Below are positions 1 through 54,659 of a stretch of 54,659 bases of DNA, in pieces. The stretch is taken from NCBI GenBank assembly GCA_001648575.1, contig LQXN01000045.1:1-54659 (forward strand), written 5' to 3'. The position numbers and the translations under genes are program-made. The DNA comes from Sutcliffiella horikoshii DSM 8719. Lineage in GTDB: Bacteria; Bacillota; Bacilli; Bacillales; Bacillaceae_I. The number at the start of each line of letters is the position of its first letter. The stretch's first letter is position 1. Under the pieces are notes generated by a model. That model was not told where the DNA came from. It worked only from the letters and a program-made list of their open reading frames with translations, and did not search any database.

Positions 1-332
1 ATATGTCTATGAGGAACATTAAAAATCATTTCCTGTTGCTTTTCTGACCAATCATCGGTGTACTTCTTGCCACACTTATGACAGAAACGACTCTTACATG
101 TAAAGCATACAAACTTCGCTTGGGAATTCTTTTCACAACCAAAACATTCGTATCGAGCATATCCAAGATCCGTTGTTCCACACCTAATCGCTTTTTGAAC
201 CGTTTCTTTAATATCATCACGATATGTTTCAGGGTACGAGTTTCCATGCATTCTCCAATAACCGTCAAAATGATCTTTAAGTATTTGTTTAATAACTCCA
301 CTCTTGATATTTTTCATAGTCATTCTTCCCAT
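1..332 (-). CDS. IS91-like transposase, N-terminal part (cut by window edge)
   Basis: Reading the minus strand from an ATG at 332 (alternatives at 323 and 317) gives an open frame of about 110 codons that runs off the window. It contains a cysteine/histidine cluster typical of the transposase zinc-binding domain of IS91/ISCR-type elements: YECFGC, then VCFTCKSRFCHKCG, followed by the family-typical NVPHRH. IS91-type enzymes are HUH single-strand transposases; the catalytic HUH part would lie outside this window. A GGGAAG sequence seven bases before the ATG at 317 could be its ribosome site. Domain recognition is from motif memory; the full element and its ends cannot be seen. Confidence 0.8.
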   Translation of the reverse strand, partial: MGRMTMKNIKSGVIKQILKDHFDGYWRMHGNSYPETYRDDIKETVQKAIRCGTTDLGYARYECFGCEKNSQAKFVCFTCKSRFCHKCGKKYTDDWSEKQQEMIFNVPHRH

Positions 333-403
333 TTTTATTTATGTACCTTAAATTATACCGGACACTTATCCACAATTCGATTATTTTATAATTTCCTAAA
401 CAA

Positions 404-430
404 ATAAAAAGCCCCCCAAAGGTGGGAGGC
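404..430 (-). terminator. Terminator after lysA
   Basis: On the minus strand GCCTCCC and GGGGGGC form a seven-pair stem (one G-T) with a six-base loop, followed by TTTTT. It begins 11 bases after the lysA stop. Confidence 0.8.
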
Positions 431-441
431 CAAAGTATAAA

Positions 442-1767
442 TTATTTAACTAATTTGCTTTTTGCTTGAAAAGGTAGGTCCAATCTTACGAGATCCTCAA
501 ACGTTTCACGTCGAATGACTAATTGTGCTTCTCCATCTTCGACAAACACTACTGCCGGTTTAGTGATACGGTTGTAGTTGTTTGCCATGGCATATCCATA
601 CGCTCCCGTGCAGAATACTGCAAGGAAGTCTTCATGGTTTGCTTTTGGTAATGGAAGGTCCCAAATGAGCATGTCACCGGATTCGCAGCATTTTCCCGCA
701 ATGGAAACCTTGTCGTTTGCTTCATCTTTCACTCTATTTGCCAGTACGGCTTCATATTTAGCTTGATAAAGTGCAGGGCGGATATTATCCGTCATTCCAC
801 CATCAATTGCCAAGTAATGTCTTATATTTGGTATTTCCTTTTTCGACCCCACAGAGTAGATGGTTGTACCAGCATCCCCTACTAAGGAACGACCCGGCTC
901 AATCCAGATTTCCGGCATCTTTAATCCTTTGTCAGCTACAAAAGACTGTACATCCGAAATGATTTCTTCTACGTAGACGGAAGCTGGTAACGGGTTGTCT
1001 TCTTCTGTATAACGGATCCCGAATCCGCCTCCAAGGTTTACAACGCGCGCTTCGAATCCATCTTGATCGTTCCACTCTTTTAAAGTTTCAAAAAGCTTTC
1101 CTGCCGCGAGCTTAAATCCAGTCGTTTCGAAAATCTGGGAGCCGATGTGACAGTGAATCCCCAACAAGTCCAAATGGGAGGCCATAGAAGCATTCTTCAT
1201 CGCTTCATGAGCCTGACCGCTCTGAAGGTCGAAGCCAAACTTTGAGTCTTCCTGGCCGGTTAAAATATAATCGTGGGTGTGTGCATTGATTCCAGGTGTT
1301 ACGCGCAATAATACCGGCATGACATAACCGTGTTTCTCACAAACATCCTGAAGTAACTTCAATTCCAGGAAGTTATCGACTACAACACAGCCGATCTTCT
1401 TCTCCACTGCCATTTCAAGTTCTTCAACGCTCTTGTTATTCCCATGAAAATGTATACGTTCTACAGGGAAGTTTGCCACAAGAGCCGTATACAACTCTCC
1501 ACCTGATACTACATCAAGTGATAAACCTTCTTCTTTTACTAACTGAAACATCGCCACGGATGAAAATGCTTTACTTGCATATGCAACTTGAGCTTTTACG
1601 CCAAGATTTTTGAAAGTTTTTTGAAAATCGCGTGCACGTTCTCTGATCAGCGCCACATCGTATACATACAGCGGAGTGCCATATTCTCGTGCCAAGTCGA
1701 TCGTATCGACTCCACCTATTTCTAAATGTCCTTTTGCGTTCACTGTACTAGTTCCATGATAATACAT
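442..1767 (-). CDS. lysA: Diaminopimelate decarboxylase
   Basis: PLP enzyme that removes CO2 from meso-diaminopimelate to give L-lysine, the last step of the DAP pathway, in the cytoplasm. The 441-residue protein has the usual family length. Visible motifs are YASKAF (PLP-binding lysine K66), HCHIGSQI, GGGFGIRY, EPGRSLVGDAG and the CESGDML segment that supplies the active-site cysteine from the neighbouring subunit. An AAGGGG ribosome site precedes the ATG. As in B. subtilis it lies directly downstream of the spoVA operon, but a strong terminator at 1873-1902 separates the two, so it is probably its own unit. No lysine riboswitch is visible upstream. Confidence 0.97.
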   Translation of the reverse strand: MYYHGTSTVNAKGHLEIGGVDTIDLAREYGTPLYVYDVALIRERARDFQKTFKNLGVKAQVAYASKAFSSVAMFQLVKEEGLSLDVVSGGELYTALVANFPVERIHFHGNNKSVEELEMAVEKKIGCVVVDNFLELKLLQDVCEKHGYVMPVLLRVTPGINAHTHDYILTGQEDSKFGFDLQSGQAHEAMKNASMASHLDLLGIHCHIGSQIFETTGFKLAAGKLFETLKEWNDQDGFEARVVNLGGGFGIRYTEEDNPLPASVYVEEIISDVQSFVADKGLKMPEIWIEPGRSLVGDAGTTIYSVGSKKEIPNIRHYLAIDGGMTDNIRPALYQAKYEAVLANRVKDEANDKVSIAGKCCESGDMLIWDLPLPKANHEDFLAVFCTGAYGYAMANNYNRITKPAVVFVEDGEAQLVIRRETFEDLVRLDLPFQAKSKLVK

Positions 1768-1872
1768 TTGCCGTTTCCCCTTACACTTGTAGTTTATATG
1801 TAGCTCTATTTTATACCATATTCTCTAGTAGAGAGATGTGGATGTGTTCTAGCCCTGTTTTCCAAATTTAAG

Positions 1873-1902
1873 CAAAAAACAGCTAAACAGAAGCTTTAGC
1901 TG
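1873..1902 (-). terminator. Terminator of the spoVA operon
   Basis: On the minus strand CAGCTAAA and TTTAGCTG form a perfect eight-pair stem with a seven-base loop followed by TTTTTT. It lies about 90 bases after the spoVAF stop and before lysA. Confidence 0.85.
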
Positions 1903-1991
1903 CTCGAAAAATCACTTTCATTCTGCACTTGATTAAACTAAACTCTACCACATCTCCCAACCTCTATCAAGCGAATATTCTTACTAGTTTG

Positions 1992-3467
1992 TTATTGAGG
2001 CTGACGGAATCGATTCTTCGGATGGACGATACTTGGTCGTATTTTTGCACCCGGGGTACTTCTTCGGATCAGGATCATAAATAATGCTTTTGGGCTGAAT
2101 GGGATAAATGGCCATAAATAAGGTGTGTTTAAGGAGCGTGTCCCTGCCAGGAAAAGGACAAAGATTGTCACCCCTACCACCAATCCAGGCACATGGAATA
2201 ATGCAACAAGTACCAGCAATATCAATCGGACTATTTTATTTGCGACACTTAATTCATAACTAGGCGTAGTGAACGACCCTATCGCGGCGACAGCTACATA
2301 TAGAATGACTTCCGGAACAAACAATCCTACATCTATAGCGATTTGTCCAATCAATACAGCAGCAATCAGGCCCATGGCGGTGGACAGCGCCGTAGGAGTG
2401 TGGATGGCAGCCAACCTCAGGAACTCTATTCCGATATCCGCTAAAAAGATTTGAAAAACTATTGGAATATTGGATTCTTCATTTGGTCCGACAAAACCGA
2501 TAGGCTCTGGTAAAAGGCCTGGTTCTAAGACCATAAGGAACCAAAGCGGCAAAAGGAATAAGGATGCGAATATCCCCAAAAAACGAACCCAACGTACAAA
2601 TGTACCGACTGCAGGAGATTGACGGTATTCTTCCACATGTTGCACATGATGAAAAAAAGTGGTCGGTGTAATGATGACACTTGGCGAGGTATCCACCATG
2701 ACAATGACATGACCTTCAAGAAGATGTGTTGCAGCAATATCAGGCCGCTCCGTATAACGCACAAGGGGATAAGGATTGAACCCCTGTTTTACGATGAATT
2801 CTTCCACAGTTTTATCGGCCATGGTTAGACCGTCTATATCAATATTTTTAGTTTCTTTTCTAACAATATCCACGAGGTCCTCATCCGCAACATCTTTTAT
2901 GTACGCTAGACAGATATCCGTTTTAGATCGTTCTCCAACCTGAAACATTTCATAGCGGAGCCTCTCGTCCCTTATTCTGCGGCGGGTAAGCGCTGTGTTT
3001 ACGATGATGTTCTCTACATAACCGTCACGTGCACCCCGGACCACTTTTTCCGTATCCGGCTCTTCTGGATTTCTTCCCGGATAAGATCGTGTATCTATAA
3101 CAAAGCCACTTTCTTCTCCTTCAAGCAAAATAACGATCAGGCCGCTAAGTACTTGATCCACTACTTCATCCATATACTCTATTTCATTGACTTGTTGGTT
3201 CACAAGCCGATTATGAACAATTTCTTTTACTTTGTATGTTTTCTTCTCAAAGTCATTTATGTGGAGGAGTTCTTCCATGATTTCAATGATGAACATCGTA
3301 TCACAAAGTCCATTTACATAATAGATGTTCAGCTCTTTTTTGAGGACTGTGATTTTTCTTACACCAAGGTCAAAGCTTACATCCAACCCTACTTCATCTT
3401 TGAAAAATTTCTCATTGATTGTCAGCTTCGGTGATATTGGTACTTTTTCCATTCCATTGTGAGACAT
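1992..3467 (-). CDS. spoVAF: Stage V sporulation protein AF (GerA-family membrane protein)
   Basis: Last gene of the spoVA operon. SpoVAF resembles the A subunit of GerA germinant receptors: a long soluble N-terminal half (about residues 1-290) followed by several membrane segments from about residue 295 ([20 protein letters not shown] onward) and a basic C-terminus. In B. subtilis it sits in the inner spore membrane and assists DPA release with SpoVAEa. I chose the ATG at 3467 because GAGAGGA lies about ten bases before it; an ATG at 3476 has that Shine-Dalgarno directly against it. The start lies inside spoVAEA (56-base overlap), which suggests translational coupling. Length (491 residues) fits the family. 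Confidence 0.93.
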
Positions 3468-4026
3468 CGTACCCATTCCTCTCTAAAATGATTTCGACAG
3501 CTTTGCTCGTTATTGGAGCTCCACGACTTATATCATCTTTCCGTGCCATTTTGCCAATATCCCCAATTCCGACAATAAGTGGAAAGTGCAATTCATCTAA
3601 ACAATAAACAGTGTCACCGTTTATTCTTCCAATATCCATTTCTTGTATTCCACTTTTATCGACTCCATGAGAAGAGACCTGAAGATCACGGTCTACCGTG
3701 ACATGGACTTTGGTCCATTCCGACTGATGTGTCTTGGATGCCACCGCTATGACACCCAACACTTCCATCTGAGGGTGTGTGGCGACATATTTCAAAGCCC
3801 GCTCGCCGGCCCCTTCCCCAAGGAAGCCACTATCATCGAACATGACAAAAACAGGTTCACTTTTTGCTTGTAAAATAAGTTTTACAAGCTCCTCACCGGT
3901 AAGAAGAGTTGGATTTCCGAATGAAGCTGAAATACACCTGCCACCATAATGGGAAGCAACATATTGTATTGTTTTTTTGGCATAAACATCTCCGTCGGTG
4001 ACTAAAATGACCTGTTTTTTTTGCAT
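3412..4026 (-). CDS. spoVAEA: Stage V sporulation protein AEa
   Basis: Cytosolic SpoVAE-family protein of 204 residues without membrane segments. It begins with [15 protein letters not shown] and has conserved-looking [13 protein letters not shown] and [13 protein letters not shown] stretches known from SpoVAEa. In B. subtilis it associates with SpoVAF and raises the rate of DPA release during germination. It starts six bases after the spoVAEB stop, and its end overlaps the start of spoVAF. Confidence 0.93.
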
Positions 4027-4032
4027 GAGTAT

Positions 4033-4383
4033 CTACCCTTTCGGCTTAAAGATAAGTGCTGCGATAAAGGCAAAAAGAATGGCAGCCGATATACCTGCAG
4101 AGGTTAATTCAAATATCCCCATGCCTATCCCGATAAAGCCATGTTTTTCAGATTGATGCATTGCCCCGTGCAGCAAGGAATGACCGAAGCTTGTAATCGG
4201 TACGGTTGCCCCTGCCCCCGCAAAGTCAATCAGCTTGTCATATATCCCGAATCCATCCAAAACTGCTCCCGCCACCACAAAACTACTCATGACATGTGCA
4301 GGGGTCAGCTTTGCAAAGTCCAATAGAAGCTGTCCAACCACACAAATCAACCCACCGACCACGAACGCTATCAAATATTCCAT
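4033..4383 (-). CDS. spoVAEB: Stage V sporulation protein AEb (membrane)
   Basis: A 116-residue membrane protein of the SpoVAC/SpoVAEb family. It has hydrophobic segments at about residues 3-25, 33-45, 60-70 and 80-112, and the family motifs [29 protein letters not shown] and FGHSLLHGA. It is a core part of the SpoVA channel that loads Ca-DPA into the forespore and releases it during germination. The start ATG abuts the spoVAD TGA, indicating tight coupling. Confidence 0.95.
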
Positions 4384-5391
4384 TCACTCCACCCTTTCTA
4401 GCACGACGCCATGGGCAATGGTCGGAATGGATTCCTTTTGTTGAATCATCGTCGGACTCAGCAATGCTCCTGTTGCTACCACCAACACCCTTTTTAACAT
4501 GCCTGTTTTTAACTCATTGATAATATGGGCATAAGTTACAACTGCACAACAACCACAACCGCTTCCGCCTGCAAAAACCTCTTGATCCGGCCTGAAAATC
4601 ATCAATCCGCAATCACTGTGCTTAACAGAAATGTCAAATCCTTCTTCCTTCAACAATTCTTTGAGGATCGGACTGCCAACCCCCGAGAGATCCCCTGTAA
4701 CGATAAGGTCATAATGATCCGGATTGACATTCAAATCTTGAAAATGTGCCTGGATGGTGTCTGCAGCAGCAGGCGCCATCGCAGAACCCATGTCAAAAGG
4801 GTCTGTGATGCCAAGGTCTATCACCCTCCCGATGGTAGCAGATGTAATCATGATTGGACTTGGCTCTCTGCTGACGAGTGCGGTACCTGACCCGGTAACG
4901 GTGAAGGTCGCTGTATCGGGTTTTTGGCCACCATACTCCGTAGGATAACGAAATTGTCGTTCTGCTGTTGCGTTATGGCTGCTTGTGGACGCCAATACCC
5001 TGTTGGCAAATCCTGCATCTACCAGCGCAGCCCCCATTGCAAGTGTCTCCATCGAGGTCGAGCAGGCACCGAACATACAAAGAAAAGGGATTTGATGATG
5101 ACGCGCGACATAGTTGGCCGTCACATTCTGGTTCAGCAGATCGCCGGCAAGGAAAAAGTCTATATCTTCATATTCCAGATTTTCTTTTTTCAGACAGGAT
5201 AGGATGGACTGCTCCATCAATCTCCTTTCCGCAAGCTCCCAGTTGTCCTCCCCACAGTGAAGCTCCTGGTATTTCTTATCAAACAACTCTCCAAGGGGGC
5301 CATCAGCCTCTTTGGGGCCTACCGCCGTCCCCGTTGAGCGGATATAGATCTGATTATCAAATGTCCAGCTTTGTTTTCCTGTAAGACGCAT
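4384..5391 (-). CDS. spoVAD: Stage V sporulation protein AD (DPA-binding, thiolase fold)
   Basis: A 335-residue soluble protein with a ketoacyl-synthase/thiolase fold. It keeps the cysteine-containing FGACSTSMETL segment and the glycine-rich SGCGCCAV stretch near the C-terminus. SpoVAD is known to bind dipicolinic acid at the inner spore membrane rather than catalyse condensation. It lies between spoVAC (11-base gap) and spoVAEB (abutting), within a seven-gene operon served by the sigma-G type promoter at 6947-6977. Confidence 0.96.
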   Translation of the reverse strand: MRLTGKQSWTFDNQIYIRSTGTAVGPKEADGPLGELFDKKYQELHCGEDNWELAERRLMEQSILSCLKKENLEYEDIDFFLAGDLLNQNVTANYVARHHQIPFLCMFGACSTSMETLAMGAALVDAGFANRVLASTSSHNATAERQFRYPTEYGGQKPDTATFTVTGSGTALVSREPSPIMITSATIGRVIDLGITDPFDMGSAMAPAAADTIQAHFQDLNVNPDHYDLIVTGDLSGVGSPILKELLKEEGFDISVKHSDCGLMIFRPDQEVFAGGSGCGCCAVVTYAHIINELKTGMLKRVLVVATGALLSPTMIQQKESIPTIAHGVVLERVE

Positions 5392-5402
5392 TTTCTCTCC
5401 TC

Positions 5403-5861
5403 CTAACCGGTAAAACTCATATTAAGAAGATATCTGATCATTCCTACGATGTATGCTGCTACTACACCGAATACAACGACACTTCCTGCAAGTTTGAACA
5501 TATTGGTCGCAACTCCAAGGACGATTCCTTCACTTCTATGCTCCATAGCAGCGCTTGTCATAGAATTGGCAAACCCAGTTACAGGGACAGCGGAACCCGC
5601 TCCGGCAAATTGGCCTAACTTATCGTATATCCCCATCCCGGTAAGGAGGGCAGAAATGAGGATTAGGGTGGCAACCGTGGGATTACCTACATTTTTTTCC
5701 GAAAAGTTGAAGACATTCATATAGAAGTTCTGTATGCCTTGCCCGATGAGACAAATCAACCCGCCTATAAGAAAGGCTTTCACACAATTCAGGACATAAG
5801 GCGGCTTTGGTTGATATTTTTTTATATTATTTTTATAATCGTCTTTTATTTTTGCTCCCAT
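5403..5861 (-). CDS. spoVAC: Stage V sporulation protein AC (membrane channel)
   Basis: A 152-residue membrane protein with the family hallmarks YQPKPPYVLNCV, GGLICLIGQG and GIYDKLGQFAGAGSAVPV. SpoVAC is the mechanosensitive part of the SpoVA DPA channel and is homologous to SpoVAEb. The frame is open upstream to 5903, but I chose the ATG at 5861: GGAGGAG lies eight bases before it, the start falls just after the spoVAB stop, and the resulting length matches the family. Confidence 0.95.
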   Translation of the reverse strand: MGAKIKDDYKNNIKKYQPKPPYVLNCVKAFLIGGLICLIGQGIQNFYMNVFNFSEKNVGNPTVATLILISALLTGMGIYDKLGQFAGAGSAVPVTGFANSMTSAAMEHRSEGIVLGVATNMFKLAGSVVVFGVVAAYIVGMIRYLLNMSFTG

Positions 5862-5878
5862 CTCTACTTCTCCTCCAT

Positions 5879-6304
5879 TTACAGATTTACGAAAATAAGC
5901 CAATGATACAGAGAACCGACAATCTTACCGAGCACGATAGCCATTAGAAGTATGGCCATCTGCCCATCCACCCCAATACGTTTAGCCAAAATCGGCAATA
6001 CATTCAGTACTTCCGTCAGTGCTGCCGCCAAAAGGCCTACAAACACTCCACAAAAAAGACCGATCGGGACAGCGAGATAAGAAGGGAGATGAAAGGCCAC
6101 ACTATTCAAGCTGATCCAGCTCCCAAATAAGGCCCCCCCAATCACTCCCCATTCATATCCGTACACAAACTTTGTAGTTTTGGTCAGCTGTGTCAGCCTT
6201 GGGATGATTCCAAGAACCGCCAAAAAAGCAACAAAGCCAGAACCTACCGCAAGACCACCAGCCAACCCAAGGAATACGACGAATACTATATTAATTGTCA
6301 TCAA
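5879..6304 (-). CDS. spoVAB: Stage V sporulation protein AB (membrane)
   Basis: A 141-residue protein, mostly hydrophobic, with about four membrane segments (near residues 5-33, 45-65, 75-100 and 115-140). SpoVAB is a member of the spore SpoVA complex required for DPA uptake. The start overlaps the end of spoVAA by 14 bases, and a 17-base gap separates it from spoVAC. Confidence 0.94.
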
Positions 6305-6910
6305 TTTTCTTCGAGCTCTCCTTATTCTCGTGCATGATCACATATTGATCCAAGTCCTGCTGATAATTGAACATTTCCACTTCAAGCGGACTGGGTTCTT
6401 CATTAATGCGCTTTCTGAATACGTGATTAAAAAACAAAATCATTCCCAGCCCAAGACCTATAGAGTATGGAATCTGCAGGAGCAAAGGCTTGTCATCCTC
6501 AAGCCCAGTGATGGTCTTGAAAATTTTCTGATGGACAATGCGCATACTTACATCCTCATGGAAGTTCATGATGGCAAGGGCAGCACCAAGAAAAAGTAAT
6601 AACCAGACGGCAACAAAAACATCGGCCTGAATTTCTTTTTCTTATACACGATCTCCACAATCGTTTGAGCGGGACCAAAGGTTTGAATATCAAGTTCTTG
6701 CCCTGTCGCCCGGATTTCTTTGATGATTCTCATCACATCCAGTACCACAATGGATTGGTCACTCATATTCACCTGATGGATGGCAATGTTATTAACCTGT
6801 TCAATAATGTCGGTGTCTCCAACGAGTTGTGCAACATCCTGCAATTTAATCGTTTGATTTGGACGAGCTTGTATCCGATGACGAAGGCGAACGTACAGCG
6901 GTTTATCCAT
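6291..6910 (-). pseudogene. spoVAA: Stage V sporulation protein AA, interrupted by a frameshift
   Basis: SpoVAA homology is split over two frames. The first part, from the ATG at 6910, reads DKPLYVRLRHRIQ to [11 protein letters not shown] and then runs out of frame to a stop at 6566. The second part continues in another frame as [20 protein letters not shown] and on through [15 protein letters not shown] to KKIDDN. One extra base in the A-rich stretch at 6631-6643 (minus strand AAGAAAAAGAAA) would join them into one protein of about 205 residues, the normal SpoVAA length. SpoVAA is the first gene of the operon and needed for DPA uptake. Causes could be a sequencing indel, a real mutation or recoding. 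Without the upstream part the second frame could start at the ATG at 6569. Confidence 0.85.
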
Positions 6911-6946
6911 CTTCCAAACACATCCTGCCAAAAGATATTGTATTGG

Positions 6947-6977
6947 TAGTATGGATTAATGGGTGTTTTACCATGCA
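6947..6977 (-). promoter_or_regulatory. Sigma-G type promoter of the spoVA operon
   Basis: On the minus strand TGCATG (6977-6972) and CATACTA (6953-6947) are separated by 18 bases and lie about 37 bases upstream of the spoVAA ATG. CATACTA is an excellent match to the forespore sigma-G -10 element; the -35 fits TGnATR. The spoVA operon is a known sigma-G target in B. subtilis. The terminator at 7019-7052 cuts off read-through from sigF. Confidence 0.7.
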
Positions 6978-7018
6978 AAGGAAAAAAGAACACCAAGAAT
7001 TACCACGTTTTCTCCAAC

Positions 7019-7052
7019 AAAAAAACCGTACGGACATCACTCATCCATACGG
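7019..7052 (-). terminator. Terminator overlapping the sigF stop codon
   Basis: On the minus strand CCGTATGGA and TCCGTACGG form a nine-pair stem (one G-T) with a nine-base loop and seven T residues after it. The last sigF codons and its TGA lie within the hairpin. Confidence 0.85.
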
Positions 7053-7792
7053 TCTTTCATTTGTTGCAATATCTTCTTTTCCAGACGGCTCACCTGCACC
7101 TGGGAGATCCCAAGGCGCTGGGCTACCTCTGTTTGGGTCTGATCCTTGTAGTAACGCAAATATACAATCAGCTTTTCCCGTTCATCCAGTTCTTCAATGG
7201 CTTCTTTCAAGGCAATTTTATCAAACCAGCGGTGCTCGGAATGATCTGCGATTTGATCCAGAAGGGTAATAGGGTCTCCATCATTTTCATAGACGGTTTC
7301 ATGTATTGAAGAAGGAGCGCGTGCAGCCTCTTGGGCGAGGACGACTTCTTCTGCGGTTATTTCCAAGAACTCCGCAATCTCATTGATGGTCGGCACTCTA
7401 CCATACCTTTTGGATAACTCGTCTTTCGCCTTTCTGATCTTGTTTGCCACTTCTTTCAACGATCTGCTGACCTTCACGCTACCATCATCCCGGATGAATC
7501 GTTGTATTTCTCCAATGATCATCGGAACTGCATAGGTGGAGAACTTCACATCATAAGACAGGTCAAACTTATCAACGGACTTCAAAAGGCCGATACAGCC
7601 TATCTGGAAAAGGTCATCCGGTTCATAGCCCCTGTTCATGAAGCGCTGAACCACAGACCAGACCAGCCTCATATTTTTTTGAACGATCGTATCGCGTGCT
7701 TCTTGTTCACCGGACTGACTTCTTTTGATCAAATCTTTTACTTCATGATCTTTTAGGTATGTTTGTGCTTGGTTCTTGACCTCGACATCCAT
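7037..7792 (-). CDS. sigF: RNA polymerase sigma-F factor
   Basis: Early forespore sigma factor of 251 residues. Region 2 is seen as RNMRLVW-like QKNMRLVWSVV and PDDLFQIGCIGLLKSVDKFD; region 2.4 as FSTYAVPMIIGEIQRFIRDD; region 4 as an HTH in DQTQTEVAQRLGISQVQVSR. It is held inactive by SpoIIAB and released when SpoIIAA is dephosphorylated. It is the last gene of the spoIIA operon, 12 bases after spoIIAB, with an AAGGAG ribosome site. Confidence 0.97.
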   Translation of the reverse strand: MDVEVKNQAQTYLKDHEVKDLIKRSQSGEQEARDTIVQKNMRLVWSVVQRFMNRGYEPDDLFQIGCIGLLKSVDKFDLSYDVKFSTYAVPMIIGEIQRFIRDDGSVKVSRSLKEVANKIRKAKDELSKRYGRVPTINEIAEFLEITAEEVVLAQEAARAPSSIHETVYENDGDPITLLDQIADHSEHRWFDKIALKEAIEELDEREKLIVYLRYYKDQTQTEVAQRLGISQVQVSRLEKKILQQMKDRMDE

Positions 7793-7804
7793 AGGCTTAG
7801 CTCC

Positions 7805-8245
7805 TTAATTACAAAGCGCTTTGCTCTTAGCTAAATACTTGGTCATACGGATTGAGGTGCCTTTTTCTCTAGATGAATGAATTTCTACATAATCCATAAA
7901 GTTTTCCATGATGGTAAACCCCATACCAGAACGCTCGAGCTCAGGCTTAGTAGTGTATAACGGCTGTCTAGCTTCCTCTACATCATCAATACCCATACCT
8001 TCATCCTTGATGGTGATATGGACAGCTCCGTCTTCTAGTTCAACAGAGATGTAAACAGTGGCGTTAGGGTCATTGTCATAACCATGGATGATTGCATTTG
8101 TCACTGCCTCTGAAACGACTGTCTTGATTTCAGTCAGTTCATCCATGGTCGGGTCCAATTGCATGATGAAAGCCGCTACAGTTACCCTTGCGAACGATTC
8201 ATTTTGGCTGAGTGCAGAGAATTCCAGGTGCATTTGATTCTTCAT
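7805..8245 (-). CDS. spoIIAB: Anti-sigma-F factor, serine kinase
   Basis: GHKL-type protein kinase of 146 residues that binds and inhibits sigma-F and phosphorylates SpoIIAA. The ATP-binding boxes are visible: N box [12 protein letters not shown]1 DEGMGIDD and G2 GMGFTIME. The ATG overlaps the spoIIAA stop codon (TAATG), an arrangement that couples translation of kinase and antagonist. Confidence 0.97.
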
Positions 8246-8595
8246 TATGCCACCCCCAATTTCTGCAGGGCATTTTGTTCGCTTTCTTCAAGACGGATTA
8301 TCTTAAACAATCCTGACATTTCAAAAAGACGTTTGACTGCGGGTGAAATAGAACAAACCACCATTTCTCCGCCATTATTTTTAATTTGCTTGTAACGGCC
8401 AAGAATGACCCCAAGTCCTGAGCTGTCCATGAATGACAATTGCTCCAAATTCAAAATAATGTGGGAGATCTGATGTTTTTCAATAATCGTTGTAGCCTGC
8501 TCACGCAAATTTTCAGCTGTATGGTGATCCAATTCTCCTGCTAACCGAACACAAAGAACATTTTGTTTGACTTCCAAATCAACGGTAAGACTCAC
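8245..8595 (-). CDS. spoIIAA: Anti-sigma-F factor antagonist (STAS domain)
   Basis: STAS-domain protein of 116 residues. The phosphorylation site Ser58 lies in [15 protein letters not shown], exactly where it is in B. subtilis. The unphosphorylated form displaces sigma-F from SpoIIAB in the forespore. The start is GTG at 8595 with an AAGGGGG ribosome site eight bases upstream. It is the first gene of the tricistronic spoIIA operon. Confidence 0.97.
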
Positions 8596-8633
8596 TGCAC
8601 TTTCCCCCTTGTGGAAACTTTGTTCAGTGAGTC

Positions 8634-8663
8634 AATTTCTATATTTAGATTCTGATTTCCTGC
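8634..8663 (-). promoter_or_regulatory. Sigma-H type promoter of the spoIIA operon
   Basis: On the minus strand GCAGGAAAT (8663-8655, a perfect RnAGGAwWW match) and ATAGAAATT (8642-8634, one base off RnnGAATwW) are separated by 12 bases, about 39 bases upstream of the spoIIAA GTG. spoIIA transcription by sigma-H with Spo0A is established in B. subtilis. Confidence 0.7.
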
Positions 8664-8736
8664 TTAAAGACAAAACTAGTGTTATTTCGCTAAAATAATA
8701 TGTTCTAATACGTGTAGACCCATAAAGAAAAAATAG

Positions 8737-9900
8737 TTAATCTAATTTTGAAAAGTGGCCCATGGAGCGTTTGAATAATTGCCACCAGCTTGCTTCCATG
8801 CTATCTTTCGCAGCAACAAGGTCGCTCTCTGAAAGGACTTTTCCATCTTTCTTCAGGACAATGGTACCAACTTTATCTCCTTTTTTTACAGGAGCCTTTA
8901 CATTTTCATCAACTGTTATTTCTTTTTTGACATTATCAGTGTTATCGCCTTTTTTGGTTAGAACAGAAATCGGTTCGCTAGTGACGGCTTCAACTTCCTT
9001 TTCCGCCCCTTTGCTGATTTCGACTTTCGCTATAGCTTCATTTCTTTCATACATAGGGTGGGTTTTGTACTGGCTGAAAGCAAAATCCAGCATATTGGTG
9101 ATTTGAGCATTACGATCTTTCGGAGTCGGAGCACCGAATACGACTGCAATGACTCGCATACCGTCCTTTTTAGCTGTTGCTGTCAGACAATACTTAGCTT
9201 CTTGGGTGAATCCTGTTTTGACACCATCCACTCCTGGATAAAACCTTACCAGCTTATTGGTATTGACCAACCAAAATTTCTTTTCTGAATCTTGACGAAG
9301 ATAGTCTTCGTATTGACCAGTATATTTAGTGATTCCTTCATATTTAAGTAATTCCTTTGCCATAACTGCCATATCATTAGCCGTGCTGTAATGGTCTTTC
9401 GCAGGCAAGCCGGTCGGGTTTTGGAATAAGGTATTTTCAAGCCCAAGATCTTTCGCTTTTGCATTCATCTTCTCAACAAATGCTGCTTCCGATCCTGCAA
9501 TTCTTTCAGCCATCGCAACGGAAGCATCATTTCCTGAGGCAATCGCGATTCCGCGAAGCATTTCGTCTGTAGTCATTTCTTCACCAGGCTCAAGGAAGAT
9601 TTGTGATCCCCCCATAGAGGCTGCATATTCACTTGTCCTGATTTTTTCATCCCACGTCAATTCACCTTTATCTATGGAATCCATAATTAAGAGCATTGTC
9701 ATGATTTTCGTCATACTAGCAGGCGGCAACTTCTCGTGTCCATTTTTTTCATACAACACCTGACCGGTGTCTCGTTCAATTAAAATTGCAGATCTTGCAT
9801 TTTCTGTAAGTTGAACACCTTTTTCTTCCGCCCCTACAACAGGACTAAATGCGGAAAAAGTAAAAGCAATTGCGATTATTGCGGTTGTGAACTTTTTCAT
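8737..9900 (-). CDS. dacF: D-alanyl-D-alanine carboxypeptidase DacF
   Basis: Low-molecular-weight penicillin-binding protein (peptidase S11) of 387 residues that trims pentapeptides and adjusts cortex cross-linking during sporulation. It has a signal peptide (about 1-24), the SxxK motif at S62-K65 (ASMTK), SGN in IASGNDASVAM and KTG in GVKTGFT, and a C-terminal beta domain ending in an amphipathic tail. The ATG at 9900 is chosen over 9918 because GGAGG sits seven bases before it. It is preceded by a sigma-F type promoter and followed by spoIIAA. Confidence 0.95.
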   Translation of the reverse strand: MKKFTTAIIAIAFTFSAFSPVVGAEEKGVQLTENARSAILIERDTGQVLYEKNGHEKLPPASMTKIMTMLLIMDSIDKGELTWDEKIRTSEYAASMGGSQIFLEPGEEMTTDEMLRGIAIASGNDASVAMAERIAGSEAAFVEKMNAKAKDLGLENTLFQNPTGLPAKDHYSTANDMAVMAKELLKYEGITKYTGQYEDYLRQDSEKKFWLVNTNKLVRFYPGVDGVKTGFTQEAKYCLTATAKKDGMRVIAVVFGAPTPKDRNAQITNMLDFAFSQYKTHPMYERNEAIAKVEISKGAEKEVEAVTSEPISVLTKKGDNTDNVKKEITVDENVKAPVKKGDKVGTIVLKKDGKVLSESDLVAAKDSMEASWWQLFKRSMGHFSKLD

Positions 9901-9931
9901 CCTTAGACCTCCAATCATTTTCCATACTTCA

Positions 9932-9961
9932 CATTTTTTCCAAAAAGATTGGTTTTATACT
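9932..9961 (-). promoter_or_regulatory. Sigma-F type promoter of dacF
   Basis: On the minus strand AGTATA (9961-9956) and GGAAAAAATG (9941-9932, full match to GGnnAnAnTR) are 14 bases apart, about 32 bases before the dacF ATG. dacF is a known sigma-F gene. Confidence 0.65.
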
Positions 9962-9997
9962 AAGTTTTGGAAATGGAGGGAAATTATTTTCCCAAAC

Positions 9998-10026
9998 AAA
10001 AAAGCCCCACCCCGAAGGATAGGACT
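9998..10026 (-). terminator. Terminator after pdp
   Basis: On the minus strand AGTCCTATCC and GGGTGGGGCT form a ten-pair stem (three G-T) around a TTCG tetraloop, followed by a run of T. Confidence 0.85.
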
Positions 10027-10036
10027 GTTTTCATCA

Positions 10037-11341
10037 TTATTCAGAAATCGTATCGTATACAAGCGGCGGAACTTTTACATCCCCACTTATCACTTTGATG
10101 CTTTCATACAATGCTTCTTTCACTTTTGTAAGATCTTCTTGGTTGCTGTGAATGGTTGCAAGCGATTCGCCAGCTTCCACTTTGTCCCCGATCTTTTTGC
10201 GAAGGACGATACCTACTGCAAGATCGATTTCGGACTCTTTTGTCGCACGGCCTGCTCCAAGAAGCATAGCCGCTGTTCCAACAGAATCAGCTACTATTTC
10301 AGAAACCACACCCGCTTCTTTCGCTTCAAGCTCCACCACATGCTTAGCTTGAGGTAATTTTTCCGGATTGTCTACAACAGAAGCGTCTCCCCCTTGGGCT
10401 TCGAGGAAAGTTTTTAAGGTTTCGATGGCAGCACCAGAACGGATAACCTCTTCAAGCATTCCGCGAGCTTCTTCTAATGAGGAAGCTTTTTCGGCTAAAA
10501 GAACCATATAACTACCTAGCTCAAGGCAAAGCTCTTCTAAATCTTTTGGTCCCTCGCCGCGCAAAGTGTCGATCGCTTCTTTGATTTCCAATGCGTTACC
10601 GATCGCATATCCAAGCGGCTGGCTCATATCAGAGATAACTGCCATCGTTCTGCGTCCTACATTGTTTCCGATGTCAACCATTGCTTTTGCAAGTTTTTTC
10701 GCTTCATCCAAGTCTTTCATGAATGCGCCTGCACCTGTTTTAACGTCAAGTACAATAGCGTCTGCCCCAGCAGCAATCTTTTTACTCATGATGGAGCTTG
10801 CAATCAAAGGGATGCTATTGACTGTTGCGGTCACATCGCGTAAGGAATAAAGCTTTTTATCAGCAGGAGTCAGGTTACCACTTTGACCGATAACGGCAAC
10901 TTTATTTTTGTTCACATAGTCAATGAATTCCTGGTTGTCGATTTCAACATGGAAGCCTGGAACAGATTCAAGTTTATCGATGGTACCACCAGTGTGACCA
11001 AGGCCGCGTCCACTCATTTTAGCAACCGGTACTCCAACAGCTGCTACTAACGGTGCAAGTACTAATGTTGTCGTGTCGCCAACTCCGCCTGTACTGTGTT
11101 TGTCTACTTTAATTCCTTCGATTGCAGAAAGGTCAATCGTGTCACCAGAATGAACCATTGCCATGGTCAAGTCTGCGCGCTCTTGATCGCTCATTCCCTG
11201 GAAGAAAATCGCCATGGAAAATGCACTCATCTGATAATCAGGAATGGATCCATCTGTAAATCCTTTGACGATAAATTGTATTTCATCTGTTGATAATACT
11301 TTTCCGTCACGTTTCTTTTGTATTAGGTCTACCATTCTCAT
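10037..11341 (-). CDS. pdp: Pyrimidine-nucleoside phosphorylase
   Basis: Splits uridine, deoxyuridine and thymidine with phosphate into base and (deoxy)ribose-1-phosphate. The 434-residue protein shows the phosphate/substrate signature [22 protein letters not shown] and the lysine-rich [19 protein letters not shown] region typical of the family. It forms a nucleoside catabolism set with pupG and deoB upstream: the phosphorylases make ribose-1-phosphate and DeoB converts it to ribose-5-phosphate. In B. subtilis pdp is elsewhere, with dra and nupC, so its place here differs. A 99-base gap separates it from pupG. Confidence 0.95.
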
Positions 11342-11440
11342 CCTGAAACACCTCTTATTTTCTAAAATATTGACTGCTTTAAGCGCAGAGAGTCTTCGCC
11401 CTGTGCTATTATCAACAGCTGAAAAATCTATTAATGGATC

Positions 11441-12256
11441 CTACATTCCCTTTACAATTGTTTTAACAAATTGAAGGAAGTTTGCTTTTACCATCTCTGT
11501 TGTTTCCATAACTTCATCGTGTGTCAATGGTTGGTCAAGGATTCCTGCAGCCATGTTGGAAATACAAGAGATTCCAAGTACCTTCATCCCGCTGTGACGT
11601 GCTATGATAACTTCCGGGACTGTAGACATCCCTACTGCATCCCCGCCTAATGTACGAAGCATTCTAACTTCAGCAGGTGTTTCATATGAAGGACCTGTGT
11701 TTCCAACGTACACACCCTCTTGGACTTTAATTCCGATTTCTGCTGCTACATCCTTAGCCAATTTGCGCAACTCTTTGCAATAAGGTACTGACATATCAGG
11801 GAAACGCGCACCAAGCTCATTATTGTTCGGGCCGATTAGTGGGTTTGTTCCCATGTTATTGATGTGGTCGGAAATGATCATCAGATCTCCCGCTTCAAAG
11901 CTTTCATTGACACCACCTGCAGCATTAGTAACAATCAATTTTTCCACACCCAAATACTTCATTACACGTACTGGGAATGTTACTTTATCCATTGCATAGC
12001 CTTCATAGAAATGAAAGCGTCCTTGCATCGCTATAACCGTTTTTCCTTCCAACGTACCGATGACCAGTTGTCCAGCATGTCCTTCCACCGTAGAAACAGG
12101 GAATTCAGGTATTTCTGTGTAAGGAATAACGGTTGGTTTTTGGATTTCTTCTGCTAAGACACCAAGTCCTGATCCAAGGATTAAACCGATTTCCGGTTTG
12201 TTTGATAGCTTTGCATTTATATAATCAGCAGATTTCTTGATGGCTTCTAAATTCAT
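11441..12256 (-). CDS. pupG: Purine-nucleoside phosphorylase I
   Basis: Trimeric PNP of 271 residues that cleaves guanosine, inosine and their deoxy forms. Visible are LGSGLGVLAE (phosphate loop), VEGHAGQLVIG, QGRFHFYEGY, NAAGGVN and SYETPAEVRM motifs. It begins 13 bases after deoB, so the two are one operon as in the B. subtilis drm-pupG unit. Also called punA or deoD2 in some annotations. Confidence 0.95.
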   Translation of the reverse strand: MNLEAIKKSADYINAKLSNKPEIGLILGSGLGVLAEEIQKPTVIPYTEIPEFPVSTVEGHAGQLVIGTLEGKTVIAMQGRFHFYEGYAMDKVTFPVRVMKYLGVEKLIVTNAAGGVNESFEAGDLMIISDHINNMGTNPLIGPNNNELGARFPDMSVPYCKELRKLAKDVAAEIGIKVQEGVYVGNTGPSYETPAEVRMLRTLGGDAVGMSTVPEVIIARHSGMKVLGISCISNMAAGILDQPLTHDEVMETTEMVKANFLQFVKTIVKGM

Positions 12257-12269
12257 GATTAAATTCCCC

Positions 12270-13454
12270 CTAGTTTAAGTCTTGCAAGAAGCTTTTTCCG
12301 TGCTTTGGCATTCTTGTATTGAAGTTGTCTGCAATCGTAGCGCCTATATCAGCAAATGTTTTACGGATGTCCAACTGTTTTCCTTCTTTATGTTGAGGAG
12401 AGTACACCAATAACGGAACATATTCACGTGTATGATCTGTACCAGGTGCCGTTGGATCGTTTCCGTGGTCGGCTGTGATAATTAAAAGGTCTTGGTCCTG
12501 CATATTTGCAAATACTTCAGGAAGTCTTGCATCATACTCCTCCAGAGCTTTTCCGTAACCTTCTGGATTCCTTCTGTGTCCAAAGACAGCATCAAAATCA
12601 ACCAGATTCAAGAAACTGATTCCTGTGAAATCCATCGAAGTCGTTTCGACCAATTTATCCATGCCATCCATGTTGGATACTGTGCGGAGAGATTGAGTGA
12701 CCCCTTCCCCGTCATAAATATCGGCGATTTTACCGATCGAGATGACATCATAACCGCTGTCCTTCAGTTCATTCATGACCGTACGTTCGAATGGTTTTAA
12801 AGCATAGTCATGACGATTGGAGGTACGTTGCCAATTGCCTGCTTCCCCAATGAAAGGACGCGCAATAATGCGGCCAACCATGTATTTCTCATCTAATGTC
12901 AATTCACGGGCAATTTTACAGATGTCATACAATTCTTCAATTGGAACAACACCTTCATGCGCTGCAATCTGAAGTACGGAATCAGCGGATGTATAGACAA
13001 TCAATGCTCCTGTATCAAGGTGTTCTTGGCCTAGTTGATCAAGTATTTCCGTTCCGCTAGCAGGGATGTTACCGATGATCTTGCGACCGGTTCTTTTTTC
13101 AAGTTCCTGTAATAATTCATCCGGGAATCCTTCTGGAAATACACGGAACGGCGTATCAATACGTAAACCCATGATCTCCCAGTGGCCAGTCATCGTATCT
13201 TTTCCGCTTGATGCTTCTTCCATCTTCGTATAAAAAGCAAGCGGCTTGTCTGCCTTTGGTACACCTTTTACTTCTTTAATATTGCTGAGACCAAGCTTGG
13301 CCATGTTAGGCATATTCAACCCGTTCATGTGCTCTGCTATATGTCCTAAAGTGTCCGCTCCTTTGTCCCCGAACTTCTCCGCATCGGGAGCTTCTCCGAT
13401 CCCTACAGAATCCATCACGACAAGAAACACTCTTTTATATGTATAAGAACTCAT
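12270..13454 (-). CDS. deoB: Phosphopentomutase
   Basis: Alkaline-phosphatase superfamily mutase (B. subtilis drm) of 394 residues that interconverts (deoxy)ribose-1- and 5-phosphate. Metal-site motifs are [13 protein letters not shown] near the N-terminus and [10 protein letters not shown] near the C-terminus; the threonine of KDTMTGHWE is the phosphorylated residue in the family. It is first in a deoB-pupG(-pdp) unit with a sigma-A promoter and a cre-like site at 13572-13600. Confidence 0.96.
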
Positions 13455-13547
13455 TTTGTACCCTCCTACAAACTATCGATCTCATTTTACCTATTGTATT
13501 TTCCCCTTTTTCACAAAGGATAGTCATACATGTACATACTTCAACAT

Positions 13548-13561
13548 GTCAGAAGTCTGAC
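13548..13561. promoter_or_regulatory. 14-bp perfect palindrome in the deoB leader
   Basis: GTCAGAAGTCTGAC is fully self-complementary. It lies just after the transcription start expected from the promoter at 13572-13600 and could be an operator or a small hairpin. No regulator is identified. Confidence 0.4.
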
Positions 13562-13571
13562 CTCTTCCTTT

Positions 13572-13600
13572 AGTATAAACAAGCGCTTTCAAACTTGCAA
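13572..13600 (-). promoter_or_regulatory. Sigma-A promoter of deoB with cre-like site in the spacer
   Basis: On the minus strand TTGCAA (13600-13595) and TATACT (13577-13572) are 17 bases apart. The sequence TTGAAAGCGCTTGTTT across the spacer (13592-13577) matches the CcpA cre consensus well on its left half and less well on its right. The B. subtilis drm-pupG operon is reported to be under CcpA control, so repression by CcpA is a reasonable inference. Confidence 0.6.
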
Positions 13601-13609
13601 TTAAAAAGA

Positions 13610-13642
13610 TAAAAAAGACTGTTCAGACATTTTGAACAGTCT
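13610..13642 (-). terminator. Terminator after xerD
   Basis: On the minus strand AGACTGTTCA and TGAACAGTCT form a ten-pair stem with a seven-base loop and a T tail. It shields the deoB promoter from xerD transcription. Confidence 0.88.
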
Positions 13643-13674
13643 CTCCCCTGTCCTAATTTCAAAGCATGCACTCA

Positions 13675-14565
13675 CTATGCCCTTGGGTGAAACATGGAAT
13701 AAACATCTTTCATACGGGTTTTAGTTACATGTGTGTATATTTGAGTTGTAGATATATCTGCATGTCCGAGCATCTCCTGCACTGCGCGAAGATCTGCACC
13801 ATTCTCCAAGAGATGAGTGGCAAAGGAATGTCTTAATGTATGAGGAGTCAACTCCTTCTCGATTCCTGCTTCTTTCGTCAGCTTCTTCAAAATCTTCCAG
13901 AAACCTTGGCGAGTCAGGCGGTTTCCGTAAAGATTGACAAAAAGTGCATCAGTAGTTTTCTTTTTGGTCAATTGGCTCCGGCTTTCTTCAATATAAACCG
14001 CAATTGCATCTTGAGCCATTTTCCCCAATGGAATAATTCTCTCTTTATTACCTTTTCCAATACATCTGACAAAGCCCATAGTCATGTGAACGTCGCTTAT
14101 ATTTAAAGTTATTAGTTCAGAGACGCGCATGCCAGTTGCATACAATAGCTCAAGCATCGCCTTATCACGTTTGCCAAACGGCTTTGACAGTTCCGGGGCT
14201 TCCAATAGTGCCTGCACCTCTTCAACCGAAAGTACTTGTGGAAGCTTTTGCTCCTGTTTCGGACGGTCGATATGTACGGTCGGATCTTGGGTTGTAACCC
14301 TCTCCCTTAGTAAAAACTGGTGAAATGAACGGGTAGAAGCTATATGTCTTGCAATCGTCTTGGATGACTTTCCTTTTTCGTTGAGGAATTTCAAGAATTG
14401 TATGATGGTTGCCCGATTGACATCATCCCATGATGAAATCTCCTCCACCTTGTTTAAATAGAGAAGATAGGACTTCAGGTCTCGCTCATATGACACTACT
14501 GTGTTGGTGGCAAGTCCTTTTTCGACTACCAAAAAATGAATAAAATCTTTTAATTGATCCTGCAA
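13675..14565 (-). CDS. xerD: Site-specific tyrosine recombinase XerD
   Basis: A 296-residue tyrosine recombinase that acts with XerC/CodV at dif to resolve chromosome dimers. Catalytic residues are all present: R147 (ATGMRVSEL), K171 ([11 protein letters not shown]), H242 and R245 ([12 protein letters not shown]), H268 (LGHADIS) and nucleophile Y277 (TTQIYTHV). The N-terminal SAM-like core-binding domain covers about residues 1-90. It lies six bases after yqzK, as in B. subtilis (ripX). Confidence 0.96.
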
Positions 14566-14571
14566 TGCCCT

Positions 14572-14799
14572 CTACTCCCCGTAGTGATAGAAGAATACTA
14601 AGCGCTGTAACCAGCCCTCGTCCCTTTCCTCCACCATTTTTGTCACTTTCACCGCAGCACCCTCCGGCTCATCATAACGGTGATAATTTTGATATTCTTG
14701 ATTGATCCACATGATTCCATAATAAAATAGAACCGTACAGCCCGTAAATAATATGAATACTTTAAATGTATTATAGCATGAATCAATGATATTCTTCAT
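14572..14799 (-). CDS. yqzK: YqzK family protein (DUF4227)
   Basis: A 75-residue protein with one membrane segment near the N-terminus (about residues 12-32) and a short polar tail. Its position between fur and xerD is that of B. subtilis yqzK. Function is unknown. The ATG at 14799 is preferred to an upstream start because GGAGGTGG stands six bases before it. Confidence 0.85.
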   Translation of the reverse strand: MKNIIDSCYNTFKVFILFTGCTVLFYYGIMWINQEYQNYHRYDEPEGAAVKVTKMVEERDEGWLQRLVFFYHYGE

Positions 14800-14900
14800 G
14801 AAAGACCACCTCCTGTTGTTCAAGTTTTCCTGTAAACTTGTCTTATAAGAAGGTATGACAAAATATTGAAGTTTTATACCTTATTAGGACATGTTTTAAG

Positions 14901-14939
14901 CAAAATAAAAAACCTTTTCCATAATAGTGGAAAAGGTTT
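14901..14939 (-). terminator. Distal copy of the fur terminator hairpin
   Basis: On the minus strand AAACCTTTTCC and GGAAAAGGTTT form an 11-pair stem with an eight-base loop followed by TTTTTTATTTT. The same hairpin is present next to the fur stop codon at about 15374-15405. The two copies are separated by the element at 14940-15372, and only this one keeps the full T tail. Confidence 0.85.
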
Positions 14940-15372
14940 CAGACTGTTGACAAACCTAAATATTTTAAAAATTGAAAGTAACTGTTGATCTTCGTTCCAT
15001 GCGCTTAGCTTTCCAGCGGGCGGTCCGTAAGCCTCCTCACAACGCTTGAGGCCACGGAAAAACCCAGTAACTTTTGGATAATATGATTTCTAGCTGTTGA
15101 TTGGAGCAATAGGCGAAGACTCCTGCGGGGGGATAGCGACATTCTTGAGACCCCGCAGGGCGTAGCCCGAGGAGGCTCAAGGTCGCCCCCTGGATAAGCG
15201 AAGCCGGTTGCGGAAATCAACAGCGGTATATAAACAGATTACTACACTCATGTACTTTTTCAGTGGCCTTCAACGCTTGGGGGTCTTACCTGTCCCTTCC
15301 TTCCGCAGGAATCATCGCGCCTTCCACTCCAATCAACTCGAGAATTTCATTATTTTGAGCTTTGTCTACACA
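14940..15372 (-). mobile_element. Terminator-associated repeat element, copy A (interrupted)
   Basis: Copy of the window's non-coding repeat family, lying in minus orientation. Left end CAGACTGTTGACAAA, right end TTTGTCTACACA; about 202 bp without the second element nested at 15049-15270. The fur terminator hairpin stands at both ends as a direct repeat of about 31-33 bp (left copy has two more A). It keeps the core arms GTTGATT and GATCAAC (a T-G pair) and the GTAAG/CTTAC pair, but its GGCGC partner reads GCGCA, so the fold is weakened. No coding capacity is credible; mobilisation would need a transposase acting in trans. Confidence 0.85.
15049..15270. mobile_element. Second-family repeat nested in copy A
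   Basis: A 222-bp element with ends AGGCCACGGAAAAA and, on the other strand, AAGGCCACTGAAAAA. It is flanked by a 9-bp direct repeat CAACGCTTG (15040-15048 and 15271-15279), the expected mark of insertion into the loop of the older element. Its core (GCGAAGACTCCTGCGGG, GAGACCCCGCAGGGCG, GAGGAGGCTC) has the same plan as the outer family, but its termini and target-duplication type are different. Similar cores are common between genes in Bacillaceae genomes, from memory. Confidence 0.8.
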
Positions 15373-15406
15373 ATAAAACCTTTTCCATAATAGTGGAAAA
15401 GGTTTA
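15373..15406 (-). terminator. Proximal copy of the fur terminator hairpin
   Basis: The stem AAACCTTTTCC/GGAAAAGGTTT overlaps the fur stop codon. After it the minus strand reads TTATTGTGTAGAC, so the T run has been cut short by the repeat element. Confidence 0.75.
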
Positions 15407-15871
15407 TGTATTATCGTCTTCTGTTGAGTCATCAGGATCTTGGCATCGATGACATATGCCGTGAAAAGTCAAACGGTGATCTTTTATTTTAAAGTTCCAG
15501 TCCCGCTCTACAATTGCCTCTACATCTTCCAACAAATCATCTTGGATTTCATCAACCGCTCCACACTCGATACAAACCAAGTGATGATGAAAATGCTTGG
15601 CACCCTCCTGGCGCAAATCATATCTGGATACTCCATCACCAAAATTTATTTTATCGACAATTTTAAGTTCAGTTAGTAATTCCAGCGTACGGTAGACCGT
15701 AGCTAGTCCAATTTCAGGTGACTTTTCTTTAACGAGGAGGTAGACATCTTCCGCGCTTAAATGATCCTCTTCATGTTCAAGCAACACACGGACTGTTGAT
15801 TCTCGCTGAGGAGTCAGTTTATAGCTTGCGGAGTGCAATAGTTTCTTTATGCGATCTATCCTAGTTTCCAT
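15404..15871 (-). CDS. fur: Ferric uptake regulator Fur
   Basis: Metal-dependent repressor of 155 residues. It has an N-terminal winged helix (about 10-85, with KLTPQRESTVRVLLE and GLATVYRTLELL) and a C-terminal dimerisation domain with metal ligands HFHHHLVCIECG and HGICHRCQ (two CxxC for the structural zinc). With Fe(II) it blocks siderophore and iron-uptake genes. The upstream region holds a strong sigma-A promoter and two Fur-family operators. The gene ends inside a terminator hairpin that has been duplicated by the repeat element. Confidence 0.95.
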   Translation of the reverse strand: METRIDRIKKLLHSASYKLTPQRESTVRVLLEHEEDHLSAEDVYLLVKEKSPEIGLATVYRTLELLTELKIVDKINFGDGVSRYDLRQEGAKHFHHHLVCIECGAVDEIQDDLLEDVEAIVERDWNFKIKDHRLTFHGICHRCQDPDDSTEDDNT

Positions 15872-15901
15872 CTTTCATTCCCTCCCTCGCTTTACTTTTT
15901 T

Positions 15902-15930
15902 ATTTTATCGAAAGGGGGAAGAACTGTCAA
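15902..15930 (-). promoter_or_regulatory. Sigma-A promoter of fur
   Basis: On the minus strand TTGACA (15930-15925) and TAAAAT (15907-15902) are spaced by 17 bases, followed by a GGGAGGG ribosome site and the fur ATG. Confidence 0.8.
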
Positions 15931-15939
15931 AGAAAAAAA

Positions 15940-15954
15940 TAATAATCATTATAA
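15940..15954. promoter_or_regulatory. PerR-type box upstream of fur
   Basis: TAATAATCATTATAA matches the PerR box TTATAATnATTATAA at 14 of 15 positions and the Fur box at 13 of 15. It starts ten bases upstream of the fur -35. PerR control of fur is known in B. subtilis. Confidence 0.65.
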
Positions 15955-15962
15955 ACAAGACA

Positions 15963-15977
15963 GGATAATGATTATCA
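15963..15977. promoter_or_regulatory. Fur-type box between fur and spoIIM
   Basis: GGATAATGATTATCA matches the 7-1-7 Fur box TGATAATnATTATCA at 14 of 15 positions. It lies eight bases beyond the PerR-like box and just after the spoIIM stop codon, so its likely target is fur itself (autoregulation). Confidence 0.55.
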
Positions 15978-15985
15978 GTTAAGCA

Positions 15986-16627
15986 TTAATCTAAAATGGA
16001 AATGACAGATTTCATGAATATTGGCGATAGCATTGCTTCTATAAGGGATGCCGCCACTAGTAATAAACAGATGAGGCCCATAGCCATACTGTATTTGATG
16101 AACTGTTGAAAAAATGGTTCCTGAATCCTTTTCACAAATTGCTGCCTGATCATTTTTAAACTGAATGCCACGGATAAAGTCCCTATGATAATATAGGCCG
16201 GTATAGCAATCATGTTTTGAGGCAGGATGGCTACAAAGGATAAGAGAAACCCTTTCCAGCTAAGCTGATTCACTAGAAATCCGACGGTAAAGCCCACAAC
16301 CACACCTTTTAAGAACAGTAGAATTAGAATCACTGGCAGGCCAATGATGGATATGCCGAGCACCCACATCAATAATACATACTTTATATTAAGGAAATAA
16401 CTTTGAAAAAATATATCTTTGGAATTAGCAAACTGCCCTTCTTCCACTTGGCCAAAAAATCGACTAAGATAAACAAACAGGTCCTGTTTTTGCGAAAAGT
16501 TCATGCTATTGACCACAATGGCCCCAAATATCACTCCCATAAAAAAAAGTACTACTATAAATAGATATAGAGAGGAGTGTTCTTTTAAATGCCCTAGTAA
16601 AATAGTAAACCGCGACTGTTTTTTCAT
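15986..16627 (-). CDS. spoIIM: Stage II sporulation protein M
   Basis: Integral membrane protein of 213 residues with about five membrane segments. It is part of the SpoIID-SpoIIM-SpoIIP machine that thins septal peptidoglycan so that the mother cell can engulf the forespore; SpoIIM anchors SpoIIP and SpoIID. The ATG at 16627 is taken because GGAGGAAGAGGG leads directly into it. A sigma-E type promoter stands just upstream, as expected for this mother-cell gene. Confidence 0.94.
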   Translation of the reverse strand: MKKQSRFTILLGHLKEHSSLYLFIVVLFFMGVIFGAIVVNSMNFSQKQDLFVYLSRFFGQVEEGQFANSKDIFFQSYFLNIKYVLLMWVLGISIIGLPVILILLFLKGVVVGFTVGFLVNQLSWKGFLLSFVAILPQNMIAIPAYIIIGTLSVAFSLKMIRQQFVKRIQEPFFQQFIKYSMAMGLICLLLVAASLIEAMLSPIFMKSVISILD

Positions 16628-16656
16628 CCCTCTTCCTCCTATCACTCTCTTAGTAG

Positions 16657-16685
16657 ATTGTATGATAGAGTTCAGGAAGTATGAC
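16657..16685 (-). promoter_or_regulatory. Sigma-E type promoter of spoIIM
   Basis: On the minus strand GTCATACT (16685-16678) and CATACAAT (16664-16657, exact CATACAnT) are 13 bases apart, 29 bases upstream of the spoIIM ATG. Confidence 0.7.
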
Positions 16686-16753
16686 TCGGGTGAGGGAGAA
16701 ATTTTTAGGAACTTTTCAGGGTTTGTTGTGGGGCGGGCATAAGAATCCCAGGT

Positions 16754-17923
16754 TCATCTTTCTTCACTTATTCTTCCAAACCGGCCTCCACCGCCCGCAT
16801 TAAAGGCTAATGTTCCGTTCCTGGCAGCGAAAATCAGACCGGCGACTTTTTCACCGACGACCTCCACTAACTCCTCAAAGCTAGCTTCATGAAGTATCCC
16901 CATTTCTGTTCCAAAGACACCTCTTAATTTCACTAAAGTTTTTGGCCCTACACCTGGTATGAAATCCAATGGTACTTGGTGGATATATGGCGGACGGTGT
17001 CTCTTGGTTTCTTTATCATCAACAAGCTCCTCAATGCGATCGGAAACCCCTTTTACAAACCTCTTGTGACCACAAATTTGGCAATCCTCCATCCCTTGCA
17101 ATGATGGAGAAAAACACTTCTCGCAAACCGTCGTAAAATACTTTCCAAGCTGAGGACTCAGACCGTAATTGGCGATCACCCCTCTGCCTCCTTCTTCCTT
17201 CAAAGCCAGTCGCAATTCCTCAAAGCTCGGCTCAAGCATCCTCACCCTTTGGTACTCCCTCGCAATTTTTCCGACCGAATGGGCATCAGAATTCGAAAGA
17301 AAAGCATATTCCCCCAGTTCCTCAAGCCTCTCTGCCATTGAAGTGTCTGCACTTAAACCAAGCTCGACGGCATCAATCAGTTCAGGCTCAAAAACTTCAG
17401 TCAAACTTTGTTTCACACCCTTGCCATACAAGCTTTTAAAGGGGGTGAAAACATGGGCAGGTATGAATAAACCATCCAACCTTTTTACCTCACGCTGTAT
17501 TTCCAAAGCATTCTCATACACACGTTGAGTGGACAGAGTCACATTTTTCATCCGTTTGCTCAGCCAGTTTGAGAACTCCACCATTTTCTCTACTGTCTTC
17601 ATATAACAAAGAGCGTGAATCATACCTTGGCAGTTTTCATCATAAATTTCTATTTCCGCCCCTAAAATGAGTGTTAAATCACCTATTCGGATCCCTCCAT
17701 CTGGCAACTCCAAAACCTCACCGGAAGCAAGGGAATTCCTTAGGCCTATCAGCACTTCAGGGACTTGGCAATCAATGACCCCCACCATATCCAACCCTTT
17801 TCGAAAGCGCGCTTCTTCCAAAACAGCCTCCAATGTCAACTTATTGGAGGCTGTAATTTTGACAGGTCTGCCACTGGCAGTTCGCCCTAAATGTATATGT
17901 AAGTCCATAAAATATTCCTTCAT
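16754..17923 (-). CDS. yqxK: Endonuclease Q family protein (YqxK)
   Basis: A 389-residue protein with an N-terminal PHP domain (DLHIHLGRT near the start, SNSDAHS in the middle), a four-cysteine zinc finger (CEKC and CQIC at about residues 266-288) and a C-terminal helix-hairpin-helix (PGVGPKTLVKLRGVFG). This is the EndoQ plan. EndoQ enzymes cut DNA 5' to deaminated bases and abasic sites. It lies between nudF and spoIIM as B. subtilis yqxK does. The name rests on synteny; the activity is by family. Confidence 0.9.
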   Translation of the reverse strand: MKEYFMDLHIHLGRTASGRPVKITASNKLTLEAVLEEARFRKGLDMVGVIDCQVPEVLIGLRNSLASGEVLELPDGGIRIGDLTLILGAEIEIYDENCQGMIHALCYMKTVEKMVEFSNWLSKRMKNVTLSTQRVYENALEIQREVKRLDGLFIPAHVFTPFKSLYGKGVKQSLTEVFEPELIDAVELGLSADTSMAERLEELGEYAFLSNSDAHSVGKIAREYQRVRMLEPSFEELRLALKEEGGRGVIANYGLSPQLGKYFTTVCEKCFSPSLQGMEDCQICGHKRFVKGVSDRIEELVDDKETKRHRPPYIHQVPLDFIPGVGPKTLVKLRGVFGTEMGILHEASFEELVEVVGEKVAGLIFAARNGTLAFNAGGGGRFGRISEER

Positions 17924-17931
17924 ACTCTTCC

Positions 17932-18483
17932 CTACTTTCGCATCAATGTTTGCATTTGCAAATACTGCACCGCGTAAGCCGTCTTGGCATCGTAGATCTC
18001 TTTCTTTTCAATAAGTTCCATTGCTTCTTCCAACGAAACTTCCAAGAGGTCCACAAACTCATCCTCATCCAAATGATGTTCTTCAGTATCTTTTCTCAAC
18101 CCCTTGGCAATGAACAAGTGTACCATCTCATCCGCAAATCCCGGAGAGGTGTAAAAGGAAATCAACGGTTCCAAACCGTCACAGGTGTAACCTGTCTCCT
18201 CTTGCAATTCCCTTTTTGCCGTCACAATCGGCTCTTCGCCCTTTTCGAGTTTACCGGCAGGAATTTCAACCAATGCACATTCCATTGCTTTCCGGTATTG
18301 ACGTACCATGACAATCTTATTTTCTTCCGTCAAAGCGATTACAGCAACCGCACCAGGGTGTTTAACTATTTCCCTTTTGCTTGTTTTACCATTGGGAAGC
18401 TCCACGTCCTCCAAGTATAAATCAATGATTCTGCCAGAAAATAATTTTTCACTATGTAAGGTTTTTTCTTTTAAATGATCCAT
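17932..18483 (-). CDS. nudF: ADP-ribose pyrophosphatase (Nudix)
   Basis: Hydrolyses ADP-ribose to AMP and ribose-5-phosphate. The Nudix box is visible as GKLEKGEEPIVTAKRELQEE followed by TGYT, within a 183-residue protein. The ATG at 18483 is chosen for AAGGAGTGG eight bases before it; the frame is open 24 codons further up but without support. It is eight bases from yqxK, likely one operon, and divergent from mciZ. Confidence 0.94.
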   Translation of the reverse strand: MDHLKEKTLHSEKLFSGRIIDLYLEDVELPNGKTSKREIVKHPGAVAVIALTEENKIVMVRQYRKAMECALVEIPAGKLEKGEEPIVTAKRELQEETGYTCDGLEPLISFYTSPGFADEMVHLFIAKGLRKDTEEHHLDEDEFVDLLEVSLEEAMELIEKKEIYDAKTAYAVQYLQMQTLMRK

Positions 18484-18519
18484 CCTGACCACTCCTTGTT
18501 CTGTTGTCTTGCACTTCTT

Positions 18520-18527
18520 CATACATT
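18520..18527 (+). promoter_or_regulatory. Possible sigma-E -10 element of mciZ
   Basis: CATACATT matches the sigma-E -10 consensus CATACAnT and is 30 bases upstream of the mciZ start. The -35 region at about 18499-18506 is poor, so this is tentative. B. subtilis mciZ is a sigma-E gene. Confidence 0.4.
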
Positions 18528-18556
18528 CTACCATACAAGGTATGGGGGGAAACAAA

Positions 18557-18706
18557 ATGAAGGTCTATGTTCGTCCAAACAATATCGTCTTGGTGGGAAA
18601 GGCTTGGGAAATCAGGAATAAACTCCAGGAATACGCCATATATCATGTATATGTGACAACTTGGATCAACGCTTTAAAAGATGGAAATGATAAGCACCAT
18701 TGTTAA
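18557..18706 (+). CDS. mciZ: Mother cell inhibitor of FtsZ (MciZ)
   Basis: A 49-residue protein containing VLVGKAWEIRNKLQEY, nearly identical to the core of the 40-residue B. subtilis MciZ, in the same place between nudF and yqkF. MciZ caps FtsZ filaments and stops Z-ring formation in the mother cell during sporulation. The ATG has GGGGGG seven bases before it. The C-terminus is about nine residues longer than the B. subtilis protein and ends in KDGNDKHHC. Confidence 0.88.
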   Translation: MKVYVRPNNIVLVGKAWEIRNKLQEYAIYHVYVTTWINALKDGNDKHHC

Positions 18707-18782
18707 TGTACACATCTTCAAGGGACTTCATTTGTAGAATAGCCATCTTTTTCGGTAAAATAGCCAAAAAGGAGGGCTTTTT

Positions 18783-19706
18783 TTGATACCTATTAACCAA
18801 CTTGGAAACTCCGGGTTATATGTCAGCCAGCTTGGACTTGGATGTATGTCACTTGGAACGGAAGAAAAAAAGGCAACAGAAATTGTAAAGAAAGCACTGG
18901 ACCTTGGAATCAATTACTTTGATACAGCCGATCTCTACGATTTCGGTGAAAATGAAGAAATAGTTGGAAAAGCTTTAAAAGGACAGCGGGATAAAGTCAT
19001 TCTTGCCACTAAAGTTGGAAACAGCTGGACGCCTGGTAAGGAGGGCTGGGAATGGGACCCTAGCAAAGAGCATATCCTCTCAGCAGTAAAAGACAGCTTA
19101 CATAGGCTCAATACTGACTATATCGACTTGTATCAGCTTCACGGTGGGACGATAGAAGATCCAACTGAGGAGACAATTGAAGCATTCGAGGAATTGAAAA
19201 AAGGCGGATATATACGTGAATATGCAATATCCTCCATCAGGCCGAATGTGATTAAAAGATTCGTTGAAAATTCATCCATCGTTTCTGTCATGATGCAATA
19301 TAATATGCTTGATACACGACCGGAAGAATGGCTGGATTACTTGCACAATAACAACATCAGTGTGATTGCACGAGGGCCATTGGCTAAGGGATTATTGACT
19401 GAGCGCGGAATTGAAAAACTTCAGGAAAAATTCAATGGAAAAAGTTATCTTGATTATAGCAATGAAGAACTAGCTGATCTTTTGCCTAAGCTCACTCAGC
19501 TTTCTGTTGAAAAACCGCTTCAATCTTCCGCATTCCATTATTGCTTGACACATCCGGCTGTTGCAACAGTTATTCCTGGTGCAAGTTCCCTTGAGCAATT
19601 AGAAGCTAATGTAAGTGCCATATACGAAAAAGGATTAGGTCAAGATGAGTACAAAGCTTATAAAGAACTTCTGAAACAGTCGATCTATGAAACGCATCGA
19701 GAATAA
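18783..19706 (+). CDS. yqkF: Aldo/keto reductase YqkF
   Basis: NADPH-dependent oxidoreductase of 307 residues with the AKR barrel signature: GLGCMSLGT, INYFDTADLY (catalytic D and Y), the lysine in ILATKVGN and the histidine in YQLHGGTIEDP. The physiological substrate is unknown. The start is TTG at 18783 with AGGAGG seven bases before it. Position next to mciZ and nudF matches B. subtilis yqkF. Its stop codon lies within a terminator that was duplicated by repeat element copy B. Confidence 0.92.
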   Translation: MIPINQLGNSGLYVSQLGLGCMSLGTEEKKATEIVKKALDLGINYFDTADLYDFGENEEIVGKALKGQRDKVILATKVGNSWTPGKEGWEWDPSKEHILSAVKDSLHRLNTDYIDLYQLHGGTIEDPTEETIEAFEELKKGGYIREYAISSIRPNVIKRFVENSSIVSVMMQYNMLDTRPEEWLDYLHNNNISVIARGPLAKGLLTERGIEKLQEKFNGKSYLDYSNEELADLLPKLTQLSVEKPLQSSAFHYCLTHPAVATVIPGASSLEQLEANVSAIYEKGLGQDEYKAYKELLKQSIYETHRE

Positions 19707-19734
19707 GCAGTATCCCTAATTGGGATGCTGCTTT

Positions 19735-19942
19735 CAGTGTGTAGACAAAGTTATTTTCGAATGATAAATTCCTGGTTGATCGTAGTGGAAGGAGCGTAGA
19801 CTCCTGCGGGAGGAAGGGACAGGTAAGACCCCGCAACGGAGTGAGGAGGCTTACGGACCGCCCGCTGGAAAGCGAAGCTCCTGTAACGGAGATCAACCGT
19901 TCCAACAGATAACCTAACTAAATTTTAGTTTGTCAACAGTCT
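19735..19942 (+). mobile_element. Terminator-associated repeat element, copy B
   Basis: Ends CAGTGTGTAGACAAA and TTTGTCAACAGTCT, 208 bp. It is flanked by hairpin copies at 19703-19734 and 19943-19973: a direct repeat of about 31 bp with three differences. The left copy holds the yqkF stop TAA, and the right copy repeats that ATAAGCAG sequence, showing the right copy derives from the gene's own terminator. Core pairs: GTTGATC (19775-19781) with GATCAAC (19891-19897), GGAGC (19791-19795) with GCTCC (19877-19881), and GTAAG (19823-19827) with CTTAC (19850-19854). Confidence 0.88.
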
Positions 19943-19980
19943 ATAAGCAGCATCTCTAATAGGGATGCTGCTTATATTTT
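19943..19980 (+). terminator. Distal copy of the yqkF terminator
   Basis: GCAGCATCTC and GGGATGCTGC form a ten-pair stem (one T-G) around TAATA, followed by TTATATTTTT. The proximal copy at 19707-19731 is followed directly by the repeat element instead of a T tail. Confidence 0.8.
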
Positions 19981-20071
19981 TGGAAACAAAACTATTTATA
20001 TTGATAATTTGAAACTATTTCCATACTGATCCGTATGAAAAAGCATAAATTTGTTTGAAGGAGGAATCTTT

Positions 20072-20386
20072 ATGAAGAAATACATTATTACATTATTGCT
20101 TGTGTTAGCTGTTGAAATTGGCATCCTCTTCGGAATTTCCACTTATTTTGACTTCAACTTGTTAAGCACCATGTTTTTTGGTTCGCTCTTTTTTGTCTTC
20201 ATCGCCTTTTTCACTAGCTCATCCGGAGATATATTCACCAAAAATTCCGAAGCAGCTGTATTGGGCTCCATGGCTGGTCGATATACTCCAAAGCATACAA
20301 CACCAACTTTAAAAGTGGGACCTTTCTTACTAGGATCTGTGCTATGTGTGGTGGTGTACTTTGGAATGGCATTTTTTATGGGTTAG
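20072..20386 (+). CDS. Small membrane protein, unknown function
   Basis: A 104-residue protein that I do not recognise. It has membrane segments at about residues 4-22, 27-48 and 83-103, with a polar stretch between (SSGDIFTKNSEAAVLGSMAG). The ATG at 20072 has GAAGGAGGA eight bases upstream. It ends in a shared intergenic hairpin facing yqkE, and nothing nearby suggests a role. Confidence 0.7.
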   Translation: MKKYIITLLLVLAVEIGILFGISTYFDFNLLSTMFFGSLFFVFIAFFTSSSGDIFTKNSEAAVLGSMAGRYTPKHTTPTLKVGPFLLGSVLCVVVYFGMAFFMG

Positions 20387-20392
20387 GTTGTC

Positions 20393-20425
20393 GAGATAAT
20401 GGTGTACTTTCCATTATCTCTTTCT
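20393..20425 (+). terminator. Terminator between the 20072 gene and yqkE
   Basis: GAGATAATGG and CCATTATCTC form a perfect ten-pair stem with an eight-base loop followed by TTTCT. The hairpin could also slow the convergent yqkE transcript, though that side lacks a T run. Confidence 0.75.
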
Positions 20426-20433
20426 AAGTCATT

Positions 20434-20688
20434 CTACTTAAACTCTTTCCAATTCTGGTTGCTCTCTTCAAACAATTCTTCAAATGACTTATTTTTCTCT
20501 TTTAATCGTTTTTCTTCTTTTATTCTTGCAACTTCTTGTTCTTTTTGCCGTTGTTCTGTTTGTACAAGCTTGTCTTTCATGGTTTTAAGTTTAGAAAATA
20601 CATCCCCCTCGAGCTGATCTTTCAACGACACCTTCTCTTCCTTCTTCCCTGTCACTGGACTTTGATTCCTTTTATGTTTTTTCTTCAA
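20434..20688 (-). CDS. yqkE: YqkE family protein (DUF3886)
   Basis: An 84-residue highly charged, mostly helical protein. The C-terminal KEKNKSFEELFEESNQNWKE motif is shared with B. subtilis YqkE. Function is unknown. The start is TTG at 20688 with GGGGTG about nine bases before it. In B. subtilis yqkE lies beside yqkD; here yqkD is 27 kb away. Confidence 0.88.
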   Translation of the reverse strand: MKKKHKRNQSPVTGKKEEKVSLKDQLEGDVFSKLKTMKDKLVQTEQRQKEQEVARIKEEKRLKEKNKSFEELFEESNQNWKEFK

Positions 20689-20793
20689 GAGAAGCTCACC
20701 CCTATCAACATTTTCTATAAGTATATCAAATTACTGATTGACCATAAACAATGACTATATTATAAAAGATTTTTAAAGATATATATTATTACT

Positions 20794-20854
20794 TTATAAT
20801 AATTATAAAAAAGTATTGATTTTTGAATGATAACTGTTATTATAATAATTGTAA
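20794..20854 (+). promoter_or_regulatory. katA promoter with two PerR boxes
   Basis: TTATAATAATTATAA at 20794-20808 matches the PerR box at all 15 positions. TTATAATAATTGTAA at 20840-20854 matches 14 of 15. Between and over them lie a likely -35 TTGATT (20816-20821) and a -10 region TATTATAAT (20838-20846), so the second box covers the -10. This is the layout of a peroxide-inducible promoter. Confidence 0.85.
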
Positions 20855-20883
20855 TTTTACTTTTTTAACTGAGGTGAATGATT

Positions 20884-22341
20884 TTGACAACAGATAAGAG
20901 ACTTACAACAAGCTGGGGGGCTCCAGTAGGAGATAACCAAAACTCCATCACAGCAGGTACTAGGGGACCTACCCTCATACAGGATGTACACCTTTTAGAG
21001 AAGCTGGCCCATTTCAACCGTGAACGCGTACCAGAGCGGGTGGTGCATGCCAAAGGTGCAGGAGCACATGGGTATTTCGAGGTTACAAATGATGTTACAG
21101 AATACACTAAAGCGAAATTCCTTTCCGAAATAGGAAAACGCACACCACTCTTTGTGCGTTTTTCAACGGTTGCTGGTGAAAACGGGTCGGCGGATTCCGT
21201 TCGCGACCCCCGAGGTTTTGCCATTAAATTTTACACAGAAGACGGAAACTATGACCTGGTCGGGAACAATACACCTGTTTTCTTCATTAGAGATGCCATC
21301 AAGTTTCCCGACTTCATTCATACACAAAAACGCCATCCACAAACCCATTTGAAAAATCCTGATGCGATTTGGGATTTCTGGTCACTATCACCTGAATCAC
21401 TTCATCAGGTGACCATCTTGATGTCTGATCGTGGCATTCCTGCAACTTACCGTCACATGCATGGTTTTGGAAGCCACACGTTTAAATGGGTAAATGAAGA
21501 AGGCGAAGGAGTTTGGATTAAGTATCATTTTAAAACAGAACAAGGTATAAAAAACCTGACTGAAGAGGTCGGAACGAAGATTGCCGGTGAGAACCCTGAT
21601 TATCATACAGAGGATCTATTTAATTCCATTGAAAAAGGCGATTATCCGGCATGGAAGCTATATGTACAAATCATGCCATTGGAGGATGCTGATATTTATC
21701 GTTTTGATCCATTTGATGTGACGAAGGTATGGTCACAGAAAGATTATCCGTTATTGGAAGTTGGCCGAATGGTTTTGAATCAGAATCCGGAGAATTATTT
21801 TGCCGAGGTGGAACAGGCAACTTTCTCTCCAGGGACACTTGTACCTGGTATAGATGTATCGCCTGACAAAATGCTGCAGGGCCGTCTCTTTGCTTATCAT
21901 GATGCACACCGTTACCGTGTTGGAGCCAATCATCAGGCACTCCCAATTAATCGTGCACGCAATGAAGTTCAGAACTATCAACGCGATGGCCAGATGAGGT
22001 TTGACAACAATGGCGGAGGATCTGTCTATTATGAACCGAATAGCTATAATGGTCCTACGGAAACTCCTGAAAACAAGCAGACTGCGTTTACCGTTTCAGG
22101 CGTTGCAGACAGTATAGGATTTGATCACAATGATCACTACACACAAGCCGGAGACCTATACCGCCTTCTAAGTGAGGAAGAGCGTTCCCGCTTGGTAAAA
22201 AATATTGTTGGGGCAATGGCGCCTGTTGTAAATGAAGAAATCAAGCTTCGCCAAGTCGACCACTTTTACAAAGCTGATCCAGAATACGGCACCCGCATTG
22301 CAGAAGGACTTGGATTAAAAGTCTCACAGAAAGCACGCTAG
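20884..22341 (+). CDS. katA: Vegetative catalase KatA
   Basis: Haem catalase (clade 3, small subunit) of about 485 residues that converts hydrogen peroxide to water and oxygen. Visible are the distal histidine in [15 protein letters not shown], the asparagine region [15 protein letters not shown] and the haem-ligand tyrosine in [15 protein letters not shown] favour TTG at 20884, since GAGGTG is then six to seven bases away; an ATG at 20878 has it almost adjacent. Two PerR boxes overlap its promoter. Confidence 0.97.
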
Positions 22342-22391
22342 TTAACTATTTTAATAACTTTATATTTCTTTTTTATTCTCACTTCTGTCAA

Positions 22392-22425
22392 GCAGGCACT
22401 GTTTATTGGTGCCTGCCTTAAATAT
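22392..22425 (+). terminator. Hairpin after katA
   Basis: GCAGGCAC and GTGCCTGC form an eight-pair stem with a nine-base loop, followed by CTTAAAT. The T tail is poor, so termination may be incomplete and let transcription reach the small gene at 22447. Confidence 0.6.
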
Positions 22426-22446
22426 AAACAATTGGAGGTTATCTTT

Positions 22447-22542
22447 ATGAATACAAAAATATGCAAAACATGTGAAAAGCCTGCTAAGCAACTGAAGCAT
22501 TCCATACTATGTGGGTGTGGAGTGAAAATACGAATTAGATAG
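22447..22542 (+). CDS. 31-residue cysteine-rich mini-protein
   Basis: Very short gene with a strong ribosome site (TTGGAGG eight bases before ATG). The product has a CKTC pair and a CGC pair about 14 residues apart and many lysines, a spacing that could hold a small zinc knuckle. It follows katA by about 100 bases beyond a weak hairpin. I know no family for it. A chance frame is possible. Confidence 0.5.
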   Translation: MNTKICKTCEKPAKQLKHSILCGCGVKIRIR

Positions 22543-22557
22543 TGGGGGGCAGCTTCA

Positions 22558-23136
22558 TTAATATTCTATCCAAAATCCAGCAATATTTATTGCCCGAAAA
22601 GGCTGCTCCCCTTCAAGTTCCATATACCCTTTTCCAAATACTAAATACCAATCATAATAGTATTTTCTCACAGAAAGTATCTCTATATTCGTGCTTATCC
22701 TGTCATCGTCCTTTATGATGGTTGTTAGTTTAGCACATTCAAAAAATAGTAAGCACTCATACTCCTCTTTGGAATGGATATATTTTTCAAATGAACTTAG
22801 GTGATTGGGGACCCTAATAGTAGCAAATACTATTAACACAATGGCAATCAACAATACAAACTTTGATTTCTTTAACACTTTAATTGGGTATAATGTAATT
22901 ATAATCCCTATTATTCCTATCAAACTTATCCAAAGTAATGGATCATAGTTAAATACTTGGGAACCTACAAAGGAATTTACTGAAATAAAGCATAAATAAA
23001 CGAATACTCCCCTTCTTTCTCCGAGATCTTGGAGTTCTTTTTTATGTCTTGAACTTAAAAACAAAATAAATATAGAAAATAAAAATATGAAACCCATAAA
23101 AACAAAATTCACAATCAAAACTTCATTCAGCTCCAT
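22558..23136 (-). CDS. Membrane protein, unknown function
   Basis: A 192-residue protein not recognised. Four hydrophobic segments at about residues 7-28, 44-58, 66-85 and 90-107 are followed by a soluble C-terminal domain of some 80 residues ending in FRAINIAGFWIEY. Its layout resembles small accessory membrane proteins of Bacillus genomes. There is no operon partner. Confidence 0.65.
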   Translation of the reverse strand: MELNEVLIVNFVFMGFIFLFSIFILFLSSRHKKELQDLGERRGVFVYLCFISVNSFVGSQVFNYDPLLWISLIGIIGIIITLYPIKVLKKSKFVLLIAIVLIVFATIRVPNHLSSFEKYIHSKEEYECLLFFECAKLTTIIKDDDRISTNIEILSVRKYYYDWYLVFGKGYMELEGEQPFRAINIAGFWIEY

Positions 23137-23203
23137 CTCTCTATGTGATACTTATGTATTCTACTTTTCACTCCAATTCCCCTAGTTTAACAAACATAAA
23201 AGA

Positions 23204-23235
23204 AGACTGGTAGAATGCTATGATCCAACCAGCCT
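23204..23235 (-). terminator. Possible terminator after the 23244 gene
   Basis: On the minus strand AGGCTGGT and ACCAGTCT form an eight-pair stem (one G-T) with a 16-base loop and TCTTTTATG after it. Confidence 0.5.
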
Positions 23236-23243
23236 CCTACCAT

Positions 23244-23558
23244 CTAGCTGCCTACTTTCTCAAGATAAACGAACTTATTCTCTTTTGACATGGAAACAGA
23301 AGCCAAGAGAACCCTCCACCCTTTTAAAGGACTTCCACATTTAAAATGCAACGTGTCCGTTTCTCCAAGCTTTAATTTATAGCTTCTACTTACACACCAA
23401 TCCACCTTTACCTGAAATGTGTATGTTCCCGGTTCTAAATCAATGGTTTCTTTACCCCCATTGGCAATTTCACCGATAATCTTTTCATTAGCCAGGATTT
23501 GATAGTTTCTCATCTTGTTTGCAAATTGATCATCACGCTCAAAGATTACTTTAGCCAT
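23244..23558 (-). CDS. Hypothetical beta-rich protein
   Basis: A 104-residue soluble protein that I cannot assign. The middle reads NEKIIGEIANGGKETIDLEP followed by GTYTFQVKVDW, like small beta-sandwich proteins that end a strand with a PGxYxF turn (DUF2846-like lipoproteins share this), but no signal peptide or lipobox is seen. An AGGAGG ribosome site supports the ATG. Confidence 0.6.
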   Translation of the reverse strand: MAKVIFERDDQFANKMRNYQILANEKIIGEIANGGKETIDLEPGTYTFQVKVDWCVSRSYKLKLGETDTLHFKCGSPLKGWRVLLASVSMSKENKFVYLEKVGS

Positions 23559-23735
23559 CTACATTCCTCCTACTCTATTTTACTAAATCATACCAGAATT
23601 TTTACCCTTTTACTAAATTTTACAAACCTCCACATTCCTCTAGAAAAAGAGAAATGTTCAATTCTTAAAAAGCAACTGAATTCTCAAATCTTGCCTCAGG
23701 TATCTGCTAACTAATTATAAGAATTGCACACATTG

Positions 23736-23763
23736 AAAAAGGTAGCTTTACAGTAAGCTACCC
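23736..23763 (-). terminator. Hairpin copy left of element C
   Basis: On the minus strand GGTAGCTT and AAGCTACC pair around a six-base loop and are followed by TTTTTC. An identical 24-bp copy lies at 23977-24000, on the other side of repeat element C. This copy keeps the T tail for transcripts coming from the 24018-25739 gene. Confidence 0.75.
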
Positions 23764-23976
23764 CAGTGTGTAGACAAAGTTCAAATATGATAAAAATTCC
23801 TGGTTGATTGCAGTGGAAGGCGCGCAGACTCCCGCGGGAGGAAGGGACATGTAAGACCCCGCAAGGCGTTAGCCTGAGGAGGCTTACGGACCGCCCGCTG
23901 GAAAGCGAAGCGCCTGGAACGAAAATCAACTGTTTCAACAGATAACTTAACTAATTTTTAGTTTGTCAACATTCTG
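23764..23976 (+). mobile_element. Terminator-associated repeat element, copy C
   Basis: 213 bp, ends CAGTGTGTAGACAAA and TTTGTCAACATTCTG. The flanking direct repeat is a perfect 24 bp, AGGTAGCTTTACAGTAAGCT plus ACCC, which is exactly the terminator stem-loop. Core arms: GTTGATT (23803-23809) with AATCAAC (23924-23930), GGCGC (23819-23823) with GCGCC (23910-23914), and GTAAG (23851-23855) with CTTAC (23883-23887). Both members of two pairs differ from copy B while staying complementary. Confidence 0.88.
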
Positions 23977-24004
23977 AGGTAGCTTTACAGTAAGCTACCC
24001 TTTT
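23977..24004 (+). terminator. Hairpin copy right of element C
   Basis: Same stem as at 23740-23763, followed on the plus strand by CTTTTG. It is the copy next to the end of the 24018 gene, where its minus-strand T tail has been replaced by the element. Confidence 0.65.
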
Positions 24005-24017
24005 GTTTACATAAATT

Positions 24018-25739
24018 CTAATGAAAGGAACGCCAAAAAGCTCCTTTTTTATCAATGATATCAGCAATTTGCTTAAAAGGTATTTCAAAGGTCGGAAACC
24101 CGGCTGCATATGGAGCGATTTCATAAGGTGTAAAGTAAAGGAATAAGGAATCACTCGACACGTAGAATGGCTGATCAGGTTGAATTCCTTTAAACGCATC
24201 AGGAAAGTAGTTATCAGGGTTTGCCTGTATTTGTTTCGCTACCAAATCACTCAACACAGATACATAGTCACTGTTCGGTTTAAACAAATCTTTCAGCACA
24301 TAAATCCTGCCAGTCTCGATGTCTATCGGTACCATGGTTTGGGTTGGCATCCCATGGGCTGCTCCAAATGGATAATTGTAACCGTTAAGCTCAAGTATCA
24401 ATAAGTTCTTTTTATAAAATTGAACTGAAAAATCTCCCGTGTAATTATAATCCAGCTGCTTATCCGGTGGAATGGGGACAATTTGAGATTGCGTTCGTAG
24501 GACTTCGTTCACTTTATTCTCTGCAGCTTTATTTTTCATCCCTTGTAGTTGGGGGAAATACACAAGGTAATCCTTGTTCGGACGGTACTTTTCCTCCCGA
24601 ATAGAAACGTTCCTGTTTACTGGGATGACTGAATTTTGAGCATAGACTAGATTTCCATTCTTATCGTAGTAGGACAACCTCTGATCCACAAATGCTTTAA
24701 CTAATTGCCCTTCGATCGACAATGTTCCAATGCCATCTACAATTGGCAGGCCTTCTGCTTGTCTGCCGCTTTTATTGATGAAGAAACTTTTCAGCCCTTG
24801 GGTAACAGAACTATAATCCCCTTTGTAATTGTTGACTGAATCATATTGAAAATCTGTCATTATCTGTCCGCTCACCATATCGGCTATTGCATATGTGGAT
24901 CCAACAAATGGTTCATCAGGGTTTATTGCCCTCCCTATCGCTGCCCTGTTCCCTCCTAATTGGTTAATATCGTTGTACCTTGGAGGAATGATATAACTTC
25001 CGGTCTTATCGATTAATCCGTATCTATTTTTATAGTCATTAGAAGCATTTACGACAGCCCTCCCTCCTTGAAAAGGTAAGGCCATTCCAAATTGCGGCTT
25101 AATTACGACATTCCCCGCCACATCCACATACCCTGCTTTGTCCTGGTAGGTCCTTTTAAAAGAAATAAGACCTTCGCTCAATCCACTCATCTGTTCATAT
25201 GGAAAAGTTTGAAGTTGGGTTCCCGTTGAATTCAACAAGGCGTATAAGCGATCTTTCACCTGTACAAGTGCTTTCCCATCACTCATATCAAAGGCATACT
25301 GATATTGGGCAGGTATTGCTACATTCCCGTTAAGATCTAAGTATCCATATAGGGTGGTTCCCCCATTTTTTTGATCTTGGAATACCGCTCGACCGCCTTG
25401 ATAAGGACTGATAAAAGAATATGGCCTTTGGGTCAATACTTTACCTTTCTCATTTAAAACTACGGAACTACCTTCCTTTAACATGGCAATGGCCCGCCCC
25501 TCAGTAAAAGGGAAAATCGAGCTGTACATGGGGCGAACAACAAACTTACCGGTTTGGGTAATAACGCCTGCTCCACCTTTGCGAACAATCGCCAGACCGT
25601 TTTGCTGGAATTCCCCGGCATCTTCAAAGGTCGGCTTTAACACAAACTTCCCTTTCTCATCAATATACCCCCACTTTGTTCCTTCAACAGTTCTTACCGA
25701 AGCGGGAAACAAGCGCGGTTTAATCATTCTTCCGAACAT
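24018..25739 (-). CDS. WG-repeat protein with C-terminal DUF3298 domain
   Basis: A 573-residue protein. From about residue 20 to 370 it carries repeated WG/beta-hairpin units (KWGYIDEKGKFVLKPTFED, AGVITQTGKFVVRPMY, YGYLDLNGNVAIPAQY, AGYVDVAGNVVIKPQF, YGLIDKTGSYIIPPRY). The C-terminal part from about 410 has the PdaC/RsiV-type signature GYNYPFGAAHGMP and ETGRIYVLKDLF. Such proteins are usually exported, but no signal peptide is seen. The ATG at 25739 has GGGGTG nine bases before it; a GTG at 25751 is the alternative. The function of WG repeats is not established. Confidence 0.85.
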   Translation of the reverse strand: MFGRMIKPRLFPASVRTVEGTKWGYIDEKGKFVLKPTFEDAGEFQQNGLAIVRKGGAGVITQTGKFVVRPMYSSIFPFTEGRAIAMLKEGSSVVLNEKGKVLTQRPYSFISPYQGGRAVFQDQKNGGTTLYGYLDLNGNVAIPAQYQYAFDMSDGKALVQVKDRLYALLNSTGTQLQTFPYEQMSGLSEGLISFKRTYQDKAGYVDVAGNVVIKPQFGMALPFQGGRAVVNASNDYKNRYGLIDKTGSYIIPPRYNDINQLGGNRAAIGRAINPDEPFVGSTYAIADMVSGQIMTDFQYDSVNNYKGDYSSVTQGLKSFFINKSGRQAEGLPIVDGIGTLSIEGQLVKAFVDQRLSYYDKNGNLVYAQNSVIPVNRNVSIREEKYRPNKDYLVYFPQLQGMKNKAAENKVNEVLRTQSQIVPIPPDKQLDYNYTGDFSVQFYKKNLLILELNGYNYPFGAAHGMPTQTMVPIDIETGRIYVLKDLFKPNSDYVSVLSDLVAKQIQANPDNYFPDAFKGIQPDQPFYVSSDSLFLYFTPYEIAPYAAGFPTFEIPFKQIADIIDKKGAFWRSFH

Positions 25740-25870
25740 ATATGTGGTCACCCCATTAGTTTTTGATATCTTATGGGGTTTTGCCTTAATGGGTGAAGGC
25801 CTTATGTCTCACCCACCACAAAACAGTAGGATTCATGCAAAATATTAGAAGCTTAGAGTGTGGAGGTACA

Positions 25871-25996
25871 AGTTTGTATTGAAAAATAAGAAGTTTGTTC
25901 GGGAAATTGAGAAGCATCTTTGGGAAATCGAGAAGTGAGGTCGGGAAATTGAGAGGCTTACTCGGGAAATTAAGAACTACGCTTGGGAACTCCAGA
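25871..25996. repeat. 21-bp tandem repeat, six units
   Basis: Six units of exactly 21 bases with the shared core GGGAAATTGAGA, diverging at the ends, in the intergenic stretch 25740-26140. Since 21 is a multiple of three, every frame yields heptapeptide repeats (minus strand LLNFPxx type, plus strand FGKLRSx type). There are no spacers, so it is not a CRISPR. No ribosome site or family supports a gene. The rest of this stretch holds only the terminator at 26055-26096. Confidence 0.85.
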
Positions 25997-26054
25997 AGTC
26001 GACACATGAAAGGTAGACTGTCATTTCTCTCTCCACCTTTCACAAAGAGAAATA

Positions 26055-26096
26055 GCAAAAAGCAGGTGGCACCCTCTGAAGAGTTGCACCTGCTTT
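26055..26096 (-). terminator. Terminator after the TPR/C39 gene
   Basis: On the minus strand AAAGCAGGTG and CACCTGCTTT form a ten-pair stem with an 18-base loop followed by TTGC after further T residues. It lies 45 bases after the stop at 26141. Confidence 0.75.
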
Positions 26097-26140
26097 CCAA
26101 ATTTAATATTTATTATAATCCTGTACGTAAAGTCTCTCTC

Positions 26141-29100
26141 CTACTGTTCTGATACTTCCAATGGAAACATTCCTGCTTCCTTCAAAGGGTGGAGATCTTC
26201 ATCATCCAAGGACATTTCAATGAATATTCCATCCTCATCCGCTTCAAATAATTCAACCAAGTGAGCGGCTGATTCGTCGAATTGACCTAGTAGCGAGAGA
26301 TAACATGCCCGATTGTATAGAAGGTAGGGATCCTCAGAATCTAATCCTATAGCTTTATCAACCAATTCTAATGCCGCTTGGAATTCTCCATTCAGCCTTA
26401 AGGCAATGCTGGCTTCATTTAAAATTTGTGGATCTTCAGGTTCAATTTCTAATGCTTTCCAAATCGTTACTTTTGCCTCTTTAAAGCGATTGGTTTCCCT
26501 GTATAGGAGTGCAAGCTGGTAGTAAACACCCGGATCTTCAGGATCGGATTCGATTCCTTGCATGTAAGCTGATTCGGACTCTTCGATATTACCAATCAGT
26601 TTGTGTAAATAACCATATTGCAGCAAATATCTTGTTGATTCCTCTTCTACCAGACACCTTTCTACCAACTCTAGTGCTTGAAGCAGGTATTGTTGGTGTT
26701 TTTTCTCAGGCGCTTCATCCAAATACTCGATTAAAGTAGAAATCAGTTGATAAGCAACATCTAATTCCCAATGGTGCTTCAAGAATTTTTCGTACGTTTT
26801 GATGGCATCTGTTTTCATATCCAGCTGCAGATAGACATCGGCAAGCCAGCAGACAGCCGTTACATTCCCTCTGTCCTGTATCAACGCATTTTCGTATAGG
26901 ATGGTGAGAATCCCGAAGTCTACACTTAGTTTGCCAAAGTTTTTTATTTTCTTTAACCAATTTCTTTCGGCAAGGTCGTATTCTTCTTTTTCTCTTCTTT
27001 CTGAAAGCACTTTGTCAAAAGTAGCTGCTGTGTACATGCTTACTTTACTCTTTTCTATATCAGGTAAATTAAGTCTATTAATAACTTTTTCCAAAGTAAG
27101 CATGGAACCCGCTTTGACATGGATATCCACAAACAGTTCATACAAACTGCGGTTTTCGGTCTCCTTGCATATTAACGGGAGAATCGCTTTCTTAGCATCT
27201 GAAAACTTCTTCTTTCGCAACATGATTTGAATTTTATGCATAAGAAGTGGTATCTCATCAGGTTCCAATGCAAGGGCTTTAGACACAAACTCCTCTTCTC
27301 CACCATAGTCACCCAACGCTCCGTATACATATCCAAGGCTGTCATATATAAATGAAGCATTTCTATCATTTAATAGACTTTCTAATCCTTCTTTCAACTC
27401 CACCAATTCTTTTTCCTTCAAAAGAGTGGCAAAATATTCGATGTTTACTGCATAAGGGTTAAGATCAAAAGCTTTTCGAATATGAAAAAGTTCTTGTACT
27501 TTATGATTCAGTCGTTGACAGATATCTGCAATATTGAGGTGGGCTTGAACATGAGTCGGATCAAGCTCTATTACCATTTTGTAATACTTCCTCGCTTCTT
27601 TATCTTCCTCAAGTTTCACTAAGATTTCACCTAGACGATAAAGCGGAAGGATTTCATAAGCTTTGGAAAGACCCAGTTCATAATATTCTTTAGCTTGATA
27701 CCATAATCCGCTACTCTCGTACAGACATCCCATATAAGTTGGATAAAGATAGTTTTCCAGATCATTTTCGTGCTTGGCTTGAAGGAACTTGATTCCTCTA
27801 TCATTATAAGGAGTATCTTCAATCAGATTGATGTATAGTTCTAGTGCATCTTCCACATTGGCAGTTGCGTTGTTGATTCCTTTTTCTATAAAGGCGAGTG
27901 CCTGTTCCAAATGCCCGGGAGGTGCTACCATTTCCTGGGCAGCTTCCCACATACATTTACCTGCATTCACCAAATACTCACTGTCATCTTGGAATTTCTC
28001 ATAGTGCTCATTCAGCCATGCGTATGCGTCGCTGAATTTTCCTTCTTCTTTTAAAAGATGACCAAGATTCACCCAGCCTGAAGGGTCATCCGGGTATTTC
28101 TCTGTTGCACGTAAGAATTGAACTCTTGCTTTCTCATATTCTTTCTGTCGCTCATAGTAGTCACCAAGTTCCAGAAGGAGAAGATTCGCTTCTTCACTTT
28201 CTTTAATTGCACCTTTTAAAAGTGGTTCCACTTTCTCTGGTTGCATAAAAACGAATTCATAAAGATGGGACAGCTCCCGATATGGTGCAGCTATTTCCGG
28301 TGCTAAAGATATGGCTGTCCTGAATCCTCTTTCTGCATGACGGTACCGTTCTAATTCCTTATCACACCTTGCTCTTTCAAACCATGCATGACTATGCGCC
28401 TTTTCTTCCATTAAGACAGAACTGAATTGTTCTCTTGCCTCTACAAAATACTTGTTATCAAACAAAATCATTCCATGGTTGATTCTTGTGAAAATATCCA
28501 GATCATTAATGTCCATTGCAATCGAAGAGTAACTTAGTGCCTGTTCATCCAAACCAAGAAATGAAGTGGAAAGGGCAAGATAGGACCAAAGAACAAAGTC
28601 ATCAGCTTCAAAAGTGATTCCTTTTTTAAAGCATCTTGCCGAATCTTCATGTTCGTTCTTTTCGTAGTGGATTCGACCTTTTAAATACCAGTAGGCAGAT
28701 TGATAATATTGAGATTTTACTTGCTCAAGATACTCTTCCGCCTTGCTCCAATCTTTGACTCGGACATATGCCATCGCAATAATCAGGTATTTATATTCTT
28801 TTTCAAAATTGGATTGTTCCACAACTGCTGAAGCATGTGCAAGCAGATCTTCCTCATCCTGTTTTGCAAGGAATTTCAAGAAACTCGAAGCAACGATTAC
28901 GTCTGTGATATTATCTTGAATAAAGGCATTATCCGCTTCTGTACGATCCTCATTACAGTTTTCTCCGAGCACTTGTATTCTTGCTGCAACCTTATGTTCC
29001 TTTTCGTCTAAGAAATGTAGCGAGGAAGCCTGATGGGAAGGGACGACTGCAATTGCTAATCCTTGACTATTGCTGAATTCTTCATCAAACTTTTCATATT

Positions 29101-30364
29101 CCACATAGACGACATCTGTAAGGTTTGGATCCTGAATGATGAGGCATTGTAAGTTATCATCATATCCGACCACCACCTGTACATGGGAAGAGGTAGGATA
29201 CTCCAAACTCATGATGATTGAAATTCCTGATTGTAACATCTGCTTAATTAACTTGACATTGCCATAGAAATATCTGCTGTAGAATCCTCTTTCCTCCAAG
29301 AAAGTTATCGCCTTAGATATACTGGAGCCTGAAATCGTAAAGATGGACTCCGCCACTTCCTCTTGGGAAACGTGAAACCCATACATGCTCAAAACCATTT
29401 CTAGACTGGCTGGTACACAATAGTTACTCTTTTGGATGGTCGGTTTGTACTGTTTTATAAATACAGATTCTCCCTTTACCGTTTCAGGGAGATTTTTAAA
29501 TTGGGTCTGAGTAGCAATCGTTTGATGCTTTTGGAGGAAATGACGTAAAGCCGAAAAATCTTGTTGATGATAATAGCTTTCTGCCACCCACAAACTGTTG
29601 ATTGTCTGATAGCTATGAAAAGGAGAAGTCTCGTGAAGTACTCTAACTGTCTCCCTCAGTTCGGACCACTCTTCTACTTTGTAATGGTATCTCAATTTTT
29701 CCATTTGCACTCTTGGTAAGTCAGGATATTGTAAGATGGCACGGTCGATAAAAACTCTCGCTTCCTTCCAATTTCCCTGAAACATATAATGCCTGATTAA
29801 CATTCCATAAGCATAAACCCCGTCTTTCTTATCGTCTATGCCTTTAAGGAGTTGCTTCACTCCTTCCTCCCAATCACCTTTTTGGAGAAAATAATAGCCC
29901 CAGCGGGTTTCCATGGAATCGGAAGTCAATTCCTCGCATTTCTTCATATAATCGTAAGCTGCCTGGTAACGGCGCATCCGGATACAAGCAAAAGCCAGGT
30001 TATAATTGATTTTTTCTACTTCTTTTTTAGTTGTTTCTTCTTGCAATAAGGTTAATAGCAATTCTTCTGCTTTAATAAACTCTCCCTGGTCAATGAGTTC
30101 CTCACAATACCAGATGGTGGACGTTATTGTCTTTTTCCTGCGGTAATTTGCTCTTACCAACACTCCAGAAATATCATCCATCAGCGCAAGGTCCATCACT
30201 TGCAAAATTGGCCTCAATACATCATCCGGTAGTACTAATATTTCTCGAAATGCTGACAATCTTGGTTTATTTGTAAACTCTCTAAAAGTATCCATAAATA
30301 ATTGAAGCGCAGCTTGATAATCAGCTGCCTCCATTAATTGTGCCAACTGCTCTGTCTTTCTCAT
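26141..30364 (-). CDS. Giant TPR protein with embedded C39-like peptidase domain
   Basis: A 1407-residue soluble protein. Residues 1-290 and about 500-1400 are helical repeats of TPR type (for example AWFERARCDKELERYRHAER and GWVNLGHLLKEEGKFSDAYA). Between them, about 303-440, lies a papain-like C39 domain: Cys316 in SNYCVPASLEMVLSMYGF, His394 in SSHVQVVVGYDD and Asp412 in IIQDPN, so the triad looks complete. C39 domains cut double-glycine leaders in bacteriocin export, but here there is no ABC transporter and no membrane segment, so another substrate is likely. A neighbouring gene encodes a YiiX-like cysteine hydrolase. Substrate unknown. Confidence 0.85.
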   Translation of the reverse strand: MRKTEQLAQLMEAADYQAALQLFMDTFREFTNKPRLSAFREILVLPDDVLRPILQVMDLALMDDISGVLVRANYRRKKTITSTIWYCEELIDQGEFIKAEELLLTLLQEETTKKEVEKINYNLAFACIRMRRYQAAYDYMKKCEELTSDSMETRWGYYFLQKGDWEEGVKQLLKGIDDKKDGVYAYGMLIRHYMFQGNWKEARVFIDRAILQYPDLPRVQMEKLRYHYKVEEWSELRETVRVLHETSPFHSYQTINSLWVAESYYHQQDFSALRHFLQKHQTIATQTQFKNLPETVKGESVFIKQYKPTIQKSNYCVPASLEMVLSMYGFHVSQEEVAESIFTISGSSISKAITFLEERGFYSRYFYGNVKLIKQMLQSGISIIMSLEYPTSSHVQVVVGYDDNLQCLIIQDPNLTDVVYVEYEKFDEEFSNSQGLAIAVVPSHQASSLHFLDEKEHKVAARIQVLGENCNEDRTEADNAFIQDNITDVIVASSFLKFLAKQDEEDLLAHASAVVEQSNFEKEYKYLIIAMAYVRVKDWSKAEEYLEQVKSQYYQSAYWYLKGRIHYEKNEHEDSARCFKKGITFEADDFVLWSYLALSTSFLGLDEQALSYSSIAMDINDLDIFTRINHGMILFDNKYFVEAREQFSSVLMEEKAHSHAWFERARCDKELERYRHAERGFRTAISLAPEIAAPYRELSHLYEFVFMQPEKVEPLLKGAIKESEEANLLLLELGDYYERQKEYEKARVQFLRATEKYPDDPSGWVNLGHLLKEEGKFSDAYAWLNEHYEKFQDDSEYLVNAGKCMWEAAQEMVAPPGHLEQALAFIEKGINNATANVEDALELYINLIEDTPYNDRGIKFLQAKHENDLENYLYPTYMGCLYESSGLWYQAKEYYELGLSKAYEILPLYRLGEILVKLEEDKEARKYYKMVIELDPTHVQAHLNIADICQRLNHKVQELFHIRKAFDLNPYAVNIEYFATLLKEKELVELKEGLESLLNDRNASFIYDSLGYVYGALGDYGGEEEFVSKALALEPDEIPLLMHKIQIMLRKKKFSDAKKAILPLICKETENRSLYELFVDIHVKAGSMLTLEKVINRLNLPDIEKSKVSMYTAATFDKVLSERREKEEYDLAERNWLKKIKNFGKLSVDFGILTILYENALIQDRGNVTAVCWLADVYLQLDMKTDAIKTYEKFLKHHWELDVAYQLISTLIEYLDEAPEKKHQQYLLQALELVERCLVEEESTRYLLQYGYLHKLIGNIEESESAYMQGIESDPEDPGVYYQLALLYRETNRFKEAKVTIWKALEIEPEDPQILNEASIALRLNGEFQAALELVDKAIGLDSEDPYLLYNRACYLSLLGQFDESAAHLVELFEADEDGIFIEMSLDDEDLHPLKEAGMFPLEVSEQ

Positions 30365-30470
30365 GTATTCGTCTCAGACCCCATTCAAAATTTTTACATA
30401 ACTAGATTAAATATACGACTATTCCTTTCTCTTTACCATCAATTTTTTTGTCATATTGAAGGTTTTTACA

Positions 30471-30502
30471 AAGAAAAACGCTGCCAAATTTAGGCAGCGT
30501 TT
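30471..30502 (-). terminator. Terminator after the YiiX-like gene
   Basis: On the minus strand AAACGCTGCC and GGCAGCGTTT form a ten-pair stem with a seven-base loop followed by TTCTTTG. It separates the 30511 gene from the TPR/C39 gene. Confidence 0.85.
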
Positions 30503-30510
30503 CTTTACTT

Positions 30511-31044
30511 TCATCCGCTTCTTTTATAGCTCCCTTTTTCCTTCAAGGAATCTTTAACTCTATAAACCGAAGTTACATATTTTATATGCTTTGACTTCAT
30601 GATATCTATCGGTGTTACATCCCCTGTGACACAATCTTCCACCAAATCTATTCCAATATGCTGAAAGGCCTTGTCGATTATTTCAGAACAAATATAACGG
30701 TCTTGTTCATGAATGATGATATTCCAGCGAAAATATCGTTTCACACATATGGAAACTAACCTCCACCAATCATAACCTTTAGAAGTTGATACCTTTTTCT
30801 GGAGGAAATGAAGCAGCTCTGCTTGTTGATCACACGTCAAGTTAGCTTTCAATCTGTACAAATCATACTCCTTATAAGGATTTTTCATAATTTCCATTTT
30901 TCGATAAAGATCAACTTCACAAATATGGTCATGATCCACCGCTATGGTGACATGGGTATATTCAGATTTCAGAAAAAACCGGATAAAAGGGCTGAAATTG
31001 CAATTTCCTTTCACAAAAAGTAAATCTCCGACTTCCATATCCAT
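30511..31044 (-). CDS. YiiX/YebB-like cysteine hydrolase (NlpC/P60 superfamily)
   Basis: A 177-residue protein with the circularly permuted papain-like layout: MEVGDLLFVKG at the start, the His in SEYTHVTIAVD (about residue 31) and the Cys in DRYICSEIIDKAF (about residue 119). Such enzymes cut peptide or amide bonds, often in cell wall or lipid substrates. No signal peptide is seen. GGGGTGGAG precedes the ATG closely. It lies upstream of the TPR/C39 gene on the same strand, separated by a terminator. Confidence 0.75.
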   Translation of the reverse strand: MDMEVGDLLFVKGNCNFSPFIRFFLKSEYTHVTIAVDHDHICEVDLYRKMEIMKNPYKEYDLYRLKANLTCDQQAELLHFLQKKVSTSKGYDWWRLVSICVKRYFRWNIIIHEQDRYICSEIIDKAFQHIGIDLVEDCVTGDVTPIDIMKSKHIKYVTSVYRVKDSLKEKGSYKRSG

Positions 31045-31224
31045 AGCTCCACCCCTAAACTACTAATTCAGGTAAATATCCCTATATGTATCTATCTAAT
31101 TATATAACAATCTTTATGACTTTTTTACTATATATTCAATACATTTTCTTTAAAAAGAACGAGTTGGTTCAAACGTCAATATACATTATAATGGAGCTAC
31201 AAGAAATAAAGGAGTCAGGATATA

Positions 31225-31527
31225 ATGGATAAAAAAGAGTTAGAACAAGCAATCATACAAAACTATCAAAAAGAAGAAAATATGATGATATTGGTCTTTG
31301 CACAATGGTGCATCAACCATGATCTAGATCCCGTTACACTTTATACGCAGGCCTACCCTAATCAAACTAATAACCCTGCGCTTGCTCAAGCAATGGAATT
31401 GACAGTTTCTAAGGAAGAGGCTGGGGAAATATCAAATGATACCGTGTTAGGGGTATTGGCTATGTTTGGTAATGATGATTTAGCTTTTGTTGTGTCAGAG
31501 GAAATAGAGAAGGGAAAGAGAAAGTAG
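31225..31527 (+). CDS. Hypothetical protein, 100 residues
   Basis: Not recognised. Soluble and mostly helical, with FAQWCINHDLDPVTLYTQAY and VLGVLAMFGNDDLAFVVSEE stretches that look like a compact domain. AAAGGAG nine bases before the ATG and a strong terminator directly after the stop support a real single gene. Confidence 0.7.
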   Translation: MDKKELEQAIIQNYQKEENMMILVFAQWCINHDLDPVTLYTQAYPNQTNNPALAQAMELTVSKEEAGEISNDTVLGVLAMFGNDDLAFVVSEEIEKGKRK

Positions 31528-31533
31528 CCTTAT

Positions 31534-31580
31534 AAAAAAACGGCGTCCGCAGTTTTTCAGCTGCCTACGCCGTTTTTTTG
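31534..31580. terminator. Bidirectional terminator
   Basis: AACGGCGT and ACGCCGTT pair at the base, with an inner GCAG/CTGC pairing, flanked by A7 on the left and T7 on the right. It ends both the 31225 gene and the convergent MFS gene. Confidence 0.88.
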
Positions 31581-32861
31581 TTTTTTTCGCTTTTAGCAGA
31601 AACGTCTCCTCTGCTAACCCATATTATTAAAGGCAACAACAGAAGGGATAAGAGTCCTCCACTTATGGATAGCATGGCAAAACTTGTATTCGCTACAACC
31701 ATTCCTGACATCATGCCGCCAGTTGCCCCGGATAATGCAACAAGCACATCCATGGAACCTTGCACCTTTGCACGCGTGGAAGGCGTCGTTGCATCCACGA
31801 TCGTTGCCGTCCCGCTTATTAAACCGAAGTTCCAACCCAAACCTAGCAGCGCCAGAGCCAAAATCAATACAAATAAATTGTCACCAGGAGCTGTCGCTGC
31901 GACCACGCCCGCAAGAAGCAACGTTATACCAGCTGCTGCAGCCATGGTTGTTCGGCCGAACTTATCGACCAGAATCCCCGTAATCAATGACGGAAGATAC
32001 ATGGCACCTATATGAATACCAATTACAAGGCCGATTGCATCCAATCCATGTCCATGGTGACCCATATGAATAGGTGTCATCGTCATGATGGCAACCATCA
32101 CCATCTGAGTCAGTACCATTACAGCTCCACCGACGATGATTCCACGGTTATTCTTTTTCTGAGTAGCTTTTTGGTGAAATCTCCGAATCTTTCAGGTTCT
32201 CATTTTCCAATGCTTTAGAAACCAATAAAGGATCTGGTCTCATAAAAATAAGTAATATTAATCCGGCCAAAATAAATGCTGCAGCCCCTAATATAAATGG
32301 GCCGGCCAATGATGGTACTCCAATTGAAGCAGCAACCTCTCCCATGACACCGACCAGGTTAGGTCCCGCCACCGCACCTATCGTCGTGGAGACTAATGCA
32401 ATACTAATGGCTTTACCACGCTGTTTAGCAGTGGCCAGATCTGTACCTGCATATCTTGCTTGAAGATTGGATGCTGTGCCGGCGCCATAGAATAGCAGAG
32501 AGATAAACAACAGCCACACATTATTGGTGACAGCTGCAAGCACCACTCCAAGTGCACTTATTCCTCCCGTTAAAAATCCACCTGCCAAACCAATCCGCCG
32601 TCCATGTCGTTGCGAAATGCGTCCAATCAAATAAGCCGCCCCTGCAGACCCCAGTGTCAATAGGGCTACGGGGACACCAGAATAGGCATCGGTTCCAAGC
32701 ATATCTTGAGCGAGCAATGCTCCTACCGTAATGCCTGCTGCAAGGCCAGCCCCACCAAAAACTTGTGAGAGAACGACAATAACAAGTGTTCTTCGATATA
32801 ATTGATGCAATTTTTCCGGGGAAGCGACTATTTCTTCCGAAGTTGTTTTATGATCAAGCAT
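31565..32861 (-). pseudogene. MFS transporter interrupted by a frameshift
   Basis: The N-terminal half (32148-32861, about six membrane segments, with the MFS loop GRISQRHGRRIGLAGG) ends at a TAA at 32148. The C-terminal half continues in another frame from KNNRGIIVGGAVMVLTQM, through DKFGRTTMAAAAG, to the stop at 31565. One extra base in the A5 run at 32154-32158 would restore a single transporter of about 430 residues. Drug- or metabolite-efflux is likely by family, substrate unknown. The internal ATG at 32119 could start a half-protein. The same AGAAAAAGAA context occurs at the spoVAA break. Confidence 0.82.
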
Positions 32862-32998
32862 TATATTCTCCCCTTTGAACAGTACAAACTTTCCCTCCTA
32901 TTTTAGCATGCTTCCCTTAAAAGGCTTACTGTTTTTAACATATATTTCATCAAACAAACATAAAGAATTTTTAGTAGAACTTTTAAGGGGTTGAACCT

Positions 32999-33709
32999 GT
33001 GCGGACTGAATATAGACGATGGTCACAATATCCATATCAAGGAGAACAAACTCCACCTGTCGGAAATCCTAATGCAGCCTCCTGGCCCATGTTTTTTATC
33101 AGACGGGATGAAGGCAACAAATTCCTAGATCCTTTCGGAAAGGAAATCACTTGGCAAATAAGAGGTCCTTTAACGATAGATTGGAATAGCGAGTTGCGGA
33201 TTGTAGAACAAACGTTGAATGCACTCACCCCACAACAAATTCAAAGTGCACAATACTGGGCTACTGGTGAAATTGCAGAAAGGTTTTCTACCATGCTATA
33301 CGATTTCGCTGCACAATATCCGATGGGCTCTCCTAACATAGCCCGCATGCAAGGATTTTTCCATGCAACAATGAATGATGTTTTTGTAGTTTGCTGGTAT
33401 TTAAAGTATTTATGGGATGTTGCCCGCCCCAACCAATATGGGAGAAACTTTAGAAAGATCTTGGATACTCCACGATTTCCAGCATATCCTTCTGCACATG
33501 CATGCCTTGCAGGCGCGGCTCAAGAAATAATGACATATTATTTTCCCCAAGAACAAGCAAGAATTATAGCCACTGTGGAAGCTTCCGCAAAGTCCCGCTT
33601 ATATGCAGGTGTTCATTTTAAAGTGGACAATGATGAAGGATTGAGACTGGGACGGCAACTCGGGAGGATGGTAGTGGATGTGTTAAAGGTACAGAATGTG
33701 AAACAATAA
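32999..33709 (+). CDS. PAP2 / vanadium haloperoxidase-like phosphatase
   Basis: A 236-residue protein with all three motifs of the superfamily: KYLWDVARP (KX6RP), PAYPSAHACLAG (PSGH variant) and SRLYAGVHFKVDND (SRX5HX3D). Such enzymes are acid phosphatases or haloperoxidases. There are no clear membrane segments or signal peptide, which favours the soluble vanadium-dependent haloperoxidase-like branch. The start is GTG at 32999 with AAGGGG about nine bases upstream. Confidence 0.82.
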   Translation: MRTEYRRWSQYPYQGEQTPPVGNPNAASWPMFFIRRDEGNKFLDPFGKEITWQIRGPLTIDWNSELRIVEQTLNALTPQQIQSAQYWATGEIAERFSTMLYDFAAQYPMGSPNIARMQGFFHATMNDVFVVCWYLKYLWDVARPNQYGRNFRKILDTPRFPAYPSAHACLAGAAQEIMTYYFPQEQARIIATVEASAKSRLYAGVHFKVDNDEGLRLGRQLGRMVVDVLKVQNVKQ

Positions 33710-33873
33710 GAAAAGACTATTACCCTACTAACCTTCACTCTGCAGAGTTTGATTTTGTAGGATAATAGATTTCCTAGGACAAGAGGTCATTCAATCGCCC
33801 CTGCATTATTTTCTTTGAAACTTTTTCCTATTAACCAGCGTATATATTAGTGATATTAATACAGGGGGCAATT

Positions 33874-34188
33874 ATGAAAAAGGAATTATCAATGAGAAGC
33901 TTATTAAATATCATTGGACTTATTATTTTTCTAGGAATGATATTCATGGCATTTACAAACCCATTAACCATCGACCCAAGCTTAGGTGTCTATCAACATG
34001 AAAAGGCAGTTATGAGAGGAACAGAGATATTTGATTTTTCTATTTTCCTGCTCATTTCTAGTTTCATTTATTTCTTTTTGGTTCAATTATATTATTCAAC
34101 CGACAGGGGAAGAAAGTTATTTTTCTTTATTCTGCCTATTTTAGTCATCGTTACACCAATAGTTGCTATTTACTTGAAAGGTGATTAA
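33874..34188 (+). CDS. Small membrane protein, unknown function
   Basis: A 104-residue protein with three hydrophobic segments (about 9-28, 52-72 and 82-98) and a short positive loop. GGGGG lies five bases before the ATG at 33874. Not recognised. It is a single gene with its own terminator. Confidence 0.65.
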   Translation: MKKELSMRSLLNIIGLIIFLGMIFMAFTNPLTIDPSLGVYQHEKAVMRGTEIFDFSIFLLISSFIYFFLVQLYYSTDRGRKLFFFILPILVIVTPIVAIYLKGD

Positions 34189-34207
34189 CCCCTAAAGTCA
34201 CCTTTTT
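34177..34207 (+). terminator. Terminator after the 33874 gene
   Basis: AAAGGTGA and TCACCTTT pair around a 13-base loop and are followed by T; the stop codon lies in the loop. Confidence 0.75.
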
Positions 34208-34307
34208 GTATCAATACAGTTCCCCTTTTTTATGGCTAAACCATGACTAATCACTTTCTTCAGAAGGGGGACGTATTATTTTTGTGGTGCATTCTTTGAA
34301 TACTTGT

Positions 34308-35066
34308 TCATATATCTTCACTTTCTTGGATTGATATTAAATCCGCAGATGATTTTATTAAAGATTCAATTATGCTTATTACCAATCTGGGTTCATCCCT
34401 TTGTATATAATGTGCACTATTTTCTGCTATTACAAATTGACCATTTGTCGTGAATCTTAGAATGTCCTCTTGCATCCTGTTCCATAAAGCTTGGGATTCC
34501 TTGGAGTAATGATCTTTTTTCCCTGCTGACAATACAATAGTGGGTAAATCCGTATATCTGTTACATGTTCGTAGTTGTTCCAAGCTCTCCATAAACTCTT
34601 GGAAATTGCCTTCTAGAGTAAACTGTTCATTATAGGCCACTTTGAATTCTTCAGACATTGTTGGAAGAAACCGTTCCCTATAATCTTCTGGAGTAGAATC
34701 TATCAGTGCCAACCCCACTATCTCCTCAGGGTATAGATTAGCAAATAACCTCATGTTGACACCGCCATATGAATGACCAACAAGGATATATGGTGGCATG
34801 ATATTCTTATTCTTTAAGAGTTCTCTAAGTTCTCCTATCATAAATAGGCTGGTCCTGGGATTATCGCTTTTTTCACTTTTCCCCAATCCCGCCCTGTCAT
34901 ATAAAAAAACCTGGGTCATCTTAGAGATTGCCGGATAGATAGATTCCCATGTTTTTGAATGATCTCCATATCCAGCGTCCATGATGACAGTTGGTAATCC
35001 ACTTAGTTCCCCATAGATTTTACATTCCATATGAAAACTTTTTAAATTAAATCGACAATCATTCAT
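34308..35066 (-). CDS. Alpha/beta hydrolase
   Basis: A 252-residue hydrolase with nucleophile Ser in GHSYGGVNMRLFA, oxyanion region VIMDAGYGDHS, acid in VLSAGKKDHYSKE and catalytic His in ENSAHYIQRDEP. Substrate unknown. It starts 11 bases after the nucleotidyltransferase gene, so the two are probably cotranscribed. Confidence 0.82.
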   Translation of the reverse strand: MNDCRFNLKSFHMECKIYGELSGLPTVIMDAGYGDHSKTWESIYPAISKMTQVFLYDRAGLGKSEKSDNPRTSLFMIGELRELLKNKNIMPPYILVGHSYGGVNMRLFANLYPEEIVGLALIDSTPEDYRERFLPTMSEEFKVAYNEQFTLEGNFQEFMESLEQLRTCNRYTDLPTIVLSAGKKDHYSKESQALWNRMQEDILRFTTNGQFVIAENSAHYIQRDEPRLVISIIESLIKSSADLISIQESEDI

Positions 35067-35077
35067 TTCAAAACTCC

Positions 35078-35911
35078 TTACTTTAGATAGCTTATAAGCT
35101 GCTTATGTTTCTCTATATTTACTTCAGGCTTATGCAATTCCACCAGGTTAACGACCTCTTCTACTAATTGTTCTAAACTTGCAAGGCTTTCCACCGGATT
35201 CCCAAGTAATACATTATTCATCCTGGATAGGAAGTTATCTGGTTTTATACGCATTTGTCCTATTTTTTTCGACATCCACTTATATGTAGGATGGTGCACA
35301 TACAAGTCATTTAACCCAAAGAGTACACCCATCAGTTTCCTTTGCACTTCACATAATACATTGTAAAACATAAGCCAATCCTCACGTTTTAGAAGGGCTT
35401 TGCGGTTATTCCACCTGCCCCCGAACTCCAGGTTTTCAAAAATCATCTTCCGTGCAAGGTCGCATGGGTAATTAACCACACTTTTTTTGAACGTGTTTAT
35501 TAGTATTTCGCCGAACAATGCTTCCCCATCCTGTAGGGATGCTACTATACATTGTTTATCAAGACTAACGTCAGATCTAACCATGACATCCTCTATGACA
35601 GAATGGATGGTTGAAGTGAGAAAACTGCTGATCTCCAATTTGATTTCGTCGTTTGTTATATACGACTCTGACCATTCTTCGTCTTCATAAGGATGATAGG
35701 TTAGAATACTTCCCTGTGCAGAGCGGATAGGCCCTATTCTATCCTCGTCAGTTGGCGGTTCCTTCCAAAGTATATGTAATTCTATATCTGAAAACTCGTC
35801 CTCCCACCCGAGTGCAACTGATCCAGCTAGGAGGATTGCCTCTATTTTAGGATTCGCTTTATAAAAGTCTGACATTTCTATGGCTTTTTGCTTCAGGTTC
35901 TTCAAGTTCAT
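35078..35911 (-). CDS. Nucleotidyltransferase-domain protein
   Basis: A 277-residue protein of the DNA polymerase beta-like superfamily, with the GS-X10-DxE signature in LAGSVALGWEDEFSDIELHI and a helical C-terminal domain (DUF4037-like). Relatives include aminoglycoside adenylyltransferases and proteins of unknown target. Coupled to the downstream hydrolase. The acceptor molecule cannot be inferred. Confidence 0.7.
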   Translation of the reverse strand: MNLKNLKQKAIEMSDFYKANPKIEAILLAGSVALGWEDEFSDIELHILWKEPPTDEDRIGPIRSAQGSILTYHPYEDEEWSESYITNDEIKLEISSFLTSTIHSVIEDVMVRSDVSLDKQCIVASLQDGEALFGEILINTFKKSVVNYPCDLARKMIFENLEFGGRWNNRKALLKREDWLMFYNVLCEVQRKLMGVLFGLNDLYVHHPTYKWMSKKIGQMRIKPDNFLSRMNNVLLGNPVESLASLEQLVEEVVNLVELHKPEVNIEKHKQLISYLK

Positions 35912-35988
35912 TATATCTAACCCCGCATATTTATTTTTCTAACTCCATAAAACCTCTGACTCTGAAATGCATTCATTTGTTCCCATGC

Positions 35989-36432
35989 CTAAATTCGGTA
36001 TGACTGATCTCTAACTACAACAGTCTTTGGTTTGAACTTAATTAACACATTTGATGAATCTAAATTTTGAAAACGCCGATCCCATTTTTCTTCATCTTCA
36101 CCAAGATATTTTGAAATTATCTTATATGCTATCGCTGAATCAAAATGTTCCACAGTCCCGTTACCACGGAATCCGGCATGGTGAACTTTACCGATAGTAG
36201 CATTATAGTCCACTATTCCAATTGCACATTTTGAGTTATTCTGGATTCTTTTTGGAAAGGTATCTGTGGAAGTGCCGATCATCCACATTTCACATTCATA
36301 TTTATCCCAATAGAACCAGACCGGAGAGTCTTTTGGGGTATCATCATCAACAGTTGCCAGATGAGCAAACAATGGTTTAACAAGTATCTCTTCCAACTCA
36401 AAGCTTCTGTTTCTATCACGGATAATCTGCAA
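35989..36432 (-). CDS. Pyridoxamine 5'-phosphate oxidase family protein
   Basis: A 147-residue split-barrel flavin-binding protein. KPLFAHLATVDDDTPKDSPV and FYWDKYECEMWMIGTSTDTF are the typical opening of this family, and the end KPKTVVVRDQSYRI closes the barrel. Probably binds FMN or F420; reaction unknown. The start is TTG at 36432, supported by AGGAGG upstream. Confidence 0.8.
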   Translation of the reverse strand: MQIIRDRNRSFELEEILVKPLFAHLATVDDDTPKDSPVWFYWDKYECEMWMIGTSTDTFPKRIQNNSKCAIGIVDYNATIGKVHHAGFRGNGTVEHFDSAIAYKIISKYLGEDEEKWDRRFQNLDSSNVLIKFKPKTVVVRDQSYRI

Positions 36433-36556
36433 GGCTATCTCCTCCTAATTGTTTATCAAGTATTCCTCCAAATGCTGCTCTTCTATTATTTCAATGTTAC
36501 GTTTATTTTCGACATAGCCCAGGATGTGCTCCGAAATATTGGGATATAAAATAATC

Positions 36557-37369
36557 TTAATCACTTGGAATCGTTGCCGCTTTATTGTTTTGAATGACCC
36601 ACGTAACAATGGTTGTACTATCGCGGACGTTTTTTAGTTGTATATCCTCCAGTAGCATCCTGACTCCCATCTCACAGGACGTTTTTCCCTGAAACATACG
36701 GTAGATAACTTTTGGATCTTTATATGAAGTGTTTGGGCATTCGACTAACCCGTCGGTTGTCATGACAATATGATTTTCACCAAATCGCAGTTCCTTCACA
36801 CCAATGCTATAACAAGGAACGTCTTTATTGAATGTGCTTTCTTTACCGACCCATTCATAGAAGCTGCGATGATTCTGTTGATATTCACCTAACCGCTCCA
36901 GTTCAGGATGGTGCAGAAGCAATAAACAGTCTCCAATTGAAAACCACCATAAATATTTGTCTTTGCGAAATGCAAATAAACACGCTGTTTCTCCTTGAAC
37001 AGTTTCACATGCCTTGATAAAACTTTCACTTTGAAAAATATCCAGGACCATCGCGCTGAGGCTTGAAAATAAACTTTTTAATGGCAATTCAAAAATGTCA
37101 CTGAACCTTGATTCATTCTTTTCAATTGTTGAAATAACCAACTCAGCACTTTCCGCTGATAAATGTGCATCTAATAAAATTACAAACTCCCAATCTTGTC
37201 TATCATCACGCCAAATTAAACAAGCATCCTCGTTTTTATATTGACCTTCAGTGGAATTCCCCCCAAAACGACCGAGAACGATCTCTTCTCCCACTTTCAG
37301 TACACTTATTTCGTCTACATAATGTTTTTCGCTTCCTATCCAGCTGAATTGCTTTACCACCGATGACAC
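36557..37369 (-). CDS. PP2C-like serine/threonine phosphatase
   Basis: A 270-residue protein with PP2C motifs: KNEDACLIW and VILLDAH (metal aspartates), FSIGDCLLLL, MTTDGLVECP and the closing VRDSTTIVTWVI. The canonical DGxGG is replaced by DAHLSAES, so metal binding may differ. Its start (GTG at 37369 or, better spaced from GGGGAGG, GTG at 37360) is about six bases after the peptidase E stop, so the pair is one unit. Target unknown. Confidence 0.75.
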   Translation of the reverse strand: MSSVVKQFSWIGSEKHYVDEISVLKVGEEIVLGRFGGNSTEGQYKNEDACLIWRDDRQDWEFVILLDAHLSAESAELVISTIEKNESRFSDIFELPLKSLFSSLSAMVLDIFQSESFIKACETVQGETACLFAFRKDKYLWWFSIGDCLLLLHHPELERLGEYQQNHRSFYEWVGKESTFNKDVPCYSIGVKELRFGENHIVMTTDGLVECPNTSYKDPKVIYRMFQGKTSCEMGVRMLLEDIQLKNVRDSTTIVTWVIQNNKAATIPSD

Positions 37370-37375
37370 CTCCCC

Positions 37376-38071
37376 TTACCGGCCTAAATATCTTGTTGGA
37401 AGCTCTTCTTCTTTCAGTACTTTCTCGAAGTATACTTTATACGCTTTTGCATTTGGCCTTGAACTGACAACATGCTCGAGTTTATTGTTCACGTAATGGA
37501 GTGCCACTCCATCGTCGGTTGCTATTCCAGCGATGATATTATTATCTGACACCATTTTTTGATAGGATGGCCTTCTTTTTTCTTCCCCGTCATAATGAGG
37601 ACAATTGCTGCCTTCTAAAAAACCCAAACACTTAAGAGGTTCCAACTCATCTCCAAAGGAGTCGGTCACACCTTCTTGAAACCAACATAAGGAACCTGCA
37701 CTGATACCTGCCAATATGACTCCATGTTCATATGCTTTTTTAAGGATGATATCCAATCCCCAATCTCTCCAAAGAGTCAACATGTTCCGAGTATTTCCCC
37801 CTCCAACATAAATGATATCCTTATCTAATATAAACTTTTCAAAGTCTCTTGTAGGAGGATTAAAAAGAGAAAGATGGGAAGGTTCACATTCATGCTTCTT
37901 AAAAAACTGATAAAACCTGGCAATATAGTTATCCGCATCACCACTTGCAGTGGGGATAAAGCATATTTTAGGCGAGGGCTTACCTGATTGCTGCAGGATA
38001 TAGCTATCTAGCAATGGATTTTCAGGTTCCATAGAAAATCCCCCACCACCAAGGGCAATTATTTGTTTCAT
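37376..38071 (-). CDS. Peptidase E-like dipeptidase (family S51)
   Basis: A 231-residue protein with the class I glutamine-amidotransferase-like fold. ALGGGGF begins it, VGGGNTRNML marks the substrate site and the nucleophile Ser lies in LAGISAGSLCWFQ. Family S51 enzymes cut aspartyl dipeptides; cyanophycinase is the other branch. GAGGGGG-free AAAGGAGAG precedes the ATG. It is first in an operon with the PP2C-like gene and has a palindrome near its promoter. Confidence 0.85.
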   Translation of the reverse strand: MKQIIALGGGGFSMEPENPLLDSYILQQSGKPSPKICFIPTASGDADNYIARFYQFFKKHECEPSHLSLFNPPTRDFEKFILDKDIIYVGGGNTRNMLTLWRDWGLDIILKKAYEHGVILAGISAGSLCWFQEGVTDSFGDELEPLKCLGFLEGSNCPHYDGEEKRRPSYQKMVSDNNIIAGIATDDGVALHYVNNKLEHVVSSRPNAKAYKVYFEKVLKEEELPTRYLGR

Positions 38072-38107
38072 AGCAAATTCTCTCCTTTATTAAGTTGATC
38101 AAAGTAT

Positions 38108-38126
38108 TTATGGTATATTGTACCAT
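38108..38126. promoter_or_regulatory. Inverted repeat upstream of the peptidase E gene
   Basis: TATGGTATATTGTACCATA has perfect seven-base arms. On the minus strand it includes TACAAT, a possible -10, about 40 bases before the start. It could be an operator; no regulator is known. Confidence 0.4.
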
Positions 38127-38190
38127 ATCAGAAAACTCAATAATTTGAAGTTATCGAATTATCTGTAAGAATAAATAAAATACCATCGAA

Positions 38191-38220
38191 AAGAAAGCAT
38201 AGAGGTTTTCCCTCTATGCT
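38191..38220 (-). terminator. Distal hairpin next to element D
   Basis: On the minus strand AGCATAGAGG and CCTCTATGCT form a perfect ten-pair stem with a five-base loop followed by TTTCTTTTC. A decayed copy lies on the other side of element D at 38441-38465. Confidence 0.75.
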
Positions 38221-38440
38221 CAGACTGTTGACAAAGCCCTAAATACTTTTAAATTTGCATCCTGCTGTTGATCTTCGTTCCAGGCGCTTCGCTTTTCGCG
38301 GGCGGTCCGGAAGCCTCCTCGGGCTTTCGCAATGCGGGGTCTTCCCTGTCCCTTCCTCCCGCAGAAGTCTGCGCGCCTTCCACTACGATCAACATAGGTT
38401 TTGCATATCTCCAAGATGAAATAACTTTGTCTACACACTG
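38221..38440 (-). mobile_element. Terminator-associated repeat element, copy D
   Basis: 220 bp in minus orientation, ends CAGACTGTTGACAAA and TTTGTCTACACACTG. It is nearly identical to copy E. The flanking hairpin sequence is repeated (38196-38220 and 38441-38465) but the right copy has three or four changes that break its right arm. Core pairs are of the GTTGATC/GATCAAC, GGCGC/GCGCC and GGAAG/CTTCC type. Confidence 0.87.
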
Positions 38441-38489
38441 AGCATAGAGTTTTTCCCTTTAAGCCTATTAGAAAACAAACGTTGAAAAT

Positions 38490-38530
38490 TTTTATAAAAA
38501 CAAAAGCACCGCTATTTGCAGTGCTTTTGT
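38490..38530 (-). terminator. Terminator after the coiled-coil gene
   Basis: On the minus strand ACAAAAGCAC and GTGCTTTTGT form a ten-pair stem with an 11-base loop followed by TTTTAT. Confidence 0.75.
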
Positions 38531-38598
38531 AAATAGAAGACATATCATCTAGAGGCAAAGAAATAGGAGATTAGTTGAGAAGTTCTTTTCGGGGGGCA

Positions 38599-38994
38599 TT
38601 AAATTTCTGTAGATTTCTCTAACCTATTGATCCTAAATTCCATTTTGGCGTTCTTCTCAATAAGAAGATCCGTATCAAATTTAAAAGAATCTAGTCTTTC
38701 GTTTGTGGCATTAAGTCTTAAGTCAATCTTTTTCATATCACGACGGTATTCATCTTTATATTGTTTGAACTCCACTTTTATTGATTCAACATCACTCTTT
38801 AATGTACTAACATCACTCTTTAACGTACTAACATCACTCTTTAATACACTAACATCACTTTTTAATACACTAACATCACTCTTTAATACACTAACATCAC
38901 TCTTTAATACACTAACATCACTTTTTAAATCGCTTATGTCTAGCTTCATCTCATTGATTCCTTGCAGGATTTGCTTCAACAATTCGTTTTCCAC
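38599..38994 (-). CDS. Coiled-coil protein with heptad SDVSVLK repeats
   Basis: A 131-residue protein. Residues about 17-68 are seven copies of SDVS(V/T)LK, a perfect heptad pattern with V and L at the core positions; the rest (to EFRINRLEKSTEI) is also predicted coiled coil. The start is GTG at 38994 with GGAGGTG seven bases before it. At the DNA level the repeats are 21-base units that are almost identical. No known partner; it may form a fibre or oligomer. Function unknown. Confidence 0.75.
   Translation of the reverse strand: MENELLKQILQGINEMKLDISDLKSDVSVLKSDVSVLKSDVSVLKSDVSVLKSDVSTLKSDVSTLKSDVESIKVEFKQYKDEYRRDMKKIDLRLNATNERLDSFKFDTDLLIEKNAKMEFRINRLEKSTEI
38785..38931. repeat. 21-bp tandem repeat inside the coiled-coil gene
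   Basis: Seven units of the type ACTAACATCACTCTTTAATA plus C; the inner four differ by at most one base. Unit length equals one heptad of the protein, so copy-number changes keep the frame. Confidence 0.9.
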
Positions 38995-39041
38995 TTTTAC
39001 TCACCTCCATCTTCATTATTATAGCATGACAATAATAATTC

Positions 39042-39365
39042 ATGTACAATCCGATATCATTTAATAGGCAAGAAGACCAGAATGTAACTTTCAGAATAAT
39101 ACAAGATCCAGTTAACATAGTGTTTTATAAGCGGTTATTCCTTTCTACTATCTTTTCCCAAGCTTCAAATAAGGGGCTGATTGCATTGTACGGAAATAAA
39201 CGTAATCAATTAATCCTTTCTTTAGTTATTTTCCTTCTACTTTTTATTGTTGTTAATGTTGTGCGTCATGTACGGATTTATGTTGTTTATAGTTCAGGGG
39301 TAGGTCCACTCATTCTAGGGGGCCTGATTATCTTGGCGATTGTGATTCTTTATGTTCGAAAATAG
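39042..39365 (+). CDS. Possible small membrane protein
   Basis: The frame encodes up to 107 residues. Only the second half looks protein-like: two hydrophobic segments (LILSLVIFLLLFIVVNVV and GPLILGGLIILAIVILYV). No ribosome site supports the ATG; a TTG at about 39187, after AAGGGGCTG, is an alternative start. Not recognised. Confidence 0.35.
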   Translation: MYNPISFNRQEDQNVTFRIIQDPVNIVFYKRLFLSTIFSQASNKGLIALYGNKRNQLILSLVIFLLLFIVVNVVRHVRIYVVYSSGVGPLILGGLIILAIVILYVRK

Positions 39366-39379
39366 AGTTATTGTTCCAA

Positions 39380-39413
39380 TAAAAAAACAGGAAGGGTTTC
39401 TGCTCCCTCCTGC
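39380..39413 (-). terminator. Terminator of the thl-scoA-scoB operon
   Basis: On the minus strand CAGGAGGG and CCTTCCTG pair (one G-T) and are followed by TTTTTTT. Confidence 0.8.
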
Positions 39414-39432
39414 GTAAAATTCATATTGCAAT

Positions 39433-40095
39433 TTAAAAAGCTTCAAGCTTCACATGTTCATCCACTATTAACGTCGGCTCCGTCGAATTTTGAATATCCT
39501 CCACCGTAAAGCCGCTGGCAACTTCCACAAGCTTCAAGCCCTGTTCTGTTACATCCATTACTGCCCTATCTGTAATGATTCGGTCCACAACACCTTTACC
39601 GGTCAAAGGCAAGGTGCACTCTTTCAAAATTTTTGTTTCTCCTGCTTTATTGACGTGATCCATAATGACGATGATACGTTCAGCTCCATGAACAAGATCC
39701 ATTGCGCCACCCATGCCTTTAATCATCTTGCCGGGAATCATCCAATTGGCAAGGTCGCCGTTTTCGCTCACTTCCATGCCCCCAAGAATTGCGATGTTAA
39801 CATGGCCGCCACGAATCATCGCAAAGGATTCAGCACTGTCAAAGTATGCAGCTCCTGGGATAGCCGTTACGGTTTCTTTTCCGGCATTGATTAGATCTGC
39901 ATCAACATTCTCTTTGGTCGGGTATGGTCCGATACCCAAGAGGCCATTTTCTGATTGCAACACTACCTGTTTGTTATCGGATATGTAATTCGCCACAAGG
40001 GTGGGCATTCCGATTCCAAGGTTCACATAGTAGCCGTTCTCTATTTCCTTTTCAGCTCTTTTTGCTATTTTCTCGCGATTATTTATCGTTGTCAT
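39433..40095 (-). CDS. scoB: Succinyl-CoA:3-ketoacid CoA-transferase subunit B
   Basis: Beta subunit (220 residues) of the enzyme that moves CoA from succinyl-CoA to acetoacetate. The catalytic glutamate lies in [26 protein letters not shown] and [11 protein letters not shown] are family motifs. It is the last gene of an operon with scoA and a thiolase, 18 bases after scoA, and is followed by a terminator. Confidence 0.94.
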
Positions 40096-40113
40096 CGTTT
40101 GTTCCCCTCCTTG

Positions 40114-40803
40114 CTAGTCTCTAGTGGTAACACGTTCGATTTTCTTTTCTTGCTTACCGACGATTAATCGTTGCACATAAATGCTGGGTGTCTGAATTAG
40201 ATTAGGATCCAAATCACCGATCTCCACAAGCTCTTCCACTTCAGCAATGGTGACTTTTCCTGCTGCAGCAATCATTGGATTAAAGTTTCGAGCGGTTTTA
40301 TTGTATATAAGGTTCCCCATTTTATCTGCCTTCGTTGCTCTTACCAGACTGAAGTCAGCACTGTAGGCTTCTTCAAGCAAGTATTCTTTTCCGTTGAACT
40401 CCCTAACTTCCTTGCCTTCCGCAATCGGTGTCCCAACTCCCGCTGGTGTATAGAATGCAGGGATTCCCGCTCCGCCAGCTCTTATTTTTTCAGCAAGCGT
40501 ACCCTGTGGCGTTAATTCAACTTCAAGCTCACCAGATAAAACCTGGCGTTCAAATTCTTTATTTTCACCAACATAGGAGCCAATCATTTTCTTGATCTGT
40601 TTGTTTTTCAATAAAAGACCAAGTCCCCATTCATCAACTCCACAGTTATTTGAAATGATCGTTAAATCTTTTACCCCTGTTTCCACAAGAGCAAGAATCA
40701 AGTTCTCGGGAATCCCGCATAGTCCAAACCCGCCGACCATGATTGTGGCCCCATCATGAATATCTTTTACCGCTTCTGTAAAGGATGTATAAATTGGTTT
40801 CAT
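40114..40803 (-). CDS. scoA: Succinyl-CoA:3-ketoacid CoA-transferase subunit A
   Basis: Alpha subunit (229 residues) with the CoA-binding [13 protein letters not shown] motif and [17 protein letters not shown]. The ATG at 40803 is chosen for its GAGAGGTG ribosome site; the frame is open further upstream into the thiolase gene. With ScoB it activates acetoacetate to acetoacetyl-CoA. Confidence 0.94.
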
Positions 40804-40823
40804 CTTAAGTTGCACCTCTCTCT

Positions 40824-42008
40824 TTATAAGTTTTCCACTATGGTTGCTACGCCTTGTCCGCCGCCGATGCATAGTGTTGCAAGTCCTTTTTTCGATTCAC
40901 GACGTTTCATTTCATGGATAAGTGTCACCAAGATTCTTGCTCCACTTGCACCAATAGGGTGACCAAGTGCGATTGCGCCACCATTAACATTCAGCTTTTC
41001 AGAATCGAATTGCAATTCCTTTCCTACAGCAAGTGCTTGAGCTGCAAAAGCTTCATTCGCTTCAACCAAGTCCATTTCATCCACTGACTGGCCGCTTTTT
41101 TCCATCGCTTTTTTCACGGCAGTAACAGGGCCGATTCCCATGATACTTGGATCTACTCCACTGCTTGCATTTGCCAAGATCTTTACTAGTGGCTTGATTC
41201 CAAGCTCCTCCGCTTTCTCCTTGCTCATCACCACAACTGCCGCAGCTCCGTCGTTTATCCCGGATGCGTTACCAGCAGTTACGGATCCGTCTTTCTTAAA
41301 AGCCGGTCGTAGGCCGCCAAGCTTCTCCGCGGTGGTTCCTTTTCTAGGATATTCGTCTGTATCTATCGTAAGAATTTCTTTTTTCTTTTTCACTTCTACC
41401 GGGACGATCTCGTCTTTGAACTTCCCTTCTTCAATTGCTTTGACTGCTTTTTGCTGACTGTTTGCAGCAAATTCATCTTGTTCTTCCCTTGTTAATGAAT
41501 ATCTTTCGCAGAGGTTTTCCGCTGTCACTCCCATATGATAGTCGTTGAAAGAGCAAGTCAGTCCGTCAGCTACAAGGGTGTCGATTAACTTCTGGTCACC
41601 CATACGGAACCCGTCACGAGCACCTTTTAACAAGTATGGGGCTTGCGACATATTTTCCATCCCACCGGCAACGACAATATCGGCATCCCCAGCAAGGATT
41701 GCTTGAGTGGCAAGGTGAACAGCTTTCAACCCCGATCCACAAACTTTATTGATTGTCATGGAAGACACTTCTTGTGGGAGGCCAGCCGCCATCGCAGCCT
41801 GCCTTGCAGGATTCTGCCCAAGGCCCGCCTGCAGCACATTTCCCATGATAACTTCATCTACACTATCTGGTGCAAGCCCGGCTTTTGCGAGCGCTTCTTT
41901 AATTACAACGGAACCTAACTGTGGAGCGGAAACATCTTTAAATGCCCCACCAAAACTTCCAATCGCTGTTCTGACAGCGCTTACAATGACTACTTCTTTA
42001 TTCGACAT
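40824..42008 (-). CDS. Acetyl-CoA acetyltransferase (thiolase)
   Basis: A 394-residue thiolase. Acyl-carrying C90 lies in [13 protein letters not shown]; the other catalytic residues lie in [16 protein letters not shown] (His) and [11 protein letters not shown] (Cys). It splits acetoacetyl-CoA into two acetyl-CoA, or runs the reverse. The ATG at 42008 has GAGGAGAGG before it. It leads the operon with scoA and scoB and faces the HMG-CoA lyase gene across a 148-base region. Confidence 0.95.
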
Positions 42009-42087
42009 AATTTCCTCTCCTCTCGACTGAATAATTTCGATATTCATGTCGAAAAATCCTTCTTTTTTTATAAAATTTCTATTATTC

Positions 42088-42117
42088 TTGCTTTTATCCC
42101 CCTTTATTCCATAAAAT
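42088..42117 (+). promoter_or_regulatory. Possible sigma-A promoter of the HMG-CoA lyase gene
   Basis: TTGCTT and TAAAAT are 18 bases apart, 40 bases before the ATG at 42157. Match is moderate. Confidence 0.35.
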
Positions 42118-42156
42118 TAAAGATGGGAGAAATTATCCGTGAAGGGGGAAACAACT

Positions 42157-43077
42157 ATGAACTTGCCGGCCAAGGCCACTATAATTGAAGTTGGTCCACG
42201 TGATGGGTTACAAAACCTGAAAGCTTTTATACCAACCGATGCAAAAATTGAATTTATAAAAGAATTGAAAAAAGCAGGAATTCCTGAGATGGAGCTCACC
42301 TCTTTTGTCTCACCAAGATGGGTGCCACAAATGTCAGATGCCGCTACTATAATTGAAAGTTGCAATGATAGCGATACTAGAAATTTTGTATTGGTACCTA
42401 ACCAAAAAGGCATCGAGAGATTAAAGGGCACCTCGTGTAAGAATGCGGCTGTTTTTGTAGGTGTGAGTGACACATTTAATAAAAAGAATATAAATAAGAC
42501 AACCGAGGAAAGCTTGGTGGAATTGGAACCTTTGGTAAAAGAATTAAAAGAACAGGGTTATTTTGTGAGAGCCTGTATATCCACTTCGTTTTATTGTCCA
42601 TATGAGGGGAAAGTGGCAATGGAGGATGTCGTGGCATTATGTAAACGCTTTGTTACTTTTGGAGTGGATGAGTTGAGTGTCGCGGATACTATCGGAATGG
42701 CGAACCCAAAGGAATCATTTGACCTTTTCTCTCTGTTAAAACATGAACTTGGGGAGGTAATGTTGACAGCTCATTTCCATAACACCCGGGGTATGGCTCT
42801 TGCTAATATTTTTGCCGCCCTTCAAGCTGGTGTAGATCGATTTGACACATCTGCCGGAGGACTTGGCGGTTGTCCATTTGCACCTGGTGCTTCTGGGAAT
42901 GTAGCCACAGAAGATGTTGTCTATATGCTTGAACAGATGGGCATTGATACTGGAATTAACTTGAAGCGTGTCATTAGAGCATTGGAGAACCTACTTCCTC
43001 ATTTGGATAAGCAATATGAAAGCCAATATTATAAACTTGTTCAAGCTAATGGAACAGCTGTCCCACCTGGTGTATAA
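42157..43077 (+). CDS. Hydroxymethylglutaryl-CoA lyase
   Basis: TIM-barrel lyase of 306 residues that splits HMG-CoA into acetoacetate and acetyl-CoA. EVGPRDGLQN is the N-terminal signature, TAHFHNTRGMALAN holds the metal histidines, and GGLGGCPFAPGASGN holds the catalytic cysteine. GGGGG lies nine bases before the ATG at 42157. With the divergent thl-scoA-scoB operon it forms a route from HMG-CoA through acetoacetate to acetyl-CoA, as at the end of leucine breakdown. The earlier leucine genes are not in this window. Confidence 0.94.
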   Translation: MNLPAKATIIEVGPRDGLQNLKAFIPTDAKIEFIKELKKAGIPEMELTSFVSPRWVPQMSDAATIIESCNDSDTRNFVLVPNQKGIERLKGTSCKNAAVFVGVSDTFNKKNINKTTEESLVELEPLVKELKEQGYFVRACISTSFYCPYEGKVAMEDVVALCKRFVTFGVDELSVADTIGMANPKESFDLFSLLKHELGEVMLTAHFHNTRGMALANIFAALQAGVDRFDTSAGGLGGCPFAPGASGNVATEDVVYMLEQMGIDTGINLKRVIRALENLLPHLDKQYESQYYKLVQANGTAVPPGV

Positions 43078-43131
43078 TTTTTAGCTCCCTTACTCACATT
43101 AATAGAGAAAGTAAGGAAGGGAGAGGCCTAT

Positions 43132-43266
43132 ATGTCCAAGCATAATAACCATAAAGGTCCAAGCCAAAAGGGACAACCTAATGCAGAGAACATGAAGCAA
43201 GTTGTTTCTGCTGAAGAAGTGGAACGAGCAAGCCATCCGACAAAGCGTCAGAACTCGGAGCAATGA
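43132..43266 (+). CDS. Small hydrophilic protein, 44 residues
   Basis: Starts MSKHNNHKGPSQKGQ and ends SHPTKRQNSEQ. It has a good ribosome site (GGGAGAGG) and a terminator right after the stop, so it is probably real. Rich in N, K, Q and S with no hydrophobic core, like some minor small acid-soluble spore proteins, but I cannot match it to a named one. Confidence 0.6.
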   Translation: MSKHNNHKGPSQKGQPNAENMKQVVSAEEVERASHPTKRQNSEQ

Positions 43267-43277
43267 TTTTCTTGATG

Positions 43278-43310
43278 GAAACTGCAGCTTATTGCAGTTT
43301 CTTTCTTTTT
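43278..43310 (+). terminator. Terminator after the 43132 gene
   Basis: GAAACTGCA and TGCAGTTTC form a nine-pair stem with a six-base loop followed by TTTCTTTTT. Confidence 0.85.
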
Positions 43311-43726
43311 AATTGGCGTTTTCGTAAACGTTGTTGTTTTTTCGTATTAACCAACTAACCGTTATATTCCTTACTGTCGTGCTCTTTTCCTTGTTTTACT
43401 GTTTAGTCTACTTGCTTATTTTAGAGTAGGTAAGTAGACAAAAAGTCCCAATACCGACTTTGTGCTAGTGGTTAGCAACAATCTTTTAGAAAAAAGCCTT
43501 TTAATTTTGAATGGCTCTTTTCCGATTATCTTCATTTAGCCCCTATCAATCCCGACAATTCACATTCTCTACCTTAACATCCTTTTCTTACGAACCAAGT
43601 TTCCCCCATTCTACTTATCTCACCTTCATTTAAGGTCTAAAACAATGTATACAAACATAATTTGTAAAAAGTGTTATAAGAGCGAACTCCTATAACCCAT
43701 CCTAAAATGAAACAGGTGAGATCTCT
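43311..43726. other. Intergenic stretch without a gene
   Basis: No supported gene. It holds a hairpin GTCTACTT (43406-43413) with AAGTAGAC (43432-43439), and an imperfect hairpin GTTATAAGAG with CTCCTATAAC (43674-43697) shortly before the 43727 gene. Neither is followed by a T run. Confidence 0.5.
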
Positions 43727-43942
43727 ATGTATTTCGTTTACTTTATGGAAAATAAGAATGTAGTATTAAGTCAGTTTCGGAAAGAGTTGCCGAATGTGGA
43801 TGAGGAAGTGAGGATAAAGGGAAGAAAAGGGAAAGTACTTAGTATCAGTCATGTTGATGAAAGGCATATTAATATTCATGTCAACTTGGAAAAAGTCGTG
43901 AAAAAAGGGTTTGTGGACTTATCGAAAAAGAAGAAAAAATAG
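43727..43942 (+). CDS. Small basic protein, unknown function
   Basis: A 71-residue soluble protein. The middle EEVRIKGRKGKVLSISHVDE looks like a small beta barrel of KOW or SH3 type, and the C-terminus is a run of lysines. AGGTGAG six bases before the ATG supports the start. Not recognised. Its terminator is the hairpin duplicated by element E. Confidence 0.65.
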   Translation: MYFVYFMENKNVVLSQFRKELPNVDEEVRIKGRKGKVLSISHVDERHINIHVNLEKVVKKGFVDLSKKKKK

Positions 43943-43966
43943 TTATGTTGCGCTTTTTAGATTCAA

Positions 43967-43993
43967 GAGGAGGTTCTCAAATGAAGAACCTCT
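43967..43993 (+). terminator. Proximal hairpin next to element E
   Basis: GAGGTTCT and AGAACCTC pair around a seven-base loop; the element starts directly after it, so no T tail is left. Confidence 0.65.
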
Positions 43994-44214
43994 CAGTGTG
44001 TAGACAAAGTTATTTTATCTTTGAGATATGCAATAACCTGTGTTGATCGTAGTGGAAGGCGCGCAGACTTCTGCGGGAGGAAGGGACATGGAAGACCCCG
44101 CAGGGCGTAAGCCCGAGGAGGCTTCCGGACCGCCCGCGAAAAGCGAAGCGCCTGGAACGAAGATCAACAGCAGGATGCAAATTTTAAAAAATTTTGGGCT
44201 TTGTCAACAGTCTG
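43994..44214 (+). mobile_element. Terminator-associated repeat element, copy E
   Basis: 221 bp, ends CAGTGTGTAGACAAA and TTTGTCAACAGTCTG; the cleanest copy. Direct repeats of 25 bp with one difference flank it and equal the hairpin of the 43727 gene. Core pairs: GTTGATC (44042-44048) with GATCAAC (44162-44168), GGCGC (44058-44062) with GCGCC (44148-44152), and GGAAG (44090-44094) with CTTCC (44122-44126). The last pair differs on both sides from GTAAG/CTTAC in copies B and C. Confidence 0.9.
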
Positions 44215-44246
44215 GGAGGTTCTCAATTGAAGAACCTCTTTTTTGT
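44215..44246 (+). terminator. Distal hairpin next to element E
   Basis: GAGGTTCT and AGAACCTC around CAATTGA, followed by TTTTTTG. This copy keeps the T tail of the original terminator. Confidence 0.82.
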
Positions 44247-44351
44247 GAATATAGGTAGGCCTGAAGTTTGTATCTTTTCTGGTGTTCGGACTTTTAGAAG
44301 CTACCATTTGACCGAAGCTCTATCAGAAACCGAACCCGAAGAAAAGCCCCC

Positions 44352-45260
44352 TTAACTCATCTCCCTATACCACCGAGGAATGCTCTCCCTGAAATCATCA
44401 TGATCTCTTAAAACATCCATTGAATAATTATATAATAGCTCGAACTGCTCTTCTCCCATCTTCTTCCCCCATACGAATGCTGAAACCACATGCATGGCAC
44501 TATAAAGGGCAAAAAGTCGCCAGAACTCCTCACTGATTTTCTCTCCACCATTATATCCATCAATGGCACCTATAGAAAAAGGAACACTGACCTTCACTCC
44601 AAAAAAACCAAGTTTTTGCAAATCATGTAACGGATCTCCCCAGTCCATCCTTTGAAAATCAATAAACCCAGTAAACTCCATACCCTCCATTATTAGATTG
44701 CAGGGGTGAAAATCATCATGCTGAAACCTATTTGGCCTGCCTTTCATCAAGTATTCATTGGACCTGATATAATTTATAAGGTTGCTTATAATCTCCTTGT
44801 CTATATCTTCAAGTAATATTAACTCTTCTATGTATCTATCGTTTTTTCTTTTCTTAAATACACTCCATGGTACAGTTCCTTCAGGAGCCGGGTACTCATG
44901 CAATTTTTTCAGTTCCATTCCTGCTTGAAAACCAACCAGATATTGGTCCCTTTCCGTCATACTACATAGAGCCTCTTCACCATCACAGCCTGGTAAATAT
45001 GTCAAAACCATAAATGCCAGCCCAAGTTTCTCCTGCACACCAAATTCAATAGCTTCTGGCACAAAAACAGAAAGTGATGATAAGGCACGAATTGTTTCAA
45101 ATTCATTCCGTCTATATTTTGCATCCTCCAAAGGAAAAAGACGAATCAAGTACTTATCATCTAAAACAAATTTTTCATCTTTAGAAAAGCCTTTTGTAAG
45201 CCGTTTTATATCACTTGCTTCATTCATGTATGGAATTTCCTGTTCGATGCCATTAAACAA
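44352..45260 (-). CDS. Aminoglycoside phosphotransferase (APH) family kinase
   Basis: A 302-residue protein-kinase-like enzyme. RFQHDDFHPCNLIME holds the catalytic aspartate and GFIDFQRMDWGDPLHDL the metal aspartate (DFG-like). Relatives phosphorylate antibiotics, sugars or amino alcohols; the substrate here is unknown. The start is TTG at 45260 after AGGGAG. Confidence 0.82.
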   Translation of the reverse strand: MFNGIEQEIPYMNEASDIKRLTKGFSKDEKFVLDDKYLIRLFPLEDAKYRRNEFETIRALSSLSVFVPEAIEFGVQEKLGLAFMVLTYLPGCDGEEALCSMTERDQYLVGFQAGMELKKLHEYPAPEGTVPWSVFKKRKNDRYIEELILLEDIDKEIISNLINYIRSNEYLMKGRPNRFQHDDFHPCNLIMEGMEFTGFIDFQRMDWGDPLHDLQKLGFFGVKVSVPFSIGAIDGYNGGEKISEEFWRLFALYSAMHVVSAFVWGKKMGEEQFELLYNYSMDVLRDHDDFRESIPRWYREMS

Positions 45261-45376
45261 CTAACCACTCCCTATTCTTTTTGATACCACATTGTTAAAA
45301 TGTGCATTTACATTAAGGCTATTCTCCTAACTTTGGTCCTTTTTGCAAGCAATGATCTTCAAGAAAAAACTTCATT

Positions 45377-45583
45377 TTAAATTATAGCAATGATCACAAT
45401 AAAAATTATTAAAATAATAATAAAAACTCCTGTCATTTTCCAGCTTACCGCTCCAACAAGGTCCACCAAGCTGCCGACCATGGACCGTGTTAGGCCATCA
45501 TTAAACGCTCCACCTGGATTCTTTTTCAGCTCCTTTTGTCTCAGCCTTTCTCTTTCCTGTTCTGCATTTTTCTTATCTACCAT
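45377..45583 (-). CDS. DUF6366 family small membrane protein
   Basis: A 68-residue protein: a charged N-terminus (EQERERLRQKELKKNPGGAF), a conserved SMVGSLVDLVGAVSWKMTG patch and a single C-terminal membrane segment of isoleucines. This pattern is that of DUF6366, function unknown. It starts ten bases after the 45594 gene, so both are probably one unit. Confidence 0.75.
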   Translation of the reverse strand: MVDKKNAEQERERLRQKELKKNPGGAFNDGLTRSMVGSLVDLVGAVSWKMTGVFIIILIIFIVIIAII

Positions 45584-45593
45584 TATAAGCCTC

Positions 45594-46148
45594 CTATTCT
45601 GTCTCCCATTCTAGATCATTTCTTTCATCCAACTCTTTGAGTGTCTTTAGGTGATCCTTATCGCTTACTATCTTGTAATCATTTATATATTCTTTTCCGA
45701 CGATAATTTGGATGGTTCCTGTTTCAACCATATCATTCTTGAGGTTGGATATAAGCAAATCAAGTACATAATCCGCTCCACCTGGTTCCTTATTTATTTC
45801 TCTTTTTAATTCAATATCAGAGAGGTCCTGCAATATTTTACGTATCGTTTCCTCGTCTTCAATAAGCATTCTTTCCTTGAATGAATATGTACCAATCTCA
45901 AATTCAACTTTTCTAATCTGCAAATTTCTAATTTCACTATCTTCATGAAACTCTTTAATCACTGTAGCATCAGATGTAGTGTAAATCATTTGATCGTACA
46001 GGAAGTACCCTCCCACAAGCAACACCAAAGCAACAGAGATTGGTCCAAACCTACTTTTACTTAGTAAAAACTTAATTGAAACGGCTAAAATTGCTCCAAC
46101 AAACAATAAACTAATAAGAAACTTTAAAGTAAGAACCGAGTCAACCAT
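45594..46148 (-). CDS. Membrane-anchored protein, unknown function
   Basis: A 184-residue protein with two N-terminal membrane segments (about 8-28 and 35-53) and an extracytoplasmic domain of about 130 residues rich in charged residues. It resembles small accessory proteins of Bacillus that carry DUF5301-like domains, but I am not certain. It is in an operon with the DUF6366 gene. Confidence 0.65.
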   Translation of the reverse strand: MVDSVLTLKFLISLLFVGAILAVSIKFLLSKSRFGPISVALVLLVGGYFLYDQMIYTTSDATVIKEFHEDSEIRNLQIRKVEFEIGTYSFKERMLIEDEETIRKILQDLSDIELKREINKEPGGADYVLDLLISNLKNDMVETGTIQIIVGKEYINDYKIVSDKDHLKTLKELDERNDLEWETE

Positions 46149-46304
46149 CTAACCTCTCCTTCACCAATTCTCTATTAATCTATTACAATTTTAACATAAA
46201 ATTACATATCCCATTATATTCGTAACATTTTCCCCGTTATATTGCCTTCTGCCGTTTATGAGAGTAAAATTATCTTTAATTACCTGTCGAGGAAAGTGAT
46301 CATT

Positions 46305-46634
46305 ATGAGAAGACGCTTATGTATATTAATAGCTATCTTGTTTCTCTCGTTTCCTTGTTTGGCATACGGTGAAATTTCAGTTCCTTCTCCAATGTACGGT
46401 GACTCCATTTCTACTCATGGAGATATGCAAATTGAATATGCAGTTCATGACCCTGTTACAAAAGGCTGGCAAAAAAAGAAGGACATTACAGGTCAATCAG
46501 CGCTATCAATTTTAATGGATATTCATCATTTTCCATACAAGCATTCAATCAGACAAGATATTATGGCAAAACCACATCTATTCCTAACTCCATATTTTTA
46601 TCAAGGTGGCTATCTCTCCTTTACCGTGATTTAG
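46305..46634 (+). CDS. Secreted protein, unknown function
   Basis: A 109-residue protein with a signal peptide (MRRRLCILIAILFLSFPC and on) and a likely signal peptidase I cut after LAYG. The mature part is polar and ends in FLTPYFYQGGYLSFTVI. The ATG at 46305 fits the signal peptide; the frame is open 21 codons further upstream. Not recognised. Confidence 0.6.
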   Translation: MRRRLCILIAILFLSFPCLAYGEISVPSPMYGDSISTHGDMQIEYAVHDPVTKGWQKKKDITGQSALSILMDIHHFPYKHSIRQDIMAKPHLFLTPYFYQGGYLSFTVI

Positions 46635-46674
46635 AAATTAATTTGATACTAAATCACAGAAAAGAGGAAAGATC

Positions 46675-46857
46675 ATGAACCAGAAGACCGAATTCCAGAA
46701 ATCAATGGAAACTTACGCGTTCATAATTGCAATGACAGGTTTATTTTTTATATCAATTGTAGTAGCAGCGATGGTAACCGACCAAAATATATTTTCAATG
46801 TTGCCTGATTTTTCTTGGGATATGATAAATAGCTGGGACGATATATTTAATAAATAG
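46675..46857 (+). CDS. Small membrane protein, 60 residues
   Basis: One central membrane segment (about 14-35) between a short polar N-terminus and a tryptophan-rich tail (DFSWDMINSWDDIFNK). AAAGAGG stands before the ATG and a very strong terminator follows. It lies 40 bases after the secreted-protein gene and may share its transcript. Confidence 0.6.
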   Translation: MNQKTEFQKSMETYAFIIAMTGLFFISIVVAAMVTDQNIFSMLPDFSWDMINSWDDIFNK

Positions 46858-46861
46858 CAAT

Positions 46862-46912
46862 AAAAAGTCGACTTGTATTGGGGGGACTCCCCCTATACAA
46901 GTCGACTTTTTT
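46862..46912. terminator. Long bidirectional terminator
   Basis: AAAAGTCGACTTGTAT and ATACAAGTCGACTTTT form a 16-pair stem, extended by GGGGG/CCCCC around a short loop, with A and T runs outside. Confidence 0.9.
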
Positions 46913-47012
46913 CTATACAAATCAATGGGTCTTCTCTTGTAGGGCTAGCTTGCTCATTAGGCGATTCTTCTTTTTCCGAGTCCCTTTTCCATCATGATTC
47001 TCTTTAAAAAGA

Positions 47013-47429
47013 TTAATCAACGAGCTTTTCTTCTGTAATGATTTCATAAAGAGCTTCTGAATCCATGTTAGAGAGTTTAGTGTATTTATTTTCACCATGC
47101 ATAAATACTTCGAGCATATCCTTTTGAGGTGTTAGCCATATAAAGTATTTATTGTTGATCTCATAATCTGGAGGGTGGACCATTTCAACTTTAGCATTTA
47201 TCCAAATCGCTTTCTTAAGTATGTTTGAGGCTTTTTCTACCTTTTCCATATCTGTTATTTCTTTAAGATCCTCATATAGATCTTCTGTTCCAATACGTTT
47301 TTCAATCAATAACTTTTCTTCGTCCACAACAATTTTTGCCTTATCTTGATTACTCCCTGACTTTAAATGACATCCTACTGACGAAATGAGTGTAATCGAC
47401 ATAAACATTAAAGTAATTAGTTTTTTCAT
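47013..47429 (-). CDS. Lipoprotein with YhfM-like domain
   Basis: A 138-residue protein with a lipoprotein signal peptide (lipobox SVGC at about residues 17-20). The mature part has PPDYEINNKYFIWL and SNMDSEALYEIITEE, resembling B. subtilis YhfM. Anchored outside the membrane; function unknown. Confidence 0.7.
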   Translation of the reverse strand: MKKLITLMFMSITLISSVGCHLKSGSNQDKAKIVVDEEKLLIEKRIGTEDLYEDLKEITDMEKVEKASNILKKAIWINAKVEMVHPPDYEINNKYFIWLTPQKDMLEVFMHGENKYTKLSNMDSEALYEIITEEKLVD

Positions 47430-47511
47430 TAGACACCTATCTTCATTAAGTTTTCTTTCATATAGACGATTAATTCGTCACCTAAGTTTCAGTTCCTTAT
47501 ATTTTCACCAC

Positions 47512-47540
47512 AAAAAAACATCAGCTAAAAAAGCTGATGC
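47512..47540 (-). terminator. Terminator after the VOC gene
   Basis: On the minus strand CATCAGCT and AGCTGATG pair around a five-base loop and are followed by TTTTTTT. Confidence 0.85.
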
Positions 47541-47595
47541 CAGTCAGTCGCTAAACTGTACTCTCAATATTTGAACTACAGAAAGTAATTGTCTA

Positions 47596-47994
47596 CTACT
47601 CTTTTCCTTTAAGGTCTTTCTGATCAACATTAAACTCAATCAAATTCTTTGATGGATCCATACAGAAAATCTGTGCAAATCCACTTTTGCTATGAGGTTT
47701 TTCAATAACATCAATACCTTGGTCCTTTAGAAATCCCACTGTTTGGTAGTAATCCTTTACCCTGACAGCAAAATGACCATCTCTACTATCGATTTTGTTA
47801 TTATTTCTTAGGGTTTCTGCCTGTTTATTTTCAATTAAATGAAGTTGTGAATTCCCTACTTGATACCATGCTCCTGGAAAATCAAATGCAGGTCTTTTTA
47901 TTTCAGGAAATCCAAGAAGGTTTCCATAGAAATGTTTGGCTTCTTCAATGTCTTTTACGGAAAGGCTCACATGGTGCATATCCATAACTTTCAT
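47596..47994 (-). CDS. VOC family protein (glyoxalase/dioxygenase fold)
   Basis: A 132-residue protein with two beta-alpha-beta modules: MHHVSLSVKDIEEAKHFYGN and GHFAVRVKDYYQTVGFLKDQ, and the closing FCMDPSKNLIEFN. Metal ligands would be the His of HHVSL, the His of GHFAV and the Glu of LIEFN. Lyase, isomerase or resistance roles occur in the family; no context points to one. Confidence 0.82.
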   Translation of the reverse strand: MKVMDMHHVSLSVKDIEEAKHFYGNLLGFPEIKRPAFDFPGAWYQVGNSQLHLIENKQAETLRNNNKIDSRDGHFAVRVKDYYQTVGFLKDQGIDVIEKPHSKSGFAQIFCMDPSKNLIEFNVDQKDLKGKE

Positions 47995-48240
47995 TTCGTT
48001 TACACGTCCTATCTAAAATTAGAGTCAGCGTTAGTATACCATTTGTCCTTTAGAACTTCCCCTTATGATTTTGTTTTAAGAAAACTTTTCCGCCCTAAGT
48101 ACCAAGTATGAGGCATGTATTTCTTATCAAACATTCCTCTTTTGTTCGATAGCACATCAAAAAAAACGTCCATACATATTTCCCTCCAAGCTTATCCAAA
48201 TGATAAACTATGGTATATATATCCTTTTGGAGGTTTTAAA

Positions 48241-49173
48241 GTGAAACAGCTAAAACGCATTTTAATCGTCACAGGCATTTTGCTATCCTATATCTTGTTT
48301 ATCGGGATTTTCTTCACCAATAAAGTGATGTACATTCGTAAGAAAACAAACGAAGAAATTTTACAACGGGAAAAGTTGCTCGGGCACTTTAAGGAAGATG
48401 TCTATTTGAAGCTGCCTAAGCAGGAACTTACCATCCCCTCTCCACTTGGATACAATATTTACGGAGAAATGTATGATGTACCTGGTTCTACACGTTACAT
48501 GATTTTCAGCCATGGAGTAACACAGAACACTCTTAATTCCATTAAGTACATGAATATTTTCCTTGAAAGAGGCTGGAATATAGTTTTATATGATCATCGC
48601 CGCCATGGAAAATCAGGTGGAAAGACTACCAGTTATGGTTTTTATGAAAAACATGATTTAAAAGCGGTGGTAGATTGGGTCAGGGAACATGCGGGAAGTG
48701 ACGCAACCATCGGCATACATGGAGAATCTATGGGGGCTGCGACATTGTTGATGTATGCAGGAGGAATAGAAGATGGTGCAGACTTCTATATAGCGGATTG
48801 TCCGTTTTCCGATCTTGAAGAACAACTGACCTATCGATTAAAAGCCGACTTTAAAATACCGAAGCAACTCATCATGCCAATTGCAAATACATTTCTACGA
48901 ATAAGAGATAAATACTCCATCCGGGATGTTTCACCAATCAATGTCATTGAAAACATTGAAAATCCTGTGTTATTTATTCATAGCGAACCAGATGACTTCA
49001 TTCCCATCATGATGACCCAGCAACTATTTGAAAAGAAAAAAGGAAAAAAACAATTGTATGTTGCAAGGAACGGTATGCATGCAATGAGTTATTCTGATAA
49101 CCGGGAAGAATACGAAAAAGCAATTGATGAGTTTTTAGAAGAAATCGGGTACGGCAGAGTAGATAAAAGTTAA
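48241..49173 (+). CDS. yqkD: Alpha/beta hydrolase YqkD
   Basis: A 310-residue hydrolase with an N-terminal membrane anchor (about 5-24). Nucleophile Ser is in IGIHGESMGAATLLMYAG, followed by ADCPFSDLEEQL, VLFIHSEPDDFIP (acid) and RNGMHAMSYS (His). YDHRRHGKSGGKTTSYGFYE is nearly identical to B. subtilis YqkD. GTG at 48241 is chosen for GGAGG seven bases before it. In B. subtilis the gene is next to yqkE; here it is 27 kb away. Confidence 0.87.
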   Translation: MKQLKRILIVTGILLSYILFIGIFFTNKVMYIRKKTNEEILQREKLLGHFKEDVYLKLPKQELTIPSPLGYNIYGEMYDVPGSTRYMIFSHGVTQNTLNSIKYMNIFLERGWNIVLYDHRRHGKSGGKTTSYGFYEKHDLKAVVDWVREHAGSDATIGIHGESMGAATLLMYAGGIEDGADFYIADCPFSDLEEQLTYRLKADFKIPKQLIMPIANTFLRIRDKYSIRDVSPINVIENIENPVLFIHSEPDDFIPIMMTQQLFEKKKGKKQLYVARNGMHAMSYSDNREEYEKAIDEFLEEIGYGRVDKS

Positions 49174-49207
49174 AAGGAGCAATCACATTTTGTGGTTGTT
49201 CCTTTTT
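49172..49207. terminator. Bidirectional terminator between yqkD and the phosphatase gene
   Basis: AAAAGGAGCAATCAC and GTGGTTGTTCCTTTT form a 15-pair stem (two G-T) with a small loop and a T run. Confidence 0.85.
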
Positions 49208-49754
49208 ACTCCCTCTCGCAATCTTTCTCAAACACATAAAGCTCCCCATTATTTGCAACTTTAAAATTCGGTCCATGATAACCGCGCCTGATAAGTTCTT
49301 TTCTCAAAAACATCATTATGCCACCATGGCTGACAATTAACACATTTTCATTTGAATCTAAAACCTTGTCCAGGGTAAGACTTATGCTATTTGTTAAGTC
49401 CTTTCTACTGATCGGTTGGGATTTGTGGTTCATCAGCCATGCCATTCGAATAAAAAATAAGTGCATATGCAATGGAAGCCGTGCACGGGTAGGAAGAACA
49501 GGAAACAACTGAATTTCCCTTAGTTCCTTAAGAAACTTGATATCTCCACTATAAATCGCTTTTGCAGTTGTTTGTGCCCGAGGAAGATCACTTGAATAAC
49601 ACTTCGACCATTCTACATCTGCTAAATCGACCTCATTTGCTTCAACCTCTGAAACGTCATATTCCTCCATCCACCTTAGAAGTTCCTGGGAAGACACAAT
49701 TTTATTAGGATATCCCCTTGTCACTTTAAAGTGTCGTATTAAACCTACTTTCAA
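49206..49754 (-). CDS. Histidine phosphatase family protein
   Basis: A 182-residue protein. VGLIRHFKVT holds the phospho-accepting histidine (RH, with F instead of G after it), SSDLPRAQTTA the second arginine, ELREIQLF the acid and VLIVSHGGIMMFL the second histidine. Start is TTG at 49754 after GGGGTG. Substrate unknown. Confidence 0.82.
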   Translation of the reverse strand: MKVGLIRHFKVTRGYPNKIVSSQELLRWMEEYDVSEVEANEVDLADVEWSKCYSSDLPRAQTTAKAIYSGDIKFLKELREIQLFPVLPTRARLPLHMHLFFIRMAWLMNHKSQPISRKDLTNSISLTLDKVLDSNENVLIVSHGGIMMFLRKELIRRGYHGPNFKVANNGELYVFEKDCERE

Positions 49755-49844
49755 GTAATCACCCCTACTTGTTAATCTTACATAACAAGAATTATTTTAA
49801 CATATCATACCATAACAAATTTGGGATTTTCTTATAAAATTGCA

Positions 49845-49875
49845 TAAGAAAAGGACTCACCAAGAGTAAGTCCTT
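49845..49875 (-). terminator. Terminator after the nitroreductase gene
   Basis: On the minus strand AAGGACT and AGTCCTT form a seven-pair stem with an 11-base loop followed by TTCTTA. Confidence 0.65.
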
Positions 49876-49923
49876 AAATAGTATTTATTAAAGTCCATCT
49901 CTAAAAGATGGAAAAAGCTTTTT

Positions 49924-50550
49924 TTAAAATGTTTCATAGGTTACAACTTCATCTAATGGGAAACGAAGAGTGCCATGTGCATCAGCAGCTGCCTTACCAA
50001 CTGAAATCAGCATGACTGGAACATATCGTTCAGGAACATTGAATTCTTTTTTGAAGGCTGCCCTATCGAATCCACCCATTGGCACTGTGTCATAGCCTTT
50101 CGTTTTTGCCGCTAGCATTAACTGCATAGAAGCTAAAGAAGCATTCATCACTGCTTCATCCCGTGCAAACTGGTCGTTTGTGTATGCACCATGAATTTGG
50201 TTAGTAAGGATATCCTTTACTTCAGGGGACATGAAGCCTTTCTCCACTACTTCACCATAAACTTTTTCTGCATTATGGTTTGCTTGTAAGTCACCTAACA
50301 CAGCAATGGTCACAGAACTGTCAATCACTTGTTGTTGATTATAGGTAATTGGTAAGAGTCTTTCTTTTTGACTGTCGGACTGAACCACAAGGAACTTCCA
50401 ATGTTGCAGGTTCCATGATGATGGGGCTGTGATGGTAGCCTCTAATATGTCTTGAAGGTCTTCTTGCGGCATATCGTGTTTGGTATATTTACGCACAGAA
50501 TGACGTTCTTTCATTGTTTCAATTGCTGATTTAATAGTTGTGTTATTCAT
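49924..50550 (-). CDS. Nitroreductase family protein (YodC-like)
   Basis: FMN-dependent NAD(P)H oxidoreductase of 208 residues. ERHSVRKYTKHDMP and APSSWNLQHWKFLVV are FMN-phosphate and substrate loops; GYDTVPMGGFDRAAF closes the pocket. The protein follows B. subtilis YodC closely along its length. GAAGGAG precedes the ATG. Confidence 0.88.
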   Translation of the reverse strand: MNNTTIKSAIETMKERHSVRKYTKHDMPQEDLQDILEATITAPSSWNLQHWKFLVVQSDSQKERLLPITYNQQQVIDSSVTIAVLGDLQANHNAEKVYGEVVEKGFMSPEVKDILTNQIHGAYTNDQFARDEAVMNASLASMQLMLAAKTKGYDTVPMGGFDRAAFKKEFNVPERYVPVMLISVGKAAADAHGTLRFPLDEVVTYETF

Positions 50551-50882
50551 GAAGAATTCACTCCTTCTTCTAGTTGGGTTTGATTATTAATTATTTTTAA
50601 CACACGTATATCTCAATGTCAAAATATAGACTTTCGAGACAATAGCCACTTTTCAGTTATTTAGATATAATAATAAAAGCCTCAGTGGTTGAGGCTTTAG
50701 CGCACCATTTTTCACCTTTCCCAGTTAGTGTTTACTTACCACTTCCCACTTACTAGCCAAACTTCATAAAATACTGTCCGTAACTTAAAAATACAATCCA
50801 AACCCACGCTTTACTGTCCAAAAAGCAGCAAATACATGCTAACCGACAAATAACTACATGGTTCCCTAAGCATGCTACAATT
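50551..50882. other. Intergenic stretch with one hairpin
   Basis: No gene is supported. At 50671-50699 AAAGCCTCA and TGAGGCTTT form a nine-pair stem with a T-rich sequence after it on the minus strand, a likely terminator for the 50883 gene about 180 bases upstream. Nothing else is seen. Confidence 0.6.
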
Positions 50883-51203
50883 CTAAGTTCGCTCTAAATA
50901 TGCGTTTTCCTTATATATTAGTTCTCCTTCAGGAAGATCACACATCTTAAAAGCCACTGTAAATCTGCGTTCGAGTCCCTCCTTGAATTCGCCAAGTAAT
51001 TCCTCTGAAATGGAAGATTGCCATGCAAAGCGGTAGTGTAAGACCTCGTCATTATGCAATTTTTCTAAAGGATTCATTGCCATTCCAGTCTTAGTTGAAC
51101 TGGCATTCGATTGGGCAGCTAAATTCAATAGGAATACTTCAAGTATTTTTACTTCCCTCTCATTTAAATCATGATTTTTCATTTTTACTGTTACATCTAT
51201 CAT
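50883..51203 (-). CDS. Hypothetical protein, 106 residues
   Basis: Soluble, two helical or beta segments with no known motif (LHYRFAWQSSISEELLGEFK, RRFTVAFKMCDLPEGELIY). The ATG at 51203 has AGGA six bases before it; a GTG at 51227 is the alternative. Not recognised. Confidence 0.55.
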   Translation of the reverse strand: MIDVTVKMKNHDLNEREVKILEVFLLNLAAQSNASSTKTGMAMNPLEKLHNDEVLHYRFAWQSSISEELLGEFKEGLERRFTVAFKMCDLPEGELIYKENAYLERT

Positions 51204-51292
51204 TGAAATCCTAATAGCACATTCCACCTTACTACTTAAATTTCTTGTTAAGATAAGTTCGCTTAGTTACCATACATAACCTTCCCACTGTT

Positions 51293-51748
51293 TCATAATT
51301 TCTTAATCATAAATACACTATTTGGATCTTCCACGTAATCGGCGAAAGGCTCACAATAATCGAAGCCATAACTTTTATATAATTTCTGTGCAGGATAAAA
51401 CGCCTCCATCGAACCTGTTTCAAGGTACAACGTCTGGTATCCCCGTTTATTAGCGGCCTGAATTATGTATCGGAGAATCTGTCTACCTATCCCTTTTCTC
51501 AAATGCTGAGAAGAAGTACGCATTGACTTCACCTCACCTGTTTTTGCATCCAATTCCTTCAAAGCTCCACAACCTACAACCTCTTCACCTTCCCATGCAC
51601 TCCAAAAAGTAACATCCGGTTTTCTCAGAGCACCTAAATCTAAATAATGATTACTTTCCGGTGGAGAGAGCAGATTTAAATTTCTCATGTGCACTTCCAC
51701 AAAAGCTATTACATTAGGGTGTGTGACATCATCAATCTTGATCTTCAT
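51293..51748 (-). CDS. GNAT N-acetyltransferase
   Basis: A 151-residue GNAT protein. VVGCGALKEL, GEVKSMRTSSQHLRKGIGRQ (acetyl-CoA loop, Q/RxxGxG/A type) and LYLETGSMEAFYPAQKLYKS are typical; it resembles B. subtilis YsnE. The ATG overlaps the end of the small membrane-protein gene by 17 bases, indicating coupling. Substrate unknown. Confidence 0.85.
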   Translation of the reverse strand: MKIKIDDVTHPNVIAFVEVHMRNLNLLSPPESNHYLDLGALRKPDVTFWSAWEGEEVVGCGALKELDAKTGEVKSMRTSSQHLRKGIGRQILRYIIQAANKRGYQTLYLETGSMEAFYPAQKLYKSYGFDYCEPFADYVEDPNSVFMIKKL

Positions 51749-51965
51749 TTTGTATCACTCCTTTTTGAAACTTATTGGTGGATCGGCCATTTAACTTTTG
51801 TGTTTCACGTAGTTCTTTTCTTATCTTTTTTAATTGAACAACTATAAATATGTTAAAAAACATAGATGCAAACAGAAAAGTGTAAAGCATAATATCCATT
51901 CCCATACTTCCGAAAAGAAGAGAAAATAAAACTACTAATATAGCAAGAATAACTCCATTGAACAT
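51732..51965 (-). CDS. Small membrane protein upstream of the GNAT gene
   Basis: A 77-residue protein with two membrane segments (about 5-20 and 26-45) and a charged tail (KKIRKELRETQKLNGRSTNK). AGGAG lies close before the ATG. Coupled to the acetyltransferase. Not recognised. Confidence 0.6.
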   Translation of the reverse strand: MFNGVILAILVVLFSLLFGSMGMDIMLYTFLFASMFFNIFIVVQLKKIRKELRETQKLNGRSTNKFQKGVIQNEDQD

Positions 51966-52030
51966 TATTTCTCCTCCGTTTTACTTTTTTCTGATACCTA
52001 TTTTAGCATTAAATTCCAATATTAGCCCAT

Positions 52031-52061
52031 AAAAAAAAGATGAATCCGTAAAGGATCCACC
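52031..52061 (-). terminator. Terminator after the PhnA-like gene
   Basis: On the minus strand GGTGGATCC and GGATTCATC pair (two G-T) around TTTAC and are followed by eight T. It abuts the stop codon. Confidence 0.85.
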
Positions 52062-52397
52062 TTATATTTTCTTCACAAACTCTGTTTTCAGTTGCATCGC
52101 ACCAAATCCATCAATTTTACATTCGATATCATGATCCCCATCCACCAGACGGATATTTTTCACTTTAGTTCCCTGTTTTACAACCGAAGAACTGCCTTTT
52201 ACTTTTAAGTCCTTTATGACCGTTACCGTATCTCCGTCATGAAGAATATTTCCATTAGCATCCTTGTACACTTTTTCCTCTTCGGTTCCCTCAGAACCTG
52301 GCGTCCATTCATAAGCACATTCCGGACAAATCAGGAAATTCCCATCTTCATATGTATATTCAGAATTACACTTTGGACAGTTTGGAAATGTTGACAT
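52062..52397 (-). CDS. PhnA/YjdM family zinc-ribbon protein
   Basis: A 111-residue protein. [10 protein letters not shown] and CPECAYEW form an N-terminal zinc ribbon, followed by the PhnA domain [20 protein letters not shown] and [20 protein letters not shown] beta barrel. PhnA here is the YjdM protein family, not the phosphonoacetate hydrolase. Function is not settled. Confidence 0.88.
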
Positions 52398-52540
52398 GTA
52401 TCTGCTTCCTCCATTTACGCTCTATTTTTCACTCTTATTAGCATAGCATAGTTTTTTCTCGAAATTAATTAATACATTTTTTCCCTTTATTACTAAAATA
52501 CATGATATAATTCTTTAAAATTCATATCCGGGGTGAAATT

Positions 52541-53161
52541 ATGATACTTGAAAACCAAAAATCAGAAGTCAAGATATATCCTACTAATCTAATAAAACAA
52601 AAGGAAACCACAACTAAACTTGCCATCATTCTCCCTGGAGCCGGCTACACTTCCCAAGGGCCGTTGCTGCATTTCTCATCAGGGCACTACTTCAACCAAG
52701 GGTTTGATGTACTTCAGGTCAATTACCGATTCGGGGAAGCCGAACTTAATCCTTTTGATGCTGAAGGCTTTAACAAAAATGTAATACATACTTTGGAGGA
52801 GGCCTTAAAAGAAAGACATTATGATCAATATGTCTTTATCGCCAAATCTATCGGAACCATCGCATTGCCCAAAATAATAAAACTCCAAGAATATAAAAAC
52901 GCTTCAGCTGTTTGGCTCACTCCATTAATACACCGGGATGATGTATATCAAGCTATGTTACAAACAGAAAATAATTCACTTTGTATTATTGGAGACAAAG
53001 ATTTCTGCTACCGGGAAGAGCGTTTTACAAATTTAGAGTCTCATTCCGCATTTAAAACATTATTAATTGCAGATGGAGATCATAGTCTTGAAGATAAAGA
53101 GAATGTATTAGGTTCCATTGATATGTTAAAGCATGTTATTGACAATATCATAGAGTTTTAA
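52541..53161 (+). CDS. Alpha/beta hydrolase
   Basis: A 206-residue compact hydrolase. AIILPGAGYTSQGPLLHFSS is the oxyanion region, VFIAKSIGTIALP the nucleophile serine in a non-standard AKSIG elbow, IIGDKDFCY the acid and ADGDHSLE the histidine. Substrate unknown. GGGGTG precedes the ATG. Confidence 0.75.
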   Translation: MILENQKSEVKIYPTNLIKQKETTTKLAIILPGAGYTSQGPLLHFSSGHYFNQGFDVLQVNYRFGEAELNPFDAEGFNKNVIHTLEEALKERHYDQYVFIAKSIGTIALPKIIKLQEYKNASAVWLTPLIHRDDVYQAMLQTENNSLCIIGDKDFCYREERFTNLESHSAFKTLLIADGDHSLEDKENVLGSIDMLKHVIDNIIEF

Positions 53162-53173
53162 GATTGAATCCTG

Positions 53174-53207
53174 AACGATACAAGTCCACGCTTGTATCGT
53201 TTTTTTA
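53174..53207 (+). terminator. Terminator after the 52541 gene
   Basis: AACGATACAAG and CTTGTATCGTT form an 11-pair stem with a six-base loop followed by seven T. Confidence 0.9.
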
Positions 53208-53226
53208 TATTGCAGGTAAAGTATTG

Positions 53227-53276
53227 TTGACACTATGTTAATTATACTTTACATTAAGTATATAAAAGTTAACATA
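53227..53276 (+). promoter_or_regulatory. Promoter and nested palindromic operator of the Xre gene
   Basis: TTGACA (53227-53232) and TACATT (53250-53255) are 17 bases apart. Two inverted repeats are nested here: TATGTTAA (53234-53241) with TTAACATA (53269-53276), and ATACTT (53244-53249) with AAGTAT (53256-53261). This fits autoregulation by the Xre protein encoded directly downstream. Confidence 0.6.
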
Positions 53277-53288
53277 AAGGAGAACCAT

Positions 53289-53504
53289 ATGCTTTGTAAT
53301 CGGGTGAAGGAGTTAAGGGCACGGCATGGTTTTTCCCAGTCAGATCTAGGGAGCTTAGTCGGGGTCACCAGGCAAACAATAGGTTTTATAGAGAAAGGTG
53401 AATTTTCACCTTCCATCGCTTTATCTTTACGGCTTGCCAAGCATTTAAAAGTAAAAGTAGATGAATTATTTTGGTTAGAAGGAGAGGCTGAGGAAAATGA
53501 ATAA
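53289..53504 (+). CDS. Xre-family HTH regulator
   Basis: A 71-residue regulator made almost only of the HTH: RVKELRARHGFSQSDLGSLV and GVTRQTIGFIEKGEFSPSIA, with the usual C-terminal KVKVDELFWLEGE, of the YgzD/YozG type. AAAGGAG stands before the ATG at 53289. The gene overlaps the start of the membrane-protein gene by eight bases, so the pair is coupled. Such pairs are common in Bacillus; the membrane protein is often the regulated partner. Confidence 0.85.
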   Translation: MLCNRVKELRARHGFSQSDLGSLVGVTRQTIGFIEKGEFSPSIALSLRLAKHLKVKVDELFWLEGEAEENE

Positions 53505-54249
53505 AGATTTACGTACCCAACTTCCATTATGGACAATTGCATTTTGCGTCCTTTTGATGCCATTGACTGTTAGTCTAGTACTGTTGATTGACTTAATGAT
53601 ACATAGCTCTGATACTTTTTTCGTAGTAACCGAAACAGGAACTTCCTTTAATTGGGGCTTAATGTCCATTCAACTCTTCATGGTTAGTATCTTGTTAATT
53701 ATCTCTTTTTATCTTGTCTTTTATCTTAGATATAGAAAACATAATAGGGAGAATCCAAGAGAAAGACTGTACTTTTTTATTTTTTACAAACCAGGTGAGA
53801 TACTTGAAGATGATGAAATGCTTCAACAAGTATCGAAAAATGCCACGAAAAAGGTATACATCCTTTTTGTAAATGCACTTCCAGCACTTGCATTTCTGAT
53901 GATTATCCCCCTTCATCGATCAGTATTCATTATGGCGATACTACTAGTAATAATTTTTCAGAATCTTCTTTTTTACAATGAAATCAATAAATACTACTCT
54001 GGCAATTATACATTCAACAACAAGGGTAAGAAGACGGATTACGAACTTTCGAAAGCTAATAAAAGAGTTGTGAGAGGCATGGCGATTGTATGTTTCATCA
54101 TTGCAGCTCTATCTGTTGGCAGGCTGGCACAAATTCATTATCATGCCCAGAGCATACCCTCTCAAATGGAAGCATGCATGAATGAAGGCGGAACTGCGGT
54201 TATAGAAAAAAACAGCCTATGGAGCCTTACGGAATTCACATGCAAATAG
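53497..54249 (+). CDS. Membrane protein, partner of the Xre regulator
   Basis: A 250-residue protein with about five membrane segments (near 12-35, 55-75, 122-140, 142-160 and 193-212), a charged cytoplasmic loop and a C-terminal outside domain with two cysteines (MEACMNEGG and LTEFTCK) that could pair. Not assigned to a known family. It ends in a hairpin that overlaps its stop codon. Confidence 0.7.
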   Translation: MNKDLRTQLPLWTIAFCVLLMPLTVSLVLLIDLMIHSSDTFFVVTETGTSFNWGLMSIQLFMVSILLIISFYLVFYLRYRKHNRENPRERLYFFIFYKPGEILEDDEMLQQVSKNATKKVYILFVNALPALAFLMIIPLHRSVFIMAILLVIIFQNLLFYNEINKYYSGNYTFNNKGKKTDYELSKANKRVVRGMAIVCFIIAALSVGRLAQIHYHAQSIPSQMEACMNEGGTAVIEKNSLWSLTEFTCK

Positions 54250-54270
54250 GCATTGCTTTTAGCAATGCCT
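54248..54270 (+). terminator. Hairpin at the end of the 53497 gene
   Basis: AGGCATTGCT and AGCAATGCCT form a ten-pair stem with a three-base loop; it starts within the stop codon. Repeat element F follows directly. The second hairpin copy expected on the far side is absent because an IS element cuts element F. Confidence 0.75.
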
Positions 54271-54365
54271 CAGCGTGTAGACAAACTTTAGAATAATAAA
54301 ATTTCCTAGTTGATCGTAGTGGAAGGAGCGTAGACTCCTGCGGGAGGAAGGGACAGGGAAGACCC
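54271..54365 (+). mobile_element. Terminator-associated repeat element, copy F (truncated)
   Basis: The first 95 bases of the repeat family: end CAGCGTGTAGACAAA and arms GTTGATC and GGAGC. The match to the other copies stops after GGGAAGACCC, where the IS4-like element begins. Confidence 0.82.
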
Positions 54366-54432
54366 ACTAGCTTTGCATGAGTTCCTTTATATGTAAAATT
54401 ATCCATATTATTTCTAGACAAATACAAAAAAA

Positions 54433-54491
54433 GCTCCTATTGTAGGTATGTTGGATGTTTGTTCCCATAAACAATCCACCTACAAAGGAGC
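54433..54491 (+). promoter_or_regulatory. Leader hairpin masking the transposase ribosome site
   Basis: GCTCCTATTGTAGGT (54433-54447) pairs with ACCTACAAAGGAGC (54478-54491) with one bulged base. The right arm holds the AAGGAG ribosome site, so transcripts entering from outside the IS would be poorly translated. Confidence 0.65.
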
Positions 54492-54505
54492 ACAAAAGCA
54501 ATATT

Positions 54506-54659
54506 ATGATAGCTCATAAATCAGTTATAAGTCAATGTTTATCTTTATTACCTACAGAAGATTTAGCTTGTCCCCTCCTAAATTATGAGATGAAAAAGCT
54601 ATCTGTAGAACAATTGGTAAAGCTTTTTATCACAGCTCAATTAGATCATTGGGAATCAT
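54506..54659 (+). CDS. IS4-family transposase, N-terminal part (cut by window edge)
   Basis: The first 51 codons are open to the window end. MKKLSVEQLVKLFITAQLDH plus WES resembles the N-terminal domain (DUF4372-like) of IS4-type DDE transposases of Bacillus. The AAGGAG site lies about 14 bases before the ATG and inside a hairpin. The DDE catalytic part is outside the window. Confidence 0.65.
   Translation, partial: MIAHKSVISQCLSLLPTEDLACPLLNYEMKKLSVEQLVKLFITAQLDHWES

What the first reader, a model, noticed from the sequence alone, without database searches (positions are those of the whole stretch)
43967..44240. A repeat element that inserts at terminator hairpins and duplicates the entire hairpin
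Six copies of one non-coding family lie at 14940, 19735, 23764, 38221, 43994 and 54271. Each sits exactly at the foot of an intrinsic-terminator stem-loop. In the five copies with both flanks, the hairpin of that locus is present on both sides as a direct repeat starting at the first base outside the element: about 31-33 bp (A), 31 bp (B), 24 bp perfect (C), 25 bp (D, decayed) and 25 bp (E). The hairpin differs at each locus, so it is target-derived. Duplications this long and hairpin-shaped are not what usual DDE transposases leave (2-14 bp). A cut at both feet of an extruded stem-loop followed by fill-in would produce this. From memory, some IS1182-type elements have been noted at palindromes with variable duplications, which makes that family a first suspect as the helper.
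Basis: partly seen in the sequence, partly recalled or inferred. Interest (0 to 1): 0.93.

Follow-up and report, generated by a model that had tools for sequence, protein, structure and literature searches.

The report
Transposon that duplicates its hairpin target
A family of small mobile DNA elements, and full transposons with the same ends, insert at the foot of stem-loop sequences (mostly terminator-like) and leave a copy of the whole stem-loop on each side, so the shape of the DNA rather than a fixed spacing appears to set the size of the target duplication.

Summary
Confirmed and extended. The window holds six copies of a MITE (209-221 bp when uninterrupted); five have both flanks, each between two copies of that locus's hairpin (24-31 bp). 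In the genome, 100 copies with both flanks were collected: 68 have a clean 18-39 bp duplication, 26 more a diverged or gapped one, 6 none. Sister species carry one hairpin and no element at sites A, C and E (23 of 24 loci). The likely helper is IS1182-family: remnants in this genome, an intact copy in a sister genome, and 80 named loci elsewhere; 68 of 72 usable ones have a 19-42 bp hairpin duplication. Other IS1182 loci have 4-9 bp duplications, or none found. Insertion is indifferent to terminator polarity. IS1272 (IS1182 family) is published as replacing stem-loops; its authors drew whole-stem-loop duplication as a hypothetical alternative (PMC5678879). Here that outcome is the rule for one lineage. 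Most likely mechanism: DDE strand transfer at the two 5' feet of an extruded cruciform, then fill-in (inferred). New variant of a known kind.

The parts
14910..14939 (.). site A, left copy of the target hairpin (30 bp)
   Evidence: identical to 15376-15405
14940..15375 (-). MITE copy A (436 bp, holds a nested second MITE)
   Evidence: end matches and inverted-repeat matches to other copies
15050..15268 (.). nested MITE of another family inside copy A (ends GGCCAC..GAAAAA); CAACGCTTG stands on both sides, one base from its left end and two from its right end as delimited here
   Evidence: other copies in sister genomes
15376..15405 (.). site A, right copy of the target hairpin (30 bp)
   Evidence: single in 8 of 8 sister loci fetched
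19704..19734 (.). site B, left hairpin copy (31 bp)
19735..19943 (+). MITE copy B (209 bp)
19944..19974 (.). site B, right hairpin copy (31 bp, 4 mismatches to left)
   Evidence: G016 and G010 also filled, G005, G007 and G009 single hairpin, G011 hairpin not conserved
23740..23763 (.). site C, left hairpin copy (24 bp)
23764..23976 (+). MITE copy C (213 bp)
23977..24000 (.). site C, right hairpin copy (24 bp, identical)
   Evidence: single and element-free in 6 of 6 sister loci (diverged in three)
38196..38220 (.). site D, left hairpin copy (25 bp, intact)
38221..38440 (-). MITE copy D (220 bp)
38441..38465 (.). site D, right hairpin copy (25 bp, decayed, no longer folds)
43969..43993 (.). site E, left hairpin copy (25 bp)
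43994..44214 (+). MITE copy E (221 bp), nearly end-to-end palindromic
   Evidence: z -7.34
44215..44239 (.). site E, right hairpin copy (25 bp, 1 mismatch) followed by the T-run
   Evidence: single in 9 of 10 sister loci
54248..54270 (.). site F, left hairpin copy (23 nt)
   Evidence: read by eye; not folded
54271..54365 (+). MITE copy F, interrupted: family match stops at 54365

Best explanation
The element is a non-autonomous MITE with the ends CAGnnTGTnGACAAA of one IS1182-family lineage. The transposase of that lineage picks DNA able to form a stem-loop, joins the element's two 3' ends at (or about one base outside) the two feet of the stem, and gap repair then copies the whole stem-loop, leaving one copy on each side. 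Shown: insertion at hairpin feet; duplication of a single pre-existing hairpin (empty sites); duplication length that varies with the hairpin; the same outcome for intact IS1182 copies; no dependence on terminator polarity. Inferred: that the target is an extruded cruciform, so that the two attacked positions sit next to each other at the four-way junction whatever the stem length; that the DDE enzyme attacks the two 5' feet; and that the IS moves the MITE in trans. Inferred effect: after a hit on a terminator, one duplicated hairpin stays joined to its T-run, so the element does not remove the terminator and also makes a new target.
For: MITE copies, 100 with both flanks: 68 clean duplications (18-39 bp, median 26), 26 diverged or gapped, 6 none; hairpin at both feet in 86, at one foot in 12, at neither in 2, against 8 of 100 at 50 nt outward. 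Of the 68 clean ones the outermost base pair lies exactly at the duplication edges in 46, one base in on both sides in 10, otherwise in 12. Intact IS1182 copies: 68 of 72 usable distinct sites with hairpin duplications of 19-42 bp; edges exact in 56 of 68, one base in on both sides in 10, otherwise in 2. Sister genomes: one hairpin and no element in 8 of 8 (A), 6 of 6 (C) and 9 of 10 (E) loci, judged by eye. Remnant IS with these ends in the own genome; intact copy with a perfect 30-bp hairpin duplication in G009, whose protein is 100% identical to that of S. horikoshii plasmid pBH-BAT-167. No polarity bias: T-run side against A-run side 26:31 (MITE, 57 of 68 decided) and 30:24 (IS, 54 of 68 decided). 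Re-insertion at a duplicated hairpin: 5 gaps of 12-60 nt between the end of one element and the start of the next were found in the own-genome loci, and all 5 fold (-7.0 to -20.1 kcal/mol).
Against: No biochemistry: cruciform extrusion and 5'-foot attack are not observed. 6 of 100 MITE copies have no recognisable duplication (L049, L050, L105, L114, L123, L128); two of them have unrelated hairpins on the two sides, which would fit recombination between copies, and three (L050, L105, L123) are oddly long pairs whose ends may be misassigned. No intact copy of this IS lineage was found in the own assembly, which is in 67 contigs. MITE and IS show no similarity beyond about 15-17 terminal bases, so trans mobilisation is inferred. 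The copy next to the T-run is not better preserved than the other (15 v 12, 3 ties, p 0.70; 30 copies with mismatches and a clear polarity), so selection for a retained terminator is not shown. The tree support for a single hairpin lineage is moderate (SH-aLRT 84, with long-branch warnings). Of 24 sister loci at A, C and E one (G005 at E) has an unrelated hairpin; D and one B locus tell nothing.
Confidence: 0.82

Rival explanations
1. The target is a single-stranded hairpin (for example on the lagging-strand template or in a transcription bubble) rather than a double-stranded cruciform; the second strand is joined later.
For: Most target hairpins are terminator-like, and stems are short (8-13 bp in 117 of 136, loops of 3-6 nt in 121 of 136), which extrude poorly as cruciforms in relaxed DNA (general knowledge, not tested).
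Against: No bias of element orientation relative to the T-run in either set (26:31 and 30:24). Single-strand transposons of the IS200/IS605 kind leave no duplication (recalled).
Confidence: 0.2
2. Ordinary insertion beside, or between, hairpins that were already duplicated; the element does not make the duplication.
For: Hairpins flanking two neighbouring elements occur at some sites.
Against: Sister loci hold one hairpin in 23 of 24 cases at A, C and E; hairpins of different loci rarely match (5 of 5000); intact IS copies at unrelated sites show the same.
Confidence: 0.02
3. Stem-loop replacement as published for IS1272: the target hairpin is deleted on insertion.
For: Same transposase family and same kind of target, terminators included (PMC5678879, abstract, passages, section 22 and the first part of section 29; PMC4923244, passages).
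Against: Here the hairpin is kept twice, not lost.
Confidence: 0.01
4. Sequence-specific recognition of two foot motifs (A...T) by a transposase with a flexible stagger; palindromy matters only as two half-sites, not as extruded structure.
For: The duplication begins with A and ends with T in 46 of 68 MITE and 51 of 68 IS cases.
Against: A before and T after the stem are usual in terminators anyway (general knowledge); other foot bases are accepted; spacing runs from 18 to 42 bp; the duplications fold well as a whole (mean -14.9 and -14.5 kcal/mol against -2.7 and -2.4 for shuffled letters).
Confidence: 0.1

Closest known systems
IS1272 / TnSha1 (IS1182 family, Staphylococcus)
   Same: IS1182-family transposase; targets stem-loops, often terminators, with no primary sequence preference; both orientations seen at one TnSha1 target (PMC5678879 and PMC4923244, parts named above).
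   Different: IS1272 deletes the stem-loop wholly or in part and leaves no target duplication (some older IS1272 copies had non-palindromic targets, abstract of PMC5678879); here the whole stem-loop is duplicated. Wan et al. drew the duplication as a hypothetical 'pathway b'.
IS1182 family at large (ISfinder)
   Same: The transposase scores 477 bits on NF033551 (cut-off 270). ISfinder is reported to list direct repeats of 2 to 60 bp for the family (PMC7335449, passage), which hairpin duplication could explain in part.
   Different: Other members have short duplications: ISPse1 4 bp (PMC3281130, table passage, column heading not seen), ISCaa15 4 bp (PMC3196728, table passage), and here loci with 4 bp (L315, L317, L318) and 9 bp (L307, L310, L311).
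ISEfa7-like elements of Enterococcus faecium plasmids
   Same: about 59% identical protein, the same ends, and a 22-bp hairpin duplication in L330.
   Different: The locus annotated as ISEfa7 itself (L329) shows no duplication at its present ends.
Bacterial MITEs (general)
   Same: Short, without a transposase gene, terminal inverted repeats, many copies (general knowledge of the class; here).
   Different: The one MITE review opened (PMC10969869, passages) has no mention of IS1182 or 'hairpin' in its main text.

Membership tests
IS1182 family (transposase of the presumed helper) | transposase above the NCBIfam NF033551 cut-off | tested here: met
   477.4 and 482.7 bits, cut-off 270, for L133 and L135
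IS1182 family (transposase of the presumed helper) | DDE transposase domains | tested here: met
   PF13751, PF05598, PF01609 over cut-off in both
IS1182 family (transposase of the presumed helper) | terminal inverted repeats around a single ORF | tested here: met
   CAGCTTGTAGACAAA / CAGACCGTAGACAAA around the ORF in L133
IS1272-type stem-loop-replacing element | target is a stem-loop | tested here: met
IS1272-type stem-loop-replacing element | target stem-loop deleted, no target duplication | tested here: not met
   the hairpin is present on both sides; 94 of 100 MITE and 68 of 72 IS copies duplicated
MITE of this IS1182 lineage | shares the ends of the autonomous element | tested here: met
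   CAGnnTGTnGACAAA type ends in both; nothing shared beyond about 15-17 terminal bases
MITE of this IS1182 lineage | same target duplication type as the autonomous element | tested here: met
MITE of this IS1182 lineage | mobilised in trans by that transposase | not testable with these tools
   needs a transposition assay

The most novel reading that the evidence does not exclude
In one lineage of DDE transposases the length of the target duplication is set not by the geometry of the enzyme but by the secondary structure of the target: the enzyme joins both ends at the feet of an extruded stem-loop, so a hairpin of any length is copied whole. Together with IS1272, one family would then hold two opposite outcomes on the same kind of target, copying and deleting the hairpin, depending on which foot is attacked.
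Probability: 0.6. Interest if true: 0.85.

Novelty: new variant of a known kind. Interest (0 to 1): 0.76.

Why it matters
DDE transposases usually leave a short duplication of nearly fixed length (general knowledge). Here a whole structure of about 20-40 bp is copied, in most cases to its very edges, at many unrelated sites in many species. This supplies natural examples of a pathway that had been drawn as a hypothetical alternative (PMC5678879), offers an explanation for part of the 2-60 bp direct repeats recorded for IS1182 (PMC7335449), and gives ready pairs of filled and empty sites for a bench test of cruciform-directed transposition. It also suggests how an element can fill terminators (by a simple scan 5 of 18 terminator-like hairpin sites in this window are occupied) without removing them, because a hairpin joined to its T-run remains (inference; no sign of selection for it was found).

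Tried and rejected
Rfam: no family reaches its cut-off in the window. Pre-existing double hairpins: rejected by empty sites. Polarity-dependent (single-strand or transcription-coupled) insertion: no orientation bias. Better preservation of the hairpin copy next to the T-run: not seen, 15 v 12, 3 ties. Site D: 9 sister loci were fetched; none has element ends or the D hairpin's first nine bases; the 4 printed carry a different hairpin, so D tells nothing. AlphaFold2 model of the transposase: mean pLDDT 61, too poor; no fold search was made. For the distant IS1182 loci L298-L327 ends were sought de novo: five (L298, L299, L300, L301, L312) have hairpin duplications, six have 4 or 9 bp, the rest are unresolved or too short; L302 and L304, placed inside the hairpin group by the tree, are cut near a contig end, and L304 shows a hairpin at its right foot only, read by eye. 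L324 gave a 26-bp direct repeat with a poor inverted repeat and was not counted. The plasmid search with L313 was meant to place IS1272; none of the 25 rows listed (of 1970 records) carries that name, so IS1272 is not on the tree. The translation was in the wrong frame and was not used.

Full report
What was checked. The six copies are real and at the stated places. In the whole genome (4.68 Mb, 67 contigs) the end pattern CAGNNTGTNGACAAA occurs 222 times against 1 for the reversed pattern. Two DNA searches, which score at most 40 candidates each, gave further places. I grouped the places listed by these three calls into 115 stretches (the pattern listing was cut at 100 places, so this is not a full census) and had all of them in the window, in loci already held, or in loci fetched. 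From these, 102 pairs of facing ends (at most 2 substitutions in each end, 120-700 bases apart, flanks of 60 bases or more) were extracted; copies with a lost or more decayed end drop out here. 2 were dropped as duplicates of a flank, leaving 100 copies.

The duplication. With the element ends fixed, 68 of 100 copies have a duplication of 15 bp or more with at most 2 mismatches (18-39 bp, median 26); 18 have more mismatches and 14 none without gaps. With gaps allowed, 26 of those 32 exceed the 99% point of mismatched pairs, and 6 do not. The mismatched-pair control for clean duplications gave 5 of 5000. A hairpin lies at both feet in 86 copies, at one foot in 12, at neither in 2; the same test 50 nt outward is positive in 8 of 100. 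In the 68 clean cases the outermost base pair coincides with the edges of the duplication in 46, is one base in on both sides in 10, and lies otherwise in 12; mean fold energy is -14.9 kcal/mol against -2.7 for shuffled letters and -1.0 for the neighbouring window. An earlier script that demanded pairing at the first base gave equal hairpin and duplication lengths in 46 of 68 but correlations of only 0.48 and 0.47, because unpaired outer bases were scored as no hairpin.

Empty sites. Sister species of the genus are syntenic. I fetched 40 stretches and judged the hairpins by eye. Site A: one hairpin and no element in 8 of 8 loci fetched. Site C: 6 of 6, the hairpin being diverged in G007, G009 and G012. 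Site E: 9 of 10; the tenth, G005, has a different hairpin. Site B: of 6 loci, G005, G007 and G009 have one hairpin, G016 and G010 also hold an element between two hairpins (the left one truncated in G010), and in G011 the hairpin is not conserved. Site D: 9 loci fetched; none has the element or the first nine bases of that hairpin, and the four printed have an unrelated hairpin, so it tells nothing.

The helper. Pfam DUF772 found five places in the own genome. One is a decayed 1498-bp element with ends CAGCTTGTAGACAAA and CAGACCGTAGACAAA, flanked by two versions of one hairpin; another is a partial copy. A piece of each matches the IS1182 transposase model. In sister G009 an intact copy (445 residues from its first ATG) is flanked by a perfect 30-bp hairpin duplication, and in G001, of another genus, an intact 453-residue copy by a perfect 22-bp palindrome. 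The G009 protein is 100% identical to one encoded on plasmid pBH-BAT-167 of Sutcliffiella horikoshii, so the genus is very probably Sutcliffiella (inference). The family score is 477 bits, cut-off 270. MITE copies B, C and E share with the two IS copies nothing beyond the terminal 15-17 bases.

Generality. A pair of ends was found in 76 of 80; 72 had both flanks of 50 bases or more, at distinct sites; 68 of these have a hairpin duplication of 19-42 bp, 4 do not (L227, L228 and L229, where an end found is poor, and L270). Several genomes give many of the 80 loci, but each site counts once. The pair of ends was chosen by the best duplication, which favours detection; the fixed-end MITE control (5 of 5000) shows how rare such lengths are by chance. 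Hosts with a duplication include Neobacillus, Cytobacillus, Peribacillus, Lysinibacillus, Sporosarcina, Ureibacillus, Domibacillus and Saccharibacillus. An Enterococcus faecium plasmid element about 59% identical in protein has a 22-bp hairpin duplication. More distant IS1182 loci fall into other classes: 9 bp in L307, L310 (1 mismatch) and L311; 4 bp in L315, L317 and L318; 4-6 bp for ISCfr1; with GGGGCTG-containing ends none in L305 and L306, at most 4 bp in L313 and 2 bp in L316. On a quick tree of 59 proteins (39 hairpin, 7 short, 13 unresolved, rows picked by me) the 39 hairpin rows lie on one side of a branch (SH-aLRT 84; long-branch warnings).

Mechanism. The sequence evidence fixes the outcome: one hairpin becomes two with the element between, edges at or near the feet, length following the hairpin. 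Orientation against the T-run is not biased (26:31 and 30:24, ties left out), as expected of a symmetric target. The simplest route is Wan et al.'s pathway b: both 3' ends attack the 5' feet of a cruciform and repair copies the stem-loop (PMC5678879: passages, section 22, first part of section 29). In a cruciform the two feet adjoin, so stem length does not matter. This physical step is inferred. Duplicated hairpins can be hit again: five short gaps between neighbouring elements were found and all five fold. The MITE itself is almost one long palindrome (copy E: -92 kcal/mol as RNA, z -7.34).

Known and new. IS1272 and TnSha1 target stem-loops, including terminators, but delete them (PMC5678879, PMC4923244). 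ISfinder is said to record 2-60 bp repeats for IS1182 (PMC7335449, passage). Ten searches of the open-access library showed no report of observed whole-hairpin duplication in their listings or in the parts of six papers that I opened. Subscription reviews and the ISfinder pages themselves were not readable here, so prior notice there is possible. Hence: a new variant of a known kind.

Noticed in passing
window 15050-15268: A second MITE family is nested in copy A. Its ends (GGCCAC..GAAAAA) resemble those of the IS1182-type elements with 9-bp duplications (L307, L310, L311), and CAACGCTTG stands on both sides within one or two bases; matches to this part 83-92% identical are listed in sister genomes.
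   Followed up: partly
window 54366-54659: Copy F is interrupted by unrelated sequence that runs to the contig end; by eye it may begin a transposase gene, but no search was made.
   Followed up: no
window 43994-44214 and about 15090-15225: By eye the two unlike MITE families share a similar GTTGAT...ATCAAC core, as if one structured core had been taken up between different transposon ends.
   Followed up: no
L184, downstream of site E in G006: A tandem array of units of roughly 55 bp (CTATTTGACC...TGTCTAATAGAAGCG) follows the hairpin in some sister species, in varying copy number; by eye the window keeps a decayed trace near 44290-44340.
   Followed up: no
L305, L306, L313, L316: IS1182-family elements with GGGGCTG-containing ends and no convincing duplication (0, 0, 4 and 2 bp); candidates for the hairpin-deleting mode of IS1272.
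   Followed up: partly
other genera of the order: The end pattern CAGNNTGTNGACAAA occurs at least once in 189 of 299 genomes, and in some in tens of copies (for example G121 106, G196 94, G270 90, against 0, 0 and 1 for the reversed pattern); these copies were not examined.
   Followed up: no
window 38767-38955: A 21-bp tandem repeat lies inside a reading frame on the minus strand that looks like a coiled-coil protein.
   Followed up: no
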